Origin: Embleya hyalina
GTDB lineage: Bacteria; Actinomycetota; Actinomycetes; Streptomycetales; Streptomycetaceae
Reading direction: 5' to 3'
Length of the DNA stretch: 64,000 bases
Assembly: GCF_003967355.1 (NCBI RefSeq)
Contig: NZ_BIFH01000026.1
Span: forward strand, 1 to 64,000
Every line of letters begins with the position of its first letter. Position 1 is the first letter of the stretch. Under the pieces are notes generated by a model. The model ran no database searches. It saw nothing but the letters and a program-made list of their open reading frames with translations, and had not been told where the DNA came from. Positions 1 to 64,000 of the stretch are shown here, piece after piece. A program made the position numbers and the translations under genes.

Positions 1-3000
1 ACCGGCCCGGGGCCCGAGAACATCGGCCGACCGTCGGCGGTACCACCCGAGGAAGCCAACTCGGTGAGGCCGGCCGCGAGTTCACCCGCATCGCGACCAC
101 GGACCACCGCCCGCCGATCGAAGACCGACCGCTCCCGAACCAGCGACCACCCCACGTCGACCGGATCCGCGTCCGGATGCCGCGTCGACCACTCCCGCAG
201 CCGCGCCGCCTGCGCCCGCAGCCCCTCGTCGGTCCTGGCCGACAACACCCACGGCACCAGGCCCGCCACGCCCACCGGCGCGGCCGGGGACGCCACCCGT
301 TCGATCGCCGGCGCCTGTTCGACGATCACGTGCGCGTTCGTCCCGCTGATCCCGAACGACGACACGGCGGCCCGACGCGCCCGGCCGGCCTCGGGCCACG
401 GTCGACGCTCGGCCAACAGTTCGACGTGTCCGGTCGACCAGTCCACGTGCGGCGACGGCGCGTCGACGTGCAGCGTCTCGGGCAGTACGCCGTGCCGCAT
501 CGCCATGATCATCTTGATCAGGCCGGCCACCCCGGCCGCGGCCTGCGTGTGTCCGATGTTGGACTTGATCGAGCCCAGCCACAACGGCCGATCCGCGGGC
601 CGGTCCTGTCCGTACGTGGCCAACAGCGCCTGTGCCTCGATCGGGTCGCCCAGCGTCGTCCCGGTCCCGTGCGCCTCCACCGCGTCCACGTCCGCCGCCG
701 ACAACCCGGCACCGGCCAGCGCCGCCCGGATCACCCGCTCCTGGGACGGTCCGTTCGGCGCGGTCAGCCCGTTCGACGCGCCGTCCTGGTTGATCGCCGA
801 GCCGCGCAGGAGCGCCAGCACGGGATGCCCGTTGCGCCGCGCGTCGGACAGCCGTTCCACCACCAGCAGTCCGACGCCCTCGCCCCATCCCGTACCGTCC
901 GCGCCCGCCGCGAACGACCGGCACCGGCCGTCCGCCGACAGGCCGCGCTGTCGGGAGAACTCGACGAAGACGTTCGGGGTGGACATCACCGTCACCCCAC
1001 CGGCCAGGGCCAGATCGCACTCGCCCGACCGCAGCGCGTTCGCCGCCAGGTGCAGTGCCACCAGGGACGACGAGCAGGCGGTGTCCACGCTGACCGCCGG
1101 CCCCTCCAGGCCCAGCGCGTAGGACACCCTGCCGGTCACCACGCTGCCCACGTTCCCGGCCAGGAGCATGCCCTCGAACCCGTCGGGAGCGCGATGCAGC
1201 CGCGAGGCGTAGTCGTTGTACATCACCCCGGCGAAGACACCCGTGTTGCTCCCGCGCAGTGTCCTCGGATCCAGGCCCGCGTGCTCGAACGCCTCCCACG
1301 CGGTCTCCAGAAGCAGCCGCTGCTGCGGGTCCATGGCCGCCGCCTCACGCGGCGAGATGCCGAAGAACTCGGCGTCGAACTCGCCCGACTCGTAGAGGAA
1401 TCCGCCCCGCCGGGTGTAGATCTTGCCGACCTTGTCCGGGTCGGGGTCGTACAGGTTCGCCAGGTCCCAGCCACGATCCCCGGGGAAGTCGCCGACCGCG
1501 TCCGTGCCGGCCGCGACCAGTCGCCACAGGTCCTCGGGACCGGCCACGCCGCCCGGATACCGGCAGCCGATGCCGACGACCGCGATCGGCTCGTCGACCG
1601 TCGTGGTCGGTCCGGCTGCGGGCGTGATCGGCTCGCTCGGCGCGGCGCCGACCACCTCGCGCGTCATCCGAGCGACCAGGGCCGTTCCGCTGGGGTGGTC
1701 GAAGACCGCGGTCGCGGGCAGCCGCAGGCCGGTGAACGTGTTGATCCGGTTGCGCAGTTCGAGGGCGGTCAGCGAGTCGACGCCCAGTTCGCGGAAGGCG
1801 CGGTCGAGGTCGAGTCGTTCGGGTGTGTCGTGTCCGAGGACGGCGGCGAGTTGCCCGCGCACCAGGTCGGTGATCGCCCGTTCGCGCTGCTCGGCCGGGA
1901 GTTCCCGGATCCGCCGGTTCCACGACGACGTGTCCGTCCGGTCGCCGGAGGCGGCGGCACGCGGCGGCGGGACTCGAACGAGGCCGCGCAGTACGGGGGG
2001 CAGCGCGCCGCTCGCGGCCAGGGCCCGCAGCGCGTTGCGGTCCAGGCGGGCCGGGATCGTGTACGGCCGGTCCCGGTGCAACGCGGCGTCGAACAGGGCG
2101 AGTCCGGTCTCGGTGGGCAGCGCCGCGATCCCGCCCCGGGACATCCGGGCCCGGTCGGTGTGGTCGAGGTGGCGGGTCATCCCGCTGCCCTCGGCCCACA
2201 ACCCCCAGGCCAGCGCGTTGGCGGGCAGCCCGGCGGCGCGGCGGTGTTCGGCGAGGGCGTCCAGGAAGGTATTGGCCGCCGTGTACGCGCCCTGCCCGGC
2301 ATTGCCCGTGATCGCGGTGACGGACGAGAACAGCACGAACGCCGCGGGGTTCGCCGCTCGGGTCAGCTCGTGCAGATGCCAGGCCGCGTCCACCTTGGGG
2401 CGCAGCACCGCGTCGAGCCGATCCGGGGTCAACGACTGCAGCGTCGCGTCGTCGAGCACACCGGCGGCGTGTACGACGATCGTCGGCGGGTGCTCGGCGG
2501 GGATGTCCTCGATCACCCGGCGCAGCGCGGCCCGGTCGGCGACATCGCACGCGGCCACGGTCACCCGGGCGCCGAGCGCGGTGAGTTCGGCGATCGACTC
2601 CTCGGCCCCGGCCGCCTCCCGACCCGTACGTCCGAGCAGGAGCAGGTGCCGGACGCCGTGTTCGGCGACCAGTCGGCGGGCGACCAGCGCCCCCAGGGTG
2701 CCGGTGCCACCGGTGATCAGCGCGGTCCCGTTCGGATCGGGTCGGCGTCGGGCAGCCGGCGACTCGACCGGGTCCGTCGGGTCGACCCGCTCGGCGGGAA
2801 CCATGCGGGGTAGGTGAACCGCCCCGTCCCGCAGGGCGAGTTGAGGTTCACCCGCGACGGCCGCGCCGAGCAGCGCGGAAGCGGAGCGCACCGCGTCGTC
2901 CAGGTCGATCAGCACGAAACGATCGGGGTGTTCGGACTGCGCGGTCCGCAACAGCCCCCACACGGGAGCCGCGGACAGCCCGGGCAGCACGTCCCCGGAC

Positions 3001-6000
3001 CGAGCGGCGACCGCACCACGGGTGACCACGACCAGCCGGGCCGCACTCGACCGCTCACCGGCGAGCCGGCCCCCGACCAGGTCCAACGCCCAACGTGCGC
3101 TGTCGTGCGCGGCGCCCGGGACGTCGTCGTCCGCCCCCGTCGGTACGGCGGCGAACACCACGTCGGGCGTGGGTTCCCCCGTCGCGAGCAGTCGCGCGTC
3201 GAGGTCCGCGAGGCTCGGATACACCTCGCCGCCGCCCACGCCGAGGTCGTCCCCGATGAACGCGTGCCGAAGACCCGGCGGCTGCGCCGGGGTCGGGCCC
3301 ACGATCCAGCGCAGGTCGAACATCGCGTCGTACGGCCCGGGATCCGCCGCGACCGACCCGTGCGCGGGCAGTTCACGCAGGGCGAGCGCGCCGATGGACA
3401 GGACCGGCGCACCGGTGCCGTCGGCAACCGTGAGCTCCGTGGCCCCGTCGCCCGTCGGGCGCAACCGGACCCGAAGCACGTCGGCTCCGGTGGCATACAG
3501 GCGTACGTCCGCCAACGAGAACGGGATACGCGGCGCACCCGTCGGCGCGTCCCGCGACGGGAGCAGCGGATGCAGCGCGGCGTCCAGCAGCGCGGGATGA
3601 ATACCGAACTCGGCGCCTTCCACGTCGGGTTCCCGAAGTGCGTCCGGCAGCCGCACCTCGGCGAACAATTCGCCGGCCGCGCCGCGCCAGGCCTCACGCA
3701 GTCCCCGAAAGGCCGGCCCGTAGCCGTAGCCCAGCCCGGCCAGCACGGGATAGGCGTCGGCGAGATCGAGCACATCGGCACCGGGTGGCGGCCACTCGGT
3801 GAGCCCGCCACCGTCGACCTCCCGCGCCGCGTCACCGAGCACCCCGCCCGCGTGCCGAACCCACGGCTCCCGCTCCGCATCGGCAGCGCCGCCACCCGCG
3901 CGCCGGGAGTGGATGGTGACCATCCGCCGGCCCGCCTCGTCCGCCGGGGCGACGGCAACCCGCAGGTGCACATCGCCGGTCTCCGGCAACGGCAGCGGGG
4001 TCTCCAGGGTCAGTTCCTCGACCTGCGGCACCCCGGCCGATTCCCCGGCCCACAGGGCGAGTTCGAGGAACGCGGTCCCCGGCAGCACCACCGTGTCCAC
4101 GACCGCGTGGTCCGCCAGCCAGGGCAGATCCCGCAGCGAGATCCGACCGGTCGCGATCACCGTGCCGTCGGGCTCGACACCGAGCGCGCCGAGCAGCGGG
4201 TGGGCGATCGGTGTCAGGCCGAGATCGGCCGTACCGTCGGGAGTCGACTCACGCGGGGTCAACCAATAGCGGCGGTGTCGGAACGCGTAGGTGGGCAGGG
4301 CGACCGCCCGCACCCCGGTACCGGCCGGGTCGAACAACGCCTCGGGGTCGGGCCGGGCGCCGTGCGCGACGGCCTCCGCCACCGAGACGAGGAAGCGGCC
4401 CCGGTCGCCGTGGTCGCGGCTCAGCGTGCCGATCGTGGTGCCGCCGCCGCACGCGTCCAACGTTTCCTGGGTGCCGAGCGTGAGCACGGGGTGCGGGCCG
4501 ACCTCCACGAACAGCCGGTGACCGTCCTCGCTCAACGCCCGAACGGCCGCCTCGTACCGCACCGTTCGGCGCAGATTGCGATACCAGTAGTCGGCGTCGA
4601 GGCCGCTCGTGTCGGCCAGGCGAGCGCCGGTCACGGTGGAATAGAAGGGCGTGGACGCGGCTCGCGGCCGCACCTCGGCCAGGTCGGTCAGGAGCCGATC
4701 ACGGATCCCCTCCATGTGCGCGGAGTGCGACGCGTAGTCGACCGGGATCCGCCGGGCCCGCAGGTCGTCCGCCGCGCAACGGCCCAGGAACGCGTCCAGT
4801 GCCTCGGTGTCGCCGCCGACCACGGTGGCGGTGGGCCCGTTGACGGCGGCCACGCCGAGCCGGCCGGCCCAGGGTTCGAGCAGCGCGGCGACCCGGTCGG
4901 CGGGCAGCGGCACCGAGGCCATCCCGCCGCTGCCGGCGGCCGCGACCAGCGCCCGGCTGCGCAGCGCGACCACCTTGGCGGCGTCCGCCAGGGACAGGGC
5001 GCCCGCGACGTACGCGGCGGCGATCTCGCCCTGCGAGTGGCCGACCACGGCCTGCGGTTCGATGCCGATCGAACGCCACAGCGCGGCCAGCGAGACCATC
5101 ACCGCGAACAGCGCCGGTTGTACGACGTCGACGCGCGTCAACGCCGGGGTCCCGGGTTCGCGGAGCACGTCGAGCGGCGACCGGTCGACGTACGGGTCCA
5201 GCGCGTCGGCGCAGGCCCGCATGGAGGCGGCGAACGGCTCGCAGGTGTCCAGGAGTTCCAACGCCATCCCGGACCACTGGGTGCCCTGTCCGGGAAAGAC
5301 GAACACGGTTGCGCCCCGGGCCGCCGCGCCGCCGCGGATCAGCCGGTCGGCGGGTCGACCGGCGGCGAGCGCGGCCAACCCGTGCAGCGCCTCGGCGTGG
5401 GTGCGTGCGGGCACCACGGCGGTGTGCTCGAACCCGGCCCGACCCCGGAGCAGCGAATACCCGACATCGGCCAGGGCCGGAGCGTCCGCCCCCCGCAGCA
5501 GCACCGCGAGCCGTTCCCCCTGCGCCCGCAGCGCGGCCTCGCTCCGCGCGGAAACCACCAGCGGCACGGGGTCGGCGACACCGTCGGCCCCGGGCTCGCC
5601 GGCAAGCCCCGGTGCCTCCTCGCCGGCATCCGCCTCCTCCACGATCACATGCGCGTTCGTCCCGCTGATCCCGAACGACGACACCGCCGCCCGGCGCGGT
5701 CGGTCGTACGCCGGCCAGTCCGTGGTCGTCGTCGGCAGCGTGATCGCCCCGTCCGCCCACCGCACGTGCGGCGACGGTTCGCGCAGGTGCAGCGTCCCGG
5801 GCACCGCGCCGTGCCGCAGGGCCAGCACGGTCTTGATCAGTCCGGCCACACCCGCCGCGGCCTGGGTGTGGCCGATGTTGGATTTCACCGAGCCGAGCAG
5901 CAGCGGCCGATCGGCGGCCCGCTCCCGGCCGTACGTGGCAAGCAGCGCCTGCGCCTCGATCGGGTCGCCCAGCGGTGTCCCGGTGCCGTGCGCCTCGACC

Positions 6001-9000
6001 AGGTCGACGTCGTCCGGACCGAGTCCGGCGGCGGCCAGCGCGTCCCGGATCACCCGTTGCTGGGCGGCCCCGTTGGGCGCGCTGAGCCCGTTGCTGGCCC
6101 CGTCCTGGTTGATCGCCGAGCCGCGGAGCACGGCGAGTACGGGATGGCCGTTGCGGCGCGCGTCGGACAGGCGTTCCAGCAGGAGCACGCCCACGCCCTC
6201 GGCCCAGGCGGTGCCGTCGGCGTCCGCCGAGAACGGCTTGCAACGACCGTCGGGGGCCAGGCCGCGCTGCCGGGCGAACTCGACGAACATGCCGGGGCCG
6301 GCCATCACGGTGGCGCCGCCCGCCAGGGCCAGCGCACACTCCCCGCTCACCAGCGAACGGGCGGCCAGGTGCACCGCGACCAGCGAGGACGAGCAGGCGG
6401 TGTCGACGGTCAGCGCCGGGCCCGACAGGCCGAGCGTGTAGGCGATCCGCCCGGAGGCGACACTCGGCGTGGTGCCGGTCAGCAGGAATCCGGCGTGGGC
6501 GTCGCCGGCTTCGTGCATGCGCGGGCCGTACTCCTGCGCGGTGGCGCCGACGAACACCCCCACCCGCTCGCCGCGCAGCGCGGTCGGGTCGAGTCCCGCG
6601 CGTTCGATCGCCTCCCAGGAGGTCTCCAGGAGCAGCCGCTGCTGCGGGTCCATGGCCAGCGCCTCACGCGGGCCGATCCCGAAGAACTCCGCGTCGAAGT
6701 CGCCCGCGCGGTCCAGGAATCCGCCGGACCGTACATAGCTGGTGCCCGGCCGGTCCGGGTCGTCGTGGTGGAGCCGATCCAGGTCCCAGCCGCGGTCGGT
6801 GGGGAAGGCGGTGATCGCGTCCACGCCGTTCGTGACCAGGTGCCACAGGTCCTCGGGGGTGCGCACCGCGCCGGGCAGCCGGCAGCCCATCGCCACGATG
6901 GCGATCGGTTCGTCGGCACCGGTCGGCCCGGGCGTCGGCCGGGGGCCGGTCGGCGCGGGCGGGTCGAGCGCCCGGGTGCGCAGGTGGTGGGCGAGCGCGG
7001 CGGGTGTGGGGTGGTCGAAGACCGTGGTCGGGGGCAGGTCGAGGCCGGTGTCCCGGGCCAGCCGGGTGATCAGTTCGACGGTGGCGAGCGAGTCCAGGCC
7101 CGATTCGCGGTAGGTGCGGTCGGGTTCGACGGTCGTGCTCGCGCCGGGGCCCAGGACCGCGGTCGCGTGTGCGCGGATCAGGTCGAGCAGGATCCGATGT
7201 TGTTCGGCCGCGGACAGTCCGGCCAGTCGCTCGACCGACGTCGGTGCCCCGGCGGGCGATTCGTCCGGCGCGGCGGTGTCGGCGGCCTCCGTCGGGGCGC
7301 CCGGCCAGTGGCGTGCGCGTCGGAAGGCGTACGTGGGCAGTGCGACCCGGCGTGCCCCACGCCCCTCGAACACCCGCTCCCAGTCCGGGTCCACGCCGTT
7401 CGCGTACAGGCGGGCCACCGCCGTGGTCAACGCGTCCGCCTCGGGGCGGTTGCGGCGCAGTGTCGCAATCGTGGCCACGGTGTCCCGCTCGCCGTCGACC
7501 AGGCAGGTCCGGGCCGCCGCCGACAGGCTGCCGTCCGGGCCGAGTTCGAGCAGTACCGTCGCGCCTTGCGCCCGCAGCCGGCGCACCCCGTCGTGGAAGC
7601 GCACGGTGTGCCGCACGTGGCGGACCCAGTAGTCCGGGGAGCAGGCCTGTTCGGCGGTCAGCGGCAGGCCGGTCAGGTTCGATACGACGGGCAGGGTGGG
7701 CGCCTGAGCGGTCAGTTCGGCCGCCACCTCGGCGAAGGCGTCCGTCATGGCGTCCATGCGCGGTGAGTGGAAGGCGTGCCCGACCCGCAGTCGGGTGGTC
7801 TTGTGGCCCTGTGCCCGCCAACCGGCCGCGACGTCCAGGACCGCGTCCCGGTCGCCGGAGATCACCGTGGCCAGCGGCCCGTTGACGGCCGCGATCGAGA
7901 CCCGGTCGCGGACCGGTTCGAGCGAGGCGAGCACGTCGTCCTCGGCGACCCGCAGCGACACCATCGCCCCGCCGTCCGGCAGTGCCTGCATCAGCCGCCC
8001 CCGGGCCGCGACCAGCGCACACGCGTCGGGCAGGGACCAGACGCCGGCCACATGCGCGGCGCACAGCTCGCCGATCGAGTGGCCGAGCAGCAGGTCCGGG
8101 GTCACCCCCCAGTGCTCGAACAGCCGGTACAGCGCGACCTCGACGGCGAACAGCGCGGGTTGGGTGTACTCGGTGCGGTGCACGAGCGCCGCGTCCGGAC
8201 CGTCGGGCGACGCGAACAACACCTCGCGCAGCGGACGGGGCAGGTGCGGGTCCAGGTGGGCGCAGACGGCGTCGAGGGATGCCGCGAAGACGGCATGGCG
8301 GGCGGACAACTCCCGAGCCATGCCCGGGTATTGGCTGCCCTGGCCGGTGAACAGGAAGGCGGTCCGGCCGGGTTGCGCCTCGGCGCGGACCAGGTGTGGA
8401 TCCACGCCGGTTCCGCGCAACGCGTCGAGCCCGCCGAGGAGTTCGGCGCGGTCGTGGGCGAGTACGACCGCGCGGGCGGCGAACGCGTTCCGGGTGGTGG
8501 CCGCCGAGTAACCGAGGTCGGCCGGTGCCACGTCGGGATGTTCGCGCACGTGATCGTGCCACCGCGCGGCCTGGGCCCGAAGCCCGTTCGCGTCGACGCC
8601 GGAGATCGGCACGGCGACCGGGCCCGAGGGCGCCGAGCCGGTCGCGGGCTCCCCGACCGGCTCCACCCCGGCCGAGGGCACCGAGACGCCTGCGGGCTCC
8701 GCCTCCGAAAGCACCACATGGCAATTGGTCCCACCCATCCCGAACGAACTCACCCCGGCGATCAGGGTTTGGTCCGGGCAGGGCCACTCGCCCTCCGCCG
8801 TCTGCACCCGCAGGCCCAGTTCGTCCAGCGGGATCCGCGGATGGGGTTCGGCGAAGTTCAGGCTGGCCGGGAGCCGCCGGTGTCGGATCGCCAACACCGT
8901 CTTGAGCAGGCCGACGATGCCGGCCGCGCCCTCCAGGTGCCCGACGTTGGTCTTCACCGAACCGACGGCCAGCGGCGGCCGGTTCGCCCGTTCGGTGCCG

Positions 9001-10037
9001 AGCGCCGCACCGAGTGCGGCGGCCTCGATCGGGTCGCCGACGGGGGTGCCGGTGCCGTGCAGTTCGACGTACTGGACGGCGGACGCGGCGACCCCGGCCC
9101 GCCGTCGGGCCAGCCGGATCACCTCCGCCTGGGCCCGGGGGTCGGGCGCGGTCAGCGCCTCGCCGCCCCCGTCGTTGTTCATCGCGCTGCCCCGGATCAC
9201 GCCGTGCACGACGTCGCCGTCGGCCAGCGCCCGGGACAGCGGCTTGAGCACCACCACCGCACCGCCCTCGCCGCGCACGTAGCCGTCGGCCCGGGCGTCG
9301 AAGGTGAAGCAGCGGCCCTGCGGGGAGAGTCCGCCGAACTTGGCCGCGTCGCCGTCGCGGTCGGGAACCAGGTCCAGGTTGACCCCGCCGACCAGGGCCA
9401 GGGTCGACTCGCCGCGGCGCAGGCTCTCGCCGGCCAGGTGTACCGCGACCAGGGACGAGGACTGGGCGGCGTCCACCGTCATGCTGGGGCCGCGCAGACC
9501 GAGGGTGTACGAGACCCGGTTGGCGATCATGCTGCGGTGCAGGCCGGTGGCATGTCGGGGGCCGGGTTCGACGCCGGCGCGGCGCAGCAGGGTGGCGTAG
9601 TCGTCCCAGATCGCGGCGGCGAACACCCCGGTGGCGCTGCCCCGGATCCGGGTCGGCGGGATGCCCGCGTGTTCCAGCGCCTCCCAGCACAGTTCGAGCA
9701 TCAGGCGCTGTTGCGGGTCGATCAGGCCCGCCTCGCCCGGGGTGATGCCGAAGAAGGCGGCGTCGAACCGGTCCACCGCGTCCAGGAATCCGCCTCTTCG
9801 CGGTCGGTCCGCGACTGGGTGGGCGGATCCGCCGGCCGCGCGGCTCGCGTCGTCCGTCGCTCTCGCGTCCCGGCGGTGGCGGGGCACCTCTGTGATCGTG
9901 TCGCGTCCGCTGCTCAGCAGGTCCCAGAACTCGTCGGGGCCGTCGGCGCCGGGGAGCCGGCAGGCCAACCCGACGATGGCCACCGCGTCTTCCGGCGCGG
10001 GGTGAGCGGGATGGGCATCGGTGCTGAACACAGTCAT
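1..10037 (-). CDS. Type I modular polyketide synthase: KSQ loading module, module 1, start of module 2 (3' end outside window)
   Basis: One uninterrupted reading frame gives 3345 residues before the window edge. Order of domains: KSQ (about 15-440; the active-site Cys is Gln192 in a DAAQSSS context), AT (Ser654 in GHSIGE, HAFH at 754, the malonyl signature), ACP (Ser983); module 1 KS (Cys1215 in DTACSSS), AT (Ser1668 in GHSQGE, YASH at 1768, the methylmalonyl signature), DH (His1977, Asp2152), KR (GGTGTLG, LDD motif, Tyr2585, so B-type), ACP (Ser2755); module 2 KS (Cys2988) and the linker to its AT. From family rules the loading module should decarboxylate malonyl to an acetyl starter, and module 1 should add a methylmalonyl unit and reduce and dehydrate it. 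The start was chosen because GGAG lies 6 nt before this ATG; ATGs at 10049 and 10058 are in frame alternatives. The DH motif has Asp where Gly is usual. Confidence 0.97.
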   Translation of the reverse strand, partial: MTVFSTDAHPAHPAPEDAVAIVGLACRLPGADGPDEFWDLLSSGRDTITEVPRHRRDARATDDASRAAGGSAHPVADRPRRGGFLDAVDRFDAAFFGITPGEAGLIDPQQRLMLELCWEALEHAGIPPTRIRGSATGVFAAAIWDDYATLLRRAGVEPGPRHATGLHRSMIANRVSYTLGLRGPSMTVDAAQSSSLVAVHLAGESLRRGESTLALVGGVNLDLVPDRDGDAAKFGGLSPQGRCFTFDARADGYVRGEGGAVVVLKPLSRALADGDVVHGVIRGSAMNNDGGGEALTAPDPRAQAEVIRLARRRAGVAASAVQYVELHGTGTPVGDPIEAAALGAALGTERANRPPLAVGSVKTNVGHLEGAAGIVGLLKTVLAIRHRRLPASLNFAEPHPRIPLDELGLRVQTAEGEWPCPDQTLIAGVSSFGMGGTNCHVVLSEAEPAGVSVPSAGVEPVGEPATGSAPSGPVAVPISGVDANGLRAQAARWHDHVREHPDVAPADLGYSAATTRNAFAARAVVLAHDRAELLGGLDALRGTGVDPHLVRAEAQPGRTAFLFTGQGSQYPGMARELSARHAVFAASLDAVCAHLDPHLPRPLREVLFASPDGPDAALVHRTEYTQPALFAVEVALYRLFEHWGVTPDLLLGHSIGELCAAHVAGVWSLPDACALVAARGRLMQALPDGGAMVSLRVAEDDVLASLEPVRDRVSIAAVNGPLATVISGDRDAVLDVAAGWRAQGHKTTRLRVGHAFHSPRMDAMTDAFAEVAAELTAQAPTLPVVSNLTGLPLTAEQACSPDYWVRHVRHTVRFHDGVRRLRAQGATVLLELGPDGSLSAAARTCLVDGERDTVATIATLRRNRPEADALTTAVARLYANGVDPDWERVFEGRGARRVALPTYAFRRARHWPGAPTEAADTAAPDESPAGAPTSVERLAGLSAAEQHRILLDLIRAHATAVLGPGASTTVEPDRTYRESGLDSLATVELITRLARDTGLDLPPTTVFDHPTPAALAHHLRTRALDPPAPTGPRPTPGPTGADEPIAIVAMGCRLPGAVRTPEDLWHLVTNGVDAITAFPTDRGWDLDRLHHDDPDRPGTSYVRSGGFLDRAGDFDAEFFGIGPREALAMDPQQRLLLETSWEAIERAGLDPTALRGERVGVFVGATAQEYGPRMHEAGDAHAGFLLTGTTPSVASGRIAYTLGLSGPALTVDTACSSSLVAVHLAARSLVSGECALALAGGATVMAGPGMFVEFARQRGLAPDGRCKPFSADADGTAWAEGVGVLLLERLSDARRNGHPVLAVLRGSAINQDGASNGLSAPNGAAQQRVIRDALAAAGLGPDDVDLVEAHGTGTPLGDPIEAQALLATYGRERAADRPLLLGSVKSNIGHTQAAAGVAGLIKTVLALRHGAVPGTLHLREPSPHVRWADGAITLPTTTTDWPAYDRPRRAAVSSFGISGTNAHVIVEEADAGEEAPGLAGEPGADGVADPVPLVVSARSEAALRAQGERLAVLLRGADAPALADVGYSLLRGRAGFEHTAVVPARTHAEALHGLAALAAGRPADRLIRGGAAARGATVFVFPGQGTQWSGMALELLDTCEPFAASMRACADALDPYVDRSPLDVLREPGTPALTRVDVVQPALFAVMVSLAALWRSIGIEPQAVVGHSQGEIAAAYVAGALSLADAAKVVALRSRALVAAAGSGGMASVPLPADRVAALLEPWAGRLGVAAVNGPTATVVGGDTEALDAFLGRCAADDLRARRIPVDYASHSAHMEGIRDRLLTDLAEVRPRAASTPFYSTVTGARLADTSGLDADYWYRNLRRTVRYEAAVRALSEDGHRLFVEVGPHPVLTLGTQETLDACGGGTTIGTLSRDHGDRGRFLVSVAEAVAHGARPDPEALFDPAGTGVRAVALPTYAFRHRRYWLTPRESTPDGTADLGLTPIAHPLLGALGVEPDGTVIATGRISLRDLPWLADHAVVDTVVLPGTAFLELALWAGESAGVPQVEELTLETPLPLPETGDVHLRVAVAPADEAGRRMVTIHSRRAGGGAADAEREPWVRHAGGVLGDAAREVDGGGLTEWPPPGADVLDLADAYPVLAGLGYGYGPAFRGLREAWRGAAGELFAEVRLPDALREPDVEGAEFGIHPALLDAALHPLLPSRDAPTGAPRIPFSLADVRLYATGADVLRVRLRPTGDGATELTVADGTGAPVLSIGALALRELPAHGSVAADPGPYDAMFDLRWIVGPTPAQPPGLRHAFIGDDLGVGGGEVYPSLADLDARLLATGEPTPDVVFAAVPTGADDDVPGAAHDSARWALDLVGGRLAGERSSAARLVVVTRGAVAARSGDVLPGLSAAPVWGLLRTAQSEHPDRFVLIDLDDAVRSASALLGAAVAGEPQLALRDGAVHLPRMVPAERVDPTDPVESPAARRRPDPNGTALITGGTGTLGALVARRLVAEHGVRHLLLLGRTGREAAGAEESIAELTALGARVTVAACDVADRAALRRVIEDIPAEHPPTIVVHAAGVLDDATLQSLTPDRLDAVLRPKVDAAWHLHELTRAANPAAFVLFSSVTAITGNAGQGAYTAANTFLDALAEHRRAAGLPANALAWGLWAEGSGMTRHLDHTDRARMSRGGIAALPTETGLALFDAALHRDRPYTIPARLDRNALRALAASGALPPVLRGLVRVPPPRAAASGDRTDTSSWNRRIRELPAEQRERAITDLVRGQLAAVLGHDTPERLDLDRAFRELGVDSLTALELRNRINTFTGLRLPATAVFDHPSGTALVARMTREVVGAAPSEPITPAAGPTTTVDEPIAVVGIGCRYPGGVAGPEDLWRLVAAGTDAVGDFPGDRGWDLANLYDPDPDKVGKIYTRRGGFLYESGEFDAEFFGISPREAAAMDPQQRLLLETAWEAFEHAGLDPRTLRGSNTGVFAGVMYNDYASRLHRAPDGFEGMLLAGNVGSVVTGRVSYALGLEGPAVSVDTACSSSLVALHLAANALRSGECDLALAGGVTVMSTPNVFVEFSRQRGLSADGRCRSFAAGADGTGWGEGVGLLVVERLSDARRNGHPVLALLRGSAINQDGASNGLTAPNGPSQERVIRAALAGAGLSAADVDAVEAHGTGTTLGDPIEAQALLATYGQDRPADRPLWLGSIKSNIGHTQAAAGVAGLIKMIMAMRHGVLPETLHVDAPSPHVDWSTGHVELLAERRPWPEAGRARRAAVSSFGISGTNAHVIVEQAPAIERVASPAAPVGVAGLVPWVLSARTDEGLRAQAARLREWSTRHPDADPVDVGWSLVRERSVFDRRAVVRGRDAGELAAGLTELASSGGTADGRPMFSGPGP

Positions 10038-10343
10038 TCCGCGCTCCATGAACTGCATACGTTGAGTACACGGGCGAACACAGATCAACACATTGGAGTA
10101 CCGGGTCGATCGCACGCAAGGGGCGAATTCAGGCCCGGTCCGGGCGCTTTCGACCACCCGGTTGAACCGTTCGGGTCACTTGGTGTAGGGCGCGAACGCC
10201 CCGCGCACGCCCGTCCCCGACCTGCGTCGTCGACGCGCGAGGACCCTTGATCCGACGGGCCGCGCACCCGGCTCACACGCCCGCGCGCGTGGGGTCTCGA
10301 CGACCCGTCGAGGGAGTCGAACGTATTTGCTCGCGACGAACGT

Positions 10344-10372
10344 TCACATGTCGCTTACATATCGGTCACATA
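10344..10372. promoter_or_regulatory. Three heptameric direct repeats at 11-bp spacing, SARP-operator-like
   Basis: The heptamers TCACATG, TTACATA and TCACATA begin at 10344, 10355 and 10366. Each pair is separated by a 4-bp spacer (TCGC, TCGG), giving exact 11-bp phasing. Direct heptamers with 11- or 22-bp spacing are the known binding layout of Streptomyces antibiotic regulatory proteins (SARP/AfsR family). The position, about 300 bp upstream of the PKS start, suggests a site for a cluster activator. No regulator gene is visible in the window, so this is inference from pattern and position. Confidence 0.55.
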
Positions 10373-10436
10373 TGCAACAGCACGGGAGCGCATCGATTCG
10401 GACTATTTTTTCTCGCCGGAGTTCATTCGAGCGCAC

Positions 10437-10474
10437 GAGAGGGCGGTGTCGACGCGTGTCGACACCGCCCTCTC
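10437..10474 (-). terminator. Perfect 17-bp hairpin downstream of the cstA-ybdD operon
   Basis: A 17-bp perfect inverted repeat (arms 10437-10453 and 10458-10474) surrounds a GCGT loop, 12 bp past the stop of the ybdD-type gene. There is no U-tract on the minus strand, as is common for actinomycete terminators. Position and stem strength make a transcription terminator the simplest reading. Confidence 0.7.
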
Positions 10475-10486
10475 ACCGCCGGCGCC

Positions 10487-10702
10487 TCAGCAGCAGCGCG
10501 TCTGCGGCCGCTCCTCCCGTCGCCGGGTCCGCCAGGACTCGTACTCCCTTCGGGTCGGGGCCGGTCGGTCCGGATGCTCCCGCAGGTGTCGCCGGCAGTG
10601 TCGCTCGTAGTCCGCGTCGCCGGAGATCTCCCGCAGGTACCACCGCACCCACCCGAACACCCGCCCGGGCGCGTGCCGAAGACCCCGTGCCCGCCGCGTC
10701 AC
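10487..10702 (-). CDS. YbdD/YjiX family small protein (DUF466), CstA partner
   Basis: A 71-residue basic protein with the family pattern near its middle (VRWYLREISGDADYERH, then HLREHPDRPAPTRREYE). YbdD/YjiX proteins are encoded next to CstA-type pyruvate/peptide transporters and are needed for their activity in E. coli. The GTG start overlaps the cstA stop by 4 nt (GTGA), so the two are translationally coupled. The start is decided by that overlap and by full-length agreement with the family. The final residues include two cysteines. A strong hairpin follows 12 bp after the stop. Confidence 0.9.
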   Translation of the reverse strand: MTRRARGLRHAPGRVFGWVRWYLREISGDADYERHCRRHLREHPDRPAPTRREYESWRTRRREERPQTRCC

Positions 10703-12900
10703 GGGCGTGCCGCCGCGTCGCCGGCCCCGGCGCCGGCGAGTGCCCGGCCCCCGGCCGCGCCGGCCGGCGCGAGGTCCAGGGTGGACTCGACCCACGGCGT
10801 CTCGGTGGTGGGCAACGATCCCCCGGCGCGGATCGCCCGCACGCACACCACGGCCGCGTTGGCGATCACCAGGGCGATCAGCACCAGGAAGATCGCGATG
10901 AGCACGCCGTCGACGGTGGAGTTCAGCACCACCGTGTGCATGTCGTCCATGTTCTTGGCCGGGCCGAGCACCTTGCCCGCGTCGATCGCGTCGGCGTAGC
11001 GGTCGCGTTGCGCGAAGAAGCCGATGCGGGGGTCGTCGGAGAAGATCTTCTCCAGGCCGGCGGTGTACGTCACCGCGACGTCCCAGGCCAGCGGAATGCC
11101 GGTGACCCAGGCCCAGCGCAGCTTGCCGGACTTGACCAGCACCGTGGTGGCGACGGTGAGCGCGACGGCCGCGAGCAGTTGGTTGGCGATGCCGAAGAGC
11201 GGGAAGAGCTGGTTGATCCCGCCGAGCGGATCGGTGGCGCCGGCGTAGAGGAAGTAGCCCCACAGGCCGACCACCGCGGCGCTGGTGATCCAGATGCCGG
11301 GCTTCCAGTCGACCCGACCGATCGGCTTCCAGACGTTGCCGAGCATGTCCTGGAGCATGAACCGGCCGACCCGGGTGCCGGCGTCCACCGTGGTCAGGAT
11401 GAACAACGCCTCGAACATGATCGCGAAGTGGTACCAGAACGCCTTCATCCCCGAGCCGCCGAACACGTCGGCGAAGATCTCCGACATCCCGACGGCGAGC
11501 GTGGGCGCCCCGCCGGAGCGGGCGATCAGGGTCTTCTCCTCGACCGCGTGGGCCGCCGCGCGCAGGTCGTCGGGGGTGATCGTGAAGCCGAGACCGGCGA
11601 CCGCGTGCGACGCGCTCTCCGCGGTGGCGCCCAGCACGCCGGCCGGGGCGTTCATCGCGTAGTACAGGCCCGGATCGATCACACACGCGGCGATCAGCGC
11701 CATGACCGCGACGAACGACTCCATCAGCATGGCGCCGTAGCCGATCATCCGGACCTGCGACTCCTTGCGGATCAGCTTCGGCGTGGTGCCGGAGGCGACC
11801 AGCGCGTGGAATCCGGAGAGCGCGCCGCAAGCGATGGTGATGAACAGGAACGGGAACATCGTCCCGGCGAATACCGGCCCGGAGCCGGAGCCGGCGAACG
11901 AACTGACGGCGTCCGTCCTCATGTTCGGCGCGGCCACGAGCACGCCGATCGCGAGCAGCACGATCGTGCCGACCTTCATGAACGTGGACAGGTAGTCGCG
12001 CGGGGCGAGCAGCAGCCACACCGGCAGCACCGAGGCGACGAAGCCGTAGCCGATCAGGCAGAACACCAGGGTGGTCGGGCTCCAGGTGAACGCGTCGCCG
12101 AGCGCGGTGTCCTCGATCTGGCCGCCGCCGACGATCGCGGCCAGCAGCAGCGCCACCCCGATCACGCTGGTCTCCAGGACCCGACCCGGGCGCAGGTAGC
12201 GCAGGTACACGCCCATGAACAGCGCGATCGGCACGGTCAGCGTGACCGAGAAGGTCCCCCAGGGCGAGTCGGCCAGCGCGTTGACCACGACCAGGGCGAG
12301 CACCGCGAGCAGGATGATCATGATCACGAACACCGCGATCAGCGCCGCGGCGCCGCCGATCCGGCCGATCTCGTCGCGGGCCATCTGGCCCAGGCTCTTC
12401 CCGTCCCGACGCATCGACAGGAACAGCACGACCATGTCCTGCACGGCACCGGCGAAGATCACCCCCACGACGATCCAGATGGTGCCGGGCAGGTAGCCCA
12501 TCTGCGCGGCGAGCACCGGGCCCACCAGCGGTCCGGCGCCGGCGATCGCGGCGAAGTGGTGGCCGAACAGGACTCGGTGGTCGGTGGGTTGGTAGTCCAC
12601 GCCGTCGTCGAGGCGTTCGGCCGGGGTGGCGCGGGTGTCGTCGGGCTCCAGGACCCGGCGGGCGATGAAGCGCGAGTAGAAGCGGTAGGCGATCGCGTAC
12701 GAGGCGACCGCGGCGAAGATCAGCCAGACGGCCGAGATCTCCTCGCCGCGGGCCAGCGCGACCACGCCCCAGCCGGCCGCCCCGATCAGGGCGACGACGG
12801 TCCAGATCAGGATGGTCCCGATGTTGTGCGCAGAGCCGCCGGGGTCGTCGGGGTCGTCGGAGTCGTCCGGGCGAGGGCTGCGGGTCTCGGTGACGGACAC
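10699..12900 (-). CDS. cstA: Carbon starvation protein CstA-type transporter
   Basis: A 733-residue polytopic membrane protein, close to the roughly 700 residues of E. coli CstA. After a short acidic cytoplasmic head it runs through many hydrophobic segments. Family hallmarks include HHFAAIAGAGPLVGPVLAAQ near residue 100 and a central CGALSGFHALVASGTTPK segment. CstA proteins import pyruvate and peptides when carbon is short. It is the first gene of a two-gene operon with the ybdD-type gene. The neighbouring symporter and DUF3311 genes suggest a locus for organic-acid uptake. The C-terminal tail is Ala/Gly-rich. Confidence 0.95.
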   Translation of the reverse strand: MSVTETRSPRPDDSDDPDDPGGSAHNIGTILIWTVVALIGAAGWGVVALARGEEISAVWLIFAAVASYAIAYRFYSRFIARRVLEPDDTRATPAERLDDGVDYQPTDHRVLFGHHFAAIAGAGPLVGPVLAAQMGYLPGTIWIVVGVIFAGAVQDMVVLFLSMRRDGKSLGQMARDEIGRIGGAAALIAVFVIMIILLAVLALVVVNALADSPWGTFSVTLTVPIALFMGVYLRYLRPGRVLETSVIGVALLLAAIVGGGQIEDTALGDAFTWSPTTLVFCLIGYGFVASVLPVWLLLAPRDYLSTFMKVGTIVLLAIGVLVAAPNMRTDAVSSFAGSGSGPVFAGTMFPFLFITIACGALSGFHALVASGTTPKLIRKESQVRMIGYGAMLMESFVAVMALIAACVIDPGLYYAMNAPAGVLGATAESASHAVAGLGFTITPDDLRAAAHAVEEKTLIARSGGAPTLAVGMSEIFADVFGGSGMKAFWYHFAIMFEALFILTTVDAGTRVGRFMLQDMLGNVWKPIGRVDWKPGIWITSAAVVGLWGYFLYAGATDPLGGINQLFPLFGIANQLLAAVALTVATTVLVKSGKLRWAWVTGIPLAWDVAVTYTAGLEKIFSDDPRIGFFAQRDRYADAIDAGKVLGPAKNMDDMHTVVLNSTVDGVLIAIFLVLIALVIANAAVVCVRAIRAGGSLPTTETPWVESTLDLAPAGAAGGRALAGAGAGDAAARP

Positions 12901-12966
12901 GCGTACTCCTTGTTCGAGCGTGGGGGGAGGGACGGGCGAACGAGCCGACGGCGACGCCGGACCGGG

Positions 12967-13215
12967 TCAGGAGTGGTCCCGGTCGGGGCGGCGGCGGAGC
13001 AGCAGGTGGGCGCAGAACATGGCGATCGCGCAGCCGGGTACCCAGGCGAGCTGATACCAGTAGAAGAACGGGACACCGGCGAACTCCGGTTCCCGACGCG
13101 CGTACCAGGGCACCCACAGCAGCGCCGTGACCGGTGCCGCGAGGAGGGCGCCGGCCGCGATCCGGCGGGTCGCGCCGGTGCGTCCGACGGCGTGCGGGGG
13201 GTTCTCCCCGGTCAT
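12967..13215 (-). CDS. DUF3311 small membrane protein, probable symporter partner
   Basis: An 82-residue protein with two hydrophobic helices (about 18-36 and 47-72) separated by a short WYARREPEFAGVPFFYWYQ segment, the recognisable DUF3311 pattern. DUF3311 proteins usually precede and are co-transcribed with SSS-family monocarboxylate symporters. Here the gene runs divergently from the symporter at 13399, with cstA 66 bp downstream on the same strand. It starts at an ATG with a GGAGG-type site (complement of cctcc at 13212-13222) just upstream. Function is presumed from family context. Confidence 0.85.
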   Translation of the reverse strand: MTGENPPHAVGRTGATRRIAAGALLAAPVTALLWVPWYARREPEFAGVPFFYWYQLAWVPGCAIAMFCAHLLLRRRPDRDHS

Positions 13216-13398
13216 GTCGCCTCCTGTGGTCGATGCCGCGGACCGACGGATCGTCGGTCTGTGGAAGAGTTGCGCGGACCGGCGATTCGGTTGACAGCCG
13301 ATTTCCGGCGGATTCGCGCGCGGTCGCCGATCCCGGGTCCGGTACGCTCGCGCAACCTGTGGGCGAGGGCGCCCACACGCCGAGGCGGGCGGTGACGG

Positions 13399-14973
13399 AT
13401 GACCGACGGGGCCACGACCGCGGCCTTCCTGATCGTCGTCGGCGGCGCGTCGCTACTGGCCGTGACCGCGCCGAGGCTGCACCGCAACGACGACCTGCCG
13501 TCGCTGGAACGGTGGGCGCTGGCCGATCGCGGCCTGGGTCCGGTGTGGACCTGGTTCCTGCTCGGCGGCACGATCTTCACCGCGTACACCTTCACCGCCG
13601 TGCCGGGCCAGGTCTACGGGCGCGGGGCGAGCGCGTTCTTCGCGCTGCCGTACACGGTGATCGTGTGCCCGCTGGCCTTCGTGCTGCTCCCCCGGTTGTG
13701 GGCGGTGGCCCGGCGACACGGCTATGTGACGGTGGCGGACTTCGTCCGGGGCCGCTACGGCTCGCCGGCGCTGGCCCTGGTGGTCGCGTTGACCGGGATC
13801 CTGGCCACGATGCCGTATCTGGCCCTGCAGGTCCTGGGCATCCGCGCGGTGCTCGCGGCGGCCGGGTTGCAGGCGCGCGGGGCGGCCGGGGACGTGGCGA
13901 TGGTGGCGCTGTTCGCCGGGTTGGCGATCGCCACCTACCGGCACGGGTTGCGCGCGCCGACGGTGATCTCGGCGTTGAAGGCGCCGGCCGTGTTCGTCTC
14001 CGCGGCGGTGGCGGTGGGGTTCGTGCTGGCTCGATTCGGCGGTCCCGGGCCGATGTTCGAGGCGGCCGATCGGCGGCTGGCCGGATCCGGTCCGGGGGAT
14101 GCCTCGTTGGTGCTGAGTCCGCATCAGCAGGGCGGGTTCGCCACCCTGGCGCTCGGCTCGGCACTGGCCCTGCTGCTGTATCCGCACGTGCTGACCGCCG
14201 GTTTCGCCGCCGCCGGTCCGCACACGCTGCGCCGGGTGTGCGTGGTGCTGCCCGCCTGGACGGCGGTGCTCGCGATGTTCGGGGTGTTGGGCATCGCCGC
14301 GCTGGCGATGGCGGTGGACGCGCCGCCGGGCGCCGCCGAGGCGGCGGTTCCGCTGCTCGTGGACCGGTTGCTGCCGGCCTTTCCGGCCGGGCTGGTGTTC
14401 GGCGCGATCATCGTGGGCGCGCTGGTGCCGGCGGCGGTGATGTCGATCGCGGCGGCGACCTCCTTCACCCGCAACGTCTACGTCGCGTACTTCCAACCCA
14501 CCGCCACCCCCAAGCGGCAGACCCGGGTGGCCCAGGCGGTGTCGCTGACCGCGAAGGTGGGCGCGGTGGCGTTCGTCTTCGGGCTGCGCGATCAGGCCGC
14601 GATCAACCTGCAACTGCTCGGCGGGGTATGGATCCTGCAGATCTTCCCGGCCGTGGTGATCGGTCTGTTCACCCGGCGCCTGCATCATCGGGCGCTGCTC
14701 GTCGGCTGGGCGGTCGGCATGCTGGCCGGCACCGTCGCGGTGGTCCGGGAGGGCTTCGTCTCGCTGGTGCGCATCGAGGTGGGAGGTCACGGCGGGCAGG
14801 TGTACGCGGGGCTCGGGGCGCTCGCGCTCAACCTCGCGGTCACCCTGGCCCTGACCGGGGTGTACGACCGCGTCGGCGCGGCGCGCGGCGCGGACACCAC
14901 GGCGCTGCCCGCGCGCCTGGCCCTGCGTTCGGCACTGTGGCGGGCGCCGGAGAAGGGGGCGAACGGCTCGTGA
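13399..14973 (+). CDS. Sodium:solute symporter (SSS family), probable monocarboxylate permease
   Basis: A 524-residue membrane protein with about 13 hydrophobic helices and the SSS pattern: an N-terminal WALADRGLGPVWTWFLLGGT segment, TAYTFTAVPG, and GYVTVADFVRGRYGS. It resembles the MctP-type subgroup that imports pyruvate, lactate or propionate. The divergent DUF3311 partner and nearby cstA support organic-acid uptake. The last codons overlap the start of a sigma-factor gene by 4 nt, so transport and regulation may be co-expressed. Exact substrate is not readable from the sequence. Confidence 0.9.
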   Translation: MTDGATTAAFLIVVGGASLLAVTAPRLHRNDDLPSLERWALADRGLGPVWTWFLLGGTIFTAYTFTAVPGQVYGRGASAFFALPYTVIVCPLAFVLLPRLWAVARRHGYVTVADFVRGRYGSPALALVVALTGILATMPYLALQVLGIRAVLAAAGLQARGAAGDVAMVALFAGLAIATYRHGLRAPTVISALKAPAVFVSAAVAVGFVLARFGGPGPMFEAADRRLAGSGPGDASLVLSPHQQGGFATLALGSALALLLYPHVLTAGFAAAGPHTLRRVCVVLPAWTAVLAMFGVLGIAALAMAVDAPPGAAEAAVPLLVDRLLPAFPAGLVFGAIIVGALVPAAVMSIAAATSFTRNVYVAYFQPTATPKRQTRVAQAVSLTAKVGAVAFVFGLRDQAAINLQLLGGVWILQIFPAVVIGLFTRRLHHRALLVGWAVGMLAGTVAVVREGFVSLVRIEVGGHGGQVYAGLGALALNLAVTLALTGVYDRVGAARGADTTALPARLALRSALWRAPEKGANGS

Positions 14974-15593
14974 AACGGATCCGACGCGACACCTCCGACG
15001 CCGCGCCGCCGACGCCCGTCCCGGCGCGGGAGGCCGCCCCTTCGGCGCAGCCCGCCGCCTCGCCCCGACCGGCCCCTTCGGCCCGACCGGCCCCGGATCC
15101 GGCCGCGTCGGATCGTGAGGTCCAGGTGGCGCGCCTGTTCGACCTGCACTACCCCTCGATGCTCCGGCTCGCCACCCTCCTCGGCGCGGACGACCCGGAG
15201 AACATCGTGGCCGAGGCCTACTACGAGATCTACCGCAAGTACCGGAAACTGCGCACCCCCGACGCCGCCGCGGCCTATCTGCGGTCGGTGGTCTGCAACC
15301 TGACCCGGATGCGAATACGCCACCTCCAGGTCGCCCGCCGACACGTCGAGGACCGGATCGACACGGTGGCCTCGGCGGAGACCTCGGCCCTGCTGCGCGA
15401 CGACCAGCGGGCGCTGATCCGCGCGTTGCGCGCCCTGCCCGCCCGCCAGCGCGAGGCATTGGTACTGCGCCACTGGTTGTGCCTGAAGGAGAAGGAGATC
15501 GCGGCGACCATGGGCATCTCGGTCGGTTCGGTCAAGACGCACACCGCGCGTGGACTGGCCGCGCTCACGCACGCGATGGAGGTACGGCGATGA
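14970..15593 (+). CDS. ECF-type RNA polymerase sigma factor (SigE-like family)
   Basis: A 207-residue protein. Residues 1-48 are a Pro/Ala-rich extension. Sigma region 2 follows (ARLFDLHYPSMLRLATLL to about 120), and region 4 is near residues 145-200 with the helix-turn-helix LKEKEIAATMGISVGSVKTH. It should direct RNA polymerase to a small regulon. The GTG start overlaps the symporter stop (GTGA), and its own stop overlaps the next start (ATGA), so all three genes are coupled. The downstream single-helix membrane protein may act as its partner. Target promoters are unknown. Confidence 0.92.
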   Translation: MKRIRRDTSDAAPPTPVPAREAAPSAQPAASPRPAPSARPAPDPAASDREVQVARLFDLHYPSMLRLATLLGADDPENIVAEAYYEIYRKYRKLRTPDAAAAYLRSVVCNLTRMRIRHLQVARRHVEDRIDTVASAETSALLRDDQRALIRALRALPARQREALVLRHWLCLKEKEIAATMGISVGSVKTHTARGLAALTHAMEVRR

Positions 15594-15871
15594 GCAACTC
15601 CCCCGGCGCCGACGGCCGCGCGGCCGATTCGCCCGACACCGAGCACCTCCTGCGCGAGGCCCTGGAGACGTTGGCCGGCGAGGTGCACCCGGCTCCCGAC
15701 GCGTACCGCGCCGCGCACGGCGAGTGGCAGCGCCGCGAACGCCGCCGCCGGCTGATCCTGGCGAGCCTGATCGTCGCCGTCTTCACCCTGGCCGTCGTCC
15801 TGGGCCTGCTGGTCCTCAACCACGCTCCCACCGCCCCGGGGCCGGTCGTCCACCAACCACCGTCCCCGTAG
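15590..15871 (+). CDS. Small single-pass membrane protein, possible partner of the upstream sigma factor
   Basis: A 93-residue protein with an acidic then basic cytoplasmic half (residues 1-53), a clear transmembrane helix (about 54-77, LILASLIVAVFTLAVVLGLL), and a short Pro-rich tail predicted outside. It has no HX3CX2C zinc motif, so it is not a classical zinc anti-sigma factor. It overlaps the sigma-factor stop by 4 nt. The arrangement resembles sigma/membrane-protein pairs common in Streptomyces, where the second protein is often uncharacterised. A regulatory role is inference only. Confidence 0.8.
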   Translation: MSNSPGADGRAADSPDTEHLLREALETLAGEVHPAPDAYRAAHGEWQRRERRRRLILASLIVAVFTLAVVLGLLVLNHAPTAPGPVVHQPPSP

Positions 15872-15926
15872 CGGGCGTCCGGCGCGCGGGCAGACGATCC
15901 GTCGCCGGCTCGCGACCGGCCGAAGT

Positions 15927-15951
15927 CTTGTTAGTAAAGTTTCCTAACAAG
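15927..15951. promoter_or_regulatory. 25-bp near-perfect palindrome, operator upstream of the secreted phosphoesterase
   Basis: The arms are CTTGTTAG...AAA and TTTC...CTAACAAG around a single central base. Only one symmetric pair (positions 9 and 17) mismatches. It is AT-rich in very GC-rich surroundings. TTGACG follows at 15954-15959 and could be a -35 element, although no convincing -10 is seen. The position, 170-194 bp before the coding start, fits an operator for a dimeric regulator that overlaps or abuts the promoter. Confidence 0.6.
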
Positions 15952-16120
15952 TATTGACGCGGCGCGCGGCACCTTGGGATCGTCGGGCCGACGGTCGGGC
16001 CGGAGCCTCCCGTCGGCACCCCACGACGGCACACCCAGGTCGTTTTCCGGCCCGAACGAGCGCACCACCCTGCCCGGTTCAGGCTCGACGACGATCGGCT
16101 CCTCACCACCGGAGGACGAC

Positions 16121-17767
16121 GTGCACCTGCCCCAACCCCTGCGCCCCACCCGCCGAAGGCCGCCTTCCCGGGCCTTCCGACACGCCCTGCCCAGGCCCTC
16201 CCGATCCCGCGGAATCGCCGCGATCGCGGCGGTCCTGGCCCTGCTCGCCGCCGTGCTCACGTTCGGCGAAACCGCTTCCGCCGCCGAGGTGTTGCTCTCG
16301 CGCGGCAAACCCGCCACCGCCTCCTCGACGGAAGGTTCCTCCTACGGCGCGGCCAAGGCCGTCGACGGCAAGTCCGACACCCGTTGGGCGAGCAAGGAGG
16401 GATCCGGCGCCCAGTGGCTGAGCGTCGACCTCGGCTCCGACGTCTCGATCTCCCGGGTGCGGCTGACCTGGGAGGACGCCTACGCCAAGGCCTACCGCAT
16501 CGAGGTCTCGCCCGACGGCGCGTCCTGGACCAAGGTGTACTCCACCTCGGCCGGCGACGGCGGTACCGACGACGTCGGTTCCCTGGCCACCCACGGCCGC
16601 CACGTGCGCGTCTACGCGTCCACCCGCGGCACCGACTACGGCTACTCCCTCTGGGAGTTCGAGGTGTTCGGCGGCACGAGCGGCCCCGACACCACCGCGC
16701 CGAGCGCGCCCACCTCGCCCAAGGTCACCGGCACCACCCCCACCGGTGTCTCGCTGGCCTGGACCGCCGCCACCGACAACGTCGGCGTGACCGGATACGA
16801 CATCCTGCGCGACGGCGTCGCGGTCGGCACGAGCGTCGGCACCACCTACACCGACACCGGCCTGACCACGGGCGTCTCCTACACCTACACGATCCGCGCC
16901 AAGGACGCGGCCGGCAACCTCTCCGCACCCAGCGCGGCGGTGATCGGCACACCCCAGGCCGGGAGTTCGTCCTTCACCGTGGCCGCCGCCGGGGACATCT
17001 CCGACCCGGGCTGCACCGCGAGCCAGGAGTGCGGCGCCCAGCAGACCGCACGCCGGGTCGAGGCGATCAACCCGGACGAGGTGATCACCCTGGGGGACAA
17101 CCAATACGACACCGGCAGTCTGTCCGACTACCGCAAGTACTACGACACCACCTGGGGCCGGTTCAAGGCCAAGACCCACCCCTCCCCCGGCAACCACGAG
17201 TACGACGACAGCACCCCGGAAGCCGGATACAAGGCCTACTTCGGCGACCGCGCCACCCCCGACGGCACCACCTGGTACAGCTGGAACCGCGGCGGCTGGC
17301 ACTTCGTCGCGCTCGACTCCGAGCAGTCCATGTCCGCGACCTCGGCGCAGATCAAGTGGCTCAAGGCCGACCTGGCGAACAACACGCAGGGCTGCGTGGC
17401 CGCCTACTGGCACAAGCCGCTGTACAGTTCCGGCCCGCAGGCGGACAAGGTCAGCCAGACCGCGTGGCAGGTGCTCTACGACGCGCACGCCGACCTGATC
17501 CTGAACGGGCACGACCACCTGTACGAGCGCTACGCGCCGCAGAACCCCAAGGCCAAGGCCGACCCCGCCGGAATCCGTGAACTGCTCGTCGGCACCGGCG
17601 GCGCCGATCCCTACGACTTCGAATCCCCGCAGCCCAACAGCGAGAAGCGGGTGACCGGTTCGCCCGCCGTGCTGAAGCTGACCCTCACCGACGGCACCTA
17701 CTCCGGCCAACTCGTCCGCTACGACGGCACCCAACTCGACTCCTTCGGTCCGGTCACCTGCCACTGA
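16121..17767 (+). CDS. Secreted discoidin/FN3/calcineurin-like metallophosphoesterase
   Basis: A 548-residue exported enzyme. The basic N-terminus and hydrophobic core end in ASAAE (cleavage about residue 53). Next come an F5/8 type C (discoidin) domain (about 55-185), a fibronectin type III domain (about 190-275) and a metallophosphoesterase (about 280-545). The metal motifs are all visible: AAGDIS, LGDNQYD, GNHEYD, YWHKPL and NGHDHLYERY. It probably hydrolyses phosphate esters outside the cell while the discoidin domain binds glycans. The GTG start is set by GGAGG 5 nt upstream; longer in-frame starts lack this and would bury the signal peptide. It is followed at 30 bp by an MFS gene. Confidence 0.93.
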   Translation: MHLPQPLRPTRRRPPSRAFRHALPRPSRSRGIAAIAAVLALLAAVLTFGETASAAEVLLSRGKPATASSTEGSSYGAAKAVDGKSDTRWASKEGSGAQWLSVDLGSDVSISRVRLTWEDAYAKAYRIEVSPDGASWTKVYSTSAGDGGTDDVGSLATHGRHVRVYASTRGTDYGYSLWEFEVFGGTSGPDTTAPSAPTSPKVTGTTPTGVSLAWTAATDNVGVTGYDILRDGVAVGTSVGTTYTDTGLTTGVSYTYTIRAKDAAGNLSAPSAAVIGTPQAGSSSFTVAAAGDISDPGCTASQECGAQQTARRVEAINPDEVITLGDNQYDTGSLSDYRKYYDTTWGRFKAKTHPSPGNHEYDDSTPEAGYKAYFGDRATPDGTTWYSWNRGGWHFVALDSEQSMSATSAQIKWLKADLANNTQGCVAAYWHKPLYSSGPQADKVSQTAWQVLYDAHADLILNGHDHLYERYAPQNPKAKADPAGIRELLVGTGGADPYDFESPQPNSEKRVTGSPAVLKLTLTDGTYSGQLVRYDGTQLDSFGPVTCH

Positions 17768-17797
17768 CCCATCCACCCGGCCTCCGGAGGATCGCCC

Positions 17798-19090
17798 GTG
17801 TACATCGCCGCCACCCGGCGCGCGGATCAGGCCGGTGGGCGCACGGCGGTCGGGACGTCGCGGGGATTCACCCGCAACGTCCCGGCCAACGTGCTCGCCC
17901 TCGGCACCGTCAGCCTGGTCACCGACATCTCCGCCGAGATGGTCACCGCGGTACTGCCCACCTACCTCGTCCTGACCCTGGGACTGAGCCCGCTGCAATA
18001 CGGCCTCCTGGACGGCGGCTGGTTCGGCGTCACCGCCATGGTCCGCCTGCTCGGCGGCCAGATCGCCGACCGCACCCGGCGCCGCAAACTGGTCGCGGGC
18101 ACCGGGTACGGACTGTCCGCCGTGTGCAAACTCGGCCTGCCGCTGGTCGGTTCCTCCGTAGCCGGGCTCGGCCTGGTCCTGGCGGCGGACCGCACCGGCA
18201 AGGGTCTGCGCACCGCGCCGCGCGACGCGTTGATCACCTTGAGCACCCCGACTCCGCACCTGGGCCGGGCGTTCGGCGTGCATCGCGCCATGGACACCGT
18301 CGGCGCCTTCCTCGGGCCGCTCGCCGCGTTCGCCGTGTTGTGGACCACCCACGACGCCTACGACGCGGTGTTCGTGGTCTCCTTCTGTGTCGCCACGTTC
18401 GGCGTGCTGCTGTTGATGCTGTACGTCCGCGACCATCGCGAACCGGCGCCGCCCCGGCGCGCGGCCTCGCTCCGGGCCGCGTTCGGCCTGCTGCGCCTGG
18501 CGCCGTTCCGCCGCACCTGCGTGGCCGCCGCGCTGCTCGGCCTGCTCACCGTCGGCGACACGTTCGTCTACCTCGTCCTGCAGCGCGGATTCGACATCCC
18601 GCTGCGCTACTTCCCGCTGCTGCCGCTGGGCACCGCCGGGGCGTTCCTGCTGCTCGCCGTGCCGATCGGCCGGCTCGCCGACCGCGTCGGGCGCTTCCGG
18701 GTCTTCCTCGGCGGCCACCTCGCCCTGCTCGCCGCCTACCTGGTCGCCGCCGCGCCCACCGGCGGACACACGTCCGGGACCGCGTCGCGCTGGGCGGTGC
18801 TGCTCCTGGTGCTCGGGCTCCAGGGCCTGTTCTACGCGGCCACCGACGGCGTGCTGATGGCCGCGGCCGGACCGCTGCTGCCGGTGCACCTGCGCACCAG
18901 CGGGCTGGCGCTGCTGCAGACCGGACAGGCCGGGGCCCGGCTGTTGTCCTCGGTGGTCTTCGGCGCGGCCTGGACCCTGTGGGGCGCGGGCCCCGCGCTC
19001 TACGCCATGGGCGCCGGACTGGCCGGCTGCCTGCTCCTGGCCCGGCGGCTGCTGCCGTCGGCCCCGCTCGACCCGGAGGTGACCGGATGA
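17798..19090 (+). CDS. MFS transporter
   Basis: A 430-residue protein with about 12 hydrophobic helices. The first half shows the MFS loop motif (GGQIADRTRRRKLVAGTGY) and DRTGKGLRTAPRDALI; the second half repeats the pattern at GRLADRVGRFRVFLGG. It starts at GTG behind a GGAGG site and lies 30 bp after the phosphoesterase, so the genes may be one operon. Its stop overlaps the next start by 4 nt. Substrate and direction of transport are not evident. Confidence 0.9.
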   Translation: MYIAATRRADQAGGRTAVGTSRGFTRNVPANVLALGTVSLVTDISAEMVTAVLPTYLVLTLGLSPLQYGLLDGGWFGVTAMVRLLGGQIADRTRRRKLVAGTGYGLSAVCKLGLPLVGSSVAGLGLVLAADRTGKGLRTAPRDALITLSTPTPHLGRAFGVHRAMDTVGAFLGPLAAFAVLWTTHDAYDAVFVVSFCVATFGVLLLMLYVRDHREPAPPRRAASLRAAFGLLRLAPFRRTCVAAALLGLLTVGDTFVYLVLQRGFDIPLRYFPLLPLGTAGAFLLLAVPIGRLADRVGRFRVFLGGHLALLAAYLVAAAPTGGHTSGTASRWAVLLLVLGLQGLFYAATDGVLMAAAGPLLPVHLRTSGLALLQTGQAGARLLSSVVFGAAWTLWGAGPALYAMGAGLAGCLLLARRLLPSAPLDPEVTG

Positions 19091-20046
19091 AACGCGCGCT
19101 CGCCCTGGCCCTGGGGCTGTTGGTCCTGGTCGGCGTGGCGGTCGGCTACTCGACCTTCGCGGCCGACCGCAACGAGGAGGCGACGGTCGAACGCCGCCCG
19201 CTCGACCTCACCGCACGCGGGCGATTGGTGTTCGTCGACACGAACCGCGCCGGCGGACACCGCACCGTGGCCGACACCGGTCTCGACACCCCCGCCGCCA
19301 CCCGCACCGACAGCGGCCTGCGCTGCGAACGTTTCGCCGTCGGCGCGGGCACCGGCGTCTGCCTCCAGACCCGGGGCGGCCCGCTGCCCGGCACCGACGC
19401 GTTGATCGTCGACGCCGAAACGAACGTCAAACGCCGCATCGAACTCGCCGGCACCCCCAGCCGGGCCCGGGTCTCCGCGAGCGGCAACATGGTGTCGTGG
19501 ACGGTGTTCGTCACCGGCGAGTCGTACAACAAGACCGGTTTCTCCACCTGGACCGGCATCCTGGACACCCGCACCGACTACACCCTGATCAACATCGAGG
19601 CCATCCCGTTGACCGTCGACGGCAAGCCCTACCACTCCCCCGACGTCAACTACTGGGGCGTCACCTTCGCCGCCGACGACAACCGTTTCTATGCCACGGT
19701 CGGCACGAAGGGCCACACCTACCTGGTCGAGGGCGACTACGCCAACTGGGAGGCGCACACCATCCGCGACGGCGTCGAATGCCCGTCCCTGTCCCCCGAC
19801 GGCACCCGTATCGCCTTCAAGAAGCGCTCCGGCAAGGCCACATGGCGACTCCACGTGCTGGACCTGGCCACGATGCGCGAAACCCCGTTGGCCGAACACG
19901 CGAACGTCGACGACCAGGCCGCCTGGCTCGACGACAACACGGTGATGTACGGCCGAGACCGCGACGTCTACGCCGTCCCGGCCGACGGAACGGGCGCCCC
20001 ACGCCTGCTCGTCACGAAGGGGGCCTCCCCGACACTGCTGCGCTGA
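19087..20046 (+). CDS. Membrane-anchored or exported TolB-like beta-propeller protein
   Basis: A 319-residue protein with an N-terminal hydrophobic segment (about 4-22) that is a signal peptide or anchor. The rest shows repeated WD40/PD40-like blades, for example CPSLSPDGTRIAFKKRSGKA and DDQAAWLDDNTVMYGRDRDVY. Such propellers usually bind other proteins or sugars outside the membrane. The start codon overlaps the MFS stop (ATGA), showing translational coupling. The link to the MFS transporter suggests a joint envelope function, but no enzyme activity can be assigned. Confidence 0.85.
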   Translation: MKRALALALGLLVLVGVAVGYSTFAADRNEEATVERRPLDLTARGRLVFVDTNRAGGHRTVADTGLDTPAATRTDSGLRCERFAVGAGTGVCLQTRGGPLPGTDALIVDAETNVKRRIELAGTPSRARVSASGNMVSWTVFVTGESYNKTGFSTWTGILDTRTDYTLINIEAIPLTVDGKPYHSPDVNYWGVTFAADDNRFYATVGTKGHTYLVEGDYANWEAHTIRDGVECPSLSPDGTRIAFKKRSGKATWRLHVLDLATMRETPLAEHANVDDQAAWLDDNTVMYGRDRDVYAVPADGTGAPRLLVTKGASPTLLR

Positions 20047-20063
20047 CGGGTGGCCGGGGTCGT

Positions 20064-20753
20064 TCACGACGCCGGCAACACCCGTGCCCAGGTGCGGTGT
20101 TCATCCAGATAGGCGTCCAGCACCAGGTCGGACTCGGCGAGGACCTCGGTGAACTCCGAATCCGTGAGCGGCCGGGAACGGAACTCGTGCGCCCACCGCA
20201 CGCCGTCGAACTCGTACTCGATCCGCATCGCGTTGACCCCGTTGCCGAGCGGGTCGGCGGCCAGGACGCGCACGGCGCCGCGAGGGTGTTCGTTGATCCG
20301 GGGCAACTCGTCGTGCCAGTCGCGGCCTTCGCGCTGGATGAGCACCACCCCGTCGGCGGCGACATGGTTCCGACAGGTGTCGAGCATCGCCTTGCGGGCC
20401 TCGGCCTCGGCCTGGTGCACGAGGTAGGAGCCCAACAACACGACGTCGAAACGCTCGTCGAGCCGCAGGTCCTCGATCGTGGACAACACGGTCTCGGCCC
20501 CGCGCACCCGATCCAGCATCTCCGGCGACTCGTCCACCGCCGTCACCTCCCACCCCCGCTCGATCAGGGCATGGGTCACCCGCCCGGCCCCACACCCGAG
20601 TTCGAGCAGCCTGCGTGCCCCGTCCCGAGCCCCGAGCGCGATCATGTCCGGCTCCTCGCGCACCGGCAGAATCCCGTACATCTCCACGGCGCACCCGTCC
20701 GGCGTGAACGCCCCGGGCCCCTCGCCGCGAAATCCCTCACGAATACGCGCCAT
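20064..20753 (-). CDS. Class I SAM-dependent methyltransferase
   Basis: A 229-residue protein. The SAM-binding motif I is LLELGCGAGRVTHAL (about residues 49-63), followed by the acidic end of strand 2 (VTAVDESPEM) and motif FDVVLLGSYLVHQ. It resembles small-molecule or unassigned methyltransferases of family Methyltransf_25. The chosen ATG (MARIREGF) has GGGGA about 8 nt upstream; a longer in-frame start at 20843 adds a low-complexity Gly/Arg stretch and is unlikely. It is convergent with the propeller gene. The substrate is unknown. Confidence 0.88.
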   Translation of the reverse strand: MARIREGFRGEGPGAFTPDGCAVEMYGILPVREEPDMIALGARDGARRLLELGCGAGRVTHALIERGWEVTAVDESPEMLDRVRGAETVLSTIEDLRLDERFDVVLLGSYLVHQAEAEARKAMLDTCRNHVAADGVVLIQREGRDWHDELPRINEHPRGAVRVLAADPLGNGVNAMRIEYEFDGVRWAHEFRSRPLTDSEFTEVLAESDLVLDAYLDEHRTWARVLPAS

Positions 20754-20826
20754 GACCGATCCCCTTCCCCCGAACGGCCCTCGGCCGCCCACGAAACGCA
20801 CGCCGACCCGCCCACCCAAACCGCTG

Positions 20827-21816
20827 TCACCCGGGACTGTCAACGCTTTGCAGACCGTGCCGGCCGATCAGCAGGGTCGCGATCGGGGTGCGTTCGTGGC
20901 GGACCGCGCGACCGACGCGGGTGGTGGTGATCAGGCCGGCGGCGCGTAGGGCCGCGGTGTGTTCGGAGACGGTGGTGTTGCTCACCCGCAGGCGGCGGGC
21001 GAGGTCGCCGGTGGTGTGGCCGGCGGCGAGCAGGCACAGGATGTCGGTTCGGGTTCGGCCGAGCACCGCCGCGAGCGCGTCCGCGGTGTCGGCCGGGCCG
21101 TCGGGGGTCGGCGGCAGGCCGGGGCCGGCGGGATAGGTGACGGTCACCGGGCGGTCGGGCAGGTCGGAGATCAGCGGGTGTCCGCTCCAGTGGAAGGTGG
21201 GTCGGAGCAGCAGCCCGCGCCCACGCAGCGGGATCTCCCGGGCGGCGGGGCCGGCGAACTCCCAGACGTCCTCGTGCAGTCGGCTGCCGGGGACGAGGTC
21301 GGCGAGGGTCGGACCGAGGCCGTGTTCGGCCATACCCAGGGCGTGACGGGTGAATTCGGCCCGGTGCAGGTCCTGGACCACGGACCACACCGGGGCCAAC
21401 ACCGTCTCGTAGGCCGCGTGTTGGGCCCGGCGCAGGATCCGCCAGGCGGGCTCGTCGCCGCGGTGCAGGTCGCGAATCCACGCCGGCGCGGCGCTCGGAT
21501 GCGGGGCGTACACCCGTTCCAGTTCGGCCCGTACCTCCTCGGGGCGGGTGGCGCGGATCGAGTCCAGTCCCTCGGTGAGCGAATCGGCGAACTCGTCCAG
21601 GAAATTCGGCGCCACCGGACCCGGCACCAGGTCCCCGAACGGCTCGGCCGCCGCCGGCAGGGCCCGGAGCAGGCGTTGCCGCCAGGTGCCGAGCAGGAGC
21701 GCGTCGTCCGGACGGAGCATCCGCGCCAGCGCCACGTTCAACTCCGACAACGGGGCGGGTCGCGGCGCGAACCTGATCCGGCCGAAGTCCGCGGTGGTGA
21801 ATCGGATCCGGAGCAT
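20827..21816 (-). CDS. ArsR-like helix-turn-helix regulator with a DUF5937-type N-terminus
   Basis: A 329-residue protein that starts MLRIRFTTADFGRIRFAPRPAPLSEL, typical of the actinobacterial DUF5937/ArsR group. The winged helix lies at the C-terminal end (about 255-310): DILCLLAAGHTTGDLARRLR then SNTTVSEHTAALRAAGLI. The ATG has GGAGG 4 nt upstream; a much longer open frame upstream is not coding. It is divergent from the alpha/beta hydrolase across 181 bp and probably regulates it and itself. The effector is unknown. Confidence 0.9.
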   Translation of the reverse strand: MLRIRFTTADFGRIRFAPRPAPLSELNVALARMLRPDDALLLGTWRQRLLRALPAAAEPFGDLVPGPVAPNFLDEFADSLTEGLDSIRATRPEEVRAELERVYAPHPSAAPAWIRDLHRGDEPAWRILRRAQHAAYETVLAPVWSVVQDLHRAEFTRHALGMAEHGLGPTLADLVPGSRLHEDVWEFAGPAAREIPLRGRGLLLRPTFHWSGHPLISDLPDRPVTVTYPAGPGLPPTPDGPADTADALAAVLGRTRTDILCLLAAGHTTGDLARRLRVSNTTVSEHTAALRAAGLITTTRVGRAVRHERTPIATLLIGRHGLQSVDSPG

Positions 21817-21997
21817 TACCCCTCCTGTCGGCACGGCGCCATCCTTTCGGCCTGGGCCGCAACCCTCGTACGCGGCCCCCCTCGGATGCCAACCTTCGGG
21901 TCCTGCCCCGTATTCGGCCGGAAGCCCGCCGAAGCCGCAAGTCAGCGGGTCACCGGGCACTCCGGGCGACCCGGGCAGGACGACACGAGGAGGATCC

Positions 21998-23254
21998 ATG
22001 GTGCACGAAGCAGGTCCCGTGATCGGTCGGCGAGGCATCCTCGGGGCGGCGATACCGGCCGCCGCACTGCTCTTCGCGGGCGGCGTGGTCCGGGCCCGAC
22101 CCGCGCGGGCAGGGTCGGGCGGCGCGGACCCGTCGGTACCCGGCCGGCTGCGACTGCCCGCGCCGACCGGCCCGCATCCGGTCGGCACCACCACGCTATA
22201 CCTGGTCGATCGGTCCCGGACCGACCCGTGGGAGCCGATCGCGGTCCGGGAGGTGATGGTCACCGTGTTCTACCCGGCGCGCGGTGTGGCGGGGCGGACC
22301 GTCGCGCCGCAGCTGACCGAGGCCGCCGCGCGGGAGTTCGCCGTGGCCGGTCCGCTGGGGCATCCGCAGTTGCCGTCGACGGGGGTGGACTGGGCGGCCA
22401 CCCGTACCCACTCCCGCATCGACGCCCCCGCGCAGACCACGCGGCGCCCCGTGCTCCTGTACAGCCCCGGCGGCGGCGATCCGCGCGGGATGGGCACCGG
22501 GCTCGCCGAGGAACTGGCGAGCCGGGGCTACGTGGTGGTGACCATGGACCATCCGGGGGACGCCGCGGTGGTCGAGTTTCCGGTCGACCTGGCGGGGCGG
22601 GACCGGGTGCGGTGGACCGTGTTCCGGTTCGACCCCCGCAACGATCCCACGATCGCCGACACGATGATCGACACCCGGATCGCCGACACGAGGTTCGTGC
22701 TGGACCAGGTGGCCGTACTCGCCGCCGGCGGCAATCCGGACCCGACCGGTCGCCCGCTCCCGGCGGATCTGCACCGGGTGTTGGATCCGCGCCGGGTGGG
22801 TGTGTACGGCCACTCGGCGGGCGGTACCACCGCGGCCGAGACGATGGCCGAGGACCGCCGCGTCGCCGCCGCGATCAACCTGGAGGGCTATCTGGACCAC
22901 CCGCCCCGAGTGCTCGGACAGGTGGGCGAGTTGTATCCCATCGCCCGCGACGGTGCCGATCGGCCGCTGCTGCTGGTCGACACCGACGGCTTCCCGGAGC
23001 ATGCCGCGCTGGAGCGTTCCTGGTCGGCGCTGCTCGCGCACTCCCGCCATCCGGTGCCCCGGCGGCGGATCCACTCGGCCGCGCACGCGGTGTTCACCGA
23101 CTACGCGGCGATCGCGCCGCAGTTGGCGGCGTCCGGCCGGATGACGCCGGCCGCCCGGGACGCGCTGGTCGGCGCGATCGCCCCGACCCGGTCGATCCCC
23201 ACGGTCCGCCGCCACGTGCACGGGTTCTTCGCCCGGCACCTGCCGACGCACTGA
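21998..23254 (+). CDS. Exported alpha/beta hydrolase, PAF-acetylhydrolase-like
   Basis: A 418-residue protein with a twin-arginine-like leader (GRRGILGAAIPAAALLFAGG) ending near residue 38. The nucleophile elbow is GHSAGG in GVYGHSAGGTT, and the oxyanion segment is LLYSPGGGDPRGMG. Histidine near the end (SAAHAVFTDY) completes the likely triad. Such enzymes cleave short-chain esters or phospholipid acyl groups outside the cell. GGAGG lies 4 nt before the ATG. The divergent ArsR-like gene is the probable regulator. A bidirectional hairpin follows at 23336. Confidence 0.88.
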   Translation: MVHEAGPVIGRRGILGAAIPAAALLFAGGVVRARPARAGSGGADPSVPGRLRLPAPTGPHPVGTTTLYLVDRSRTDPWEPIAVREVMVTVFYPARGVAGRTVAPQLTEAAAREFAVAGPLGHPQLPSTGVDWAATRTHSRIDAPAQTTRRPVLLYSPGGGDPRGMGTGLAEELASRGYVVVTMDHPGDAAVVEFPVDLAGRDRVRWTVFRFDPRNDPTIADTMIDTRIADTRFVLDQVAVLAAGGNPDPTGRPLPADLHRVLDPRRVGVYGHSAGGTTAAETMAEDRRVAAAINLEGYLDHPPRVLGQVGELYPIARDGADRPLLLVDTDGFPEHAALERSWSALLAHSRHPVPRRRIHSAAHAVFTDYAAIAPQLAASGRMTPAARDALVGAIAPTRSIPTVRRHVHGFFARHLPTH

Positions 23255-23335
23255 GACCGGGCCCGCCGACGCGGGCGTCCGGCGCCCGCCGAGGCGCGGC
23301 GGTGCCACGACCCCGGCGGGGGTCACGCGCCGGAG

Positions 23336-23372
23336 GGTGCCCCGGGTCGGCCACGCGCCGGCCCGGGGCACC
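23336..23372. terminator. Bidirectional hairpin between the hydrolase and glpK
   Basis: The 11-bp arms GGTGCCCCGGG (23336-23346) and CCCGGGGCACC (23362-23372) are perfectly complementary around a 15-nt loop. They lie between two convergent genes ending at 23254 and 23386, as expected for a shared terminator. Confidence 0.7.
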
Positions 23373-23385
23373 GCCATCCGATCGG

Positions 23386-24912
23386 TCAGCGGGCGCGAGG
23401 GCGCGCGTCCGACTCCTCGACCCAGTCCATCGTCCGGTCCACCGCCTTGCGCCAGTTGCGGTAGCCGCGCTCGCGCGTGGCCTCGTCCATCCGCGAGGTC
23501 CACTCCGCCGCGCGGTGCCAGTTGGCCCGCAGCGAGTCGAGGTCGGGCCAGTAGCCGACCGCGAGACCGGCGGCGTACGCGGCGCCGAGCGCGGTGGTCT
23601 CCGCCACGAACGGGCGGGCGACGGGAGCGTCGAGCACGTCCGCGATGGTCTGCATGAGCAGGTTGTTGGCGGTCATCCCGCCGTCCACCTTGAGCGTGGC
23701 CAACTCGACGCCCGAGTCGCGCTCCATCGCGTCCACCACCTCCCGGGTCTGCCACGCGGTGGCCTCCAGGACGGCCCGGGCGATGTGCCCCTTGTTCACG
23801 TACGCGGTCAGCCCCGCGATGACCCCGCGCGCGTCCGAGCGCCAGTACGGCGCGAACAGTCCGGAGAAGGCGGGCACGAAGTAGGCGCCGCCGTTGTCCT
23901 CCACGGTCAGCGCCAGCGTCTCGATCTCCGCCGCGGTGGCGATCAGCCCCATCTGGTCGCGCATCCACTGCACCAGCGATCCGGTGACCGCGATCGAGCC
24001 TTCCAGCGCGTAGACCGGCGCGTCCTTGCCCAGCCGGTAGCCGACCGTGCTGAGCAGTCCGTGGTGCGACTGCACGATCCGCGGCCCGGTGTTGATCAGC
24101 AGGAAACTCCCGGTGCCGTAGGTGCTCTTGGCCTCGCCGGGTTCGAAGCAGGTCTGGCCGAACAGCGCGGCCTGCTGGTCGCCGAGCGCGGAGGCGACGG
24201 GCACGCCCTCCAGAACGCCCTTCGCGGTGCCGTACACCTCGGCGGAGGAGCGGATCTCGGCCAGCAGCGAGCGCGGCACGTCCATCGCGCGCAGGATCCG
24301 GTCGTCCCAGTCCAGCGTCTCCAGGTTCATCAGCATCGTGCGCGACGCGTTGGTGACGTCCGTGACGTGCACCCCGCCGTCCGGACCGCCGGTGAGGTTC
24401 CACACCACCCACGACTCCATCGTGCCGAACAGGATGTCGCCCCGCTCGGCCCGCTCCCGCAGCCCCTCGACGTGGTCGAGCAGCCAGCGGATCTTGGGAC
24501 CGGCGAAGTAGCTCGCCAGCGGGAGTCCGGTCTCCACCCGGAAGCGGTCCTGGCCGACGTTGCCGCCGAGTTCGCGACACAGCGCGTCGGTGCGGGTGTC
24601 CTGCCACACGATGGCGTTGTGCACCGGGACCCCGGTATGGCGATCCCACAGCACGGTCGTCTCGCGCTGGTTGGTGATGCCGAGCGCGCGGATCTGCTCC
24701 CGCCGCAGGCCGGCCCGATCCAGCGCGCCGGCGACGACCGCCCGCACCACGCTCCAGATCTCGGCGGCGTCGTGCTCGACCCACCCCGGGCGCGGGAAGA
24801 TCTGCCGGTGCTCGCGCTGGTCGACGGCGACGATCCGGCCGTCGGCGCCGAAGATGATGCAGCGGCTGGACGTGGTGCCCTGGTCGATCGCGGCGATGTA
24901 CGTGTCGGACAT
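23386..24912 (-). CDS. glpK: Glycerol kinase
   Basis: A 508-residue protein, matching the usual 500-505. It phosphorylates glycerol to glycerol 3-phosphate with ATP. FGGY-family landmarks are visible: DQGTTSSR near the N-terminus, [43 protein letters not shown] and the C-terminal [13 protein letters not shown]. It is the second gene of glpFK, 57 bp after glpF. Glycerol enters by GlpF, is phosphorylated here, and is oxidised by GlpD encoded at 27050. Confidence 0.97.
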
Positions 24913-24969
24913 GGCTCCTCTTCCGAAGGATCCGAGCGTGGGAGTCGGGGTGGGGCGGGTGGGAGGGGG

Positions 24970-25680
24970 TCAGAAGGCGAGACGGTACAGGCCGCCGGCC
25001 GCGAGCCCGCCCAGCGTCGGGCCGACCACCGGCACCCACGCGTAGGTCCAGTCCGAGCCGCCCTTGCCGGGGATCGGCAGGAACGAGTGGGCCAGGCGCG
25101 GCCCGAGGTCGCGGACCGGGTTGATCGCGTAGCCGGTCGGGCCGCCCAGGGACAGCCCGATGCCGACCACCAGGAGCGCGGTGATCAGTACGCCGGTGCC
25201 GGACAGCGCGAGCCCGTTGGTCAGGCCCTGGGTGAGGATGACGATGACCAGCACCATGGTGGCGATCGTCTCGGTGATCACGTTCTGGATCGGGTGGCGG
25301 ATCTCCGGCGCGGTGGCGAACACCCCGAGTACCGGCTCGCCGTGTTCCCGGAACTGCCCGAGATAGGTCGCCCAGGCCAGCACGGCGCCGATCACCGCCC
25401 CGGTGAACTGCCCGGCCAGATACAGCGGCACCTTGTCCCACTCTCCGGTCTTGACCGCGATCCCGAGCGTGACCGCGGGATTGAGATGCGCGCCGGACAG
25501 GGACACGCTCGCGTACGCGCCGGCCAGGACCGCGAAGCCCCAGCCGAAGGTGATCGCCAACCAGCCGGCGTGTTGCGCCTTGGACCGGTTGAGCGTCACC
25601 GCGGCGCACACGCCGACGCCGAGCAGAACCAGGATGGATGTACCCAAGGTCTCGCCGACGAAGATGTCGCCGTTCGTCAT
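24970..25680 (-). CDS. glpF: Glycerol uptake facilitator (MIP/aquaglyceroporin)
   Basis: A 236-residue channel with six helices. The first half-helix motif is NPA ([12 protein letters not shown]); the second is NPV ([13 protein letters not shown]), where NPA is the rule, while the Arg-Asp that follow are kept as in glycerol facilitators. The ATG at 25680 is preferred to the adjacent GTG (25683) because AAGGGG lies 7 nt upstream of the ATG. It is the first gene of the glpFK operon, divergent from gylR across a 401-bp region rich in phased repeats. Confidence 0.95.
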
Positions 25681-25847
25681 CACTGAGCCCCTTCGTGAAT
25701 GCCACCGGTTGGCCGGCGGCGGGATGCTACGCCGGAATGGGACACGACGCCGGACGACACACGGCGCATCCGCGGAAGCGCGCCGGTCACGGCGGATCGG
25801 CCGTCCCGCTTCGGTCTGTGGGATGACTACGACCGGTGATCGAGATC

Positions 25848-25905
25848 GGTACTCGATCGGGCCTCGACGGGTATTCGATTCGGATTCGACTGGTATTCGA
25901 CATTG
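25848..25905. promoter_or_regulatory. Phased repeat array, probable GylR operator
   Basis: Five copies of (C/T)TCGA begin at 25852, 25863, 25874, 25885 and 25896, an exact 11-bp period. Every second copy sits in a longer GGTA(C/T)TCGA unit at 25848, 25870 and 25892, an exact 22-bp period. The last runs into TTCGACATTG (25896-25905). Phasing on one DNA face in the glpF-gylR gap suggests cooperative binding of the IclR-type regulator GylR. Confidence 0.6.
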
Positions 25906-26042
25906 ACGACCACTGTCCGGCAGTGTTCTCCGCGGGTTGCGCCGCCGTCAAGAGTCGGTGAACATCTCGTCTCCGGCCCGACCGACGGGGGCCGTGGCGC
26001 ACCGGGCGGACCCGGACCCGGCCGGCATGTTCGTGACCGCTG

Positions 26043-26052
26043 TTCTACATTG
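26043..26052 (+). promoter_or_regulatory. TTCTACATTG element before gylR
   Basis: This differs at one base from TTCGACATTG at 25896 and at two from TTCGACAATG at 26965. The three lie upstream of glpF, gylR and glpD. It sits 30 bp before the gylR start, where bound repressor would block transcription or elongation. Proposed as a GylR half-site. Confidence 0.4.
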
Positions 26053-26081
26053 CCAACCTGATCTTCGACGGAGGAGTCGGT

Positions 26082-26849
26082 ATGCCCGGTCCCATCCAGT
26101 CGCTGGAACGCGCAGCGGCGATCCTGAGGTTGCTCGCCGGCGGCGAACGGCGCTTCGGCCTGAGCGAGGTCGCGACCACCCTGGGTCTGGCGAAGGGCAC
26201 CGCGCACGGCATCCTGCGCACGCTCCACCAGGAGGGGTTCGTGGAGCAGGACCCCAAGAGCGGCAAGTATCAGCTCGGCGCCGAGCTGCTGCGGCTGAGC
26301 AGTTCCTATCTGGACGTGCACGAATTGCGCGCGCGGGCCCTGGTCTGGGCGGACGACCTGGCCCGCGGCACCGGGGAGAGCGTACGGATCGGCGTGTTGC
26401 ACAAGGGCGGCGTGCTGGTGATCCACCACGTCTTCCGGCCGGACGACAGCCGCCAGGTGCTGGAGATAGGCGCCATGTTGCCGCTGCACTCCACCGCGTG
26501 GGGCAAGGTCCTGCTCGCCTTCGATCCGGCCGCGCGCGCGGAGTTGGACGAGACCGACGCGGTCGCCTTCACCGCCCGTACGATCACCGACGCGGCGGCG
26601 ATGGACGCGCAGAGCGTCACGGTGCGCGAGCGCGGTTGGGCGGGCGACGTCGAGGAGTCGGTCCTGGGCCTGGCCGGGATCGCCGCGCCGATCCGCGACC
26701 GGCGCGGCACCCCGGTGGGCGCGGTGGGCATCAGCGGCGCCGTCGAACGCATCGTCGCCGACGGCGCCCCGCGGCCCGCCCTGGTCGCCGCGGTCCGCGA
26801 CGCGGCCCGCGCCGTCTCGCGCGACCTGGGCGCGTCGTTCCCGTACTGA
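26082..26849 (+). CDS. gylR: IclR-family regulator of the glycerol genes
   Basis: A 255-residue protein. The winged helix-turn-helix is at about 6-65 (LSEVATTLGLAKGTAHGILRTL), and the IclR effector domain at about 75-250 (VRIGVLHKGGVLVIHHVFRPDD, LPLHSTAWGKVLLAF, GLAGIAAPIRDRRG). The length and sequence match GylR, which represses the Streptomyces glycerol operon and responds to glycerol 3-phosphate. Its position between glpFK and glpD supports this. GGAGG lies upstream of the ATG (about 26070). It is probably autoregulated. Confidence 0.93.
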   Translation: MPGPIQSLERAAAILRLLAGGERRFGLSEVATTLGLAKGTAHGILRTLHQEGFVEQDPKSGKYQLGAELLRLSSSYLDVHELRARALVWADDLARGTGESVRIGVLHKGGVLVIHHVFRPDDSRQVLEIGAMLPLHSTAWGKVLLAFDPAARAELDETDAVAFTARTITDAAAMDAQSVTVRERGWAGDVEESVLGLAGIAAPIRDRRGTPVGAVGISGAVERIVADGAPRPALVAAVRDAARAVSRDLGASFPY

Positions 26850-26964
26850 GCCGACGCGCACGGCCTGCGCGGCGCGACCCGGCTTCGGCGCGCCCGCTCG
26901 GTCCGCCGATTCGACTGTGCGTACTTGACGCTGCCGGGCACGGCCGGAAAACTGTCGTTCGGCG

Positions 26965-26974
26965 TTCGACAATG
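26965..26974 (+). promoter_or_regulatory. TTCGACAATG element upstream of glpD
   Basis: This shares 9 of 10 bases with the element at 25896 before glpF. It sits 76 bp before the glpD start, just after TTGACG (26925-26930), a possible -35. A GylR site here would place glpD under the same control as glpFK. Confidence 0.45.
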
Positions 26975-27049
26975 CCGACCACATAGGTTGGGCTCGGGAC
27001 CCGTCCCGCCCACACCGTAGTAGCCGGCCGAGTGGAAATGAGACGCGTG

Positions 27050-28624
27050 ATGAGCACCGCCACGGATCCGACCGTCCCCGCACGCGCCCACAGCCGGGCC
27101 GAACTCTCGCGCGGCACCCACGACCTCCTCGTCATCGGCGGCGGCATCCTCGGCACGGCGGTGGCCTGGACCGCGGCCCAGACCGGCCTGCGGGTGGCCA
27201 TGGTCGACGCCGGCGACTTCGCCGGCGCCACCTCGTCCGCGTCCTCCAAGCTGGTCCACGGCGGCCTGCGCTACCTCCAGACCGGCAACCTCAAGCTGGT
27301 CGCCGAGAACCACCGCGAACGCCGCACCCTGGCCCGCGACGTCGCCCCCCACCTGGTCCGCCCGCTGTCCTTCCTGGTCCCGGTCTACAAGGACGGCCCG
27401 CACGGCTCGGCCAAACTCGGCGCCGGCGTCTTCCTCTACTCGGCCCTGTCCGCGTTCGGCGACGGCATGGGCAAGGTGATCGGCCCCGACAACGCGCTCG
27501 AACTCGTCCCGGCCCTGCGCAAGGAGGGCCTGCGCCGCGCCGCGGTGTACGGCGACCACCAGATGAACGACAGCCGGGTCGCGGTGACCACGGTGCGCGC
27601 CGCGGTCGAGGCGGGCGCGACGGTGCTCAACCACGCAGAAGTGGTCGCCCTGCGCAAGGACGCCGGTGGCCGGGTCACCGGCGCCGAACTGCGCGACCGC
27701 CTCGACGGCGCCGAATTCGGGGTGAACGCGCGCGTCGTGCTCAACGCCACCGGCCCGTGGGTGGACCACCTGCGCCGGATGGAGGACCCGGCCGCCGAGG
27801 CGAGCATCCGACTGTCCAAGGGCGTCCACCTCGTCCTGCGCCAACAGCAGCCGTGGCGCGCGGCGTTGACCATCCCGATCGACAAGTACCGGGTCTCCTT
27901 CGCCATCCCGTGGGAGGAGCACCTGCTGCTCGGCACCACCGACGAGGCGTACGAGGGCGACCCCGGCAAGGTCTCGCCGACCGAGGCCGACATCGCGCAG
28001 ATCCTGGACGAGGCGGGCAGCGCCGTCGACCCGAAACAACTGCGCCGCGAGGACATCACCTACTCCTTCGCCGGCCTGCGGGTACTGCCGGGCGGGGCCG
28101 GGGCCACCAGCGAGGCCAAGCGCGAGACGGTGGTCAGCGAGGGGCGCGGCGGCATGTTGTCGGTGGCGGGCGGCAAGTGGACCACCTACCGGCACATCGG
28201 CCGCACCGTCATGGACAAGCTGGCCAAGGCCGGCGTGGTGGCGCTGGAACAGGACATGGCCACCCCGCTGCGCCGGGTGGCGCTGCCGGGCTCGGCCAAT
28301 CCCGAGGCGGTGGCCCACCGGCTGCTCGGCGAGGCCACCGCGGAGGACGGCGTCGACCCGGCGGTGGCCCGGCACCTCGCCTCGCACTACGGCAACCTGG
28401 CCTACGACCTGGCCGCGATGGTGCGCGCCGACCGCTCGCTCGGCGAGCGCATCCACCCGGACGGGCCGGACATCTGGGCCCAGGCCGCCTACGCCCGCGA
28501 CCACGAGTGGGCGATGACGGTGGACGACGTGTTGCGCCGGCGCACCACGGTGACCATCCGCGGCCTGGACACCCCCGAGGTGCGGGCCCGGGTCGAGGAC
28601 CTGCTGGCGGCCAAGCCACACTGA
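27050..28624 (+). CDS. glpD: FAD-dependent glycerol-3-phosphate dehydrogenase
   Basis: A 524-residue flavoprotein that oxidises glycerol 3-phosphate to dihydroxyacetone phosphate and passes electrons to quinone. The FAD site is LLVIGGGILGTAVAW near residue 26, followed by SSASSKLVHGGLRYLQ. The C-terminal GlpD cap is present (LASHYGNLAYDLAAM, HEWAMTVDDVLRRRT). The start chosen is the MSTATDPT ATG; in-frame starts at 27032 and 27038 are possible and differ only in a short tail. It follows gylR by 200 bp, with a TTCGACAATG element between. Confidence 0.96.
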   Translation: MSTATDPTVPARAHSRAELSRGTHDLLVIGGGILGTAVAWTAAQTGLRVAMVDAGDFAGATSSASSKLVHGGLRYLQTGNLKLVAENHRERRTLARDVAPHLVRPLSFLVPVYKDGPHGSAKLGAGVFLYSALSAFGDGMGKVIGPDNALELVPALRKEGLRRAAVYGDHQMNDSRVAVTTVRAAVEAGATVLNHAEVVALRKDAGGRVTGAELRDRLDGAEFGVNARVVLNATGPWVDHLRRMEDPAAEASIRLSKGVHLVLRQQQPWRAALTIPIDKYRVSFAIPWEEHLLLGTTDEAYEGDPGKVSPTEADIAQILDEAGSAVDPKQLRREDITYSFAGLRVLPGGAGATSEAKRETVVSEGRGGMLSVAGGKWTTYRHIGRTVMDKLAKAGVVALEQDMATPLRRVALPGSANPEAVAHRLLGEATAEDGVDPAVARHLASHYGNLAYDLAAMVRADRSLGERIHPDGPDIWAQAAYARDHEWAMTVDDVLRRRTTVTIRGLDTPEVRARVEDLLAAKPH

Positions 28625-28641
28625 TCCGCGTCGCCTTCCTC

Positions 28642-28669
28642 GGAACTCGTCCGGCGATTTCCGTTATCC
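28642..28669 (+). promoter_or_regulatory. ECF-type promoter, copy 1, before the sigma-CAP gene
   Basis: GGAACTC begins at 28642 and CGTTATCC at 28662, with 15 bp between GGAAC and CGTT. GGAAC/CGTT is the usual form of ECF sigma promoters. It lies 18-45 bp after the glpD stop and about 83 bp before the GTG of the sigma-CAP gene. The same sequence stands before the next gene (30551-30578). Confidence 0.7.
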
Positions 28670-28747
28670 GCGTCGATCCACGGCATCTCCCTGGCGGATG
28701 GACGGGAGCGGGCCCGTCACGCCGGTCGAGAAAGTGGATGTGGCTAC

Positions 28748-30535
28748 GTGGAGATCGAGCACGACACCGCCCTGGTCGTCGCCGCCCGGGGCGGTGACCT
28801 GCGCGCCCGGGACGAACTGGTCGCGACCTGGCTGCCGTTGGTCTACAACATCGTCGGCCGGGCCCTCGACGGGCACGCGGACGTCGACGACGTGGTGCAG
28901 GAGACCATGGTCGACGCGCTCACCGGCCTCGGCGGGCTGCGCGACCCCGAGCGCTTCCGGTCCTGGCTGGTGGCCATCGCGATCAACCGGATCCGGCGCC
29001 GGCACGCCCGCCGCGCCTTCACCACCCCGCTGGACGAGGTGGCCGGACACGCCGACCCCGGCTCCGACTTCGCGAACCTGACGATCCTGCGGCTGGGCCT
29101 GTCCGGTCAGCGTCGCGACGTGGCGAGCGCGACCCGGTGGCTGGACCCGGAGACCCGCGAACTGCTCGCGCTGTGGTGGCTGGAGGCGGCCGGTACGCTC
29201 ACCCGGACCGAACTCGCCGCCGCCCTGGACCTGCCCGCCACACACGCCGCGGTCCGGGTGCAGCGGATGAAGGAGCAGTTGGACGCGGCCCGAGTGGTGG
29301 TCCGTGCGCTGGCCGCCACGCCGCGCTGCGCGGAGTTGTCCGCGCTGCTCGGCGACTGGGACGGCGGCCCGACCCCGCTGTGGCGCAAGCGCATCGCCCG
29401 CCACGCCCGTACGTGCCGCGCGTGCGGCGACCACCGCCGGGGCCTGGCCCCGGTCGAGGGCCTGCTCGCGGGCCTGGCACTGCTGCCCCCGATGGCGACG
29501 CTGTGGCACCCGAGCGCGGGGACGGCGACGGCCGGGGCAATGGGACCGGCGGGGGCGGCAAGCACTGCGGCCCCGGGCTCGAGCAGCGCAGCGGGCGCCG
29601 CAGGCTCGGGCGGCACGGCGGGCTCGGCAGGCACTTCGGCGTCGGGCGGCGCAGCGGGCTCGGGCGGCGCAGCGGGCTCGGCAGGCACTTCGGCGTCGAG
29701 CGGCGCAGCGGGCTCGGGCGGTACTTCCGGCTCGGTAGGCGCTTCGGCGTCGGGCGGCGCAGCGGGCTCGGGCGGTACTTCCGGCTCGGTAGGCGCTTCG
29801 GGCTCGGGCGGCGCCACGGGACCCGTCGGCACTTCGCGTCCCGGCGCGAAGCCCGGCGGCGGGCCGCCCGCCCACGCCGCCCTCCGACCGGCTCGTCGGC
29901 TCCGGCACACCGCCACGATCGCCGCCGTCGCGATCGTCCTCGTCGTACTGGCCGCCGTCGTCCTCCTCGACCGACCGCACCACGACGCGCCGGCCCGAAG
30001 CGCGGCCGGCCCGACACCGGTCGCCGCGACGCCGCCCCCGCCCTCACCCATACCGGCCACGACCCCACCCCCGTCGCCGAGCACGGAACCGCCCGCCGCC
30101 ACCACACCGCCGCCCACGACCCGCTCGACCGCCCCCGTCGACAACCGCGCCCGGCTCGAACGCGCCGTCGTCGACCTGGTGAACGCCGCGCGCGCCGAGC
30201 ACGGCTGCGCCCCGGTGCGGGTCGACGACCGCCTCCGTAGCGCCGCCCGCAAACACTCCGACGACATGGCGGCCCGGCGCTTCTACGACCACGTCGACCC
30301 GGACGGAGTGCGCGCCGACGCCCGGATCGACGCCGCCGGATACCGGTGGCGACTGTGGGGCGAGAACCTGAATCGGGGCCGACCCGACGCCGCACACGTC
30401 GTCGACGAGTGGCTGGGCAGCCCGGTGCACCGGGCGAACATCCTCGATTGCGGCTTCACCGATCTCGGCGTCGGCGTCACGCTCGGCCCCGGCGGCACGA
30501 CCTTGTGGACGCAACTCTTCGCGGCACCGGCCTGA
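28748..30535 (+). CDS. ECF sigma factor fused to a zinc anti-sigma motif, membrane helix and extracellular CAP domain
   Basis: A 595-residue fusion. Sigma region 2 is at about 20-90 (LVYNIVGRAL, DVDDVVQETMVDAL, FRSWLVAIAINRIRRR). Region 4 is at about 130-187 (DPETRELLALWWLEAAG, LDLPATHAAVRVQRM). An HX3CX2C zinc anti-sigma motif follows (His219, Cys223, Cys226). Residues 265-360 are a Gly/Ser/Ala linker with four 18-residue tandem repeats. A transmembrane helix is at about 388-407, a Pro/Thr stalk runs to about 460, and a CAP/SCP domain ends the protein (RKHSDDMAARRFYDHVDP, WGENLN, SPVHRANI). The likely topology is sigma inside and CAP outside. I infer an envelope sensor that controls its own sigma domain, perhaps through proteolysis. 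The same promoter precedes this gene and the next. Confidence 0.9.
   Translation: MEIEHDTALVVAARGGDLRARDELVATWLPLVYNIVGRALDGHADVDDVVQETMVDALTGLGGLRDPERFRSWLVAIAINRIRRRHARRAFTTPLDEVAGHADPGSDFANLTILRLGLSGQRRDVASATRWLDPETRELLALWWLEAAGTLTRTELAAALDLPATHAAVRVQRMKEQLDAARVVVRALAATPRCAELSALLGDWDGGPTPLWRKRIARHARTCRACGDHRRGLAPVEGLLAGLALLPPMATLWHPSAGTATAGAMGPAGAASTAAPGSSSAAGAAGSGGTAGSAGTSASGGAAGSGGAAGSAGTSASSGAAGSGGTSGSVGASASGGAAGSGGTSGSVGASGSGGATGPVGTSRPGAKPGGGPPAHAALRPARRLRHTATIAAVAIVLVVLAAVVLLDRPHHDAPARSAAGPTPVAATPPPPSPIPATTPPPSPSTEPPAATTPPPTTRSTAPVDNRARLERAVVDLVNAARAEHGCAPVRVDDRLRSAARKHSDDMAARRFYDHVDPDGVRADARIDAAGYRWRLWGENLNRGRPDAAHVVDEWLGSPVHRANILDCGFTDLGVGVTLGPGGTTLWTQLFAAPA
29609..29824 (+). repeat. 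Four tandem 54-bp repeats coding the flexible linker
   Basis: Four in-frame 54-bp units encode 18-residue repeats of the form GG(T/A)xGSxG(T/A)SxSxGAxG(S/P). They lie between the anti-sigma motif and the transmembrane helix. The last two units share Ser-Val substitutions, so they look like a more recent duplication. Unit number could vary between strains. Confidence 0.85.
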
Positions 30536-30550
30536 TCGGCGACCGGACGG

Positions 30551-30578
30551 GGAACTCCCGCGCCGATTTCCGTTATCC
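30551..30578 (+). promoter_or_regulatory. ECF-type promoter, copy 2, before the CAP lipoprotein
   Basis: GGAACTC at 30551 and CGTTATCC at 30571, with the same 15-bp gap between GGAAC and CGTT as copy 1. The 14 bases CGATTTCCGTTATCC-minus-first through the -10, and the -35, are identical to copy 1; only the 5-bp centre of the spacer and one flanking base differ. It lies about 85 bp before the lipoprotein start. Confidence 0.7.
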
Positions 30579-30658
30579 CCGCGCGCGCCCCGGCTCTCCC
30601 GGGTGTCACCGGCGTTCCGGCCGGTCGACGAGCCGTAGCCTCCGAGGAGCCACCCAGC

Positions 30659-31510
30659 GTGCAGCACCCCAAGCGCCCCAAGCACTCGCAGCACCCCGAG
30701 CACCGCATGCGCCCCGTGCACCGCATGCGCCCCGTGCGCCACCACCGCCGAGCGGTCACCACGGCCGTGGCCGCCGCCCTGGCCGCGCTCGTCGTGGCCG
30801 GCTGCGGATCCGCCGAACACCACGACGGCGCGAGCCGATCGGCCGCCCCGAGCGGCACCGTCCCGGCCGCTGGCACCACCGCGTCGGCGGCCCCCTCGGC
30901 GGCGACCCCGCCCCCGACCGGCACCCCGACCCCCTCCGGCGGCACCGCCCCGAGCAGCACCGCCCCGTCGACCCGCAAGCCCGCCCCGTCCACCGCCACG
31001 AGTCGCCCCGGCACCGACGCCACGTCCCGGACCGGAGCCGGCACTCGGCCCACCACCGCGTCCGCCGCCGACGGCCCGCCCGGAGCCAATCCCACCGTGC
31101 GCGGCAACCGCCCGCCCTCGCAGTCGATCACCGACGCCGAGGCGATGTCGCTGGAACTGCTCGACGCGGAACGGGCGAAGGTCGGCCTGCCGCCGCTGCG
31201 CGCGAGCGCCGACCTGAGCGCCTTCGCCCGCACCTGGGCCGAGCACATGCGCCGCAACGGCTTCGCCCACTCCGGTCGCGAGGCCGACGCGCTGGTCACC
31301 GGCCGGCGTACCGGGGTGGCCGAGAACATCGTGATGTGGGGCGACCCCGCCATGACCGCCCGCCAGGCCGCCGAGAAGTTCCAGGACATGTGGCGGCACA
31401 GCCCCGGCCACTACCGCAACCAGACCGACCCCTCGCATACGGAGGCGGGCGTCGGCATCTTCCACGACGAGAGCGGCTGGTGGGGCGTGCACGAGTTCGC
31501 CAACGGCTGA
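30659..31510 (+). CDS. CAP-domain lipoprotein
   Basis: A 283-residue protein. The basic leader (residues 1-32) and hydrophobic core end in the lipobox LVVAGC, so it should be lipid-anchored outside the membrane. Residues 50-150 are a Pro/Thr/Ser-rich spacer. The CAP/SCP domain is at about 155-283 (ARTWAEHMRRNGFAHSG, VAENIVMWG, WRHSPGHYRNQ, GVHEFANG). The GTG start has GAGGAG upstream. It follows the sigma-CAP fusion by 123 bp and has the same ECF promoter, so it is the best candidate target of that sigma factor. Its biochemical role is unknown. Confidence 0.92.
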   Translation: MQHPKRPKHSQHPEHRMRPVHRMRPVRHHRRAVTTAVAAALAALVVAGCGSAEHHDGASRSAAPSGTVPAAGTTASAAPSAATPPPTGTPTPSGGTAPSSTAPSTRKPAPSTATSRPGTDATSRTGAGTRPTTASAADGPPGANPTVRGNRPPSQSITDAEAMSLELLDAERAKVGLPPLRASADLSAFARTWAEHMRRNGFAHSGREADALVTGRRTGVAENIVMWGDPAMTARQAAEKFQDMWRHSPGHYRNQTDPSHTEAGVGIFHDESGWWGVHEFANG

Positions 31511-31544
31511 GGCCCCGACCCGCCGAGGCCCGACCGCCCTCGAC

Positions 31545-31946
31545 TCACCCCGACGAGGCGCGTCCCGGCCAAAAGTCCGGGTGGTCGAGGAGGTCGGCCG
31601 CCGGCGCCCGGGCGTACGCCTCGTCCGTGTCCGGGATCGAGAAGACCACGCGGAAGTACCGCGGGGCGATGATGCGATCGACGACCTGCTGCCGAGTGGG
31701 GACCACCCGGCCCCGCTCGGCCGCCTTCGCGAGGAGCGCGTCGATCCGCACGGCGCACCGGTCCGGGCACCTCGCCGGCCCGGCCCGCCGGTCGTCGGGG
31801 TCCGGCGCCACCTCGGCCCGGAAGAACGCGATGCCGCCCGGCCCGGAGAAGTCGAGCAGCGCCCACACCGCGTAGCCGGCCGGATCCTCGTCCAGCGCGC
31901 CGGTGGGCTCGGGCGGCCGGTCGGTGTCGTGCCGGACCGGCGCCAC
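31545..31946 (-). CDS. Hypothetical protein
   Basis: A 133-residue acidic protein with no family that I recognise. A conserved-looking core is present (AVWALLDFSGPGGIAFFRAEVAP, VDRIIAPRYFRVVFSIPDTDEAYARAPA). There is no signal peptide or membrane helix. The GTG at 31946 is preferred; the frame extends to an ATG at 32045, but that part is antisense to the MFS-like pseudogene and reads as a shadow. It is convergent with the CAP lipoprotein. Confidence 0.6.
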   Translation of the reverse strand: MAPVRHDTDRPPEPTGALDEDPAGYAVWALLDFSGPGGIAFFRAEVAPDPDDRRAGPARCPDRCAVRIDALLAKAAERGRVVPTRQQVVDRIIAPRYFRVVFSIPDTDEAYARAPAADLLDHPDFWPGRASSG

Positions 31947-31989
31947 ATCCGCGACCCGGTCGCATCCGCAGACCGCCCCGACGACCGGG

Positions 31990-32943
31990 CGAATATCGCG
32001 CCGCGCCGCGTTCCGGACGATCGCCGGAATCCTGTTCGCCTTCATGTGCGCGGCTGCGGCACCGTCCCCGCTCCACGTCGTCCATCAATCCCGATGGCGC
32101 TTCTCCGCGACCACCCTGGCCGTGGTCTTCGCGCTCTGCGCGCCGGCACTGCCGATCGCGCCGATGGTGGTCGGGGCGCTGTCCGACCACGTCGGCCGCC
32201 GCCCGGTACCGATCGCCGCGCTCGCCGCCGAGGCCGTCGCGATGGCGCTGTTCGCGGTCGCCGACGGAGTCCCGTGGCTGCTCGCCGCCCGCGCGGTACA
32301 GGGCCTCGCCACCGGCGCGGCGACCGGCGCGATCAGCGCCGGCGCGATGGACCTCCGGTCCGGCCGGCCGCCCGGGCCCGGCCACCCTGGTCAACAGCGC
32401 GGGCCCCGGCATCGAGCTCGGCGCCGGCGCCCTGGGTTCGGGCCTGCCGGTGGAGTACGCCCCCGCGCCCCGCGCGCTGGTCTTCGTCATCCTCGGCGTG
32501 TTGTTCCCGATCGGCATCGTCGCCGTCGCGGTGATGCCGGAGACCGCCCGGCCGCACCCCGGCGCGTTGACCTGGCCGCGCCCTCGGGTCGGCGTCCCGT
32601 CCGGCACCCGGGGCCGCTTCCTGGCCGTGGTCCCGACCCTGGTCGCCACCCGGGCCGTCGCCGGCCTGTACCTGTCCCTCGGCCCGTCGCCGGCCGCCGG
32701 CATCCTCGGCGTGCGCAGCCACCCGATCGGCGGCCTCGTCGTCTTCGCCCCGATGATCGCGACCGCGACCACCTCGATCGTGCCGGGCGGCCGCAGGTCA
32801 CCCGCCCTGACGGCCGCCGGCATGGCGGTGTCCCCGATCGGCCCGAGTCGTACCGCCGACATCTACGCGAGCGCCGTGATCATGATCGCCCCGGCCTTCA
32901 CGCTTGGCTCGATCATGACCCGAAAAGCGGACAGGACCGCCTA
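31990..32943 (+). pseudogene. Frameshifted and truncated MFS transporter remnant
   Basis: The first part reads as an MFS N-terminus (FAFMCAAAAPSP, VGALSDHVGRRPVPIAALAAE, LLAARAVQGLATGAATGAIS) in one frame up to about 32360. Homology then continues only in the next frame (ATLVNSAGPGIELGAGALGS, YAPAPRALVFVILGVLFPIG). A one-base indel at about 32360-32385 therefore breaks the gene. The second part stops after only some five helices, so internal or terminal sequence is also lost. No convincing start codon with a ribosome site was found. Confidence 0.8.
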
Positions 32944-33024
32944 AAATTGGACCGTGGCCTCGTGCCGTCGTGCCCGGGGTCACGACCCTCGGAGACTCGG
33001 GGACGAACCGTCCGGGAGGACACC

Positions 33025-33213
33025 ATGCGCAAGGTAGCCGACTGCCGGGAGTTCCCCAGCGAATCGAATTGCACCCTCACCATCGCCGGCACGGAAGACG
33101 AGGTCGTCGTGGCCGCCGCCCAGCACGCCCAGGCGGTACACGGCCACACCGACAACCCCGAACTCCGCGAAGAAATCCGCAAGTCCCTCAAGGACGAGGA
33201 ACCCGGCCGCTGA
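33025..33213 (+). CDS. DUF1059 small protein
   Basis: A 62-residue protein, MRKVADCREFPSESNCTLTI at its start, matching DUF1059, with a His-rich centre (AAAQHAQAVHGH) and the usual charged end. The two cysteines (7 and 16) and histidines are typical of the family. GGGAGGA lies 4 nt before the ATG. Function is unknown. It stands alone between the MFS remnant and the PHP gene. Confidence 0.88.
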   Translation: MRKVADCREFPSESNCTLTIAGTEDEVVVAAAQHAQAVHGHTDNPELREEIRKSLKDEEPGR

Positions 33214-33272
33214 CCGCACCCGGGAAGCCGGCCCACCGGTTTACCGCCGCCCCGCGCGGCCACAGTCCACCC

Positions 33273-34316
33273 ATGCCCCCACACCACACGACCCCGCCCG
33301 CGCCGGACCCGGTGGCCGCGCTGGATCGCATCGCCTTCCTCCTCGAACGCGACCAGGCGCCCACGTACCGGGTCAAGGCCTTCCGCACCGCGTCCGCCGT
33401 GATCACCGGGCTCGATCCGGCGGAGCTGCGCACCCGGGTCGCCCGGCACACGCTGGGCGAGCTGAAGGGCATCGGCCCCAAGACGGCGGACGTGATCGAG
33501 CAGGCGTGGGCCGGCCGGATCCCGGGCTATCTCGCCGACCTGGAGGCCCGCCCGTCGCCGCTGCCCACCGCCGGCGCGACGCTGCTCGCCGCCCAGCGCG
33601 GCGACTGCCACATGCACTCGGACTGGTCGGACGGCGGCAGCCCGATCGAGGTGATGGCCCGCACCGCCCGGGACCTGGGCCACGCGTGGACCGTACTCAC
33701 CGACCACTCGCCCCGGCTGACCGTGGCCCGGGGGCTGACCGCCGACCGGCTCCGCGCGCAACTCGACGTGGTCGCCGAACTCGCCGCCGAACTGGCCCCG
33801 TTCCGCCTGCTCACCGGCATCGAGTGCGACATCCTCGACGACGGTTCGCTGGACCAGGAGCCCGAACTCCTGGCCCGCCTCGACGTGGTCGTCGCGTCGG
33901 TGCACTCCAAACTGCGCATGGACGCCCCCGCGATGACCCACCGCCTGCTGACCGCCGTCCGCAACCCCCGGGTGAACGTGCTGGGGCACTGTACGGGCCG
34001 GCTCGTCCAGGGCAAGGGCCGCCCGGAGTCCACCTTCGACGCCGAGGCGGTGTTCGCGGCCTGCGCCGAGTCGGACACCGCCGTGGAGATCAACTGCCGC
34101 CCCGAGCGCCGGGACCCCCCGACCCGACTGATCCACCGCGCGCTGGCCGCGGGCGTGTACTTCTCCATCGACACCGACGCACACGCCCCCGGCCAACTGG
34201 ACTGGCAGGCGCACGGCTGCGCCCGGGCCGAGGAGTGCGAGGTACCGGCGGAGCGGGTGATCACCACATGGCCGGTGGAGCGACTGCTCGCCTGGACGCA
34301 CCCGGCGAAGGACTGA
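33273..34316 (+). CDS. PHP-domain phosphoesterase (PolX-like)
   Basis: A 347-residue protein. The N-terminal part (about 10-100) is a helix-hairpin-helix region (TLGELKGIGPKTADVIEQAW) like that of PolX DNA polymerases. The PHP metal-dependent domain is at about 108-340 (DCHMHSDWSDGG, TDHSPRL, GIECDIL, ASVHSKL, GHCTGR, EINCRPER, DTDAHAPGQL). There is no nucleotidyltransferase domain, so it is a shortened relative. A phosphoesterase or nuclease on DNA ends is plausible; the nearby LigD and ligase genes fit DNA repair. The ATG is the first in frame that gives a full N-terminus. Confidence 0.88.
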   Translation: MPPHHTTPPAPDPVAALDRIAFLLERDQAPTYRVKAFRTASAVITGLDPAELRTRVARHTLGELKGIGPKTADVIEQAWAGRIPGYLADLEARPSPLPTAGATLLAAQRGDCHMHSDWSDGGSPIEVMARTARDLGHAWTVLTDHSPRLTVARGLTADRLRAQLDVVAELAAELAPFRLLTGIECDILDDGSLDQEPELLARLDVVVASVHSKLRMDAPAMTHRLLTAVRNPRVNVLGHCTGRLVQGKGRPESTFDAEAVFAACAESDTAVEINCRPERRDPPTRLIHRALAAGVYFSIDTDAHAPGQLDWQAHGCARAEECEVPAERVITTWPVERLLAWTHPAKD

Positions 34317-34320
34317 CCCG

Positions 34321-34902
34321 CTACTCGCCCGCGTCCGCCGAGGCGTCGGCGTCGCCCTGCTCCCGGGTGGCCGCCTGGCGCCGCCCGATCACCGCGGCCG
34401 CCGCCGCAGCGCTGCCGGTGAACGCGAGGCCCACCACCCACGGGCGGTCCAGCACGTGGCAGGTCGCGTGGTCGACCGAGAACCGCCCGGGCCCCGCGAG
34501 CCCGATCCCGGCCGCGACGAAGCCGAGGAAGGCCGGATACTCGAAGCCGCCCGACTGGGCGAAGAACCCGGCGGGCGCGTGCACCGAGACCGCGCCGGCC
34601 ATCGCGCCGGCCGCCGCCGCCCCGGCCGCCGGGGTGGCCAGGCCGAGCGCGAGCAGTACACCGCCGCCCGCCTCCCCCAGCCCGGCCGCCAGCGCGCTCT
34701 GCCGACCCGGGCGAAAGCCCATGCCTTCCATCGCCGAGCCGGTGCCGCTCAGGCCGTGACCGCCGAACCATCCGAACAACTTCTGCGCGCCGTGCGCGAA
34801 CAGGACACCGCCGGTGCCGACGCGCAGCGCCAGCAGACCTACGTCCTTGCGAACCGACAGCCGGGTACGCCTCGACAGCCGGGTGGGAAGCGACAGGCAC
34901 AT
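34321..34902 (-). CDS. DoxX family membrane protein
   Basis: A 193-residue protein with four hydrophobic helices. The DoxX pattern is at about 24-50 (LRVGTGGVLFAHGAQKLFGWFGG). The family includes small redox-linked membrane proteins, some in oxidative stress complexes. The N-terminus is short and basic; the C-terminus is charged and low in complexity. It ends 4 bp from the stop of the convergent PHP gene. Confidence 0.9.
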   Translation of the reverse strand: MCLSLPTRLSRRTRLSVRKDVGLLALRVGTGGVLFAHGAQKLFGWFGGHGLSGTGSAMEGMGFRPGRQSALAAGLGEAGGGVLLALGLATPAAGAAAAGAMAGAVSVHAPAGFFAQSGGFEYPAFLGFVAAGIGLAGPGRFSVDHATCHVLDRPWVVGLAFTGSAAAAAAVIGRRQAATREQGDADASADAGE

Positions 34903-34996
34903 GGGAGGGGCCTTCCTGGGGGTGGGTTCCCCTCAGTGTCGGCTCGCCGCCGACGCCCCCGCCTGCGCTGCTGCGCCGTCGGGGGGACGGCCCGTG

Positions 34997-36004
34997 TCAG
35001 TGTTCGCGTGCCCGGCTGGGCTGTACCCGGGGTGGCTCGCCCGGCATCTTGGGGTGGTCCGGCGGGTACGGCAGGTCGCCGACGCCGTGGTCCCGGGCCT
35101 GGCGGTCGGCCAACTCGAGGGCCGGGCGCAGGTCGAAGGCGTGCTCCGCCATGTCCGCGTGCACGTCGCCCAGGCGCGCGTAGCGCGGCGGCATGCTGCC
35201 CAGGTCGAAGTCGTCGGGGTGCGCGTCGTCCACCTCGTCCCAGGTCAGCGGCGCGGACACGGTCGCCCGGACGGTGGGGCGCGGCGAGTAGGCGGCGGCG
35301 ATGGTGCGGTCGCGGGCCATCTGGTTGTAGTCGACGAAGATGCGCTCGCCGCGCTCCTCCTTCCACCAGGCGGTGGTCACCCGATCGGGCATCCGCGCCT
35401 CCAGTTCGCGGGCCAGCGCGATCACCGCGCGCCGTACCTCGGTGAACTCCCAGTCGGGGCGGATCGGCACGTACAGGTGCAGGCCGCGACCGCCGGAGGT
35501 CTTCGGCCAGGCGGTGAATCCGTACTCGTCCAGCACCTCGCGCATCGCGTGTGCGGCGTGGATCGCGTCGGCGAAGTCGGTGCCGGGTTGCGGGTCGAGG
35601 TCGATGCGCAGTTCGTCGGGGTGTTCGGTGTCGGTGCGGCGGACCGGCCAGGGGTGGAAGGTCAGGGTGCCGAGGTTGGCCGCCCAGACCAGCGCGGCCA
35701 CGGTGTCCGGGGCCATCTCGTCGGCGAAACGACCGCTGGGGAAGGTGATCCGGGCGGTGGGGATCCATTCCGGCAGGTTCTTGGGCACCCGCTTCTGGAA
35801 GAACGACTCGCCGGTGACGCCGTGCACGAAGCGTTGCAGCGTGGTGGGCCGGTCGCGCAGGCCCCGGAGCATGCCGCCACCGACCGCGATCAGGTAGCGG
35901 ACCAGGTCTCCCTTGGTGAAGCCGCGCTCGGGGTAGTAGACCTTGTCGACGCTGCTCACCCGGACGGATCTGCCGTCGATCTCGAATTCCTCGGCCTCGC
36001 TCAT
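34997..36004 (-). CDS. LigD-type DNA polymerase domain protein (NHEJ)
   Basis: A 335-residue protein equal to the polymerase/primase domain of LigD, as a separate gene. Landmarks: LSSVDKVYYPERGFTKGDLVRY, FFQKRVPKNLPEW, IDLDPQPGTDF (metal-binding Asp pair), WPKTSGGRGLHLYVP, and DYNQMARDRTIAAAYSPRP. It should add nucleotides at double-strand breaks during non-homologous end joining. It is divergent from a ligase gene 137 bp away. No Ku gene is in this window. Confidence 0.93.
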   Translation of the reverse strand: MSEAEEFEIDGRSVRVSSVDKVYYPERGFTKGDLVRYLIAVGGGMLRGLRDRPTTLQRFVHGVTGESFFQKRVPKNLPEWIPTARITFPSGRFADEMAPDTVAALVWAANLGTLTFHPWPVRRTDTEHPDELRIDLDPQPGTDFADAIHAAHAMREVLDEYGFTAWPKTSGGRGLHLYVPIRPDWEFTEVRRAVIALARELEARMPDRVTTAWWKEERGERIFVDYNQMARDRTIAAAYSPRPTVRATVSAPLTWDEVDDAHPDDFDLGSMPPRYARLGDVHADMAEHAFDLRPALELADRQARDHGVGDLPYPPDHPKMPGEPPRVQPSRAREH

Positions 36005-36140
36005 GCCTCAGGGTAGGCGGATTCATACAAATTCGTCCCGTTTGGCACGGCCCGTTCCACCGGCGCTCCTCTCGGTGACTCCCGGCCCCCGTCGGCCGCT
36101 GCGGAGGCGACCGCTCCGGGCCCCGCGCACACTGGGCCGC

Positions 36141-37205
36141 ATGCGCCTTCCCGTGATGCCCCCGGTCAAGCCGATGCTCGCCAAGGCCGCCGCGCGGATT
36201 CCCCCCGGTCTGCACTACGAGGCCAAATGGGACGGGTTTCGGGCGATCGTCTTCCGGGACGGCGACGAGGTGCTGATCGGCAGCCGCAACACCAAGCCGC
36301 TGGACCGCTACTTCCCCGACGTGGTCGAGGCGGCGCTGCGGCTGCTTCCGCCGCGCTGCGTGCTGGACGGGGAGTTGGTCATCGCGCTGGACGGCCGGCT
36401 CGACTTCGATCGGCTCCAGGACCGGATCCACCCGGCCGCCTCGCGGGTTCGGCATCTGGCCGAGACCACGCCCGCCTCCTTCGTGGCGTTCGACCTGCTG
36501 GCGCTCGGCGACGAGTCGTATCTGGCCCGCCCGCTGACCGAGCGGCGGGCCGCGTTGGAGGCGGCGCTGGCCGACGCGGTGCCGCCGATCCACGTCGCGC
36601 CGGCCACCACCGACCCGGCGGTGGCCCGGGACTGGTTCGACCGCTTCGAGGGCGCGGGACTGGACGGGATCGTGGCCAAGGACCCGGCGGGCCCGTACCT
36701 GCCGGACGAGCGGGCGATGGTCAAGATCAAGCACGAGCGCACCGCGGACTGCGTGGTGGCCGGATACCGCGAGCACAAGTCGGGTCCGGTGGTCGGCTCG
36801 CTGTTGCTCGGGCTGTACGACGACCGGGGCCGGCTCCAGCACGTGGGGGTGAGCGCGGCGTTCACCGCGGCCCGACGGGCCGAGCTGGTCGAGGAGTTGG
36901 CGCCGTACCGGATGACCGACCCGACCGGGCACCCGTGGGCGCACTGGGCCGAGGCCGAGGCGCACGAGGCCGACCGGTTGCCGGGCGCGGTCACCCGCTG
37001 GTCGGGCGGCCGGCTCTCGGACTGGGTGCCGCTGCGGCCGGAGCCGGTCTGCGAGGTGGCCTACGACCACGTCCAGGGCGACCGCTTCCGGCACACCACA
37101 CGCTTTCGCCGGTGGCGTACCGACAAGGACCCGGCCGAGTGCACGTACGAACAACTCGCCGAGCCGACCCGCTACGACCTGTCCGACGTGCTCGGCGCCC
37201 GGTAG
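36141..37205 (+). CDS. ATP-dependent DNA ligase
   Basis: A 354-residue ligase. The adenylation motif I is EAKWDGFRAI, with Lys28 in YEAKWDG. Motifs III-V follow (LDGELVIAL, FVAFDLLAL, DGIVAKDPAGPY, AMVKIKHERTADCVV), then an OB-fold. It is in the group of stand-alone actinobacterial ligases that work with separate LigD polymerase and Ku in end joining. The divergent LigD-type gene supports that. A perfect hairpin follows the stop. Confidence 0.94.
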   Translation: MRLPVMPPVKPMLAKAAARIPPGLHYEAKWDGFRAIVFRDGDEVLIGSRNTKPLDRYFPDVVEAALRLLPPRCVLDGELVIALDGRLDFDRLQDRIHPAASRVRHLAETTPASFVAFDLLALGDESYLARPLTERRAALEAALADAVPPIHVAPATTDPAVARDWFDRFEGAGLDGIVAKDPAGPYLPDERAMVKIKHERTADCVVAGYREHKSGPVVGSLLLGLYDDRGRLQHVGVSAAFTAARRAELVEELAPYRMTDPTGHPWAHWAEAEAHEADRLPGAVTRWSGGRLSDWVPLRPEPVCEVAYDHVQGDRFRHTTRFRRWRTDKDPAECTYEQLAEPTRYDLSDVLGAR

Positions 37206-37254
37206 CGCACACGTCCGGATCCACGACGTCCGAGCGACCGGTCCCCGCCCGTCG

Positions 37255-37288
37255 ACGGCTTCCCGCGTGCGCCCGCGCGGGAAGCCGT
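37255..37288. terminator. Bidirectional hairpin between the ligase and the GH63-like gene
   Basis: Perfect 13-bp arms (ACGGCTTCCCGCG at 37255-37267 and its complement at 37276-37288) enclose an 8-nt loop. It lies between two convergent stops (37205 and 37295) and should end both transcripts. Confidence 0.75.
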
Positions 37289-37294
37289 TCGGGC

Positions 37295-38908
37295 TCAGGT
37301 GCGGGCCAGGTCCACGAACAGGGCGCTGGACCAGCCGAAGCCGGAGGTGGCGCGGCCGGCTCGGGCGCCGGTGAGCGGGTTCCAGTACTCGTACAGGCCG
37401 CCGCCCTCGGCCACCATCCGCACCGTGCGCTCGGTCAACTCGTCGGCCACGTCCGGGTATCCGGATCGGCGCAGGCCCTCGATCAGCAGGTAGTTGACGT
37501 TGAGCCAGACCGGCCCGCGCCACATCGCGTCGGGGTCGAAGTCCGGGTCGTCGAACGCGACGGTGGGCACCGGGCGTTCGCCCCAGAAGCTCGCCGAGCG
37601 CAGGTCGGCGACCAGGCGGTCGGCGATGGCGCGCGGCAGTCGGCCGGTGAGCAGCGGCAGCAGTTCCAGCGGGGTGCGGGTGGCCACCGCGCGGCCCGCC
37701 GAGACGGTGCCGAAGCGCTCGCCGTCCCAGCGGCGGGCGATCAGCAACTCGGTGTGCGCGGCCGCGCGTTCGCGCCAGCCGGCGGCCTCCTCCACCCGGC
37801 CGAGCGCGTCGGCGATGTCGCCGAGGACGTCGAACTGGAGCGCCAGGTAGGAGTTCAGGTCCGGCGGTTCGGCGCGCGGGCCGTAGTCCCAGACGGGGCT
37901 GTCGTCCAGGCCGCTGGAGTACGGGTGCAGGTATTCGGCCAGGCCGTCCCCGTCGGGGTCGGAGTGGGTGAGCCACCACTGCTGCGAGCGCACGATCGGC
38001 TCGTAGACCTCGGCCAGGAAGTCGAGGTCGGGGGCGGCCCGGTGGATCTTCCACACCGCCCACGCGGTCAGCGGCGGCTTGGTCACCGGGACCACCTCGC
38101 CGGTCGACGCGGCGGCGGCCTCCTCCTCCCCCAGGGCGCTGCCGACGTGCTCGGCCAGTCGGGCCCGGTCGGAGCGGGGCAGGTCGGTGGTCTCGGCCAG
38201 CACCCCCTCGTCGTGCACGACGTCGGGGATCAGCCCGTCGGGGCGCTGGTGGGCGAGCAGGATCCGGATCTGGTCCCGGGCCAGTTCGGCATCGCCGTGG
38301 CGCAGCGCGATGGCGTGGAAGTACGCGTCCCAGTTCCACACCCCGACGTAGCCGAAGCGGGACGGGACCAGGCCCTCGCGACCGCCCGCGTATCGGATCG
38401 GCAGCAGGTTGATCCCGAGTGTCCACCAGGCGAGCGCGGCCCGCTCGCGCAGGTCGGCGCGCACGGCGGGCATGCGCTCGAACCAGGTCGTCCAGCGGGC
38501 GCGGGCCGCGCCCGGGACGGTCGGCGCGTCGGGCGCGTCCTTGCCGACCAGCACCAGTCGGCCGTCGATCGCGGCGCCGTGCGCGATGCCGTCCGCGTCG
38601 AGCCATTCGGCCCGGGCGCCGGTGCCGGTGAGCACGAGGGTGTCCGCGTCGGCGAAGGCCAGGTGCACCCCGCCCGCGAAGGCGATCCGGTCCGGGCGCG
38701 CGGCCCGGATCGGCAGCGCCGCGCCGTCGGCCGCGCGGATCCGCAGCGCGGTGAGCACGCTCGTGTCGGCCGGCCGCGTCTCGTACTCGGACCGGGCGAT
38801 CCACAGGTCGCCGTCGTCCGCGGCGAGCACGAGCAGTCGCGATCCCCGGTCGGTGAACGGGCGTTCGCGCAGGTCCAGCGCCACCAGGTCGAGTAGGGGC
38901 GTGGGCAT
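37295..38908 (-). CDS. GH63-like glycoside hydrolase (glucosylglycerate-hydrolase-like)
   Basis: A 537-residue cytosolic protein. The C-terminal two thirds form an (alpha/alpha)6 barrel with FGYVGVWNWDAYFHAIALRHGD, a pattern of the GH63/glucosylglycerate-hydrolase group in which the Asp of the WNWD segment is the probable general acid. Further core segments are RGPVWLNVNYLLIEGLRR and LYEYWNPLTGA. It has no signal peptide, so it should act on an imported glycoside. It is the last gene of the operon; its ATG lies 1 bp from the stop of the ABC permease. Confidence 0.82.
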   Translation of the reverse strand: MPTPLLDLVALDLRERPFTDRGSRLLVLAADDGDLWIARSEYETRPADTSVLTALRIRAADGAALPIRAARPDRIAFAGGVHLAFADADTLVLTGTGARAEWLDADGIAHGAAIDGRLVLVGKDAPDAPTVPGAARARWTTWFERMPAVRADLRERAALAWWTLGINLLPIRYAGGREGLVPSRFGYVGVWNWDAYFHAIALRHGDAELARDQIRILLAHQRPDGLIPDVVHDEGVLAETTDLPRSDRARLAEHVGSALGEEEAAAASTGEVVPVTKPPLTAWAVWKIHRAAPDLDFLAEVYEPIVRSQQWWLTHSDPDGDGLAEYLHPYSSGLDDSPVWDYGPRAEPPDLNSYLALQFDVLGDIADALGRVEEAAGWRERAAAHTELLIARRWDGERFGTVSAGRAVATRTPLELLPLLTGRLPRAIADRLVADLRSASFWGERPVPTVAFDDPDFDPDAMWRGPVWLNVNYLLIEGLRRSGYPDVADELTERTVRMVAEGGGLYEYWNPLTGARAGRATSGFGWSSALFVDLART

Positions 38909-38909
38909 G

Positions 38910-39749
38910 TCAGCGTCCTCCCATGCCGGATGCCGCCATGCTGTTGATGATCTTCCGCTGACCGATCACGAACGCGATCAGCATCGGCACCACGGAGATC
39001 GTCGACGCGGCGAGCAGCATGCCGTAGTCCAGTCCGCCGTGCTGGCCCTTGAACGAGGCGAGCAACATCGGAACGGTGAATTTGTCCTCGGAGTTCAGGA
39101 AGATCAGCGGGTAGATGAAGCTGTTCCAGCTGCCCAGGAAGACGATGATGCCCAGGGCCGCCATGCCCGGCTTGATGTTGGGCAGCACGATCCGGGTGAA
39201 GATCGTCCACCGGTTGGCGCCGTCGAGCCGGGCGGCCTCCTCCAGTTCGATCGGCACCGCGCGGACGAACTGGCGCATCATGAACACCGCGAACGGGTTG
39301 GCGATGGCGGGCAGGATCAGCGCCAGGTGGGTGTCGATCCAGCCGAAGTGCGACAACATCACGTACAGCGGCACCAGGGTGACCTGGGTGGGCACCATCT
39401 GGGTGAGCAGGAAGACCACGAACAGCGAACGCGAGAACGGGAAGTCGATCCGGCTGAACGCGTAGGCGGCCATCGAGGCGGTGAGCAGCGTGACCACGAC
39501 GGTGATCGCGGCGATGTAGAAGCTGTTCCAATAGGCGCGCCCGAACGGCATCGCGTCCAGGGCGTCGGGGAAGTTGCTCGCCCGCCAGGGATCCGGGATC
39601 CAGGACAGCGGATCCTGGATCATCTGCCCCTCGCCCTTGAACGCGGTGAGCAACATCCAGATGAACGGGAACACCATCAGCAGCCCGCCCACGACGAGCA
39701 GGGTGTGCAATGCGACGGTGCCGATACGACGGCGGATGGCCGTGACCAT
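38910..39749 (-). CDS. Sugar ABC transporter permease, MalG type
   Basis: A 279-residue permease with six hydrophobic helices. The EAA loop is EEAARLDGANRWTIFTRIVLPNIKPG. Start: the ATG with GGAGG 6 nt upstream (the GTG just before it is an alternative). It pairs with the permease at 39765 and the binding protein at 40740. No ATPase gene is in the operon; in Streptomyces one shared MsiK ATPase commonly serves such transporters. Confidence 0.94.
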   Translation of the reverse strand: MVTAIRRRIGTVALHTLLVVGGLLMVFPFIWMLLTAFKGEGQMIQDPLSWIPDPWRASNFPDALDAMPFGRAYWNSFYIAAITVVVTLLTASMAAYAFSRIDFPFSRSLFVVFLLTQMVPTQVTLVPLYVMLSHFGWIDTHLALILPAIANPFAVFMMRQFVRAVPIELEEAARLDGANRWTIFTRIVLPNIKPGMAALGIIVFLGSWNSFIYPLIFLNSEDKFTVPMLLASFKGQHGGLDYGMLLAASTISVVPMLIAFVIGQRKIINSMAASGMGGR

Positions 39750-39764
39750 CACGACCCTCCTCTC

Positions 39765-40727
39765 CTACGACTCGTAGTGGACGAAGCGCTTCTGCGCGCG
39801 GAACTGGACGAGGGTCACCACGATCGTCATCAGCGTCAGGAGCAGGGCGGCGGCGCTGCTGGCGCCGAACTCGAACTTCTTGAAGCCCAGGTCGTAGACC
39901 TGGTACACGATCGTGCGCGCGCCCTCGTTGTGGTCGGGGTCGACGAGCACGTAGATCTGGTCGAACGCCTGGAACGAGCTGATCACCGCGACCACGAAGG
40001 AGAAGAAGATGGTCGGCGAGAGCAGCGGCAGCGTCACGTGTCGGAAGATGCGCAGCGGGCCCGCGCCGTCGATCCGGGCCACCTCGGTCAGGTGTGCCGG
40101 GATGGACTGGAGGCCGGCCAGGAAGATCACCACGTTCAGCCCGAGCGAGGACCAGATGGTCACCGCCGCGATCGCGACCATCACCCAGTCGGGGTCGTTG
40201 AGCCAGTCGGGCAGGGTGATGCCGAACCAGTCGTGCACGGTGTTGTTGAGCATGCCCAGGTCGCCGCTGGCGAGGAGCATCTGCCAGATCACCGCGACCG
40301 CCACCGAACTGGTGACCACGGGCAGGAAGTAGACCACCCGGTAGAAGGTCTTGCCGCGCACGTTGTTCAGCGCCATGGCGATCAACAGCGCCAGGGCCAG
40401 GCCGACGGGCACCGTGATCAGGCCCAGGGTCAGCGTGTTCAGGACCGCGTCGCGGAAGGTGGGGTCGGACAGCTGGGTCTGGAAGTTGTCGAAGCCGACC
40501 CAGGACTTCTCGCCCAGGCCGTCCCACTTCATGAACGCCAGCACGACCGCGAAGCCGAGCGGGATCAGGGTGAACAGCAGCAGGAAGGCCAGTTGCGGCC
40601 CGAGGAAGAGGGCTGCCCACCACCGTTCCCGGCGCCGCCGGCCCCGAAGGGACCGGCGGCGCTCGGAGGTTTCCTCGGTGGTCGGGCGCCGTGTGTCGGT
40701 GGTGCGGCTGAGCGTGGACGTGGTCAC
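39765..40727 (-). CDS. Sugar ABC transporter permease, MalF type
   Basis: A 320-residue permease. A charged, Arg-rich cytoplasmic head of about 40 residues precedes six helices. The EAA loop is EVARIDGAGPLRIFRHVTLPLLSP. It starts at GTG and lies 12 bp after the binding-protein gene. It forms the membrane channel together with the MalG-type permease. Confidence 0.94.
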   Translation of the reverse strand: MTTSTLSRTTDTRRPTTEETSERRRSLRGRRRRERWWAALFLGPQLAFLLLFTLIPLGFAVVLAFMKWDGLGEKSWVGFDNFQTQLSDPTFRDAVLNTLTLGLITVPVGLALALLIAMALNNVRGKTFYRVVYFLPVVTSSVAVAVIWQMLLASGDLGMLNNTVHDWFGITLPDWLNDPDWVMVAIAAVTIWSSLGLNVVIFLAGLQSIPAHLTEVARIDGAGPLRIFRHVTLPLLSPTIFFSFVVAVISSFQAFDQIYVLVDPDHNEGARTIVYQVYDLGFKKFEFGASSAAALLLTLMTIVVTLVQFRAQKRFVHYES

Positions 40728-40739
40728 GGCGGCCCCCGG

Positions 40740-42026
40740 TCAGTGCAGTTTGGCGGAGACGAGCGAGCCGAGTTCGTTCATCGCCTGGTCGAAGCCGATC
40801 TTGCCGGTCCACAACTTCAGCAGGTGCTCGTTGATGTCGGCGGTCAGCGCGGGCACGCCGGCCTCCTCCGGGTAGTTGGCGAAGCCGCCGTCGCGGGTGT
40901 CGATGAAGGTCTGCGCGTGCGCGGGGTAGCCCTCCATCACCACGCTGTCCGCGCCCTTGACCGAGGGCACCGCGTTGCCGCCGCCCTTCAGGCGCAGCAG
41001 CTGGCCGTCCTTGGAGACGAACTCGGACATGAACGTCCAGGCGGCCTGCGCCTTCTTGGTGTCCTTGTTCATCGCGAGGAAGGACGTGCCCACCGTCTGC
41101 GGCATCAGCACGCCGGTCTGCGACGGGAAGGGCACGATGTCGTAGTTGTCCTGCTGCCCCTTCTTGACCGTGTCGATCATCCACCGGCCGCCCGCGGCGA
41201 AGCCCACCTTGTGCTTGATGAACTGCACGTCGGAGCCGTTGCCCTCGGGCAGGAGGTCGGCGACCAGGAACGTCTTGTCCTGGTAGCCGTCGGCCAGCGT
41301 CTTCAATGCCTCACGCGACTTGGGGTCGGTGTTGCCGACGAACTTGCCGCCGTCGTACACCTTGCCGCCGAAGCCGTTGATCATGCTGTAGGTCGAGCCG
41401 TACCAGTTGTAGAAGACCGAGCCGGCCTTGTCGGCGGCCTTGAGCTTGCGGTTCATCTCCAGGAACGTGGCCATCGTCCACTTGCCCTGGGCGTTCAGCG
41501 CGGCCGGGTCGTCGGTGATCCCGGCGTCCTTGAGCGTCTGCTTGTCGTACCAGAGCACCTCGGGGTTGGCATCGTTCGGGATGCCGTAGATCTGCCCGTC
41601 CTTCTTGGCGCCGCCGTACAGGCCGTCGAAGAAGTCCTCGGGCTTGGCCTTGCTGTCGGGGGCGGCCATCTTGTCGTTGAGCGGGGCGAGCACCCCGGCG
41701 GAGACGAATTTCCCGGCGAAGTCGTCGCCTATGTAGAAGACGTCGGGCGCGGTCTTGGAGGAGAGCTGGGTGAGCAGCTTGGCGTGGTAGTCGCTGTAGG
41801 ACGGCACCGCCTGGAGCTTCAGGTTGATGTCGGGGTGCCGCTTGCCGAAGTCCTTCTCGAAGGCCTTGAAGCGGGCGAGCTCTTCCGGGTTGCCCCAGGT
41901 CGACCAGGTGACGGTGGTCTTGGAGCCGGAACCGGAACCGCTGCTGCCGCCACAACCGCTGGTGGCGACGAGCGCGGCGCCGGCGGCCAGCACGGCCACG
42001 GTCTTCGCGGTGCGGGAGATTGACAC
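40740..42026 (-). CDS. Extracellular sugar-binding lipoprotein of an ABC transporter
   Basis: A 428-residue solute-binding protein of the carbohydrate family 1. The leader ends in lipobox ATSGC with Cys25. The mature protein begins with a Gly/Ser linker and TVTWSTWGNPEELARFKAFEKDF, and continues through the usual two-domain pattern (APDVFYIGDDFAGKF, GIPNDANPEVLWYDK). The GTG is set by GGAGG 6 nt upstream; an in-frame longer start at 42086 has no such site. It binds an unknown sugar or glycoside. Confidence 0.94.
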   Translation of the reverse strand: MSISRTAKTVAVLAAGAALVATSGCGGSSGSGSGSKTTVTWSTWGNPEELARFKAFEKDFGKRHPDINLKLQAVPSYSDYHAKLLTQLSSKTAPDVFYIGDDFAGKFVSAGVLAPLNDKMAAPDSKAKPEDFFDGLYGGAKKDGQIYGIPNDANPEVLWYDKQTLKDAGITDDPAALNAQGKWTMATFLEMNRKLKAADKAGSVFYNWYGSTYSMINGFGGKVYDGGKFVGNTDPKSREALKTLADGYQDKTFLVADLLPEGNGSDVQFIKHKVGFAAGGRWMIDTVKKGQQDNYDIVPFPSQTGVLMPQTVGTSFLAMNKDTKKAQAAWTFMSEFVSKDGQLLRLKGGGNAVPSVKGADSVVMEGYPAHAQTFIDTRDGGFANYPEEAGVPALTADINEHLLKLWTGKIGFDQAMNELGSLVSAKLH

Positions 42027-42104
42027 GATGTACCTCCGGGGGGATGAGTGCGGGACGTGCACGTGCGGGGAAGGGGCCCGCCGCACTCGGCGGCGGGGCC
42101 CGGA

Positions 42105-42868
<764 letters not shown>

Positions 42869-42872
<4 letters not shown>

Positions 42873-43975
42873 CCGACGCTCTCCTCACTAGCAGGAACAA
42901 TTCGATAGGGGACACTCTCGCGATAGCCCGTGACCACCCGGACATAGCCCCCGAGTCGGGCGTCGGTGGCCGGGTCCCCGGTGTCGGCCAGGAGCGGCCG
43001 GCCGCCGAGCGCGGCGAGCTTCTCCCGGGTCGCGAGCACGGTCAGTTCGTGCACCCGGGCCAGCACCCGGGGGCTGATCTGCTGGTTGCCCCGGCCGAGT
43101 ACGAAGCCCTGGCCGCCGATCACCGACACCACCGCGGCCACCTCGTGCCCGTCCACCAGGTCGAGCAGGGCCCGCTCGCTCACGTCGATCCCGATCGGCA
43201 CGCCGTCGGCGACCACGTCCACCCCGAGCAGGGTGCCCTCGCTGCCCAGGGCCCGGCCCACCGCGCGTGTGGTGCTGCCGGGGCCCAGGATGTAGCGCAC
43301 GCCGGGGCGCATCCGGGCGACCACCTCGCGGGCGATGCCCTCGACCGTGGTCGGCGCCGCGGTGGTGGATCCGGTCTTGCGGCCGGAGAGCCGCACCCGG
43401 GCGGCCGGCACGGTGAGTGTGCCGTAGAGCCGGGGGCTGACCCGGCCCTCGCGGTAGGCCTGCTCGTCCAGGTCCACCACCTCGGCCTCGGTGGTCGACC
43501 CGGCGAACTCGGCGGCGGCCAGGCCCGCCGCCGCCGGACCGACCGCGAAGCAGCCGGAGTAGACCTTGACCCCGGCCGGGATGCCGAGCACGGGCACGCC
43601 CGGCCCGGCGTCGAGCACGTCCCGGGCGGTGCCGTCGCCGCCCGCGAACAGCAGCACGTCCACCGCCGCGAGCGCGCGGACCGCGGCCCGGGTGTCGCCG
43701 GCCGAGGACGGCTCGCCCGGGGCGAGGGCGGCGAGTTCGGGCTCGGCGCCGCCCGCCCGCGCGGCGGCCTCCCCCATCGCGCCCGGCACGGTGACCACCG
43801 TGGCGTCCGGGCGGGCGGCGAGCAGCGCGCGCACCGCGGCCGCCGCGCGCTCGCCCGCCCGGGCGGTGGCGCCGCGGGCCAGCGCCTCGCGCTGTACCTC
43901 GGTGCCGTCGCTGCCCTTGAGCCCGGCCGCGCCGCCGAGGCCGGCGACCGGGTTCACGATCAGGCCGATTCTCAC
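42869..43975 (-). CDS. AcoX-like ATP-NAD kinase family protein
   Basis: A 368-residue protein of the NAD-kinase fold. It starts MRIGLIVNPVAGLGG and carries the GGDGTARDVLDA nucleotide motif; the later LGPGSTTRAVGRAL and QGFVLGRGNQQISP match the AcoX group found in acetoin operons. AcoX function is not firmly known. Here it is coupled by 4-nt overlaps to the GcvPB-like gene (upstream) and the SDR (downstream). It may make or salvage NADP(H) for the pathway. It starts at GTG. Confidence 0.85.
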
Positions 43976-45528
43976 GACAGGTGCTTACGGACGTACGCCC
44001 GCCAGGTCGGCGCCCACTGCTCCGGGTCGTCCAGGCAGGTCGGGTCGATCTTGTGCACGGTCGAGTTGTACGGCGCGCCCTTGACGAACTCCGGGTCGGT
44101 ACGCGCCTCCTCGGCGACGTGCGCGAGGATCGCGGCGTACTCGTCCAGGTCCTCCTTGGAGTACGACTCGGTGGGCTCCAGGGTGAACGGCTCGGGCACC
44201 AGGTACGGGTGGTGGCTGGTCCAGTAGTGCACGCCGAAGTCGGCCGCGCGCACGCCGATGTCCTCCGAGTGCACGCCGGTCTCCTCGTACAGCTCCTCCC
44301 ACGAGTAGCGCACCTGCTCGAGCCGGCGCCTGCCCCACGGCGCGGACGCGCCGCGGATCTGCAGGATCTTGTGCTGGAGGTAGTTGTTGTTCAGCACCGC
44401 CGTCTCGGCGACCTGCCGCAGGCCCTCGGCACCCAGCGCCATGATCCACGCGTAGGCGCGCACCACGTTCTGGGTCACCCCCAGGTACGGCCGGACCTTG
44501 CCGATCGACTGCGGCCGGTCGGCGTCGAGGAAGTAGCGCTCGCCGTCGAACTCGACGGTGGGACCGGGCAGGAACGGCACCAGCTTCTCCGCCACACCGC
44601 TGGCGCCCGCGGCCGGCCCGCCGCACATGTGCGGGGTGGAGAAGGTCTTGTGCAGGTTGAAGTGGCACAGGTCGAACCCGGCCTCGGCGGCCCGGGTGAT
44701 GCCCAGGATGCCGTTCGCGTTGGCCTGGTCGTAGCAGGCCAACCCGCCCACGCCGTGCACGAGTTCGACGAACTCGGCGATCCGCGGGTTGTAGATCCCG
44801 GTGTCCTCCGGGTTGGTGATCATCAGCGCCGCGGTGCGCGGGCCGACCGCCGCGCGCAGTGCCTCGATGTCCGGGTGGCCCTCGGCGTCCGGCATCAGGG
44901 TGATCACCTCGTACCCGGCGAGCTTGGCGCAGGCCGCGTTCGAGGGGTGCGAGAACATCGTGGTGATCACCTGGTCGCGCTGCTCGCCCTCGCCCCGGGA
45001 GGCGTGGTAGGCGCGGATCATCGCGATGTTGGTGTAGATGGCCGCCGAACCGGAGTTGGGCTGGAGGCTGACCCGGTGCAGACCGGAGATCTCCGCGAGC
45101 ATGCGCTCCATGCGCCAGTAGATCTCCAGCACGCCCTGCACGCTGTCCTCGGGCTGGGCCGGGTGCAGTTCGGCGATCCGCGTGTCGCTGACGAAGCGGT
45201 CGTTGACCTTGGGGCTGTACTTCATCGTGCAGGTGCCCTGGCCGACGGCGATGTTGACGTCGACGCCCAGCGTCTCCTGGGACAGCCGTACGTAGTGGCG
45301 CAGCACGTGCAGCTGGGACATCTCCGGCAGCGCGGGCGGTGCCTGGCGGCGCACCGCGGCCGGCAGCTCGACGGCGGGCACGCCCGCCTCGGGCACCCCG
45401 ATGCCGCGCCGGCCGGGGCTGGACAGCTCGAAGATGATCGGCTCGTCCCAGCGCGCCTGGTGGAACCGGCGCAGCGGCGGCTTGGCCTCGATCGGCAACT
45501 TCGCGAAGGACTCCACGGTCGCACTCAT
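43972..45528 (-). CDS. GcvPB-like PLP-dependent decarboxylase subunit, divergent
   Basis: A 518-residue homologue of glycine dehydrogenase subunit 2. The PLP lysine is Lys294 in NLHKTFSTPH, and GTCTMKYSPK (about 98-107) matches the family. Two active-site regions are unlike canonical proteins: after the lysine it reads PHMCGGPAAG rather than the standard PHGGGGPG(A/M)G, and near residue 430 GVHYWTSHHPYLVPEP replaces the usual HPPT-YFPL type segment. It needs the GcvPA-like partner encoded just upstream; the start and stop overlap by 1 nt. No gcvH or gcvT gene is in the operon. Glycine may not be the substrate. Confidence 0.88.
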   Translation of the reverse strand: MSATVESFAKLPIEAKPPLRRFHQARWDEPIIFELSSPGRRGIGVPEAGVPAVELPAAVRRQAPPALPEMSQLHVLRHYVRLSQETLGVDVNIAVGQGTCTMKYSPKVNDRFVSDTRIAELHPAQPEDSVQGVLEIYWRMERMLAEISGLHRVSLQPNSGSAAIYTNIAMIRAYHASRGEGEQRDQVITTMFSHPSNAACAKLAGYEVITLMPDAEGHPDIEALRAAVGPRTAALMITNPEDTGIYNPRIAEFVELVHGVGGLACYDQANANGILGITRAAEAGFDLCHFNLHKTFSTPHMCGGPAAGASGVAEKLVPFLPGPTVEFDGERYFLDADRPQSIGKVRPYLGVTQNVVRAYAWIMALGAEGLRQVAETAVLNNNYLQHKILQIRGASAPWGRRRLEQVRYSWEELYEETGVHSEDIGVRAADFGVHYWTSHHPYLVPEPFTLEPTESYSKEDLDEYAAILAHVAEEARTDPEFVKGAPYNSTVHKIDPTCLDDPEQWAPTWRAYVRKHLS

Positions 45529-46862
45529 CAGCCCCGCACCTCTCGTACCGCTCGCACCAGCGTGTCGATGTCGTCCTTGGAGTGCCGCTCGGTCACGCAG
45601 ACCAGCAGCGTGCCGGCGTCCAGGCGCACACCGGCGAAGATGTCGTGCGCGCGCAGCGCGGTGAGCAGCGCGTCGGCGTCGCCCACCTCGACGGCGAACT
45701 CGCGGAAGTGCACACCCTCGGGGTGCAGCACCCGCACGCCGGGTACGGCGCCGAGTTCGTCCATCGCGTAGCGGGTCCGGGCCAGGACGGTCTCGCCCAG
45801 TTCGCGCATGCCCTCCGGGCCCATCAGGGCCAGGTAGACGCCGGCGGTGATGCCCCACAGGGAGGCGGCGGTGCCGACCCATTCCTTGCCCTCCTCGCGC
45901 AGCGCGAAGGAGGTGCGGTCGTAGAAGACGTCGCCGAAGCCGTATTCGCCGGGTACCGCGGTGGGCGCGATGCCGAACAGGCGGGAGGGGAACTCGGCGA
46001 CCAGGCGCGGTTCGTCCCGGGTGGCGATGTAGCCGGCGTGGCCGCCGCCGTAGCTCTGGTGCATGCCGAGCGACTGGATGTCGCCGCAGACGATGTCCGC
46101 GCCGAGCGTGGCGGGCGGGGCGAGCACGCCGAGCGCGATCGGGTCGGCGCTCACCACGAGCAACGCACCCCGGGCGTGCGCGAGTTCGGCGATCTCGGCC
46201 ATCCGGGTCTCGACCACGCCGTACGCGTTGGGGTATTCCAGGTAGACCGCGGCGACGGTGTCGTCGACGGTGAACGCGGCGGCCTCGCCGGTCTCGGTGA
46301 CCGGGATCATGGTGATCTCGATGTCGGGCGCGAGAAAGTCGTGCAGCTTGCTCAACTTGTCCGCGCCGATCGCGGCGGTGACCAGGACGGTGCGGCGACC
46401 GGTGTAGCGGGCGGCCATGCGCAGTGCGGTGCCCGACGCCTGGAAGCCGTCGTAGGTGGGGACGTTGACGACGTCCATTTCCAGGAGTTCGGCCATCATG
46501 CTGACGTACTCGAAGATCGCCTGGAAGCGGCCGTGGTCCTCGTACGGCTCGCCCGCGTAGGCGGTGAGGAATTCGCCGCGCGAGTTGACCTCGTCGCACA
46601 CGGCGGGCACGTGGTGCGGGTAGCAGCCGCCGCCCAGGAAGCTCAGCGCCTCGGTGGTGTCGGTGTTGCGTCCCAGCAACGCGCCCATGTGCCGGACCAG
46701 TTCGTGTTCCGAGGTGATCGGCGCGGGCAGGTCGAGCGGGCGGTTCAGGCGCAACGCGGCGGGGATGTCGGCGTAGAAGTCCTCGACGGACTCGACCCCG
46801 ATGGCGGCCAGCATCTCGGCCCGTACGGCCGGCTCGGCATTGGGAATATAGGGGTGGGTCAC
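45528..46862 (-). CDS. GcvPA-like subunit, divergent
   Basis: A 444-residue homologue of glycine dehydrogenase subunit 1, with FLGGGCYPHHVPAV near residue 76 and the partner-subunit fold throughout. Where canonical P-proteins carry TAYTPYQPE(V/I)SQG, this one has TAYAGEPYEDHG (about 100-111). The change is in a segment that shapes the glycine-binding site in known P-proteins. The start overlaps the GH42 stop by 4 nt, and its stop overlaps the GcvPB-like start by 1 nt, so the two subunits should be made in equal amounts. Confidence 0.88.
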   Translation of the reverse strand: MTHPYIPNAEPAVRAEMLAAIGVESVEDFYADIPAALRLNRPLDLPAPITSEHELVRHMGALLGRNTDTTEALSFLGGGCYPHHVPAVCDEVNSRGEFLTAYAGEPYEDHGRFQAIFEYVSMMAELLEMDVVNVPTYDGFQASGTALRMAARYTGRRTVLVTAAIGADKLSKLHDFLAPDIEITMIPVTETGEAAAFTVDDTVAAVYLEYPNAYGVVETRMAEIAELAHARGALLVVSADPIALGVLAPPATLGADIVCGDIQSLGMHQSYGGGHAGYIATRDEPRLVAEFPSRLFGIAPTAVPGEYGFGDVFYDRTSFALREEGKEWVGTAASLWGITAGVYLALMGPEGMRELGETVLARTRYAMDELGAVPGVRVLHPEGVHFREFAVEVGDADALLTALRAHDIFAGVRLDAGTLLVCVTERHSKDDIDTLVRAVREVRG

Positions 46863-48847
46863 TTCTCTCCCTCGTGAGCGGTGCGCAGCACCACGGCGTC
46901 CCTGGGCCCGATCTCGATCGAGCCGTGCAGGTCGCGTCCGGTCAGCAGGTCCGTGCCGGGGGCGCGCAGGGTCAATGCCGCGGTGGTCGTGCCGTGGTTG
47001 AGCAGGAACAGGTAGTCGGCGTCGGGGCCGCTACGCAGCCCGGCCTCGACGCCGGGCGGCAGGTCGGCGACCGGGCGTACGCCGGCGCGGGCCAGCGCGT
47101 CGGTGAGTACGGGGGTGACGTCCTCCAGGGCGCAGCCGACGTAGGTGACGCGGCCCAGGCGGGTGATCGCGGGTTGTCCGGCCAGGTCGCCGTCGGCGTA
47201 TTCGGCGACGGCGACGGCGCCCTCGGTACGGATCCACTCGGCCCAGCGGGTCGCGGTGCCCGAGGTGCCGTCGGCGTGGCGCACGCCCTGCTCGACACCG
47301 TCGGCCAGCGGCCAGAACTCGTCGACGCTCAGTCCGAGCAAGTCGCGCAGCGGGCCGGGGGCGCCGCCGGGGTGGATCCGGTCGGCCGCGTCGACCACGC
47401 CGCTGAACGGGCCGACGACCAGTTCGCCGGGGTAGGCGCGCAGGTTGGCCGCGCTCTCCTCGGTGCACAGGTACAGGTTGGGCGCGATCACCAGGCGGTA
47501 GTCGGACAGGTCGCGGTCGGGCGGGGTCAGGTCGACGGTGATGCCGAGCGCGTGCAGCGGTTCGTACCAGGTGCGCATCAGCCGCAGCAGCGCCAGGCGC
47601 TTGGTCGGCATCGACTCGGGGGCCTCCAGGCCCCACCACGAGTCCCAGTCCAGGACCAGTGCGACGTCGGCGCGGCCGTGGGTGCCGGCGATCTCGGCGA
47701 GCTTGCCCAGATCGCTGCCCAGGCGCAGCGTGTCCTGCCATCCTCGGGTGCGGACACCGCCGTGCGGCAGGAGTGCGGAGTGGAACTTCTCGGGACCGTA
47801 GTGGGCCTGGCGCCATTGGAAGAACATCACGCCGTCGGCGCCGTGGGCCAGCGCCTGGAGGCTGTCCAGGCGCATCTTGCCGGGCGGCTTGGGCACGTTG
47901 ACCTCGCGCCAGCTGACCGCGCTCGGCGCCTGTTCGAGCAGCAGCCACGGGCGCCGCTTGAGCGAGCGCATCAGGTCGTAGCTGAGCGCGATGCCCGTGT
48001 GCGAGGTCGGGTCGGCGGGGTCGGGGTAGGCGTCGTCGCTGACGAAGTCCTCGGCGGCGGCCCACTTCCAGTAGTCCAGGCCGTGCAGGATGCTCATGAA
48101 GTTGGTGGTCACCGGGATCTCGGGGGTGACCTCGCGCAGCACGGCCTTCTCCGCCTCGAAGCACTCCAGGAGGGCGTCGGAGCAGAACCGCCGCCAGTCG
48201 AGCACCTGGGCCGGGTTGATCGGCCCCGGCGCCACGCGCGGCGGGTTGATCTGGCCGAAGTCGGTGTAGTGCTGGCCCCAGCACGAGGTGCCCCAGGCGG
48301 CGTTGAGGCCGTCGATGTCGGCGTACCGGTCGGTCAGCCACCGGCGGAAGTGCCGGGCCGACTCGTCGCAGAAGCACTCCAGCGTGTGGTCGGCGTACTC
48401 GTTGCCGATGTGCCACATCGCCAGTGCGGGGTGCCGTCCGTAACGCTCCGCCATCGCCCGGGTGAGCCGCACGACGGCCGCGCGGAAGATCGGCGAGCTG
48501 GGACAGTAGCCCTGTCGCGAACCGAATTCGAGCCGGGTGCCGTGCGCGTCGACCGGCATCACCTCGGGGTGCTCGCGCACCAGCCAGGGCGGCGGGGTGG
48601 CCGTCGCGGTGGCCAGGTCGACGGCGATGCCGTGCTCGTGCAGCAGGTCGAGGACCCGGTCCAACCAGCCGAAGTCGTACTCCCCGGCCCGGGTTTCCAG
48701 ACGTGACCAGGAGAAGACCGCGACGGTCGCCATGTTCACGCCGGCCTCGACCATCAGCTTGGCGTCCTCGGCCCAGACCTCCTCCGGCCACTGCTCGGGG
48801 TTGTAGTCACCTCCGAACAGCAATCCCGGCACTCGCGTCAACCGCAC
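46859..48847 (-). CDS. GH42 beta-galactosidase-like hydrolase
   Basis: A 662-residue cytosolic GH42 enzyme. It begins GLLFGGDYNPEQWPEEVW. The acid/base is Glu150 in WHIGNEY and the nucleophile is Glu305 in LLLEQAPS. Three of the usual zinc-site cysteines are present (115, 158, 160), but the fourth position in ECFCDES is Ser. The GTG start has GGAG upstream. It is the first gene of the operon, 106 bp from the divergent GntR gene, and has no signal peptide, so the glycoside is cleaved after uptake. Confidence 0.94.
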   Translation of the reverse strand: MRLTRVPGLLFGGDYNPEQWPEEVWAEDAKLMVEAGVNMATVAVFSWSRLETRAGEYDFGWLDRVLDLLHEHGIAVDLATATATPPPWLVREHPEVMPVDAHGTRLEFGSRQGYCPSSPIFRAAVVRLTRAMAERYGRHPALAMWHIGNEYADHTLECFCDESARHFRRWLTDRYADIDGLNAAWGTSCWGQHYTDFGQINPPRVAPGPINPAQVLDWRRFCSDALLECFEAEKAVLREVTPEIPVTTNFMSILHGLDYWKWAAAEDFVSDDAYPDPADPTSHTGIALSYDLMRSLKRRPWLLLEQAPSAVSWREVNVPKPPGKMRLDSLQALAHGADGVMFFQWRQAHYGPEKFHSALLPHGGVRTRGWQDTLRLGSDLGKLAEIAGTHGRADVALVLDWDSWWGLEAPESMPTKRLALLRLMRTWYEPLHALGITVDLTPPDRDLSDYRLVIAPNLYLCTEESAANLRAYPGELVVGPFSGVVDAADRIHPGGAPGPLRDLLGLSVDEFWPLADGVEQGVRHADGTSGTATRWAEWIRTEGAVAVAEYADGDLAGQPAITRLGRVTYVGCALEDVTPVLTDALARAGVRPVADLPPGVEAGLRSGPDADYLFLLNHGTTTAALTLRAPGTDLLTGRDLHGSIEIGPRDAVVLRTAHEGEK

Positions 48848-48861
48848 GTTGATCTCCGTTC

Positions 48862-48878
48862 ATGTATTCTGTATTCAT
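48862..48878. promoter_or_regulatory. Imperfect palindrome, probable GntR operator
   Basis: ATGTATTCTGTATTCAT reads as a 17-bp imperfect palindrome (6 of 8 pairs match) and also as a 7-bp direct repeat of TGTATTC. It is the only AT-rich stretch in the 105-bp gap between GH42 and gntR and lies 15-31 bp before the GH42 start. FadR-type GntR proteins bind such short inverted repeats. Confidence 0.6.
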
Positions 48879-48952
48879 AATTCAAGGTGGCTACGGTGTG
48901 ACATGTCAAGCACCAGATATCGGCGACCATCGACACGAGGAGTAACCGACAC

Positions 48953-49609
48953 ATGGGTATCCAGCGGCGACCTCTGCGGGAGCAGATCCGCGAGGAGTTG
49001 CTTCTGCGCCTCGACAGGGGCGACTTCGCGGCGGGCAAGGACATCAACGAGGTGGTGCTCGCCGCCGAGTTGGGCGTGAGTCGCACTCCCCTGCGCGAAG
49101 CCCTGATCACCCTCGCCGGCGAAGGTGTCCTGGAGAGCAATCAGGGGCGCGGCTTCCGGTTCGCGCCGGTCAGCAGCAAGGAGTTCCGCGAGCTGTGCGA
49201 GATCGTCGCGGGCCTGGAGTCACTCGCGCTCGAGCTCTCCGACCCGGATGAACTCCGGGAGATGGCACCGGAGTTGCTGCGTCTGGCCCGGGGCTTCCCG
49301 GATCCGGTGGCGGAGCAGTCGGAGATCGAGTGGCACGACGACGAGTGGCACGACCTGCTGCTCGGCCGGTGCCCGAACGAACGACTGCTCGATCTGGTGA
49401 CCAGCGTGAAGGCGGGCATGCGCCGCTACACCCACCTGATCGCCGGCGAGGACACCCTCCTGGAGCGCGAGGCCGAGGAGCACTGCCGGATCGCCGAGCA
49501 CCTGCGCGCCGGCGACGTCCCGGCGGCCACGGCGGCGCTGCGCGACAACTGGATCAGCGGGATGGAGCGCATGACGAGCCGGATCCCGGCGGCCCCGGGC
49601 ACGGCCTGA
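48953..49609 (+). CDS. GntR-family regulator, FadR/FCD subfamily
   Basis: A 218-residue protein. The winged helix is at about 8-70 (LREQIREELLLRLDRGDF, LAAELGVSRTPLREALITL). The all-helical FCD effector domain is at about 80-205, with metal-ligand-type residues in EWHDDEWHDLL and HLIAGEDTLL/HCRIAEHL. It is divergent from the catabolic operon and should repress it until a pathway intermediate (often an organic acid in this subfamily) binds. GAGGAG precedes the ATG. Confidence 0.93.
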   Translation: MGIQRRPLREQIREELLLRLDRGDFAAGKDINEVVLAAELGVSRTPLREALITLAGEGVLESNQGRGFRFAPVSSKEFRELCEIVAGLESLALELSDPDELREMAPELLRLARGFPDPVAEQSEIEWHDDEWHDLLLGRCPNERLLDLVTSVKAGMRRYTHLIAGEDTLLEREAEEHCRIAEHLRAGDVPAATAALRDNWISGMERMTSRIPAAPGTA

Positions 49610-49665
49610 CCGACCCCGGGCCCACCCGACGGGCCGCCCTCGGCCCCGTCGGAGCCGGCCCGCCC

Positions 49666-49691
49666 GGGCCGGGATCCGCGAATCCCGGCCC
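49666..49691. terminator. Hairpin downstream of gntR, first of two
   Basis: Arms GGGCCGGGAT (49666-49675) and ATCCCGGCCC (49682-49691) with a 6-nt loop lie between convergent genes ending at 49609 and 49780. Confidence 0.6.
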
Positions 49692-49724
49692 ACCCGCACC
49701 GACGGCGTCGGGGTGCACGGATCT

Positions 49725-49752
49725 CCCGGCCGGACCCGTGGGCCCGGCCGGG
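49725..49752. terminator. Hairpin downstream of the proline-rich membrane protein gene
   Basis: Arms CCCGGCCGG (49725-49733) and CCGGCCGGG (49744-49752) with a 10-nt loop. It lies 28 bp after the minus-strand stop at 49780. Confidence 0.55.
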
Positions 49753-49779
49753 GGATCGAGGTCGTGTGCTACCCCTCGA

Positions 49780-50712
49780 TCACTTCTCCAGGTCCGGGCG
49801 CAGCCGCAGGGTCTGTGCCGCGGTCTCGTCCAACGTCTTGTCGTTGATTCCGTACACGACACCCACGGTGTCCGCGTCGGCCCACACGCAGGTCGGCAGC
49901 GTCTTGCCGCCGGACTTGATGGTGGTACAGCGCAACACGCCGCCCATCGAGCCGGCACCCATCTCGCGCACGGCCCCCAGGTCCGCCGACTTCTCGTCGG
50001 CGCCCTCCCGCATGCCGGCGATGATCTGGTCCATCGTCGTCATCGGCGACTGGCGCGGCGCCGGATTCGCCATCACCATGACCACCGCGCTCGGCGAACT
50101 CGCGCCCGACGCACCGTACGCCGCGACCTTGGAGCCGGGCCTCGCCCCGTCCCGGAGCGACTTCTGCGCCGGATACGCGTCGTCGCCCATCTTGTTCAGT
50201 CCACCCGCCTTGTCGGGGGTGTCCACGGTGCGCTTGGGCGCCGAGGTCGTGCTCGGCGGGCGGGTGGTGGGCAGGTCCGGCGGCACGGGCGCGGGCGAGG
50301 TGGGCCGCGTGGTCGGCGGGCCCGAGGTCAGGGACGACGAGGTGGGATTCGCCACCGGGTCCTTGTCGTCGTCGGACGAGAACGCTCCGGTGGCGCCCAG
50401 CACCGCGACGGTGCCCAGGGCGAGCACGCCCACCACGGCCCCGACGATGATCGCGACCTTGCGCTTGGGCTGCCCGGGCGGCGGCGGGCCGCCGTATCCG
50501 GGCCCGTAGCCCCACTGGCCCGGGGGCGGCGGGGCCCCGTAGGGATGGGCGCCGGGCTGCGATACCGCGTGCGGCGGGCCGGGTGGGCCGTAGGGGCCGC
50601 CGTAGGGCTGACCGGGAGGCGGTGGCGCCCCGTACGGACCGGGCGGCGGACCATAGGGCCCGCCGGGGGGCTGTTGCGGCTGCTCGCCGCCCGGCGATTG
50701 CTGAAACGACAC
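49780..50712 (-). CDS. Proline-rich single-pass membrane protein of unknown function
   Basis: A 310-residue protein. Residues 1-82 are Pro/Gly/Tyr-rich (PYGPPPGPYGAPPPPGQP type) and predicted cytoplasmic. A transmembrane helix lies at about 86-107 (VAIIVGAVVGVLALGTVAVLGA). A Pro/Thr/Ser spacer (about 115-160) leads to a globular outer domain (about 165-310) with two cysteines in GGVLRCTTIKSGGKTLPTCVWAD, possibly a disulphide. I do not recognise the domain. It starts at GTG and is divergent from the gene pair at 51006. Confidence 0.8.
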   Translation of the reverse strand: MSFQQSPGGEQPQQPPGGPYGPPPGPYGAPPPPGQPYGGPYGPPGPPHAVSQPGAHPYGAPPPPGQWGYGPGYGGPPPPGQPKRKVAIIVGAVVGVLALGTVAVLGATGAFSSDDDKDPVANPTSSSLTSGPPTTRPTSPAPVPPDLPTTRPPSTTSAPKRTVDTPDKAGGLNKMGDDAYPAQKSLRDGARPGSKVAAYGASGASSPSAVVMVMANPAPRQSPMTTMDQIIAGMREGADEKSADLGAVREMGAGSMGGVLRCTTIKSGGKTLPTCVWADADTVGVVYGINDKTLDETAAQTLRLRPDLEK

Positions 50713-51005
50713 GGATCCACTTCCCCGTTGCGACTTGCGATGCGTCGCCGACTACGGACGACGCCCGGACCACATCCTCTCCCACCACGGCACCGCCGCG
50801 ATGGGGGGTCCGACGTCGATCCGACGCACGTACGGCCCGGGCGGATCCCTCGGTCGGGGCGGGTCCACCCTCGAACCGGCCCGGATTGTCGGCGGCGGGC
50901 GGCCGGGATCGGTACGGTAATCGACGCGATGTCGTGTCGGGGACGGATCGGCGACGGCCGCGACACGGGGTGAACAGGGAACGGGACACGGGGGGCACGA
51001 TCGTC

Positions 51006-51308
51006 ATGACGCAGTCATCGCCACCGCGGCGACAGGCCGCCGGACCGACGCCGACGCCGTGGGGCGCGCCGCCGGAGCCCGCTCCGGCCCGCGGGCCGGC
51101 CGCGCCGCGCAAGGTCCTGGTGGTCGTGGTCGGCGTACTCGTCACCGCCGCCTCCGCCGCGGTGATCACCTTCCTCGTGTTGTGGCTGCACAACGTGGGC
51201 CAGTCGGTCGGACACGTGGACCGCCGCGACCTCAAGGACCTGCCGGGCCCGCACGAGGTCGGCCTCGGCGCCCCGGTGATACCCGGCACTTCGGGAGCCG
51301 CCGCGTGA
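51006..51308 (+). CDS. Small single-pass membrane protein of unknown function
   Basis: A 100-residue protein: a Pro-rich head (1-35), a transmembrane helix (about 37-61, VLVVVVGVLVTAASAAVITFLVLWL), and a 39-residue outer tail. A G-rich stretch precedes the ATG. It overlaps the next gene by 4 nt (GTGA). Its head resembles those of its neighbours, so the three may work together. Confidence 0.7.
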   Translation: MTQSSPPRRQAAGPTPTPWGAPPEPAPARGPAAPRKVLVVVVGVLVTAASAAVITFLVLWLHNVGQSVGHVDRRDLKDLPGPHEVGLGAPVIPGTSGAAA

Positions 51309-53314
51309 GCACCCCGCAGAACCCGACCGATCCGCAGGACCCGTGGGACGAGCACCGCCGTACCCGAGCGGCCTCGTCCGAACAGCCGCCGTTCGCCCCG
51401 CCGCAGCCGACCCCGGCCGAACAACCGCCGTTCGCGCCCCCGCGGCCGACACCGTCCGGCCCACCGCCGTTCGCACCGCCCGGGTCGAACACGTCGGGCC
51501 GCCCCGACTTCGCCCCGCCCCCGGCACAGGGCCGGCCGCAACCGTACGACCCGGCCCAGGGACAGGCGCAGCCCCACGGCCCGGGCCGGGCACACCCGCA
51601 GCCGCACGTCCCGCACCAGGGACAGGCACAGCCGTACGACCCCGCCCGGGGACAGGCACAACCGCACGCCCCGGCCCAGGGGCAACCGCAACCGCACGTC
51701 CCGAACCAGGGGCAACCGCAACCGCACACCCGTCCGGCGCCGTATCCCCAGTCCTCCGGCGGCGGCGGTTTCGTCGCGAACCCCAACCTGCCGCTGTACG
51801 ACACCCATCCCCCGGCCGGCCCGCACACCTACCCGCCGCCGCACGGCGGCCCCGGCGGCCCCGGCGGCCCGGGTTCGCCGCCCTACGGCCCCGGCGGCCC
51901 GACGCCGACACCCCCGTCGTCCCCGATGCCGTTGCAACCGGCGCCCTCGGACCACCACTTCGTCTTCGGCCCGCCGCTCTCCCCCGACCGGGTCCGGACG
52001 CGGCGGGATCGCCCGGTCCTGCTCCGCAGCGCGCTCCTGGCCCTCGCGGTGCTCGCGGTGGCCGGCGTCGGTGCGGTCCGGCAGGCGGTCAAGGACGGCA
52101 ACGACTACGCCAACTCCGGCGAACACGTCGCGGTCTCCTGGGCGTTGAAGGAGGGCCGAGACGGTCCGAAGCCCCCGGCGAGTGCGGCCAAGGACCCGCG
52201 TACCCTCGAGGGCACCTGGTTCCAGGGCGACACCGTGGTCCGCTCGGAGCGCGCCCGCGTGGTGGCGTACCGCGTCGACAGCGGAGCCACCGCCTGGGAG
52301 AAGCCGCTCCCGGGCGGCGCCTCGATGTGCGCCGCCGGCGCCGAGACCGACGGCACGATCGCGGTGATCGTCTACGGCGTCGGCACCGCCTGCGACCGCA
52401 TCGCGGGCATCGACGTCACCTCCGGCACCGAGGCCTGGAGCAAGCCGCGCGCCGCCAAGGACACCCCGGCCCAGGAGCGGGTGGCCGTCTCGCGCGGCGT
52501 GGCGGTCAGCGGCGACACCGCGTTCCGGATCAGGGACGGCGCCCAGCTCTGGACCGCGAACACCGTGGCCGCCGGCTGCCGGGTCACCGGATTCCGCGGC
52601 GGCGCGGCCCTCGTCGCCAACGGACAGTGCGCCGGCGCCGACACGGTCTGGGCCCTGGACCCCGTCACCGGCAAGCCGGCCTGGACGCACACCCTGCCCA
52701 AGGGCGGTCCGCCCGGTGCCTCCCCGGTCGTGGCCACCTCACCGGTGATCGTCAACGAGCCGACCGGCTCGGGCGGCGCGACCCGACCGACGGTGCTGAC
52801 CGACCGCGGCGAACCCGCGTACCCGATCGACACCGGCAACCCCCTGGTCGGCGACGCCCGCGGCACCGCCCCGCGCCTGCTCGCCGACGATCGCACCATC
52901 TACGTGCCCGGCAACAACGGCCGGTCCGTGCACGCCTCGTCCTCCCCGGGCGCCAACCAGATCATCGCGATCGACCGGGCGAGCGGCCGGGTGCGCTGGA
53001 TCTCCGAGTTGCCCGCCGCGGTCAAGGTGATCGGCCTGAGCGTGGACAGCAAGGCCGCCCCGATCGCGGTCGAGCCGGACGGCGCCCTGCGCGTGTGGGT
53101 CAACGCCCGGGGCAGCAAGCCGCCGCGCCTGGTCCGCTTCGACCCGAACGACGGCCACATCACCGTCCTCGACGAATACCCGCTGCGCCTGGGCGTCTCG
53201 CTCGCGGAGGCGATGCCCAAGCCCTTCGAGCACGACGGCCGCCTGTTCCTGGTCGACGAGACCACCACCGGCCTGGGCTACCGCCTGATCACCGGCGCGC
53301 GCGGATCGTCCTGA
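51305..53314 (+). CDS. Membrane-anchored PQQ-like beta-propeller with a long proline/glutamine-rich head
   Basis: A 669-residue protein. Residues 1-225 are low-complexity with repeated PQPH, GQAQP and PPFAPP blocks, predicted cytoplasmic. A transmembrane helix is at about 237-255 (LLRSALLALAVLAVAGVGA). The outer part (about 270-669) is a PQQ-binding-like propeller with repeated blades (VVAYRVDSGATAWEKPL, IAGIDVTSGTEAWSKP, VWALDPVTGKPAWTHTL, IIAIDRASGRVRWISEL). Similar Streptomyces proteins are of unknown function. It starts at GTG overlapping the previous stop. Confidence 0.87.
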   Translation: MSTPQNPTDPQDPWDEHRRTRAASSEQPPFAPPQPTPAEQPPFAPPRPTPSGPPPFAPPGSNTSGRPDFAPPPAQGRPQPYDPAQGQAQPHGPGRAHPQPHVPHQGQAQPYDPARGQAQPHAPAQGQPQPHVPNQGQPQPHTRPAPYPQSSGGGGFVANPNLPLYDTHPPAGPHTYPPPHGGPGGPGGPGSPPYGPGGPTPTPPSSPMPLQPAPSDHHFVFGPPLSPDRVRTRRDRPVLLRSALLALAVLAVAGVGAVRQAVKDGNDYANSGEHVAVSWALKEGRDGPKPPASAAKDPRTLEGTWFQGDTVVRSERARVVAYRVDSGATAWEKPLPGGASMCAAGAETDGTIAVIVYGVGTACDRIAGIDVTSGTEAWSKPRAAKDTPAQERVAVSRGVAVSGDTAFRIRDGAQLWTANTVAAGCRVTGFRGGAALVANGQCAGADTVWALDPVTGKPAWTHTLPKGGPPGASPVVATSPVIVNEPTGSGGATRPTVLTDRGEPAYPIDTGNPLVGDARGTAPRLLADDRTIYVPGNNGRSVHASSSPGANQIIAIDRASGRVRWISELPAAVKVIGLSVDSKAAPIAVEPDGALRVWVNARGSKPPRLVRFDPNDGHITVLDEYPLRLGVSLAEAMPKPFEHDGRLFLVDETTTGLGYRLITGARGSS

Positions 53315-53354
53315 ACCCGCCGGCGGACGCGCCGGTCGACGGCCCGCGCGACCG

Positions 53355-54347
53355 CTAGCGGGACGCGCCCCGGGCCGGCCCCCGGCTCTGCGGCGAGCGC
53401 GACCCCCACGGTCCGCTGCGCCAGGTGATGCCGTTCCAGCGGCCGAGGCGGCGGATCTCCCACACGCTCAGCGCGGTGATGATCAGCGATCCGCCCACGC
53501 CCACCGGGAGTTTGATGTTGTCCGGCACGATGTCGGAGCCGGCGAACAGCGGGTTGTCCGTCTTGATCAGCAGGTCGGTCAGGGTGAAGGTCCAGGCCAG
53601 CCACATCGCCATCAGCGCGGGCAACATCGGGTGGCCGTCGGCCGCCGAGAACAGGTGCTGGGCCACCTGCCAGATGGCCACCACGGCGAAGCCGAACACC
53701 CAGATCCCGACGACCATGGACACCCACGACAGGACCAGCTGCACCATCGTGCCGTCGGTGCGCAGCGTATTGGTGTTGCTCCCGAGGCCGGCGCCCCTGC
53801 GGCAGCCCCAGGCCACCGCGACGCCGATCACCGGGACCACCAGGAACAGCCCGACCGAGCGGACCGGGTGGATCAACTGACGCATGGTCAGCGAGCGCAG
53901 GTGCGGCCGGGCGAAGAGCACCAGGAGGCAGCCGATCAGCACGATGCCGATGATCCCGTACACCGGCAGCAGGACCATCCGGCGCACCATCGCCGACGCC
54001 ACCTCGGCCACCACCTGCGCGCCCTGGATCCGGGTCGTGGTGGCGGACTCGCCGGAGCCGTGCGTGCGCTCCTGGTAGAGCCCGCGCAGGAACACCGCCA
54101 GCACGATCATCAGCCCCAGCCACGCGCGCACCCGGTTGAGGTTGCCCATCAGTCCGTCGGGCTTGCCGATCCGGTGCGCCGGCCGCAACATCCGGTGCGC
54201 GAGCACGCCCGGGACCACCACGGAGGCGACGTTGGCGATCCACCGCCGCTCGATCTGCGCGGCGGTCTCCACCGGCGCGTGACCGGGCCCGGTCCCGGGT
54301 GTGTTCGGGTGTGGACGTACGTCCGGCTGCCGGCCGACATGGGCCAT
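53355..54347 (-). CDS. Polytopic membrane protein of unknown function
   Basis: A 330-residue protein with about six hydrophobic helices between residues 75 and 310 (LGLMIVLAVFLRGLY, LLPVYGIIGIVLIGCLLVLF, SVGLFLVVPVIGVAVAW and others). The head is polar. I recognise no transport or enzyme motif. The ATG has GGAGG 9 nt upstream; the longer frame upstream of it has no such site. It is convergent with the propeller gene, 40 bp apart. Confidence 0.8.
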   Translation of the reverse strand: MAHVGRQPDVRPHPNTPGTGPGHAPVETAAQIERRWIANVASVVVPGVLAHRMLRPAHRIGKPDGLMGNLNRVRAWLGLMIVLAVFLRGLYQERTHGSGESATTTRIQGAQVVAEVASAMVRRMVLLPVYGIIGIVLIGCLLVLFARPHLRSLTMRQLIHPVRSVGLFLVVPVIGVAVAWGCRRGAGLGSNTNTLRTDGTMVQLVLSWVSMVVGIWVFGFAVVAIWQVAQHLFSAADGHPMLPALMAMWLAWTFTLTDLLIKTDNPLFAGSDIVPDNIKLPVGVGGSLIITALSVWEIRRLGRWNGITWRSGPWGSRSPQSRGPARGASR

Positions 54348-54449
54348 CGCTCGAAACCTCCCCGCAGAACGACCACTCGAGCCGCACCACGGTAGCAACG
54401 CCCACCATCTGCCGCCGGAGGTCCGGGCGGGCGAGGCGAATCCCCCGAT

Positions 54450-55484
54450 TCAGCGCGTCGCGGCCGCGCCGATCCGGGGTGCGATGCCCGCGAGTTCGGC
54501 CAGGCGCCGGGCCGAGTCCACGCGGCCGGCCCGGTCGTGGGCGCTCGTGGTGACCAGGAACTCGTCCGCGTCGGTGCGGGCGAACAGGGCCGCCAGCTCC
54601 GCCGCGACGGTCTCCGCAGTGCCGGCGATCCGGTCGCGCCGCGCGGCGTCCAGGTGTTCGCGCTCGCGTGCGGTGAGCACGGCGGCGCGGACCTCCGCGG
54701 CCGGGATCAGCGGCGGGAAGGTGCCGCGGGTGCGCGAATGGGCCGCCGCCCACGCCTCGGGCAGCAGAAGGTCGTCGGCCGCCTCGGCGGTGTCCGCGAC
54801 GGCGACCGTACCGGCGACCACCACGTAGGGTCGCGCCGACCACGTGGACGGCCGGAACGCGGTCCGGTAGCGCTCGATCGCGCGCAGCATGCGCTCCTCG
54901 CCGATCACCGCGGCCACCACCAACGGCACGCCCGCCGCGGCCGCGTGATCCGCGCCCGCCCCGGTGGCCAGCACGAACGGCGCCGGACGCAGCCCTTCGG
55001 CGGGGCGCGCGTGGACGCCCGGGTGTGCGTCCTGGGTGCCCAGGAAGTAGCCGAGCAGTTCGGCCAGCCGCTCCGGGAAGTCCTCCGCCGCGTCCTTGCC
55101 CCGCCCCAGCGCCGCGCGGATCCCGTCGGTGAAGCCCACGGAGCGCCCCAGGCCCATGTCGATCCGCCCCGGGTACAGCGCCTCCAGCACCCCGAACTGC
55201 TCCGCCACCACCAGCGGTCGGTGGTTGGGCAACATCACCCCGCCGGTGCCGACCCGGATCCGCTCGGTCGCCGCCGCCACCGCCGCGGCCAGCACGGTCG
55301 GCGCCGACCCGGCGACCCCCGGCACGCTGTGATGCTCCGCGACCCAGAAGCGGTGATACCCCAACCGCTCCACCTCCCGGGCGAACGCCACCGCGTGCCG
55401 CAGCGCCGAGGCGGGGTGCTCGCCGCGAAGCGTCAACGATCGATCGAGGACGGAGAACCGGACCTGCGGCGAAAACACGTTCAC
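54450..55484 (-). CDS. LLM-class flavin-dependent oxidoreductase (luciferase-like)
   Basis: A 344-residue protein starting NVFSPQVRFSVLDRS, the usual N-terminus of this group. Barrel landmarks are RFWVAEHHSVPGVAGSAP, IRVGTGGVMLPNHRPLVVAEQF and ALYPGRIDMGLGRS. It should use reduced FMN (F420 is possible) and oxygen on an unknown substrate. The GTG start at 55484 gives the family length; the frame extends to an ATG at 55538. Another membrane protein gene lies 102 bp downstream. Confidence 0.9.
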   Translation of the reverse strand: MNVFSPQVRFSVLDRSLTLRGEHPASALRHAVAFAREVERLGYHRFWVAEHHSVPGVAGSAPTVLAAAVAAATERIRVGTGGVMLPNHRPLVVAEQFGVLEALYPGRIDMGLGRSVGFTDGIRAALGRGKDAAEDFPERLAELLGYFLGTQDAHPGVHARPAEGLRPAPFVLATGAGADHAAAAGVPLVVAAVIGEERMLRAIERYRTAFRPSTWSARPYVVVAGTVAVADTAEAADDLLLPEAWAAAHSRTRGTFPPLIPAAEVRAAVLTAREREHLDAARRDRIAGTAETVAAELAALFARTDADEFLVTTSAHDRAGRVDSARRLAELAGIAPRIGAAATR

Positions 55485-55572
55485 ACGAGTGGCAACACGT
55501 CGCCGCCCGAGGAATTCCCGACCGGCGCGGACTTCCACGTGTCGGCCGGAAGCCGGAGGCTCCCGCCTGCCT

Positions 55573-55633
55573 GGGACATCCCCGGGCCCCGGGGGACGCG
55601 CGTCGGCGGACGCGATTCGCCCGGGGATGTCCC
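55573..55633. repeat. 14-bp inverted repeat with a 33-nt loop
   Basis: GGGACATCCCCGGG (55573-55586) and its exact complement (55620-55633) flank a GC-rich loop. It lies in the 261-bp gap between the formamidase stop and the LLM gene start. It could form a large hairpin or serve as an operator. No other element was recognised in the gap. Confidence 0.5.
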
Positions 55634-55670
55634 CTCCCCACCCGGCGCGGGGGCGGCACGCCGCCGGGTG

Positions 55671-55697
55671 CCGGGACCGTGGCCTCTCCGGTCCCGG
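55671..55697 (-). terminator. Hairpin downstream of the amide operon
   Basis: Arms CCGGGACC (55671-55678) and GGTCCCGG (55690-55697) with an 11-nt loop lie 49 bp past the stop of the acetamidase/formamidase gene on the minus strand. Confidence 0.5.
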
Positions 55698-55745
55698 AGT
55701 CGATGTCGCGGCGCTCCCCCGAGGTGCCGGAGCCGCGACCCGGCC

Positions 55746-56765
55746 TCAGCGCTCCCGCAGGTACGCCCCCGCCACCGCGCGCAGGTGGTCGTGCCGCCCC
55801 TCGTAGGCCCGCTGCCGACCCAGCGTCGCCTTCGGGAGTTTGGCCACCATCGTGTAGTTCGTGTCGCACACGTTGGCGGCCGGGGCCAGACCGGCCTGGC
55901 TGACCAGCTGGTAGGCGTCGAGCAGGTCCAGGTCCAGCAGGCTCGCCGTCCAGTCGACCAGGTCGCGCTGGCTGATCCGGTAGGCGTCCTCCAGCGGGCG
56001 GGCCGAGCCGGTCGTCATCAGGTAGGCGTCGTTCTCCAGGCGCGGCGACACCGGTGCGCCGCCCTTGATCAGGTCGACCACGATCACCGTGCGCATCGCG
56101 GCCTCCACCGCCGTCCCGCACACCTCCCCCTCGCCCTGCCGGGCGTGGCCGTCGCCGATCGAGAGCATGCCGCCCGCGACGTTGACGCCGAAGTACGCGG
56201 TGGTGCCCGCGCGCATCTCGGGGGTGTCCATGTTGCCGCCGTGCGGCCCCGGGGTGATCGACATCAGCGTCTCGCCACCGGCCGGCGCCACCCCGACGGT
56301 GCCGTGCATCGGATCCAGCGGCAGTTCGACCGAGAAGTCGCTCTTGCGGGCCCGGAAGCGGCAGACGCCCGCCTCGACGTCCAGGTCGTACACCCAGACC
56401 CGTTCCTCCAGCGGCGCGTGCAGCATCGCCGTGGTGTGCGTCGCGGTCAGCGCGCCGAAGTGCGGGAAGGTGCTGGAGATGCCCCAGTCCCGGGCGGGCG
56501 AGATGTCCACGAAGTGCACCGCGAGGGTGTCCCCGACCTCGGCGCCCTCGACCGCGATCGGGCCGGTGACGGGATTGAGGTAGGGGAACTCGCAGACCGC
56601 GCTGGGCAGATCGTCGAAGCCCTTGACGTTGCCGCCGAAACAGTCCTCGGTGGACAACTCGACGATGGTGCCGGGACGCACCGTCACCAGCGGCCGGCGA
56701 CCGCCGAAGGTGTAGGCGTACTGGTGGTAGGTCGGCCGTAGCGAGACGACTTCGAGCAGGGTCAT
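55746..56765 (-). CDS. Acetamidase/formamidase family amide hydrolase
   Basis: A 339-residue protein of the FmdA/AmdA family, which hydrolyses formamide or acetamide to ammonia and the acid. Landmarks: TVRPGTIVELSTEDCFGGNV, NPVTGPIAVEGAEVGDTLAV, GPHGGNMDTPEMRAGTTAYF and LSIGDGHARQGEGEV. The GAGGAA site lies inside the end of the permease gene, and the ATG overlaps its stop by 4 nt, so uptake and hydrolysis are coupled. Confidence 0.92.
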   Translation of the reverse strand: MTLLEVVSLRPTYHQYAYTFGGRRPLVTVRPGTIVELSTEDCFGGNVKGFDDLPSAVCEFPYLNPVTGPIAVEGAEVGDTLAVHFVDISPARDWGISSTFPHFGALTATHTTAMLHAPLEERVWVYDLDVEAGVCRFRARKSDFSVELPLDPMHGTVGVAPAGGETLMSITPGPHGGNMDTPEMRAGTTAYFGVNVAGGMLSIGDGHARQGEGEVCGTAVEAAMRTVIVVDLIKGGAPVSPRLENDAYLMTTGSARPLEDAYRISQRDLVDWTASLLDLDLLDAYQLVSQAGLAPAANVCDTNYTMVAKLPKATLGRQRAYEGRHDHLRAVAGAYLRER

Positions 56766-58216
56766 ACGGGTTCCTCGATCGGATCGATGGCGGAGATCTT
56801 GGGCCGGCGGCCCGCCAGGACCAGACCGGAGAGCAGGGCAAGGCCGATCGCGAACCAGATCGTGCCCAGGCGCTGCGCGTCGTCGTCGGCCTTGTAGACG
56901 ACGTACGCCAGAATCGCGAAGCCGATCGAGGGCGCGATCAGGTGTCGCCAGTAGTCGCGGCTCTTGTGCCGGACGAGATAGTGCACGACCACCGAGACGT
57001 GCAGGACGAGGAAGGTGGTCAGCGCGCCGATGTTGACCAGGCTGCTCAGCTTGGTGATGCCGTCGTCGCGGGTGCTGGTGTACAGGCCGAGCGCGAGCGA
57101 GACGGCGGCGGTGAGCAGCGTGGCGTTGACCGGCACCCGGTGTTTGGGGTGCACCTTGGCCAGGATGGACGGCAGTTGCCGGTCGCGGGCCATCGCGTAG
57201 AGCAGGCGCGAGGTGGCCGCCTGGGCGACCAGCGAGTTGGCGAAGCCCCAGGCGACCGCGGTGGCCACGGCGGTGAGCTTGGCCAGCCAGCCGCCGGCCG
57301 CGACCCGCGCCGCGTCGTAGAACGCGGTGCCGTCCGGGTCGCCGTTGGCGATCAGCGCCTTGGGGTCCTCCACGAGGAGCGAGGCCACCCAGGTCTGCAC
57401 GATGAACAGGGTGCCGGCGAGCAGCAGCGCGGCGACCATCGAGCGGCCGATGGCCTTGGCGGAGTCCTTGTTCTCCTCGGACAACATGGAGATGCCGTCG
57501 AAGCCGAGGAAGCTCAGCGCCGCGATCGAGACGGCGCCGAAGGCCAGGCTCCAGGAGAAGGTGTCGCCGTTGTACAGCGGGGTGAAGTCGAAGCCCCGGC
57601 CCTTGCCGTCCATCAGCGCGACCACGCCGACGACCACGAACAGCAGCAGCACGATCAACTCGCCGATCAGCATGATCTTGTTGACCTTGGCGGTCATCTC
57701 CACGCCCAGGTAGTTCACCGCCGTGTTCAGCACGACGAAGCCGACCACCCACATCCACACCGGGATCGAGCCGACCAGCGAGTTCATCGCCACGGCGGCG
57801 ATCAGGTAGAGCAGGCCGGGCACGAGGATGTAGTCGAGCAGGATCATCCAGCCGGCCAGGAAGCCCACGGGGGCGGCGATGCCGCGACCGGCGTAGGAGT
57901 ACACGGATCCGGCCATCGGGAATGCCTGGGACATCTGCGCGTAGGACAGCGCGGTGAACATCATCGCGACCATGCCGATGATGTACGTGAGCGCGACCAT
58001 GCCGCCGGAGCCCTGGAACACGCCGCCGAAGATGCCGAACGGCGCGATCGGGACCATGAAGACCAGGCCGTAGACGAGCAGGTCGCGAAAACTCAGCGAA
58101 CGGCGGAGCTCTTGCTTGTAGCCGTACTTCTCGATCGACTCGGGTCCACCGGTCGGGTCGGGTCTGCCGGTGGACCCGGGTCTCGCGGCGGATTCGGGCG
58201 CGGGGACTTCGCTCAT
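56762..58216 (-). CDS. APC-family permease
   Basis: A 484-residue protein with 12 predicted helices. The start of the domain reads LVYGLVFMVPIAPFGIFGGVF, and the family motif FGFDGISMLSEENKD is at the middle in the form LSFLGFDGISMLSEE. By operon context it probably takes up amides, urea-like compounds or amines for the hydrolase coded downstream. A GGAGAG site lies just before the ATG. Confidence 0.92.
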   Translation of the reverse strand: MSEVPAPESAARPGSTGRPDPTGGPESIEKYGYKQELRRSLSFRDLLVYGLVFMVPIAPFGIFGGVFQGSGGMVALTYIIGMVAMMFTALSYAQMSQAFPMAGSVYSYAGRGIAAPVGFLAGWMILLDYILVPGLLYLIAAVAMNSLVGSIPVWMWVVGFVVLNTAVNYLGVEMTAKVNKIMLIGELIVLLLFVVVGVVALMDGKGRGFDFTPLYNGDTFSWSLAFGAVSIAALSFLGFDGISMLSEENKDSAKAIGRSMVAALLLAGTLFIVQTWVASLLVEDPKALIANGDPDGTAFYDAARVAAGGWLAKLTAVATAVAWGFANSLVAQAATSRLLYAMARDRQLPSILAKVHPKHRVPVNATLLTAAVSLALGLYTSTRDDGITKLSSLVNIGALTTFLVLHVSVVVHYLVRHKSRDYWRHLIAPSIGFAILAYVVYKADDDAQRLGTIWFAIGLALLSGLVLAGRRPKISAIDPIEEPV

Positions 58217-58270
58217 GATGATCTCTCCTCGGGATGACCCCGAGGGGTCTCGGAGAGACCCTAGATCCAG

Positions 58271-59410
58271 TTATTTCCAAATGGAAGTACTTTCGCGGCG
58301 CGGAAGCACGGCGAAATCCAGTCCCTCCGCCCGCGCGAGGAACACCTGTCGACGCGGCGGGCCGAGCGGCGACCGCGCCCAGGCCGCGCGGGTGCCCTCC
58401 GGGTCCCCGTCGAGCAGGCGATGCACCGCCGCCGCCAACCCGTTGGGGCCCAGCGCGTTCCACGACGCGAGCGCCGCGACCAGGTGCAGCCCGTCGTACA
58501 GCCCCTCCGCGTAGGCGTCCAGAACCGGTGCCTCCGGCCCGAACAGCGCCCGGTGCCGCTCGGCCAGCCCCAGCCGGCGATCGTCGGTCTGCGACGCGAA
58601 CGACTGCATCACCGCGTACATCCCGCCGGTGTCGTCGCCGCCGTAGGCCAACAGGCCGTTCTCCTCCAGGGACCCGGAAAGCCGCACCAGGATCCGGTCC
58701 AGACCGGCGTGCCGCAGCGCCCGGTTGAAGTCCACCAGGTCCCGCCCGATCAGACTGAGCAGCAGCGCGTCGGCCCCGGTCGTCCGCAGCCCCGCGAACA
58801 ACTCGTCCAGCCCCTCGCGCACCGCGCCGAAGGCGACCCGCCGCTCGTACACCACACTGCTGCGCGCCTCGGCGATCAGCCGGGCCGCCGCCCGGTGCGT
58901 GGCCTGCGGCCAGATGTAGTCGTTGCCGATCAACGCCCAACGGCGCAGCCGATGTTGCCGGGTCAGCCAACCGATCGACTCGCGCAGCTGCCGCATCGGG
59001 TCGACCCCGGTGCACACCACGCCGGGCAGCCGGCGACCACCCTCGTGCGGCGGGGTGAAGATGTACGGCACGCGTCCGGTCACCACCGCCTCGATCGCGC
59101 GGTGCACGTCGCTGGTGTGGAAGCCGACCAATACCTCCACCGCCCCGGCGTCGGCGAGCCGGCGGACCTGCGCGGCGACCTCGGCGGGTGGGACGCCCGC
59201 GTCCACCAGCACCAGCTCGAGCCGGCGGTCGCGCACCCCGCAGGCGGAGTTGATCTCGTGCGCCGCGAGCAGCGCGGCGTCCACGGCGGAGGGGCCGATG
59301 ATGCCGAGCGCACCGGACTGGGGCACCACGAGGCCCACTCGAAGCACCTGGGGATTCCGATCGGAATACAGCGCGTCGAGCGGCTCGATCAGGACTGTCT
59401 CGACGCTCAT
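58271..59410 (-). CDS. AmiC-like amide receptor (type 1 periplasmic-binding fold without signal peptide)
   Basis: A 379-residue protein of the branched-chain amino acid/amide-binding fold (LRVGLVVPQSGALGIIGPSAVDAALLAAHEIN, TPPHEGGRRLPGVVCTGVDP, IGNDYIWPQATHRAA). It has no signal peptide or lipobox, so it should stay in the cytoplasm, as Pseudomonas AmiC does when it senses amides and controls the amidase operon. It is first in the operon with an APC permease and an amide hydrolase. Its start is 50 bp from the divergent MarR gene. Which partner it acts on here is unknown. Confidence 0.88.
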   Translation of the reverse strand: MSVETVLIEPLDALYSDRNPQVLRVGLVVPQSGALGIIGPSAVDAALLAAHEINSACGVRDRRLELVLVDAGVPPAEVAAQVRRLADAGAVEVLVGFHTSDVHRAIEAVVTGRVPYIFTPPHEGGRRLPGVVCTGVDPMRQLRESIGWLTRQHRLRRWALIGNDYIWPQATHRAAARLIAEARSSVVYERRVAFGAVREGLDELFAGLRTTGADALLLSLIGRDLVDFNRALRHAGLDRILVRLSGSLEENGLLAYGGDDTGGMYAVMQSFASQTDDRRLGLAERHRALFGPEAPVLDAYAEGLYDGLHLVAALASWNALGPNGLAAAVHRLLDGDPEGTRAAWARSPLGPPRRQVFLARAEGLDFAVLPRRESTSIWK

Positions 59411-59460
59411 CAGGCGAGTAAGTATGCTCCTGAGAACGGTCCGGTGAAGGGGTGATCAGC

Positions 59461-59901
59461 ATGTCCGCCGGCGAACTCGCCGAACGCGCCGTCGCTCCAC
59501 CGCTTCTGGTCGAGGCGCTGACCGTCGCACAGCGCCGACTCACCCGCACGCTGACCGTCGCGCTGACCGAGGAGGACTGCACCCTCGACCAGTGGCTGGT
59601 GTTGCGCGCCCTGGGCGACGGCAAGGGGCGATCGATGGGCGAACTGGCCCGGGCCCTGGTGATCCCGCAGGCCACGCTGACCCGGATCGTGGACGCCTTG
59701 GTGGACGGCGGCCACATCTACCGCCGCCAGTCCGGGGCCGACCGCCGCCGGATCACGGTCCACCTGTCCCGGCGCGGTACGGACCGACTCGCTCGGCTGA
59801 ACGCGCTGGCCGAGGCACACGAGGCGGCCGTGCGCGCGGCGTGCGCGAGCGAGGACCCGGCGGCCCTGCTGGCGTTCCTGGCCGGCCCCGACACCGCCTG
59901 A
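59461..59901 (+). CDS. MarR-family regulator
   Basis: A 146-residue winged-helix protein (LDQWLVLRALGDGKG, MGELARALVIPQATLTRIVDAL, YRRQSGADRRRITVHLSRRG). It is divergent from the amide operon across 50 bp and probably represses it, with an effector linked to amide metabolism. The ATG at 59461 has AAGGGG 8 nt upstream; a GTG at 59452 is the alternative. Confidence 0.92.
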   Translation: MSAGELAERAVAPPLLVEALTVAQRRLTRTLTVALTEEDCTLDQWLVLRALGDGKGRSMGELARALVIPQATLTRIVDALVDGGHIYRRQSGADRRRITVHLSRRGTDRLARLNALAEAHEAAVRAACASEDPAALLAFLAGPDTA

Positions 59902-59972
59902 CCGAACCGGGGTCGAGCCGCCGCCCCGGGACGAGCCGGGAGCGCGCCGGCGTCCGGCCGAAACCGACCCCG

Positions 59973-62387
59973 TCATCCCCCGCCGAGAAAACGCGCGGTC
60001 ACCCCCACCCCCCGCGCCGCCACGTCCCCCGGCACGCCGCTCGCCACGATCCGCCCGCCGTGCACGCCGCCGCCCGGTCCCAGGTCGATCAACCAGTCGG
60101 CGCCGGCGATCACGTCCAGGTCGTGCTCGACCACCACCACCGTGTTGCCCGCGTCGACCAGACCGTGCAACAGGCGCGTCAACGACTCCACGTCCGCCGG
60201 ATGCAGACCCGCCGTCGGCTCGTCCAGGACGTAGAGCGTGTGGCCGCGCCGGGCCCGCTGCAACTCGCTCGCCAGCTTGATCCGCTGCGCCTCGCCGCCG
60301 GAGAGCTCGGTCGCGGGTTGGCCCAGGCGCAGATAGCCCAGGCCCACCTCGCGCAGCGTGGTCAGACTGCGCGCGACGGCGGGCACGTCGGCCAGGAACC
60401 CGGCCGCGTCGTCCACGGTCAGCCCGAGCACGTCCGCCACGTTCAGCCCGCGATAGGCGACCTCGAGGGTGGCCGGGTCGTACCGGGCGCCGTGGCAGGT
60501 CGGACAAGGCGCGTACGTGCCCGGCAGAAACAACAACTCGACCGCGACGAAGCCCTCCCCCGCACAGGTCTCGCAGCGCCCCTCGGCCACGTTGAACGAG
60601 AACCGGCTCGCGGTCCACCCGCGCGCCCGGGCCGCCTCCGTCTCCGCGAACAACCGGCGTACGGTGTCGAACAGCCCGGTGTAGGTGGCCAGGTTCGACC
60701 GCGGCGTGCGACCGATCGGCTTCTGGTCCACCCGCACCAGTCGGTCGATCGCCGCCAGTCCCTCGACCGCGCGCACCTCGCCCGACACCGGCCCGCCGTC
60801 CTCGTCCGGCTCGGCCCCGGTGCCCAGGTGCGCCGCCGTCACCTCGGCCAGCACCCCGCCGACCAGGCTGGACTTGCCCGACCCCGACACCCCGGTGACC
60901 ACGGTGAACACGCCCAGCGGGAACGCCACGTCCAGATCGCGCAGATTGTGCAGGGTGACCCCGGTCAACGTCAGCCACGCGCCGACCGGCCTCGGCGCGC
61001 GCACCGGCGGCGGGCCGGCCGGGAACAGGAAGCGGCGCGTCGCCGAGTCGGCCACCTCGCGCAGCCCCGCCGGCGGACCGCTGTACAGGATCCGGCCGCC
61101 GCCCTCGCCCGCGCCCGGACCCACGTCCACCAGCCACCCGGCCCGGCGCGCGACGGCCATGCGATGCTCCACCACGAACAGCGAGTTCCCGGCCGCCCGC
61201 AGCCGGTCGAGCACCACGAGCAGTGCCTCGGTGTCGGCCGCGTGCAACCCGGCCGACGGCTCGTCGAGCACGTACACCACCCCGAACAACCCCGACCGCA
61301 ACTGGGTGGCCAGGCGCAGCCGCTGCAGCTCGCCCGAGGACAACGTCGGCGTCTCGCGCGCCATGCCCAGATAGCCCAGCCCCAACTCGACCAGCACCGC
61401 GATCCGCGCCACCAGGTCCGCGCGGATCGTCGCGGCCGCCTCCCCGTCCGGCTTCGCCTCGGCCAGCACCCGGGCCGCCTCGGTCAACGGCAACGCGACG
61501 AGCGCGGCGATGTCGTACCCGGCGAACGTCACCGCCAGCGAGGCCGGCCGCAACCGCCGACCGTGGCAGATCGGACACGGCCCGCCGCGCAGGAAACGCT
61601 CCACCCGCTTGCGCTGCGTCGCGCTCTTCGAGGTCGCGAACGTCTTGAGCACGATCCGCCGGGCGCTGCTGTAGGTGCCCTGGTAGTCGCGCTGGATCCG
61701 GCTCGCGTCGCGCACCGGGTGCACGGTGACCACCGGTTGGTCGTCGGTGAACAGGATCCAGTCCCGCTCGGCCTTCGGCAGCTCGCGCCACGGCCGGTCC
61801 ACGTCGTAGCCGAGCGTGACCAGGATGTCCCGCAGATTCTTCCCGTACCACGCGCCCGGCCACGCGGCGATCGCCCCGTCCCGGATCGACAGGTCCGGAT
61901 CCGGGACCAGCGACGCCTCGTCGACGTCGTGCACCCGCCCGAGCCCGTGACAGTTCGGACAGGCCCCGGCGGCGGTGTTGGGGGAGAACGCGTCCGAGTC
62001 CAACCTCGGCGCGCCCGGCGGATACGTTCCCGCGCGGGAGAACAACATCCGCAGCGAGTTCGACAACGTGGTCAGTGTGCCCACCGTCGACCGCGACGTC
62101 GGCGCGGACCGTTGTTGCCGCAGGGCGATGGCCGGCGGCAATCCGTCGATCCCGTCCACGTGCGGCGCGCCGACCTGCTGGATCAACCGGCGCGCGTAGG
62201 GCGCGATCGACTCGAAGTAGCGCCGCTGCGCCTCCGCGTACAGCGTGCCGAACGCGAGCGAGGACTTGCCCGACCCGGACACCCCGGTGAACACCACGAA
62301 CGTGTCGCGCGGGATGTCCACGTCCACGTCCCGCAGATTGTGCTCCCGTGCCCCACGCACCCGTACGAACGGATCGTGCTCGCTCAT
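59973..62387 (-). CDS. UvrA-like ABC ATPase (short paralogue)
   Basis: An 804-residue UvrA relative with two ATPase halves: Walker [13 protein letters not shown] near residue 33 and [12 protein letters not shown] in the second half, with signatures [12 protein letters not shown] and [12 protein letters not shown]. Zinc-type CxxC pairs are CPNC/CPIC and CETC/CPTC. Canonical UvrA has about 950 residues, so this belongs to the shorter class thought to work outside normal nucleotide excision repair, often as drug or DNA-adduct resistance proteins. The ATG has GAGGAG upstream. It is convergent with the MarR gene. Confidence 0.93.
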
Positions 62388-62551
62388 CCACCCGCTCCTC
62401 GCCGCACCGCTCCTGGCCACACCCACCGGAAGGTTGTCGTATGCCCGCGCCGGCGAACGGCCGAACCGGTCGGGCCGGGCCGCTGGTGATCGTTCGGGTT
62501 CGCCGCTAGCGTCGGCGCGCGCCGGGTGGCGGCGCGTGTGAGGGGGCGTCG

Positions 62552-64000
62552 ATGGGGTTGCACGGGATCGATCCGCGCACGCCGGTGCTGGTCGGAGTCG
62601 GGGTGGCGGATCAGCGCCTGGCCGAGGCGGGGGCCGGGGTGGGCGAATTGGAGTTGATGGCGCGGGCCGTCGAGGACGCGGCCGAGGGGCTCGGCGGGCT
62701 GCTCGGGGCGGTGCGGCGGATCCTGGTGCCGCGCGGGACCTGGCGGCACGGCGACCCGGGTCGGTGGCTGGCCGAGCGTTTGGGGCTCGTCGACGCGCAC
62801 AGCACGTTGGCCGAACTGGGCGTCCTGCAACAGTCGTTGCTCACCCGCGCGAGCACCGACATCGCGGCCGGCCGGGTCGACGCGGTCCTGGTGGTGGGCG
62901 GCGAGGCGGCGCATCGGCGGCTGCGTGCCCGGATCGCCGGGGTCGAGTTGACGGATCCGGTCGCGGACGGGGTGCCGGACACGGTGTGGGCGCCGGGCGC
63001 GGACATCCTGGCCCGGGTCGAGATCGATCGCCATCTGGCGGTGCCGGCCCGGCAGTACGCGGTCCTGGAGTCGGCGATCGGCGCCGCGCGCGGGGTGTCG
63101 CCGGCGCGGGACGCCCGGGAGATCGCGGCGCTGTGCGCGGAGTTCGCCGCCGTCGCCGCCGAGGGCGGGCGGTCGATCCGCGGTCGCACGGTGTCCGAGG
63201 ACGAGTTGCTGGCCCCGGTCGGGCGGAACGCATGGTTGGCGAGCCCCTATACCAAGTGGCACTGCTCGCAGATGAACGTCGACCAGGCCGCCGCGCTGGT
63301 GCTGTGCTCGGTGGAGACGGCGCGGCGGTTCGGCGTCCCGCGCGAGCGGTGGGTGTTCCCGACGGTGGCGGCGGAGTCGAACACGATGGTGCCGCTGGTG
63401 GCCCGGCCGGACCCGGCCCGCTCGCCGGGCTTCGCGGCGGTCGGCGCGGCGCTCGGGCCCGGGGCGGCCGACGCGGCGCATGTGGACCTGTACAGCTGTT
63501 TCCCGGCGGCGGTCCGGATCCAGCGGCACGAGTTGGGCCTGACCGGGCGCGCCGATCGGGAGTTGACCACGACCGGCGGGATGGCCTTCGCGGGCGGTCC
63601 GCTCAACACGTACGCGCTGCACGCCACCGTCGAGGTGGCCCGACGGGTGCGCGAGGGCGGGGACGGCCTGGTCACCAGCGTGTCGGGCATGGTGACCAAG
63701 CAGGCCGGGGCGCTGTGGTCGACGCGCCCCGCTCCCGGCGGCTTTCGCGCGGTGGACGTGAGCGCCGAGTTGCCCGCCCACCCGGTGGACCCGGACTACG
63801 CGGGCCCGGCGCGGGTGGTGGGCTGCACGGTGGCCTTCGACGGGGGCGAACCGGCGGTGGCGATCGCGGTCGTCGAGGGCGAGGGCGGCGGCGGGGTGCG
63901 CTCGGTGGCCTCCTCGACCGACGCGGCCGTCCTGGCGTCGATGCGCGCGGACGCGTGGGTCGGCCGGGCGGTGCGGGTGACCGGGGCGGCGTTCGAGCCC
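62552..64000 (+). CDS. Thiolase-like acetyl-CoA acetyltransferase family protein (3' end outside window)
   Basis: 483 residues are visible. The protein starts MGLHGIDPRTPVLVGVGVAD and has the thiolase-like core (DIAAGRVDAVLVVGGEAAHRR, SPYTKWHCSQMNVDQAAALVLCS, HVDLYSCFPAAVRIQ, TTGGMAFAGGPLNTYALHA, GMVTKQAGALWST). A C-terminal extension beyond residue 405 resembles the added domain of actinobacterial members of this group. It probably acts on acyl-CoA, but the usual thiolase Cys position was not assigned with confidence. Divergent from the UvrA-like gene across 164 bp. Confidence 0.87.
   Translation, partial: MGLHGIDPRTPVLVGVGVADQRLAEAGAGVGELELMARAVEDAAEGLGGLLGAVRRILVPRGTWRHGDPGRWLAERLGLVDAHSTLAELGVLQQSLLTRASTDIAAGRVDAVLVVGGEAAHRRLRARIAGVELTDPVADGVPDTVWAPGADILARVEIDRHLAVPARQYAVLESAIGAARGVSPARDAREIAALCAEFAAVAAEGGRSIRGRTVSEDELLAPVGRNAWLASPYTKWHCSQMNVDQAAALVLCSVETARRFGVPRERWVFPTVAAESNTMVPLVARPDPARSPGFAAVGAALGPGAADAAHVDLYSCFPAAVRIQRHELGLTGRADRELTTTGGMAFAGGPLNTYALHATVEVARRVREGGDGLVTSVSGMVTKQAGALWSTRPAPGGFRAVDVSAELPAHPVDPDYAGPARVVGCTVAFDGGEPAVAIAVVEGEGGGGVRSVASSTDAAVLASMRADAWVGRAVRVTGAAFEP

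Follow-up and report, generated by a model that had tools for sequence, protein, structure and literature searches.

A short class II UvrA of Embleya hyalina, its place in the lineage of Deinococcus radiodurans UvrA2 and the conservation of its insertion domain

Ecm16 confers echinomycin self-resistance, and its insertion domain sets the choice of ligand; MtrX and CmrX are UvrA-like proteins of aureolic-acid clusters. According to the accessible part of PMC10192343, Ecm16 (PDB 7SH1), in which the UvrB domain is missing, needs none of UvrA, B, C and D for protection and depends on its ATPase activity; this activity is stimulated by drugged DNA, the rise being 16-fold with DNA that has echinomycin bound. 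The same text gives MtrX (828 aa) and CmrX (826 aa) as 34.8% and 37.8% identical to Ecm16, so these two need not be of the Ecm16 type. The structure of UvrA2 from Deinococcus radiodurans (DR_A0188, PDB 2VF7/2VF8) is solved, yet the literature on the protein, in the portions available, assigns it no clear job and describes its role as unclear or minor. In excerpts of PMC8837605, UvrA2 was unable to replace UvrA1 in reconstituted excision repair and, at up to 8-fold excess, had no influence on incision; the role is called unclear in an excerpt of PMC5128194, which also gives evidence for tolerance of DNA-damaging agents.

The window, i.e. the whole stretch of 64,000 nucleotides of Embleya hyalina analysed here (contig NZ_BIFH01000026.1, positions 1 to 64,000), contains an intact uvrA2-type open reading frame, whose features are listed with those of its neighbours in Table 1. 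In the window, as in three further loci (L129, L130 and L095), a GAGGAG motif ends 7 bases 5' of the start codon. A crude Nei-Gojobori estimate of dN/dS gives 0.10, 0.17 and 0.21 in the comparison with three congeners, so the gene is kept by purifying selection. The 804-residue protein contains two Walker A motifs (starting at residues 35 and 499), two Walker B motifs and the signature motifs LSSGE and LSGGE. CxxC pairs are located at residues 143, 271, 605 and 628, and zinc modules 2 and 3 are present. In the motif and alignment check both zinc module 1 and the UvrB-binding domain were absent. At the UvrB-binding site the same landmarks are 34 residues apart in both the window protein and D. 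radiodurans UvrA2, against 175 in P0005, the class I UvrA of the same genome. The Pfam family UvrA_DNA-bind matches residues 156-264. Among solved structures the best match is PDB 2VF7, over residues 6-801 with 1092 bits, which is not a chance match, and class I structures align in two pieces; the printed alignment with the Mycobacterium tuberculosis protein skips the chain residues between 139 and 289.

Table 1. Features of the uvrA2-type gene and of neighbouring genes in the window
Feature	Position	Strand	Basis or remark
Class II UvrA gene (uvrA2-type), 804 aa	59973..62387	minus	ATG at 62387, stop ends at 59973
Walker A, first ATPase half, residues 35-42	62262..62285	minus	motif position; coordinates hand-converted
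UvrB-binding-domain site of class I, here a short linker, residues ~121-129	62001..62027	minus	landmark spacing; hand-converted
Insertion domain, residues 151-270, between the CxxC pairs of zinc module 2	61578..61937	minus	hand-converted coordinates
Walker A, second ATPase half, residues 499-506	60870..60893	minus	motif position; coordinates hand-converted
Zinc module 3 (CETC 605, CPTC 628)	60495..60575	minus	motif position; coordinates hand-converted
Thiolase-like gene, divergent, 484 aa	62552..64000 (ends at contig base 64006)	plus	ORF and tblastn
MarR-family regulator, convergent	59452..59901	plus	Pfam; beside uvrA2 only within the genus
Luciferase-like monooxygenase gene, 4.4 kb downstream	54450..55538	minus	recurs outside the genus

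Four UvrA proteins were found in the E. hyalina genome (12.05 Mb): P0005 (contig 33), the window protein (P0002), P0003 (contig 13) and P0004 (contig 28). P0003 and P0004 are 74% and 53% identical to Ecm16, the window protein is 47% identical to P0005, and one UvrB was found (search E up to 1e-20). A first-pass annotation, made from the sequence of the window, had described the gene as a UvrA paralogue about 150 residues below canonical length, with both ATPase halves and the zinc CxxC pairs. This description holds. The Walker A, Walker B and signature motifs all occur in duplicate, all four CxxC pairs are in place, and P0005 is 151 residues longer, most of them at one place (its length of 955 aa uses a hand-chosen start in an open frame of 1030 aa). 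The annotation had also named one finding that would speak against it, namely that the gene be the only uvrA of the genome; this is excluded by the count of four, which includes the class I P0005 and the two Ecm16-type copies. The annotation had spotted the gene correctly, and the gene is an unremarkable representative of a family already known.

Looking at each described system separately, D. radiodurans UvrA2 aligns with the window protein over nearly the full length and has the same domains. Both proteins are without the UvrB-binding domain, and they share the first signature LS[SP]GE and the Walker B motif DEPSAGLH; their insertion domains are 59-62% identical, depending on the borders. 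They differ in that the overall identity is 64% and the neighbouring genes are others. Ecm16 is 41% identical to the window protein overall and 24% in the insertion domain, and stands in a separate clade. Class I UvrA (P0005; solved structures 3ZQJ and 2R6F) shares the two ATPase halves, zinc modules 2 and 3 and the insertion domain, but it has the UvrB-binding domain that the window protein lacks, and the insertion domain of P0005 is 22% identical to that of the window protein.

In a maximum likelihood tree of 32 rows, the window protein groups with D. radiodurans UvrA2 and 16 others (18 rows, support 100/100). Ecm16, P0003 and P0004 form a separate clade (100/100), and the remaining 11 rows are longer, class I-like proteins, including P0005 and the tandem protein L075. 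Since the tree program warned that the UvrA2 and Ecm16 clades are long branches that meet, the order of the two relative to class I is unsettled; their separation from each other is settled. The window gene is almost certainly a class II UvrA of the D. radiodurans UvrA2 lineage. A canonical class I UvrA is ruled out by the missing UvrB-binding domain, and an Ecm16-type UvrA by the position in the tree. The lineage is present in all four genomes of the genus examined, in 27 of 61 genomes of the family (7 of the 27 being partial matches with 67-74% identity) and in 19 of 41 relatives; these three genome sets overlap. Further members come from Deinococcus, Myxococcota, Proteobacteria and a Planctomycetia assembly; the lineage is widely but patchily distributed. 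Among the named organisms of the scan, Embleya scabrispora DSM 41855 has the closest protein (89% identity).

The identity inside the insertion domain, i.e. between the CxxC pairs of zinc module 2, was compared with the identity elsewhere in the protein for each lineage. The sets comprised 66 UvrA2, 11 Ecm16-type and 76 class I sequences and excluded three short rows, further loci of a gene already included, the tandem L075 and a third kind of short UvrA. The pairs lack independence, and closely related Chlorobi make up many of the class I rows. Where the rest of the protein is 55-60% identical, the identity in the insertion domain is 46.9% for UvrA2 (329 pairs), 33.6% for the Ecm16 type (18) and 28.2% for class I (388). 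At 60-65% the values are 54.8% (776 pairs), 42.6% (2) and 43.0% (105), respectively. At 70-75% UvrA2 (64.2%, 312 pairs) equals class I (65.7%, 7 pairs), with the Ecm16 type at 47.8% (4 pairs). At 75-80% class I has 69.1% vs 74.6% for UvrA2, and at 80-90% the identities are 86.6% for UvrA2 (56 pairs), 64.8% for the Ecm16 type (18) and 74.6% for class I (296). At deep divergence, the UvrA2 lineage has kept the recognition part more than the other lineages. The counter-case is a set of proteins (L098, L099, L152-L156, L018, L019, L022 and L024) whose insertion domains are 52-58% identical to that of the window protein, with 67-71% elsewhere. The conserved insertion domain suggests that one target may be common to the lineage, which would argue against a compound particular to one strain. 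Two genomes, G066 and G054 (L154 and L155), each have a second match of the lineage; the copies examined have insertion domains 53-58% identical to that of P0002 and 70-71% identity elsewhere, which may point to two target types.

Concerning the genes beside other members of the lineage, formaldehyde-detoxification genes lie within 8 kb of uvrA2 at 7 of the 13 loci of a sister clade consisting mainly of proteobacterial plasmids, and two more loci have weaker matches. The E. coli plasmid carries frmR, a class III dehydrogenase gene and fghA alongside uvrA2, and the Methylobacterium plasmid has fghA nearby. Novosphingobium and Roseomonas have a repressor, a class III dehydrogenase and a formaldehyde dehydrogenase, Enterobacter fghA and a formaldehyde dehydrogenase, and Klebsiella a class III dehydrogenase. 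In Kozakia, a formaldehyde dehydrogenase gene lies on one side of uvrA2 and hxlAB on the other. The weaker dehydrogenase matches are those of Rhodococcus and Stutzerimonas, and no formaldehyde gene was detected by the same test at the other four loci (Acinetobacter lwoffii, Acinetobacter pittii, an unannotated Caballeronia record and L137). All nine associated loci fall in this one 13-member clade (support 1.0, FastTree), and the same tree rules out the window gene as a member. The proteins of the seven plasmid loci belong to the same lineage as the window protein and are 59-65% identical to it outside the insertion domain; they differ in their separate clade and in their neighbours. The insertion domains of all nine associated members are 54-61% identical to that of the window protein. 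No formaldehyde gene was found within 8 kb of the window gene (20 kb around it, L127), nor at the 45 UvrA2 loci outside the clade, the window's included, many of which have short flanks and several of which repeat one gene; two generic zinc dehydrogenases (31-32%) were the only matches there. The 73 control loci had none, and neither had two Deinococcus and two Pantoea records beside uvrA2. In the accessible text of PMC11623301, fungal Starships carry a uvrA that came from bacteria together with genes for formaldehyde resistance, and the excerpts of PMC9455709 and PMC7466150 mention the co-occurrence in passing, for an Acinetobacter plasmid and for a Pseudomonas integrative element with UvrA and UvrB, respectively. 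In the titles and abstracts among the matches listed, which included few subscription papers, class II UvrA is nowhere assigned to formaldehyde. On the Methylobacterium plasmid uvrB lies directly upstream of uvrA2 (L180:3942-8595), which is odd for a lineage without the UvrB-binding domain.

In the window itself, the thiolase-like gene does adjoin uvrA2, as had been annotated. Its best thiolase-family match scores 259 bits, far below the curated NCBIfam cut-off of 757, and it matched no Pfam family at E 0.001. Downstream of uvrA2 the order is MarR regulator, substrate-binding protein, permease, formamidase-like gene (a label given from the likeness of its sequence) and luciferase-like monooxygenase. 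The thiolase, MarR, binding-protein, permease and formamidase-like genes are found near uvrA2 only in same-genus loci (L127, L129, L130 and L013, of which L130 and L013 are probably one strain, as their match values are identical and their contigs equally long). The conservation thus does not point to the thiolase-like gene as a working partner, and an operon or partner based on conserved neighbourhood was rejected. A tblastn search did not confirm an apparent thiolase link to L139 and L142 from ORF clustering, which probably arose through a 1469-aa wrong-frame ORF in L130. The luciferase-like gene is the sole neighbour recurring outside the genus, in 2 of 52 loci: copies with 66% identity lie directly before uvrA2 (L097:4663-5880) and about 4.5 kb away (L132:3113-4135), and its nearest other relative in the E. 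hyalina genome is 41% identical. As a partner it is a weak lead, too thin to build on. For two patterns that we presume to mark SOS control, GAACNNNNGTTC and TTGTC[AG]GTG, no match lies near uvrA2; the window has two of the former (at 13081 and 38855) and three of the latter.

Based on its domains, the window protein is an accessory UvrA without the part for calling in the usual repair enzymes. We consider it probable that it binds a DNA lesion or ligand and clears or masks it in an ATP-driven cycle without UvrABC incision, and we lean slightly towards a role in damage tolerance that is independent of incision. As in solved and tested relatives, the protein would form a dimer with a DNA groove, ATP binding and hydrolysis would drive the grip on DNA and its release, and distorted DNA would be recognised through the insertion domain. 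Bound lesions or ligands would then be cleared, or kept from blocking replication until other enzymes act. Normal incision is probably not started, because the UvrB-recruiting part is missing; some link to UvrB may remain, given the gene order on the Methylobacterium plasmid. The drug-stimulated ATPase and Uvr-independent protection of Ecm16 show how such a protein can work. It seems very unlikely that the window protein is a redundant paralogue which modulates class I excision repair through competition for lesions or mixed dimers: its 47% identity to P0005 and the single UvrB found would fit such a role, but adding up to an 8-fold excess of D. radiodurans UvrA2 left incision unaffected in the excerpt cited (PMC8837605). 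The first-pass annotation had considered resistance to a DNA-binding natural product, of possible relevance in a strain with PKS clusters, and had proposed a phylogeny against resistance UvrA proteins. UvrA-like proteins of biosynthetic clusters do confer such protection, as the accessible parts of PMC10413001 and PMC10192343 report, and MtrX and CmrX could belong to the UvrA2 lineage, several members of which have similar lengths (803-844 aa). For the window gene, however, this reading is not supported, and protection of the strain from its own DNA-binding product in the manner of Ecm16, DrrC or TmrX is unlikely. The protein joins D. radiodurans UvrA2 apart from the Ecm16 clade, its lineage extends to Deinococcus, Myxococcota, Proteobacteria and a Planctomycetia assembly, and its insertion domain is conserved, not diversified. 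The gene also does not lie in a cluster: the PKS of the window (3-10157) is about 50 kb away, and CstA, a symporter, an FGGY-family kinase, the LigD polymerase and ligase, a glycosidase and sugar transport genes lie in between (20 called genes of the window were scanned for Pfam families). Nine simple PKS/NRPS motifs were searched at 24 loci of the lineage, in a coarse test which covers about 10 kb or less on each side and is not antiSMASH. The only hits were an adenylation-type motif at five loci, all from the same genus (L138-L142), and a single short carrier-like motif at L136; neither the window locus nor any of the remaining loci matched one of the nine. Membership of uvrA2 in a biosynthetic cluster was rejected on the Pfam families of selected genes and these motifs. 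For genome mining this is a caution not to take a short uvrA of a gifted actinomycete as a resistance marker on its own, before its branch has been checked.

It is likewise doubtful that the window protein is an aldehyde-damage factor, which would recognise formaldehyde-derived DNA lesions or DNA-protein crosslinks and help to clear them. The neighbours in the sister clade (on both sides in Kozakia), the fungal Starship uvrA (PMC11623301, accessible text) and the similarity of the insertion domains speak for it. On the other side, no formaldehyde gene was detected at the window locus, at 44 others outside the clade, in the Deinococcus and Pantoea records or at four loci of the clade itself. 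The association is limited to a single clade and came to light by way of plasmid records, and hitch-hiking on a mobile island may account for it. Taken together, the formaldehyde neighbours and the conserved insertion domain suggest, without showing, one common target, which could be aldehyde damage. The wider proposal that the whole UvrA2 lineage, the window protein included, would act as incision-independent guardians of DNA with aldehyde (formaldehyde) damage, e.g. adducts or DNA-protein crosslinks, as the single conserved target is distinctly unlikely. If it were true, the function would be openly visible in the plasmid islands, and chromosomal copies such as that of the window would serve it against aldehydes that the cell itself produces. 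The contrast between the conserved UvrA2 insertion domains and the variable ones of the Ecm16 type and of deep class I, together with the formaldehyde neighbours, makes it a concrete and cheaply testable hypothesis. The preferred reading of the window protein is still the clearing or masking of a lesion or ligand without incision.

Some further observations concern the other short UvrA proteins and the rest of the window. The gene of P0003 (L146:7903-12627, contig 13) has a PARG-like gene on one side and an AlkZ-like DNA glycosylase gene on the other, and is a better candidate than the window gene for resistance to natural products or crosslinks. The third kind of short UvrA (L116/L143, L144, L145 and L175), present in four genomes of the family, is 42-48% identical to the window protein. 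It was considered as a possible relative of MtrX; no type II PKS motif was found in the 20-kb stretches. Of six genes near L143, L144 and L145, one is without a match; the other five encode an oxidoreductase, a transporter, a short-chain dehydrogenase, a helicase and a SpoIIE phosphatase. Two motif matches looked like chance: a glycosyltransferase-like one at L145, which is within the helicase gene but in a different frame, and an acyl-carrier-like one at L143, which falls in no called gene. On the Streptomyces globisporus C-1027 plasmid (L184:7944-10271), a UvrA annotated only as an ATP-binding cassette protein lies near the enediyne chromoprotein gene; of three queries it is closest to P0003 (48%). 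In the window, genes for a LigD polymerase and an ATP-dependent DNA ligase (34997-37205), about 23 kb from uvrA2, are divergent, and their 5' ends overlap as called.
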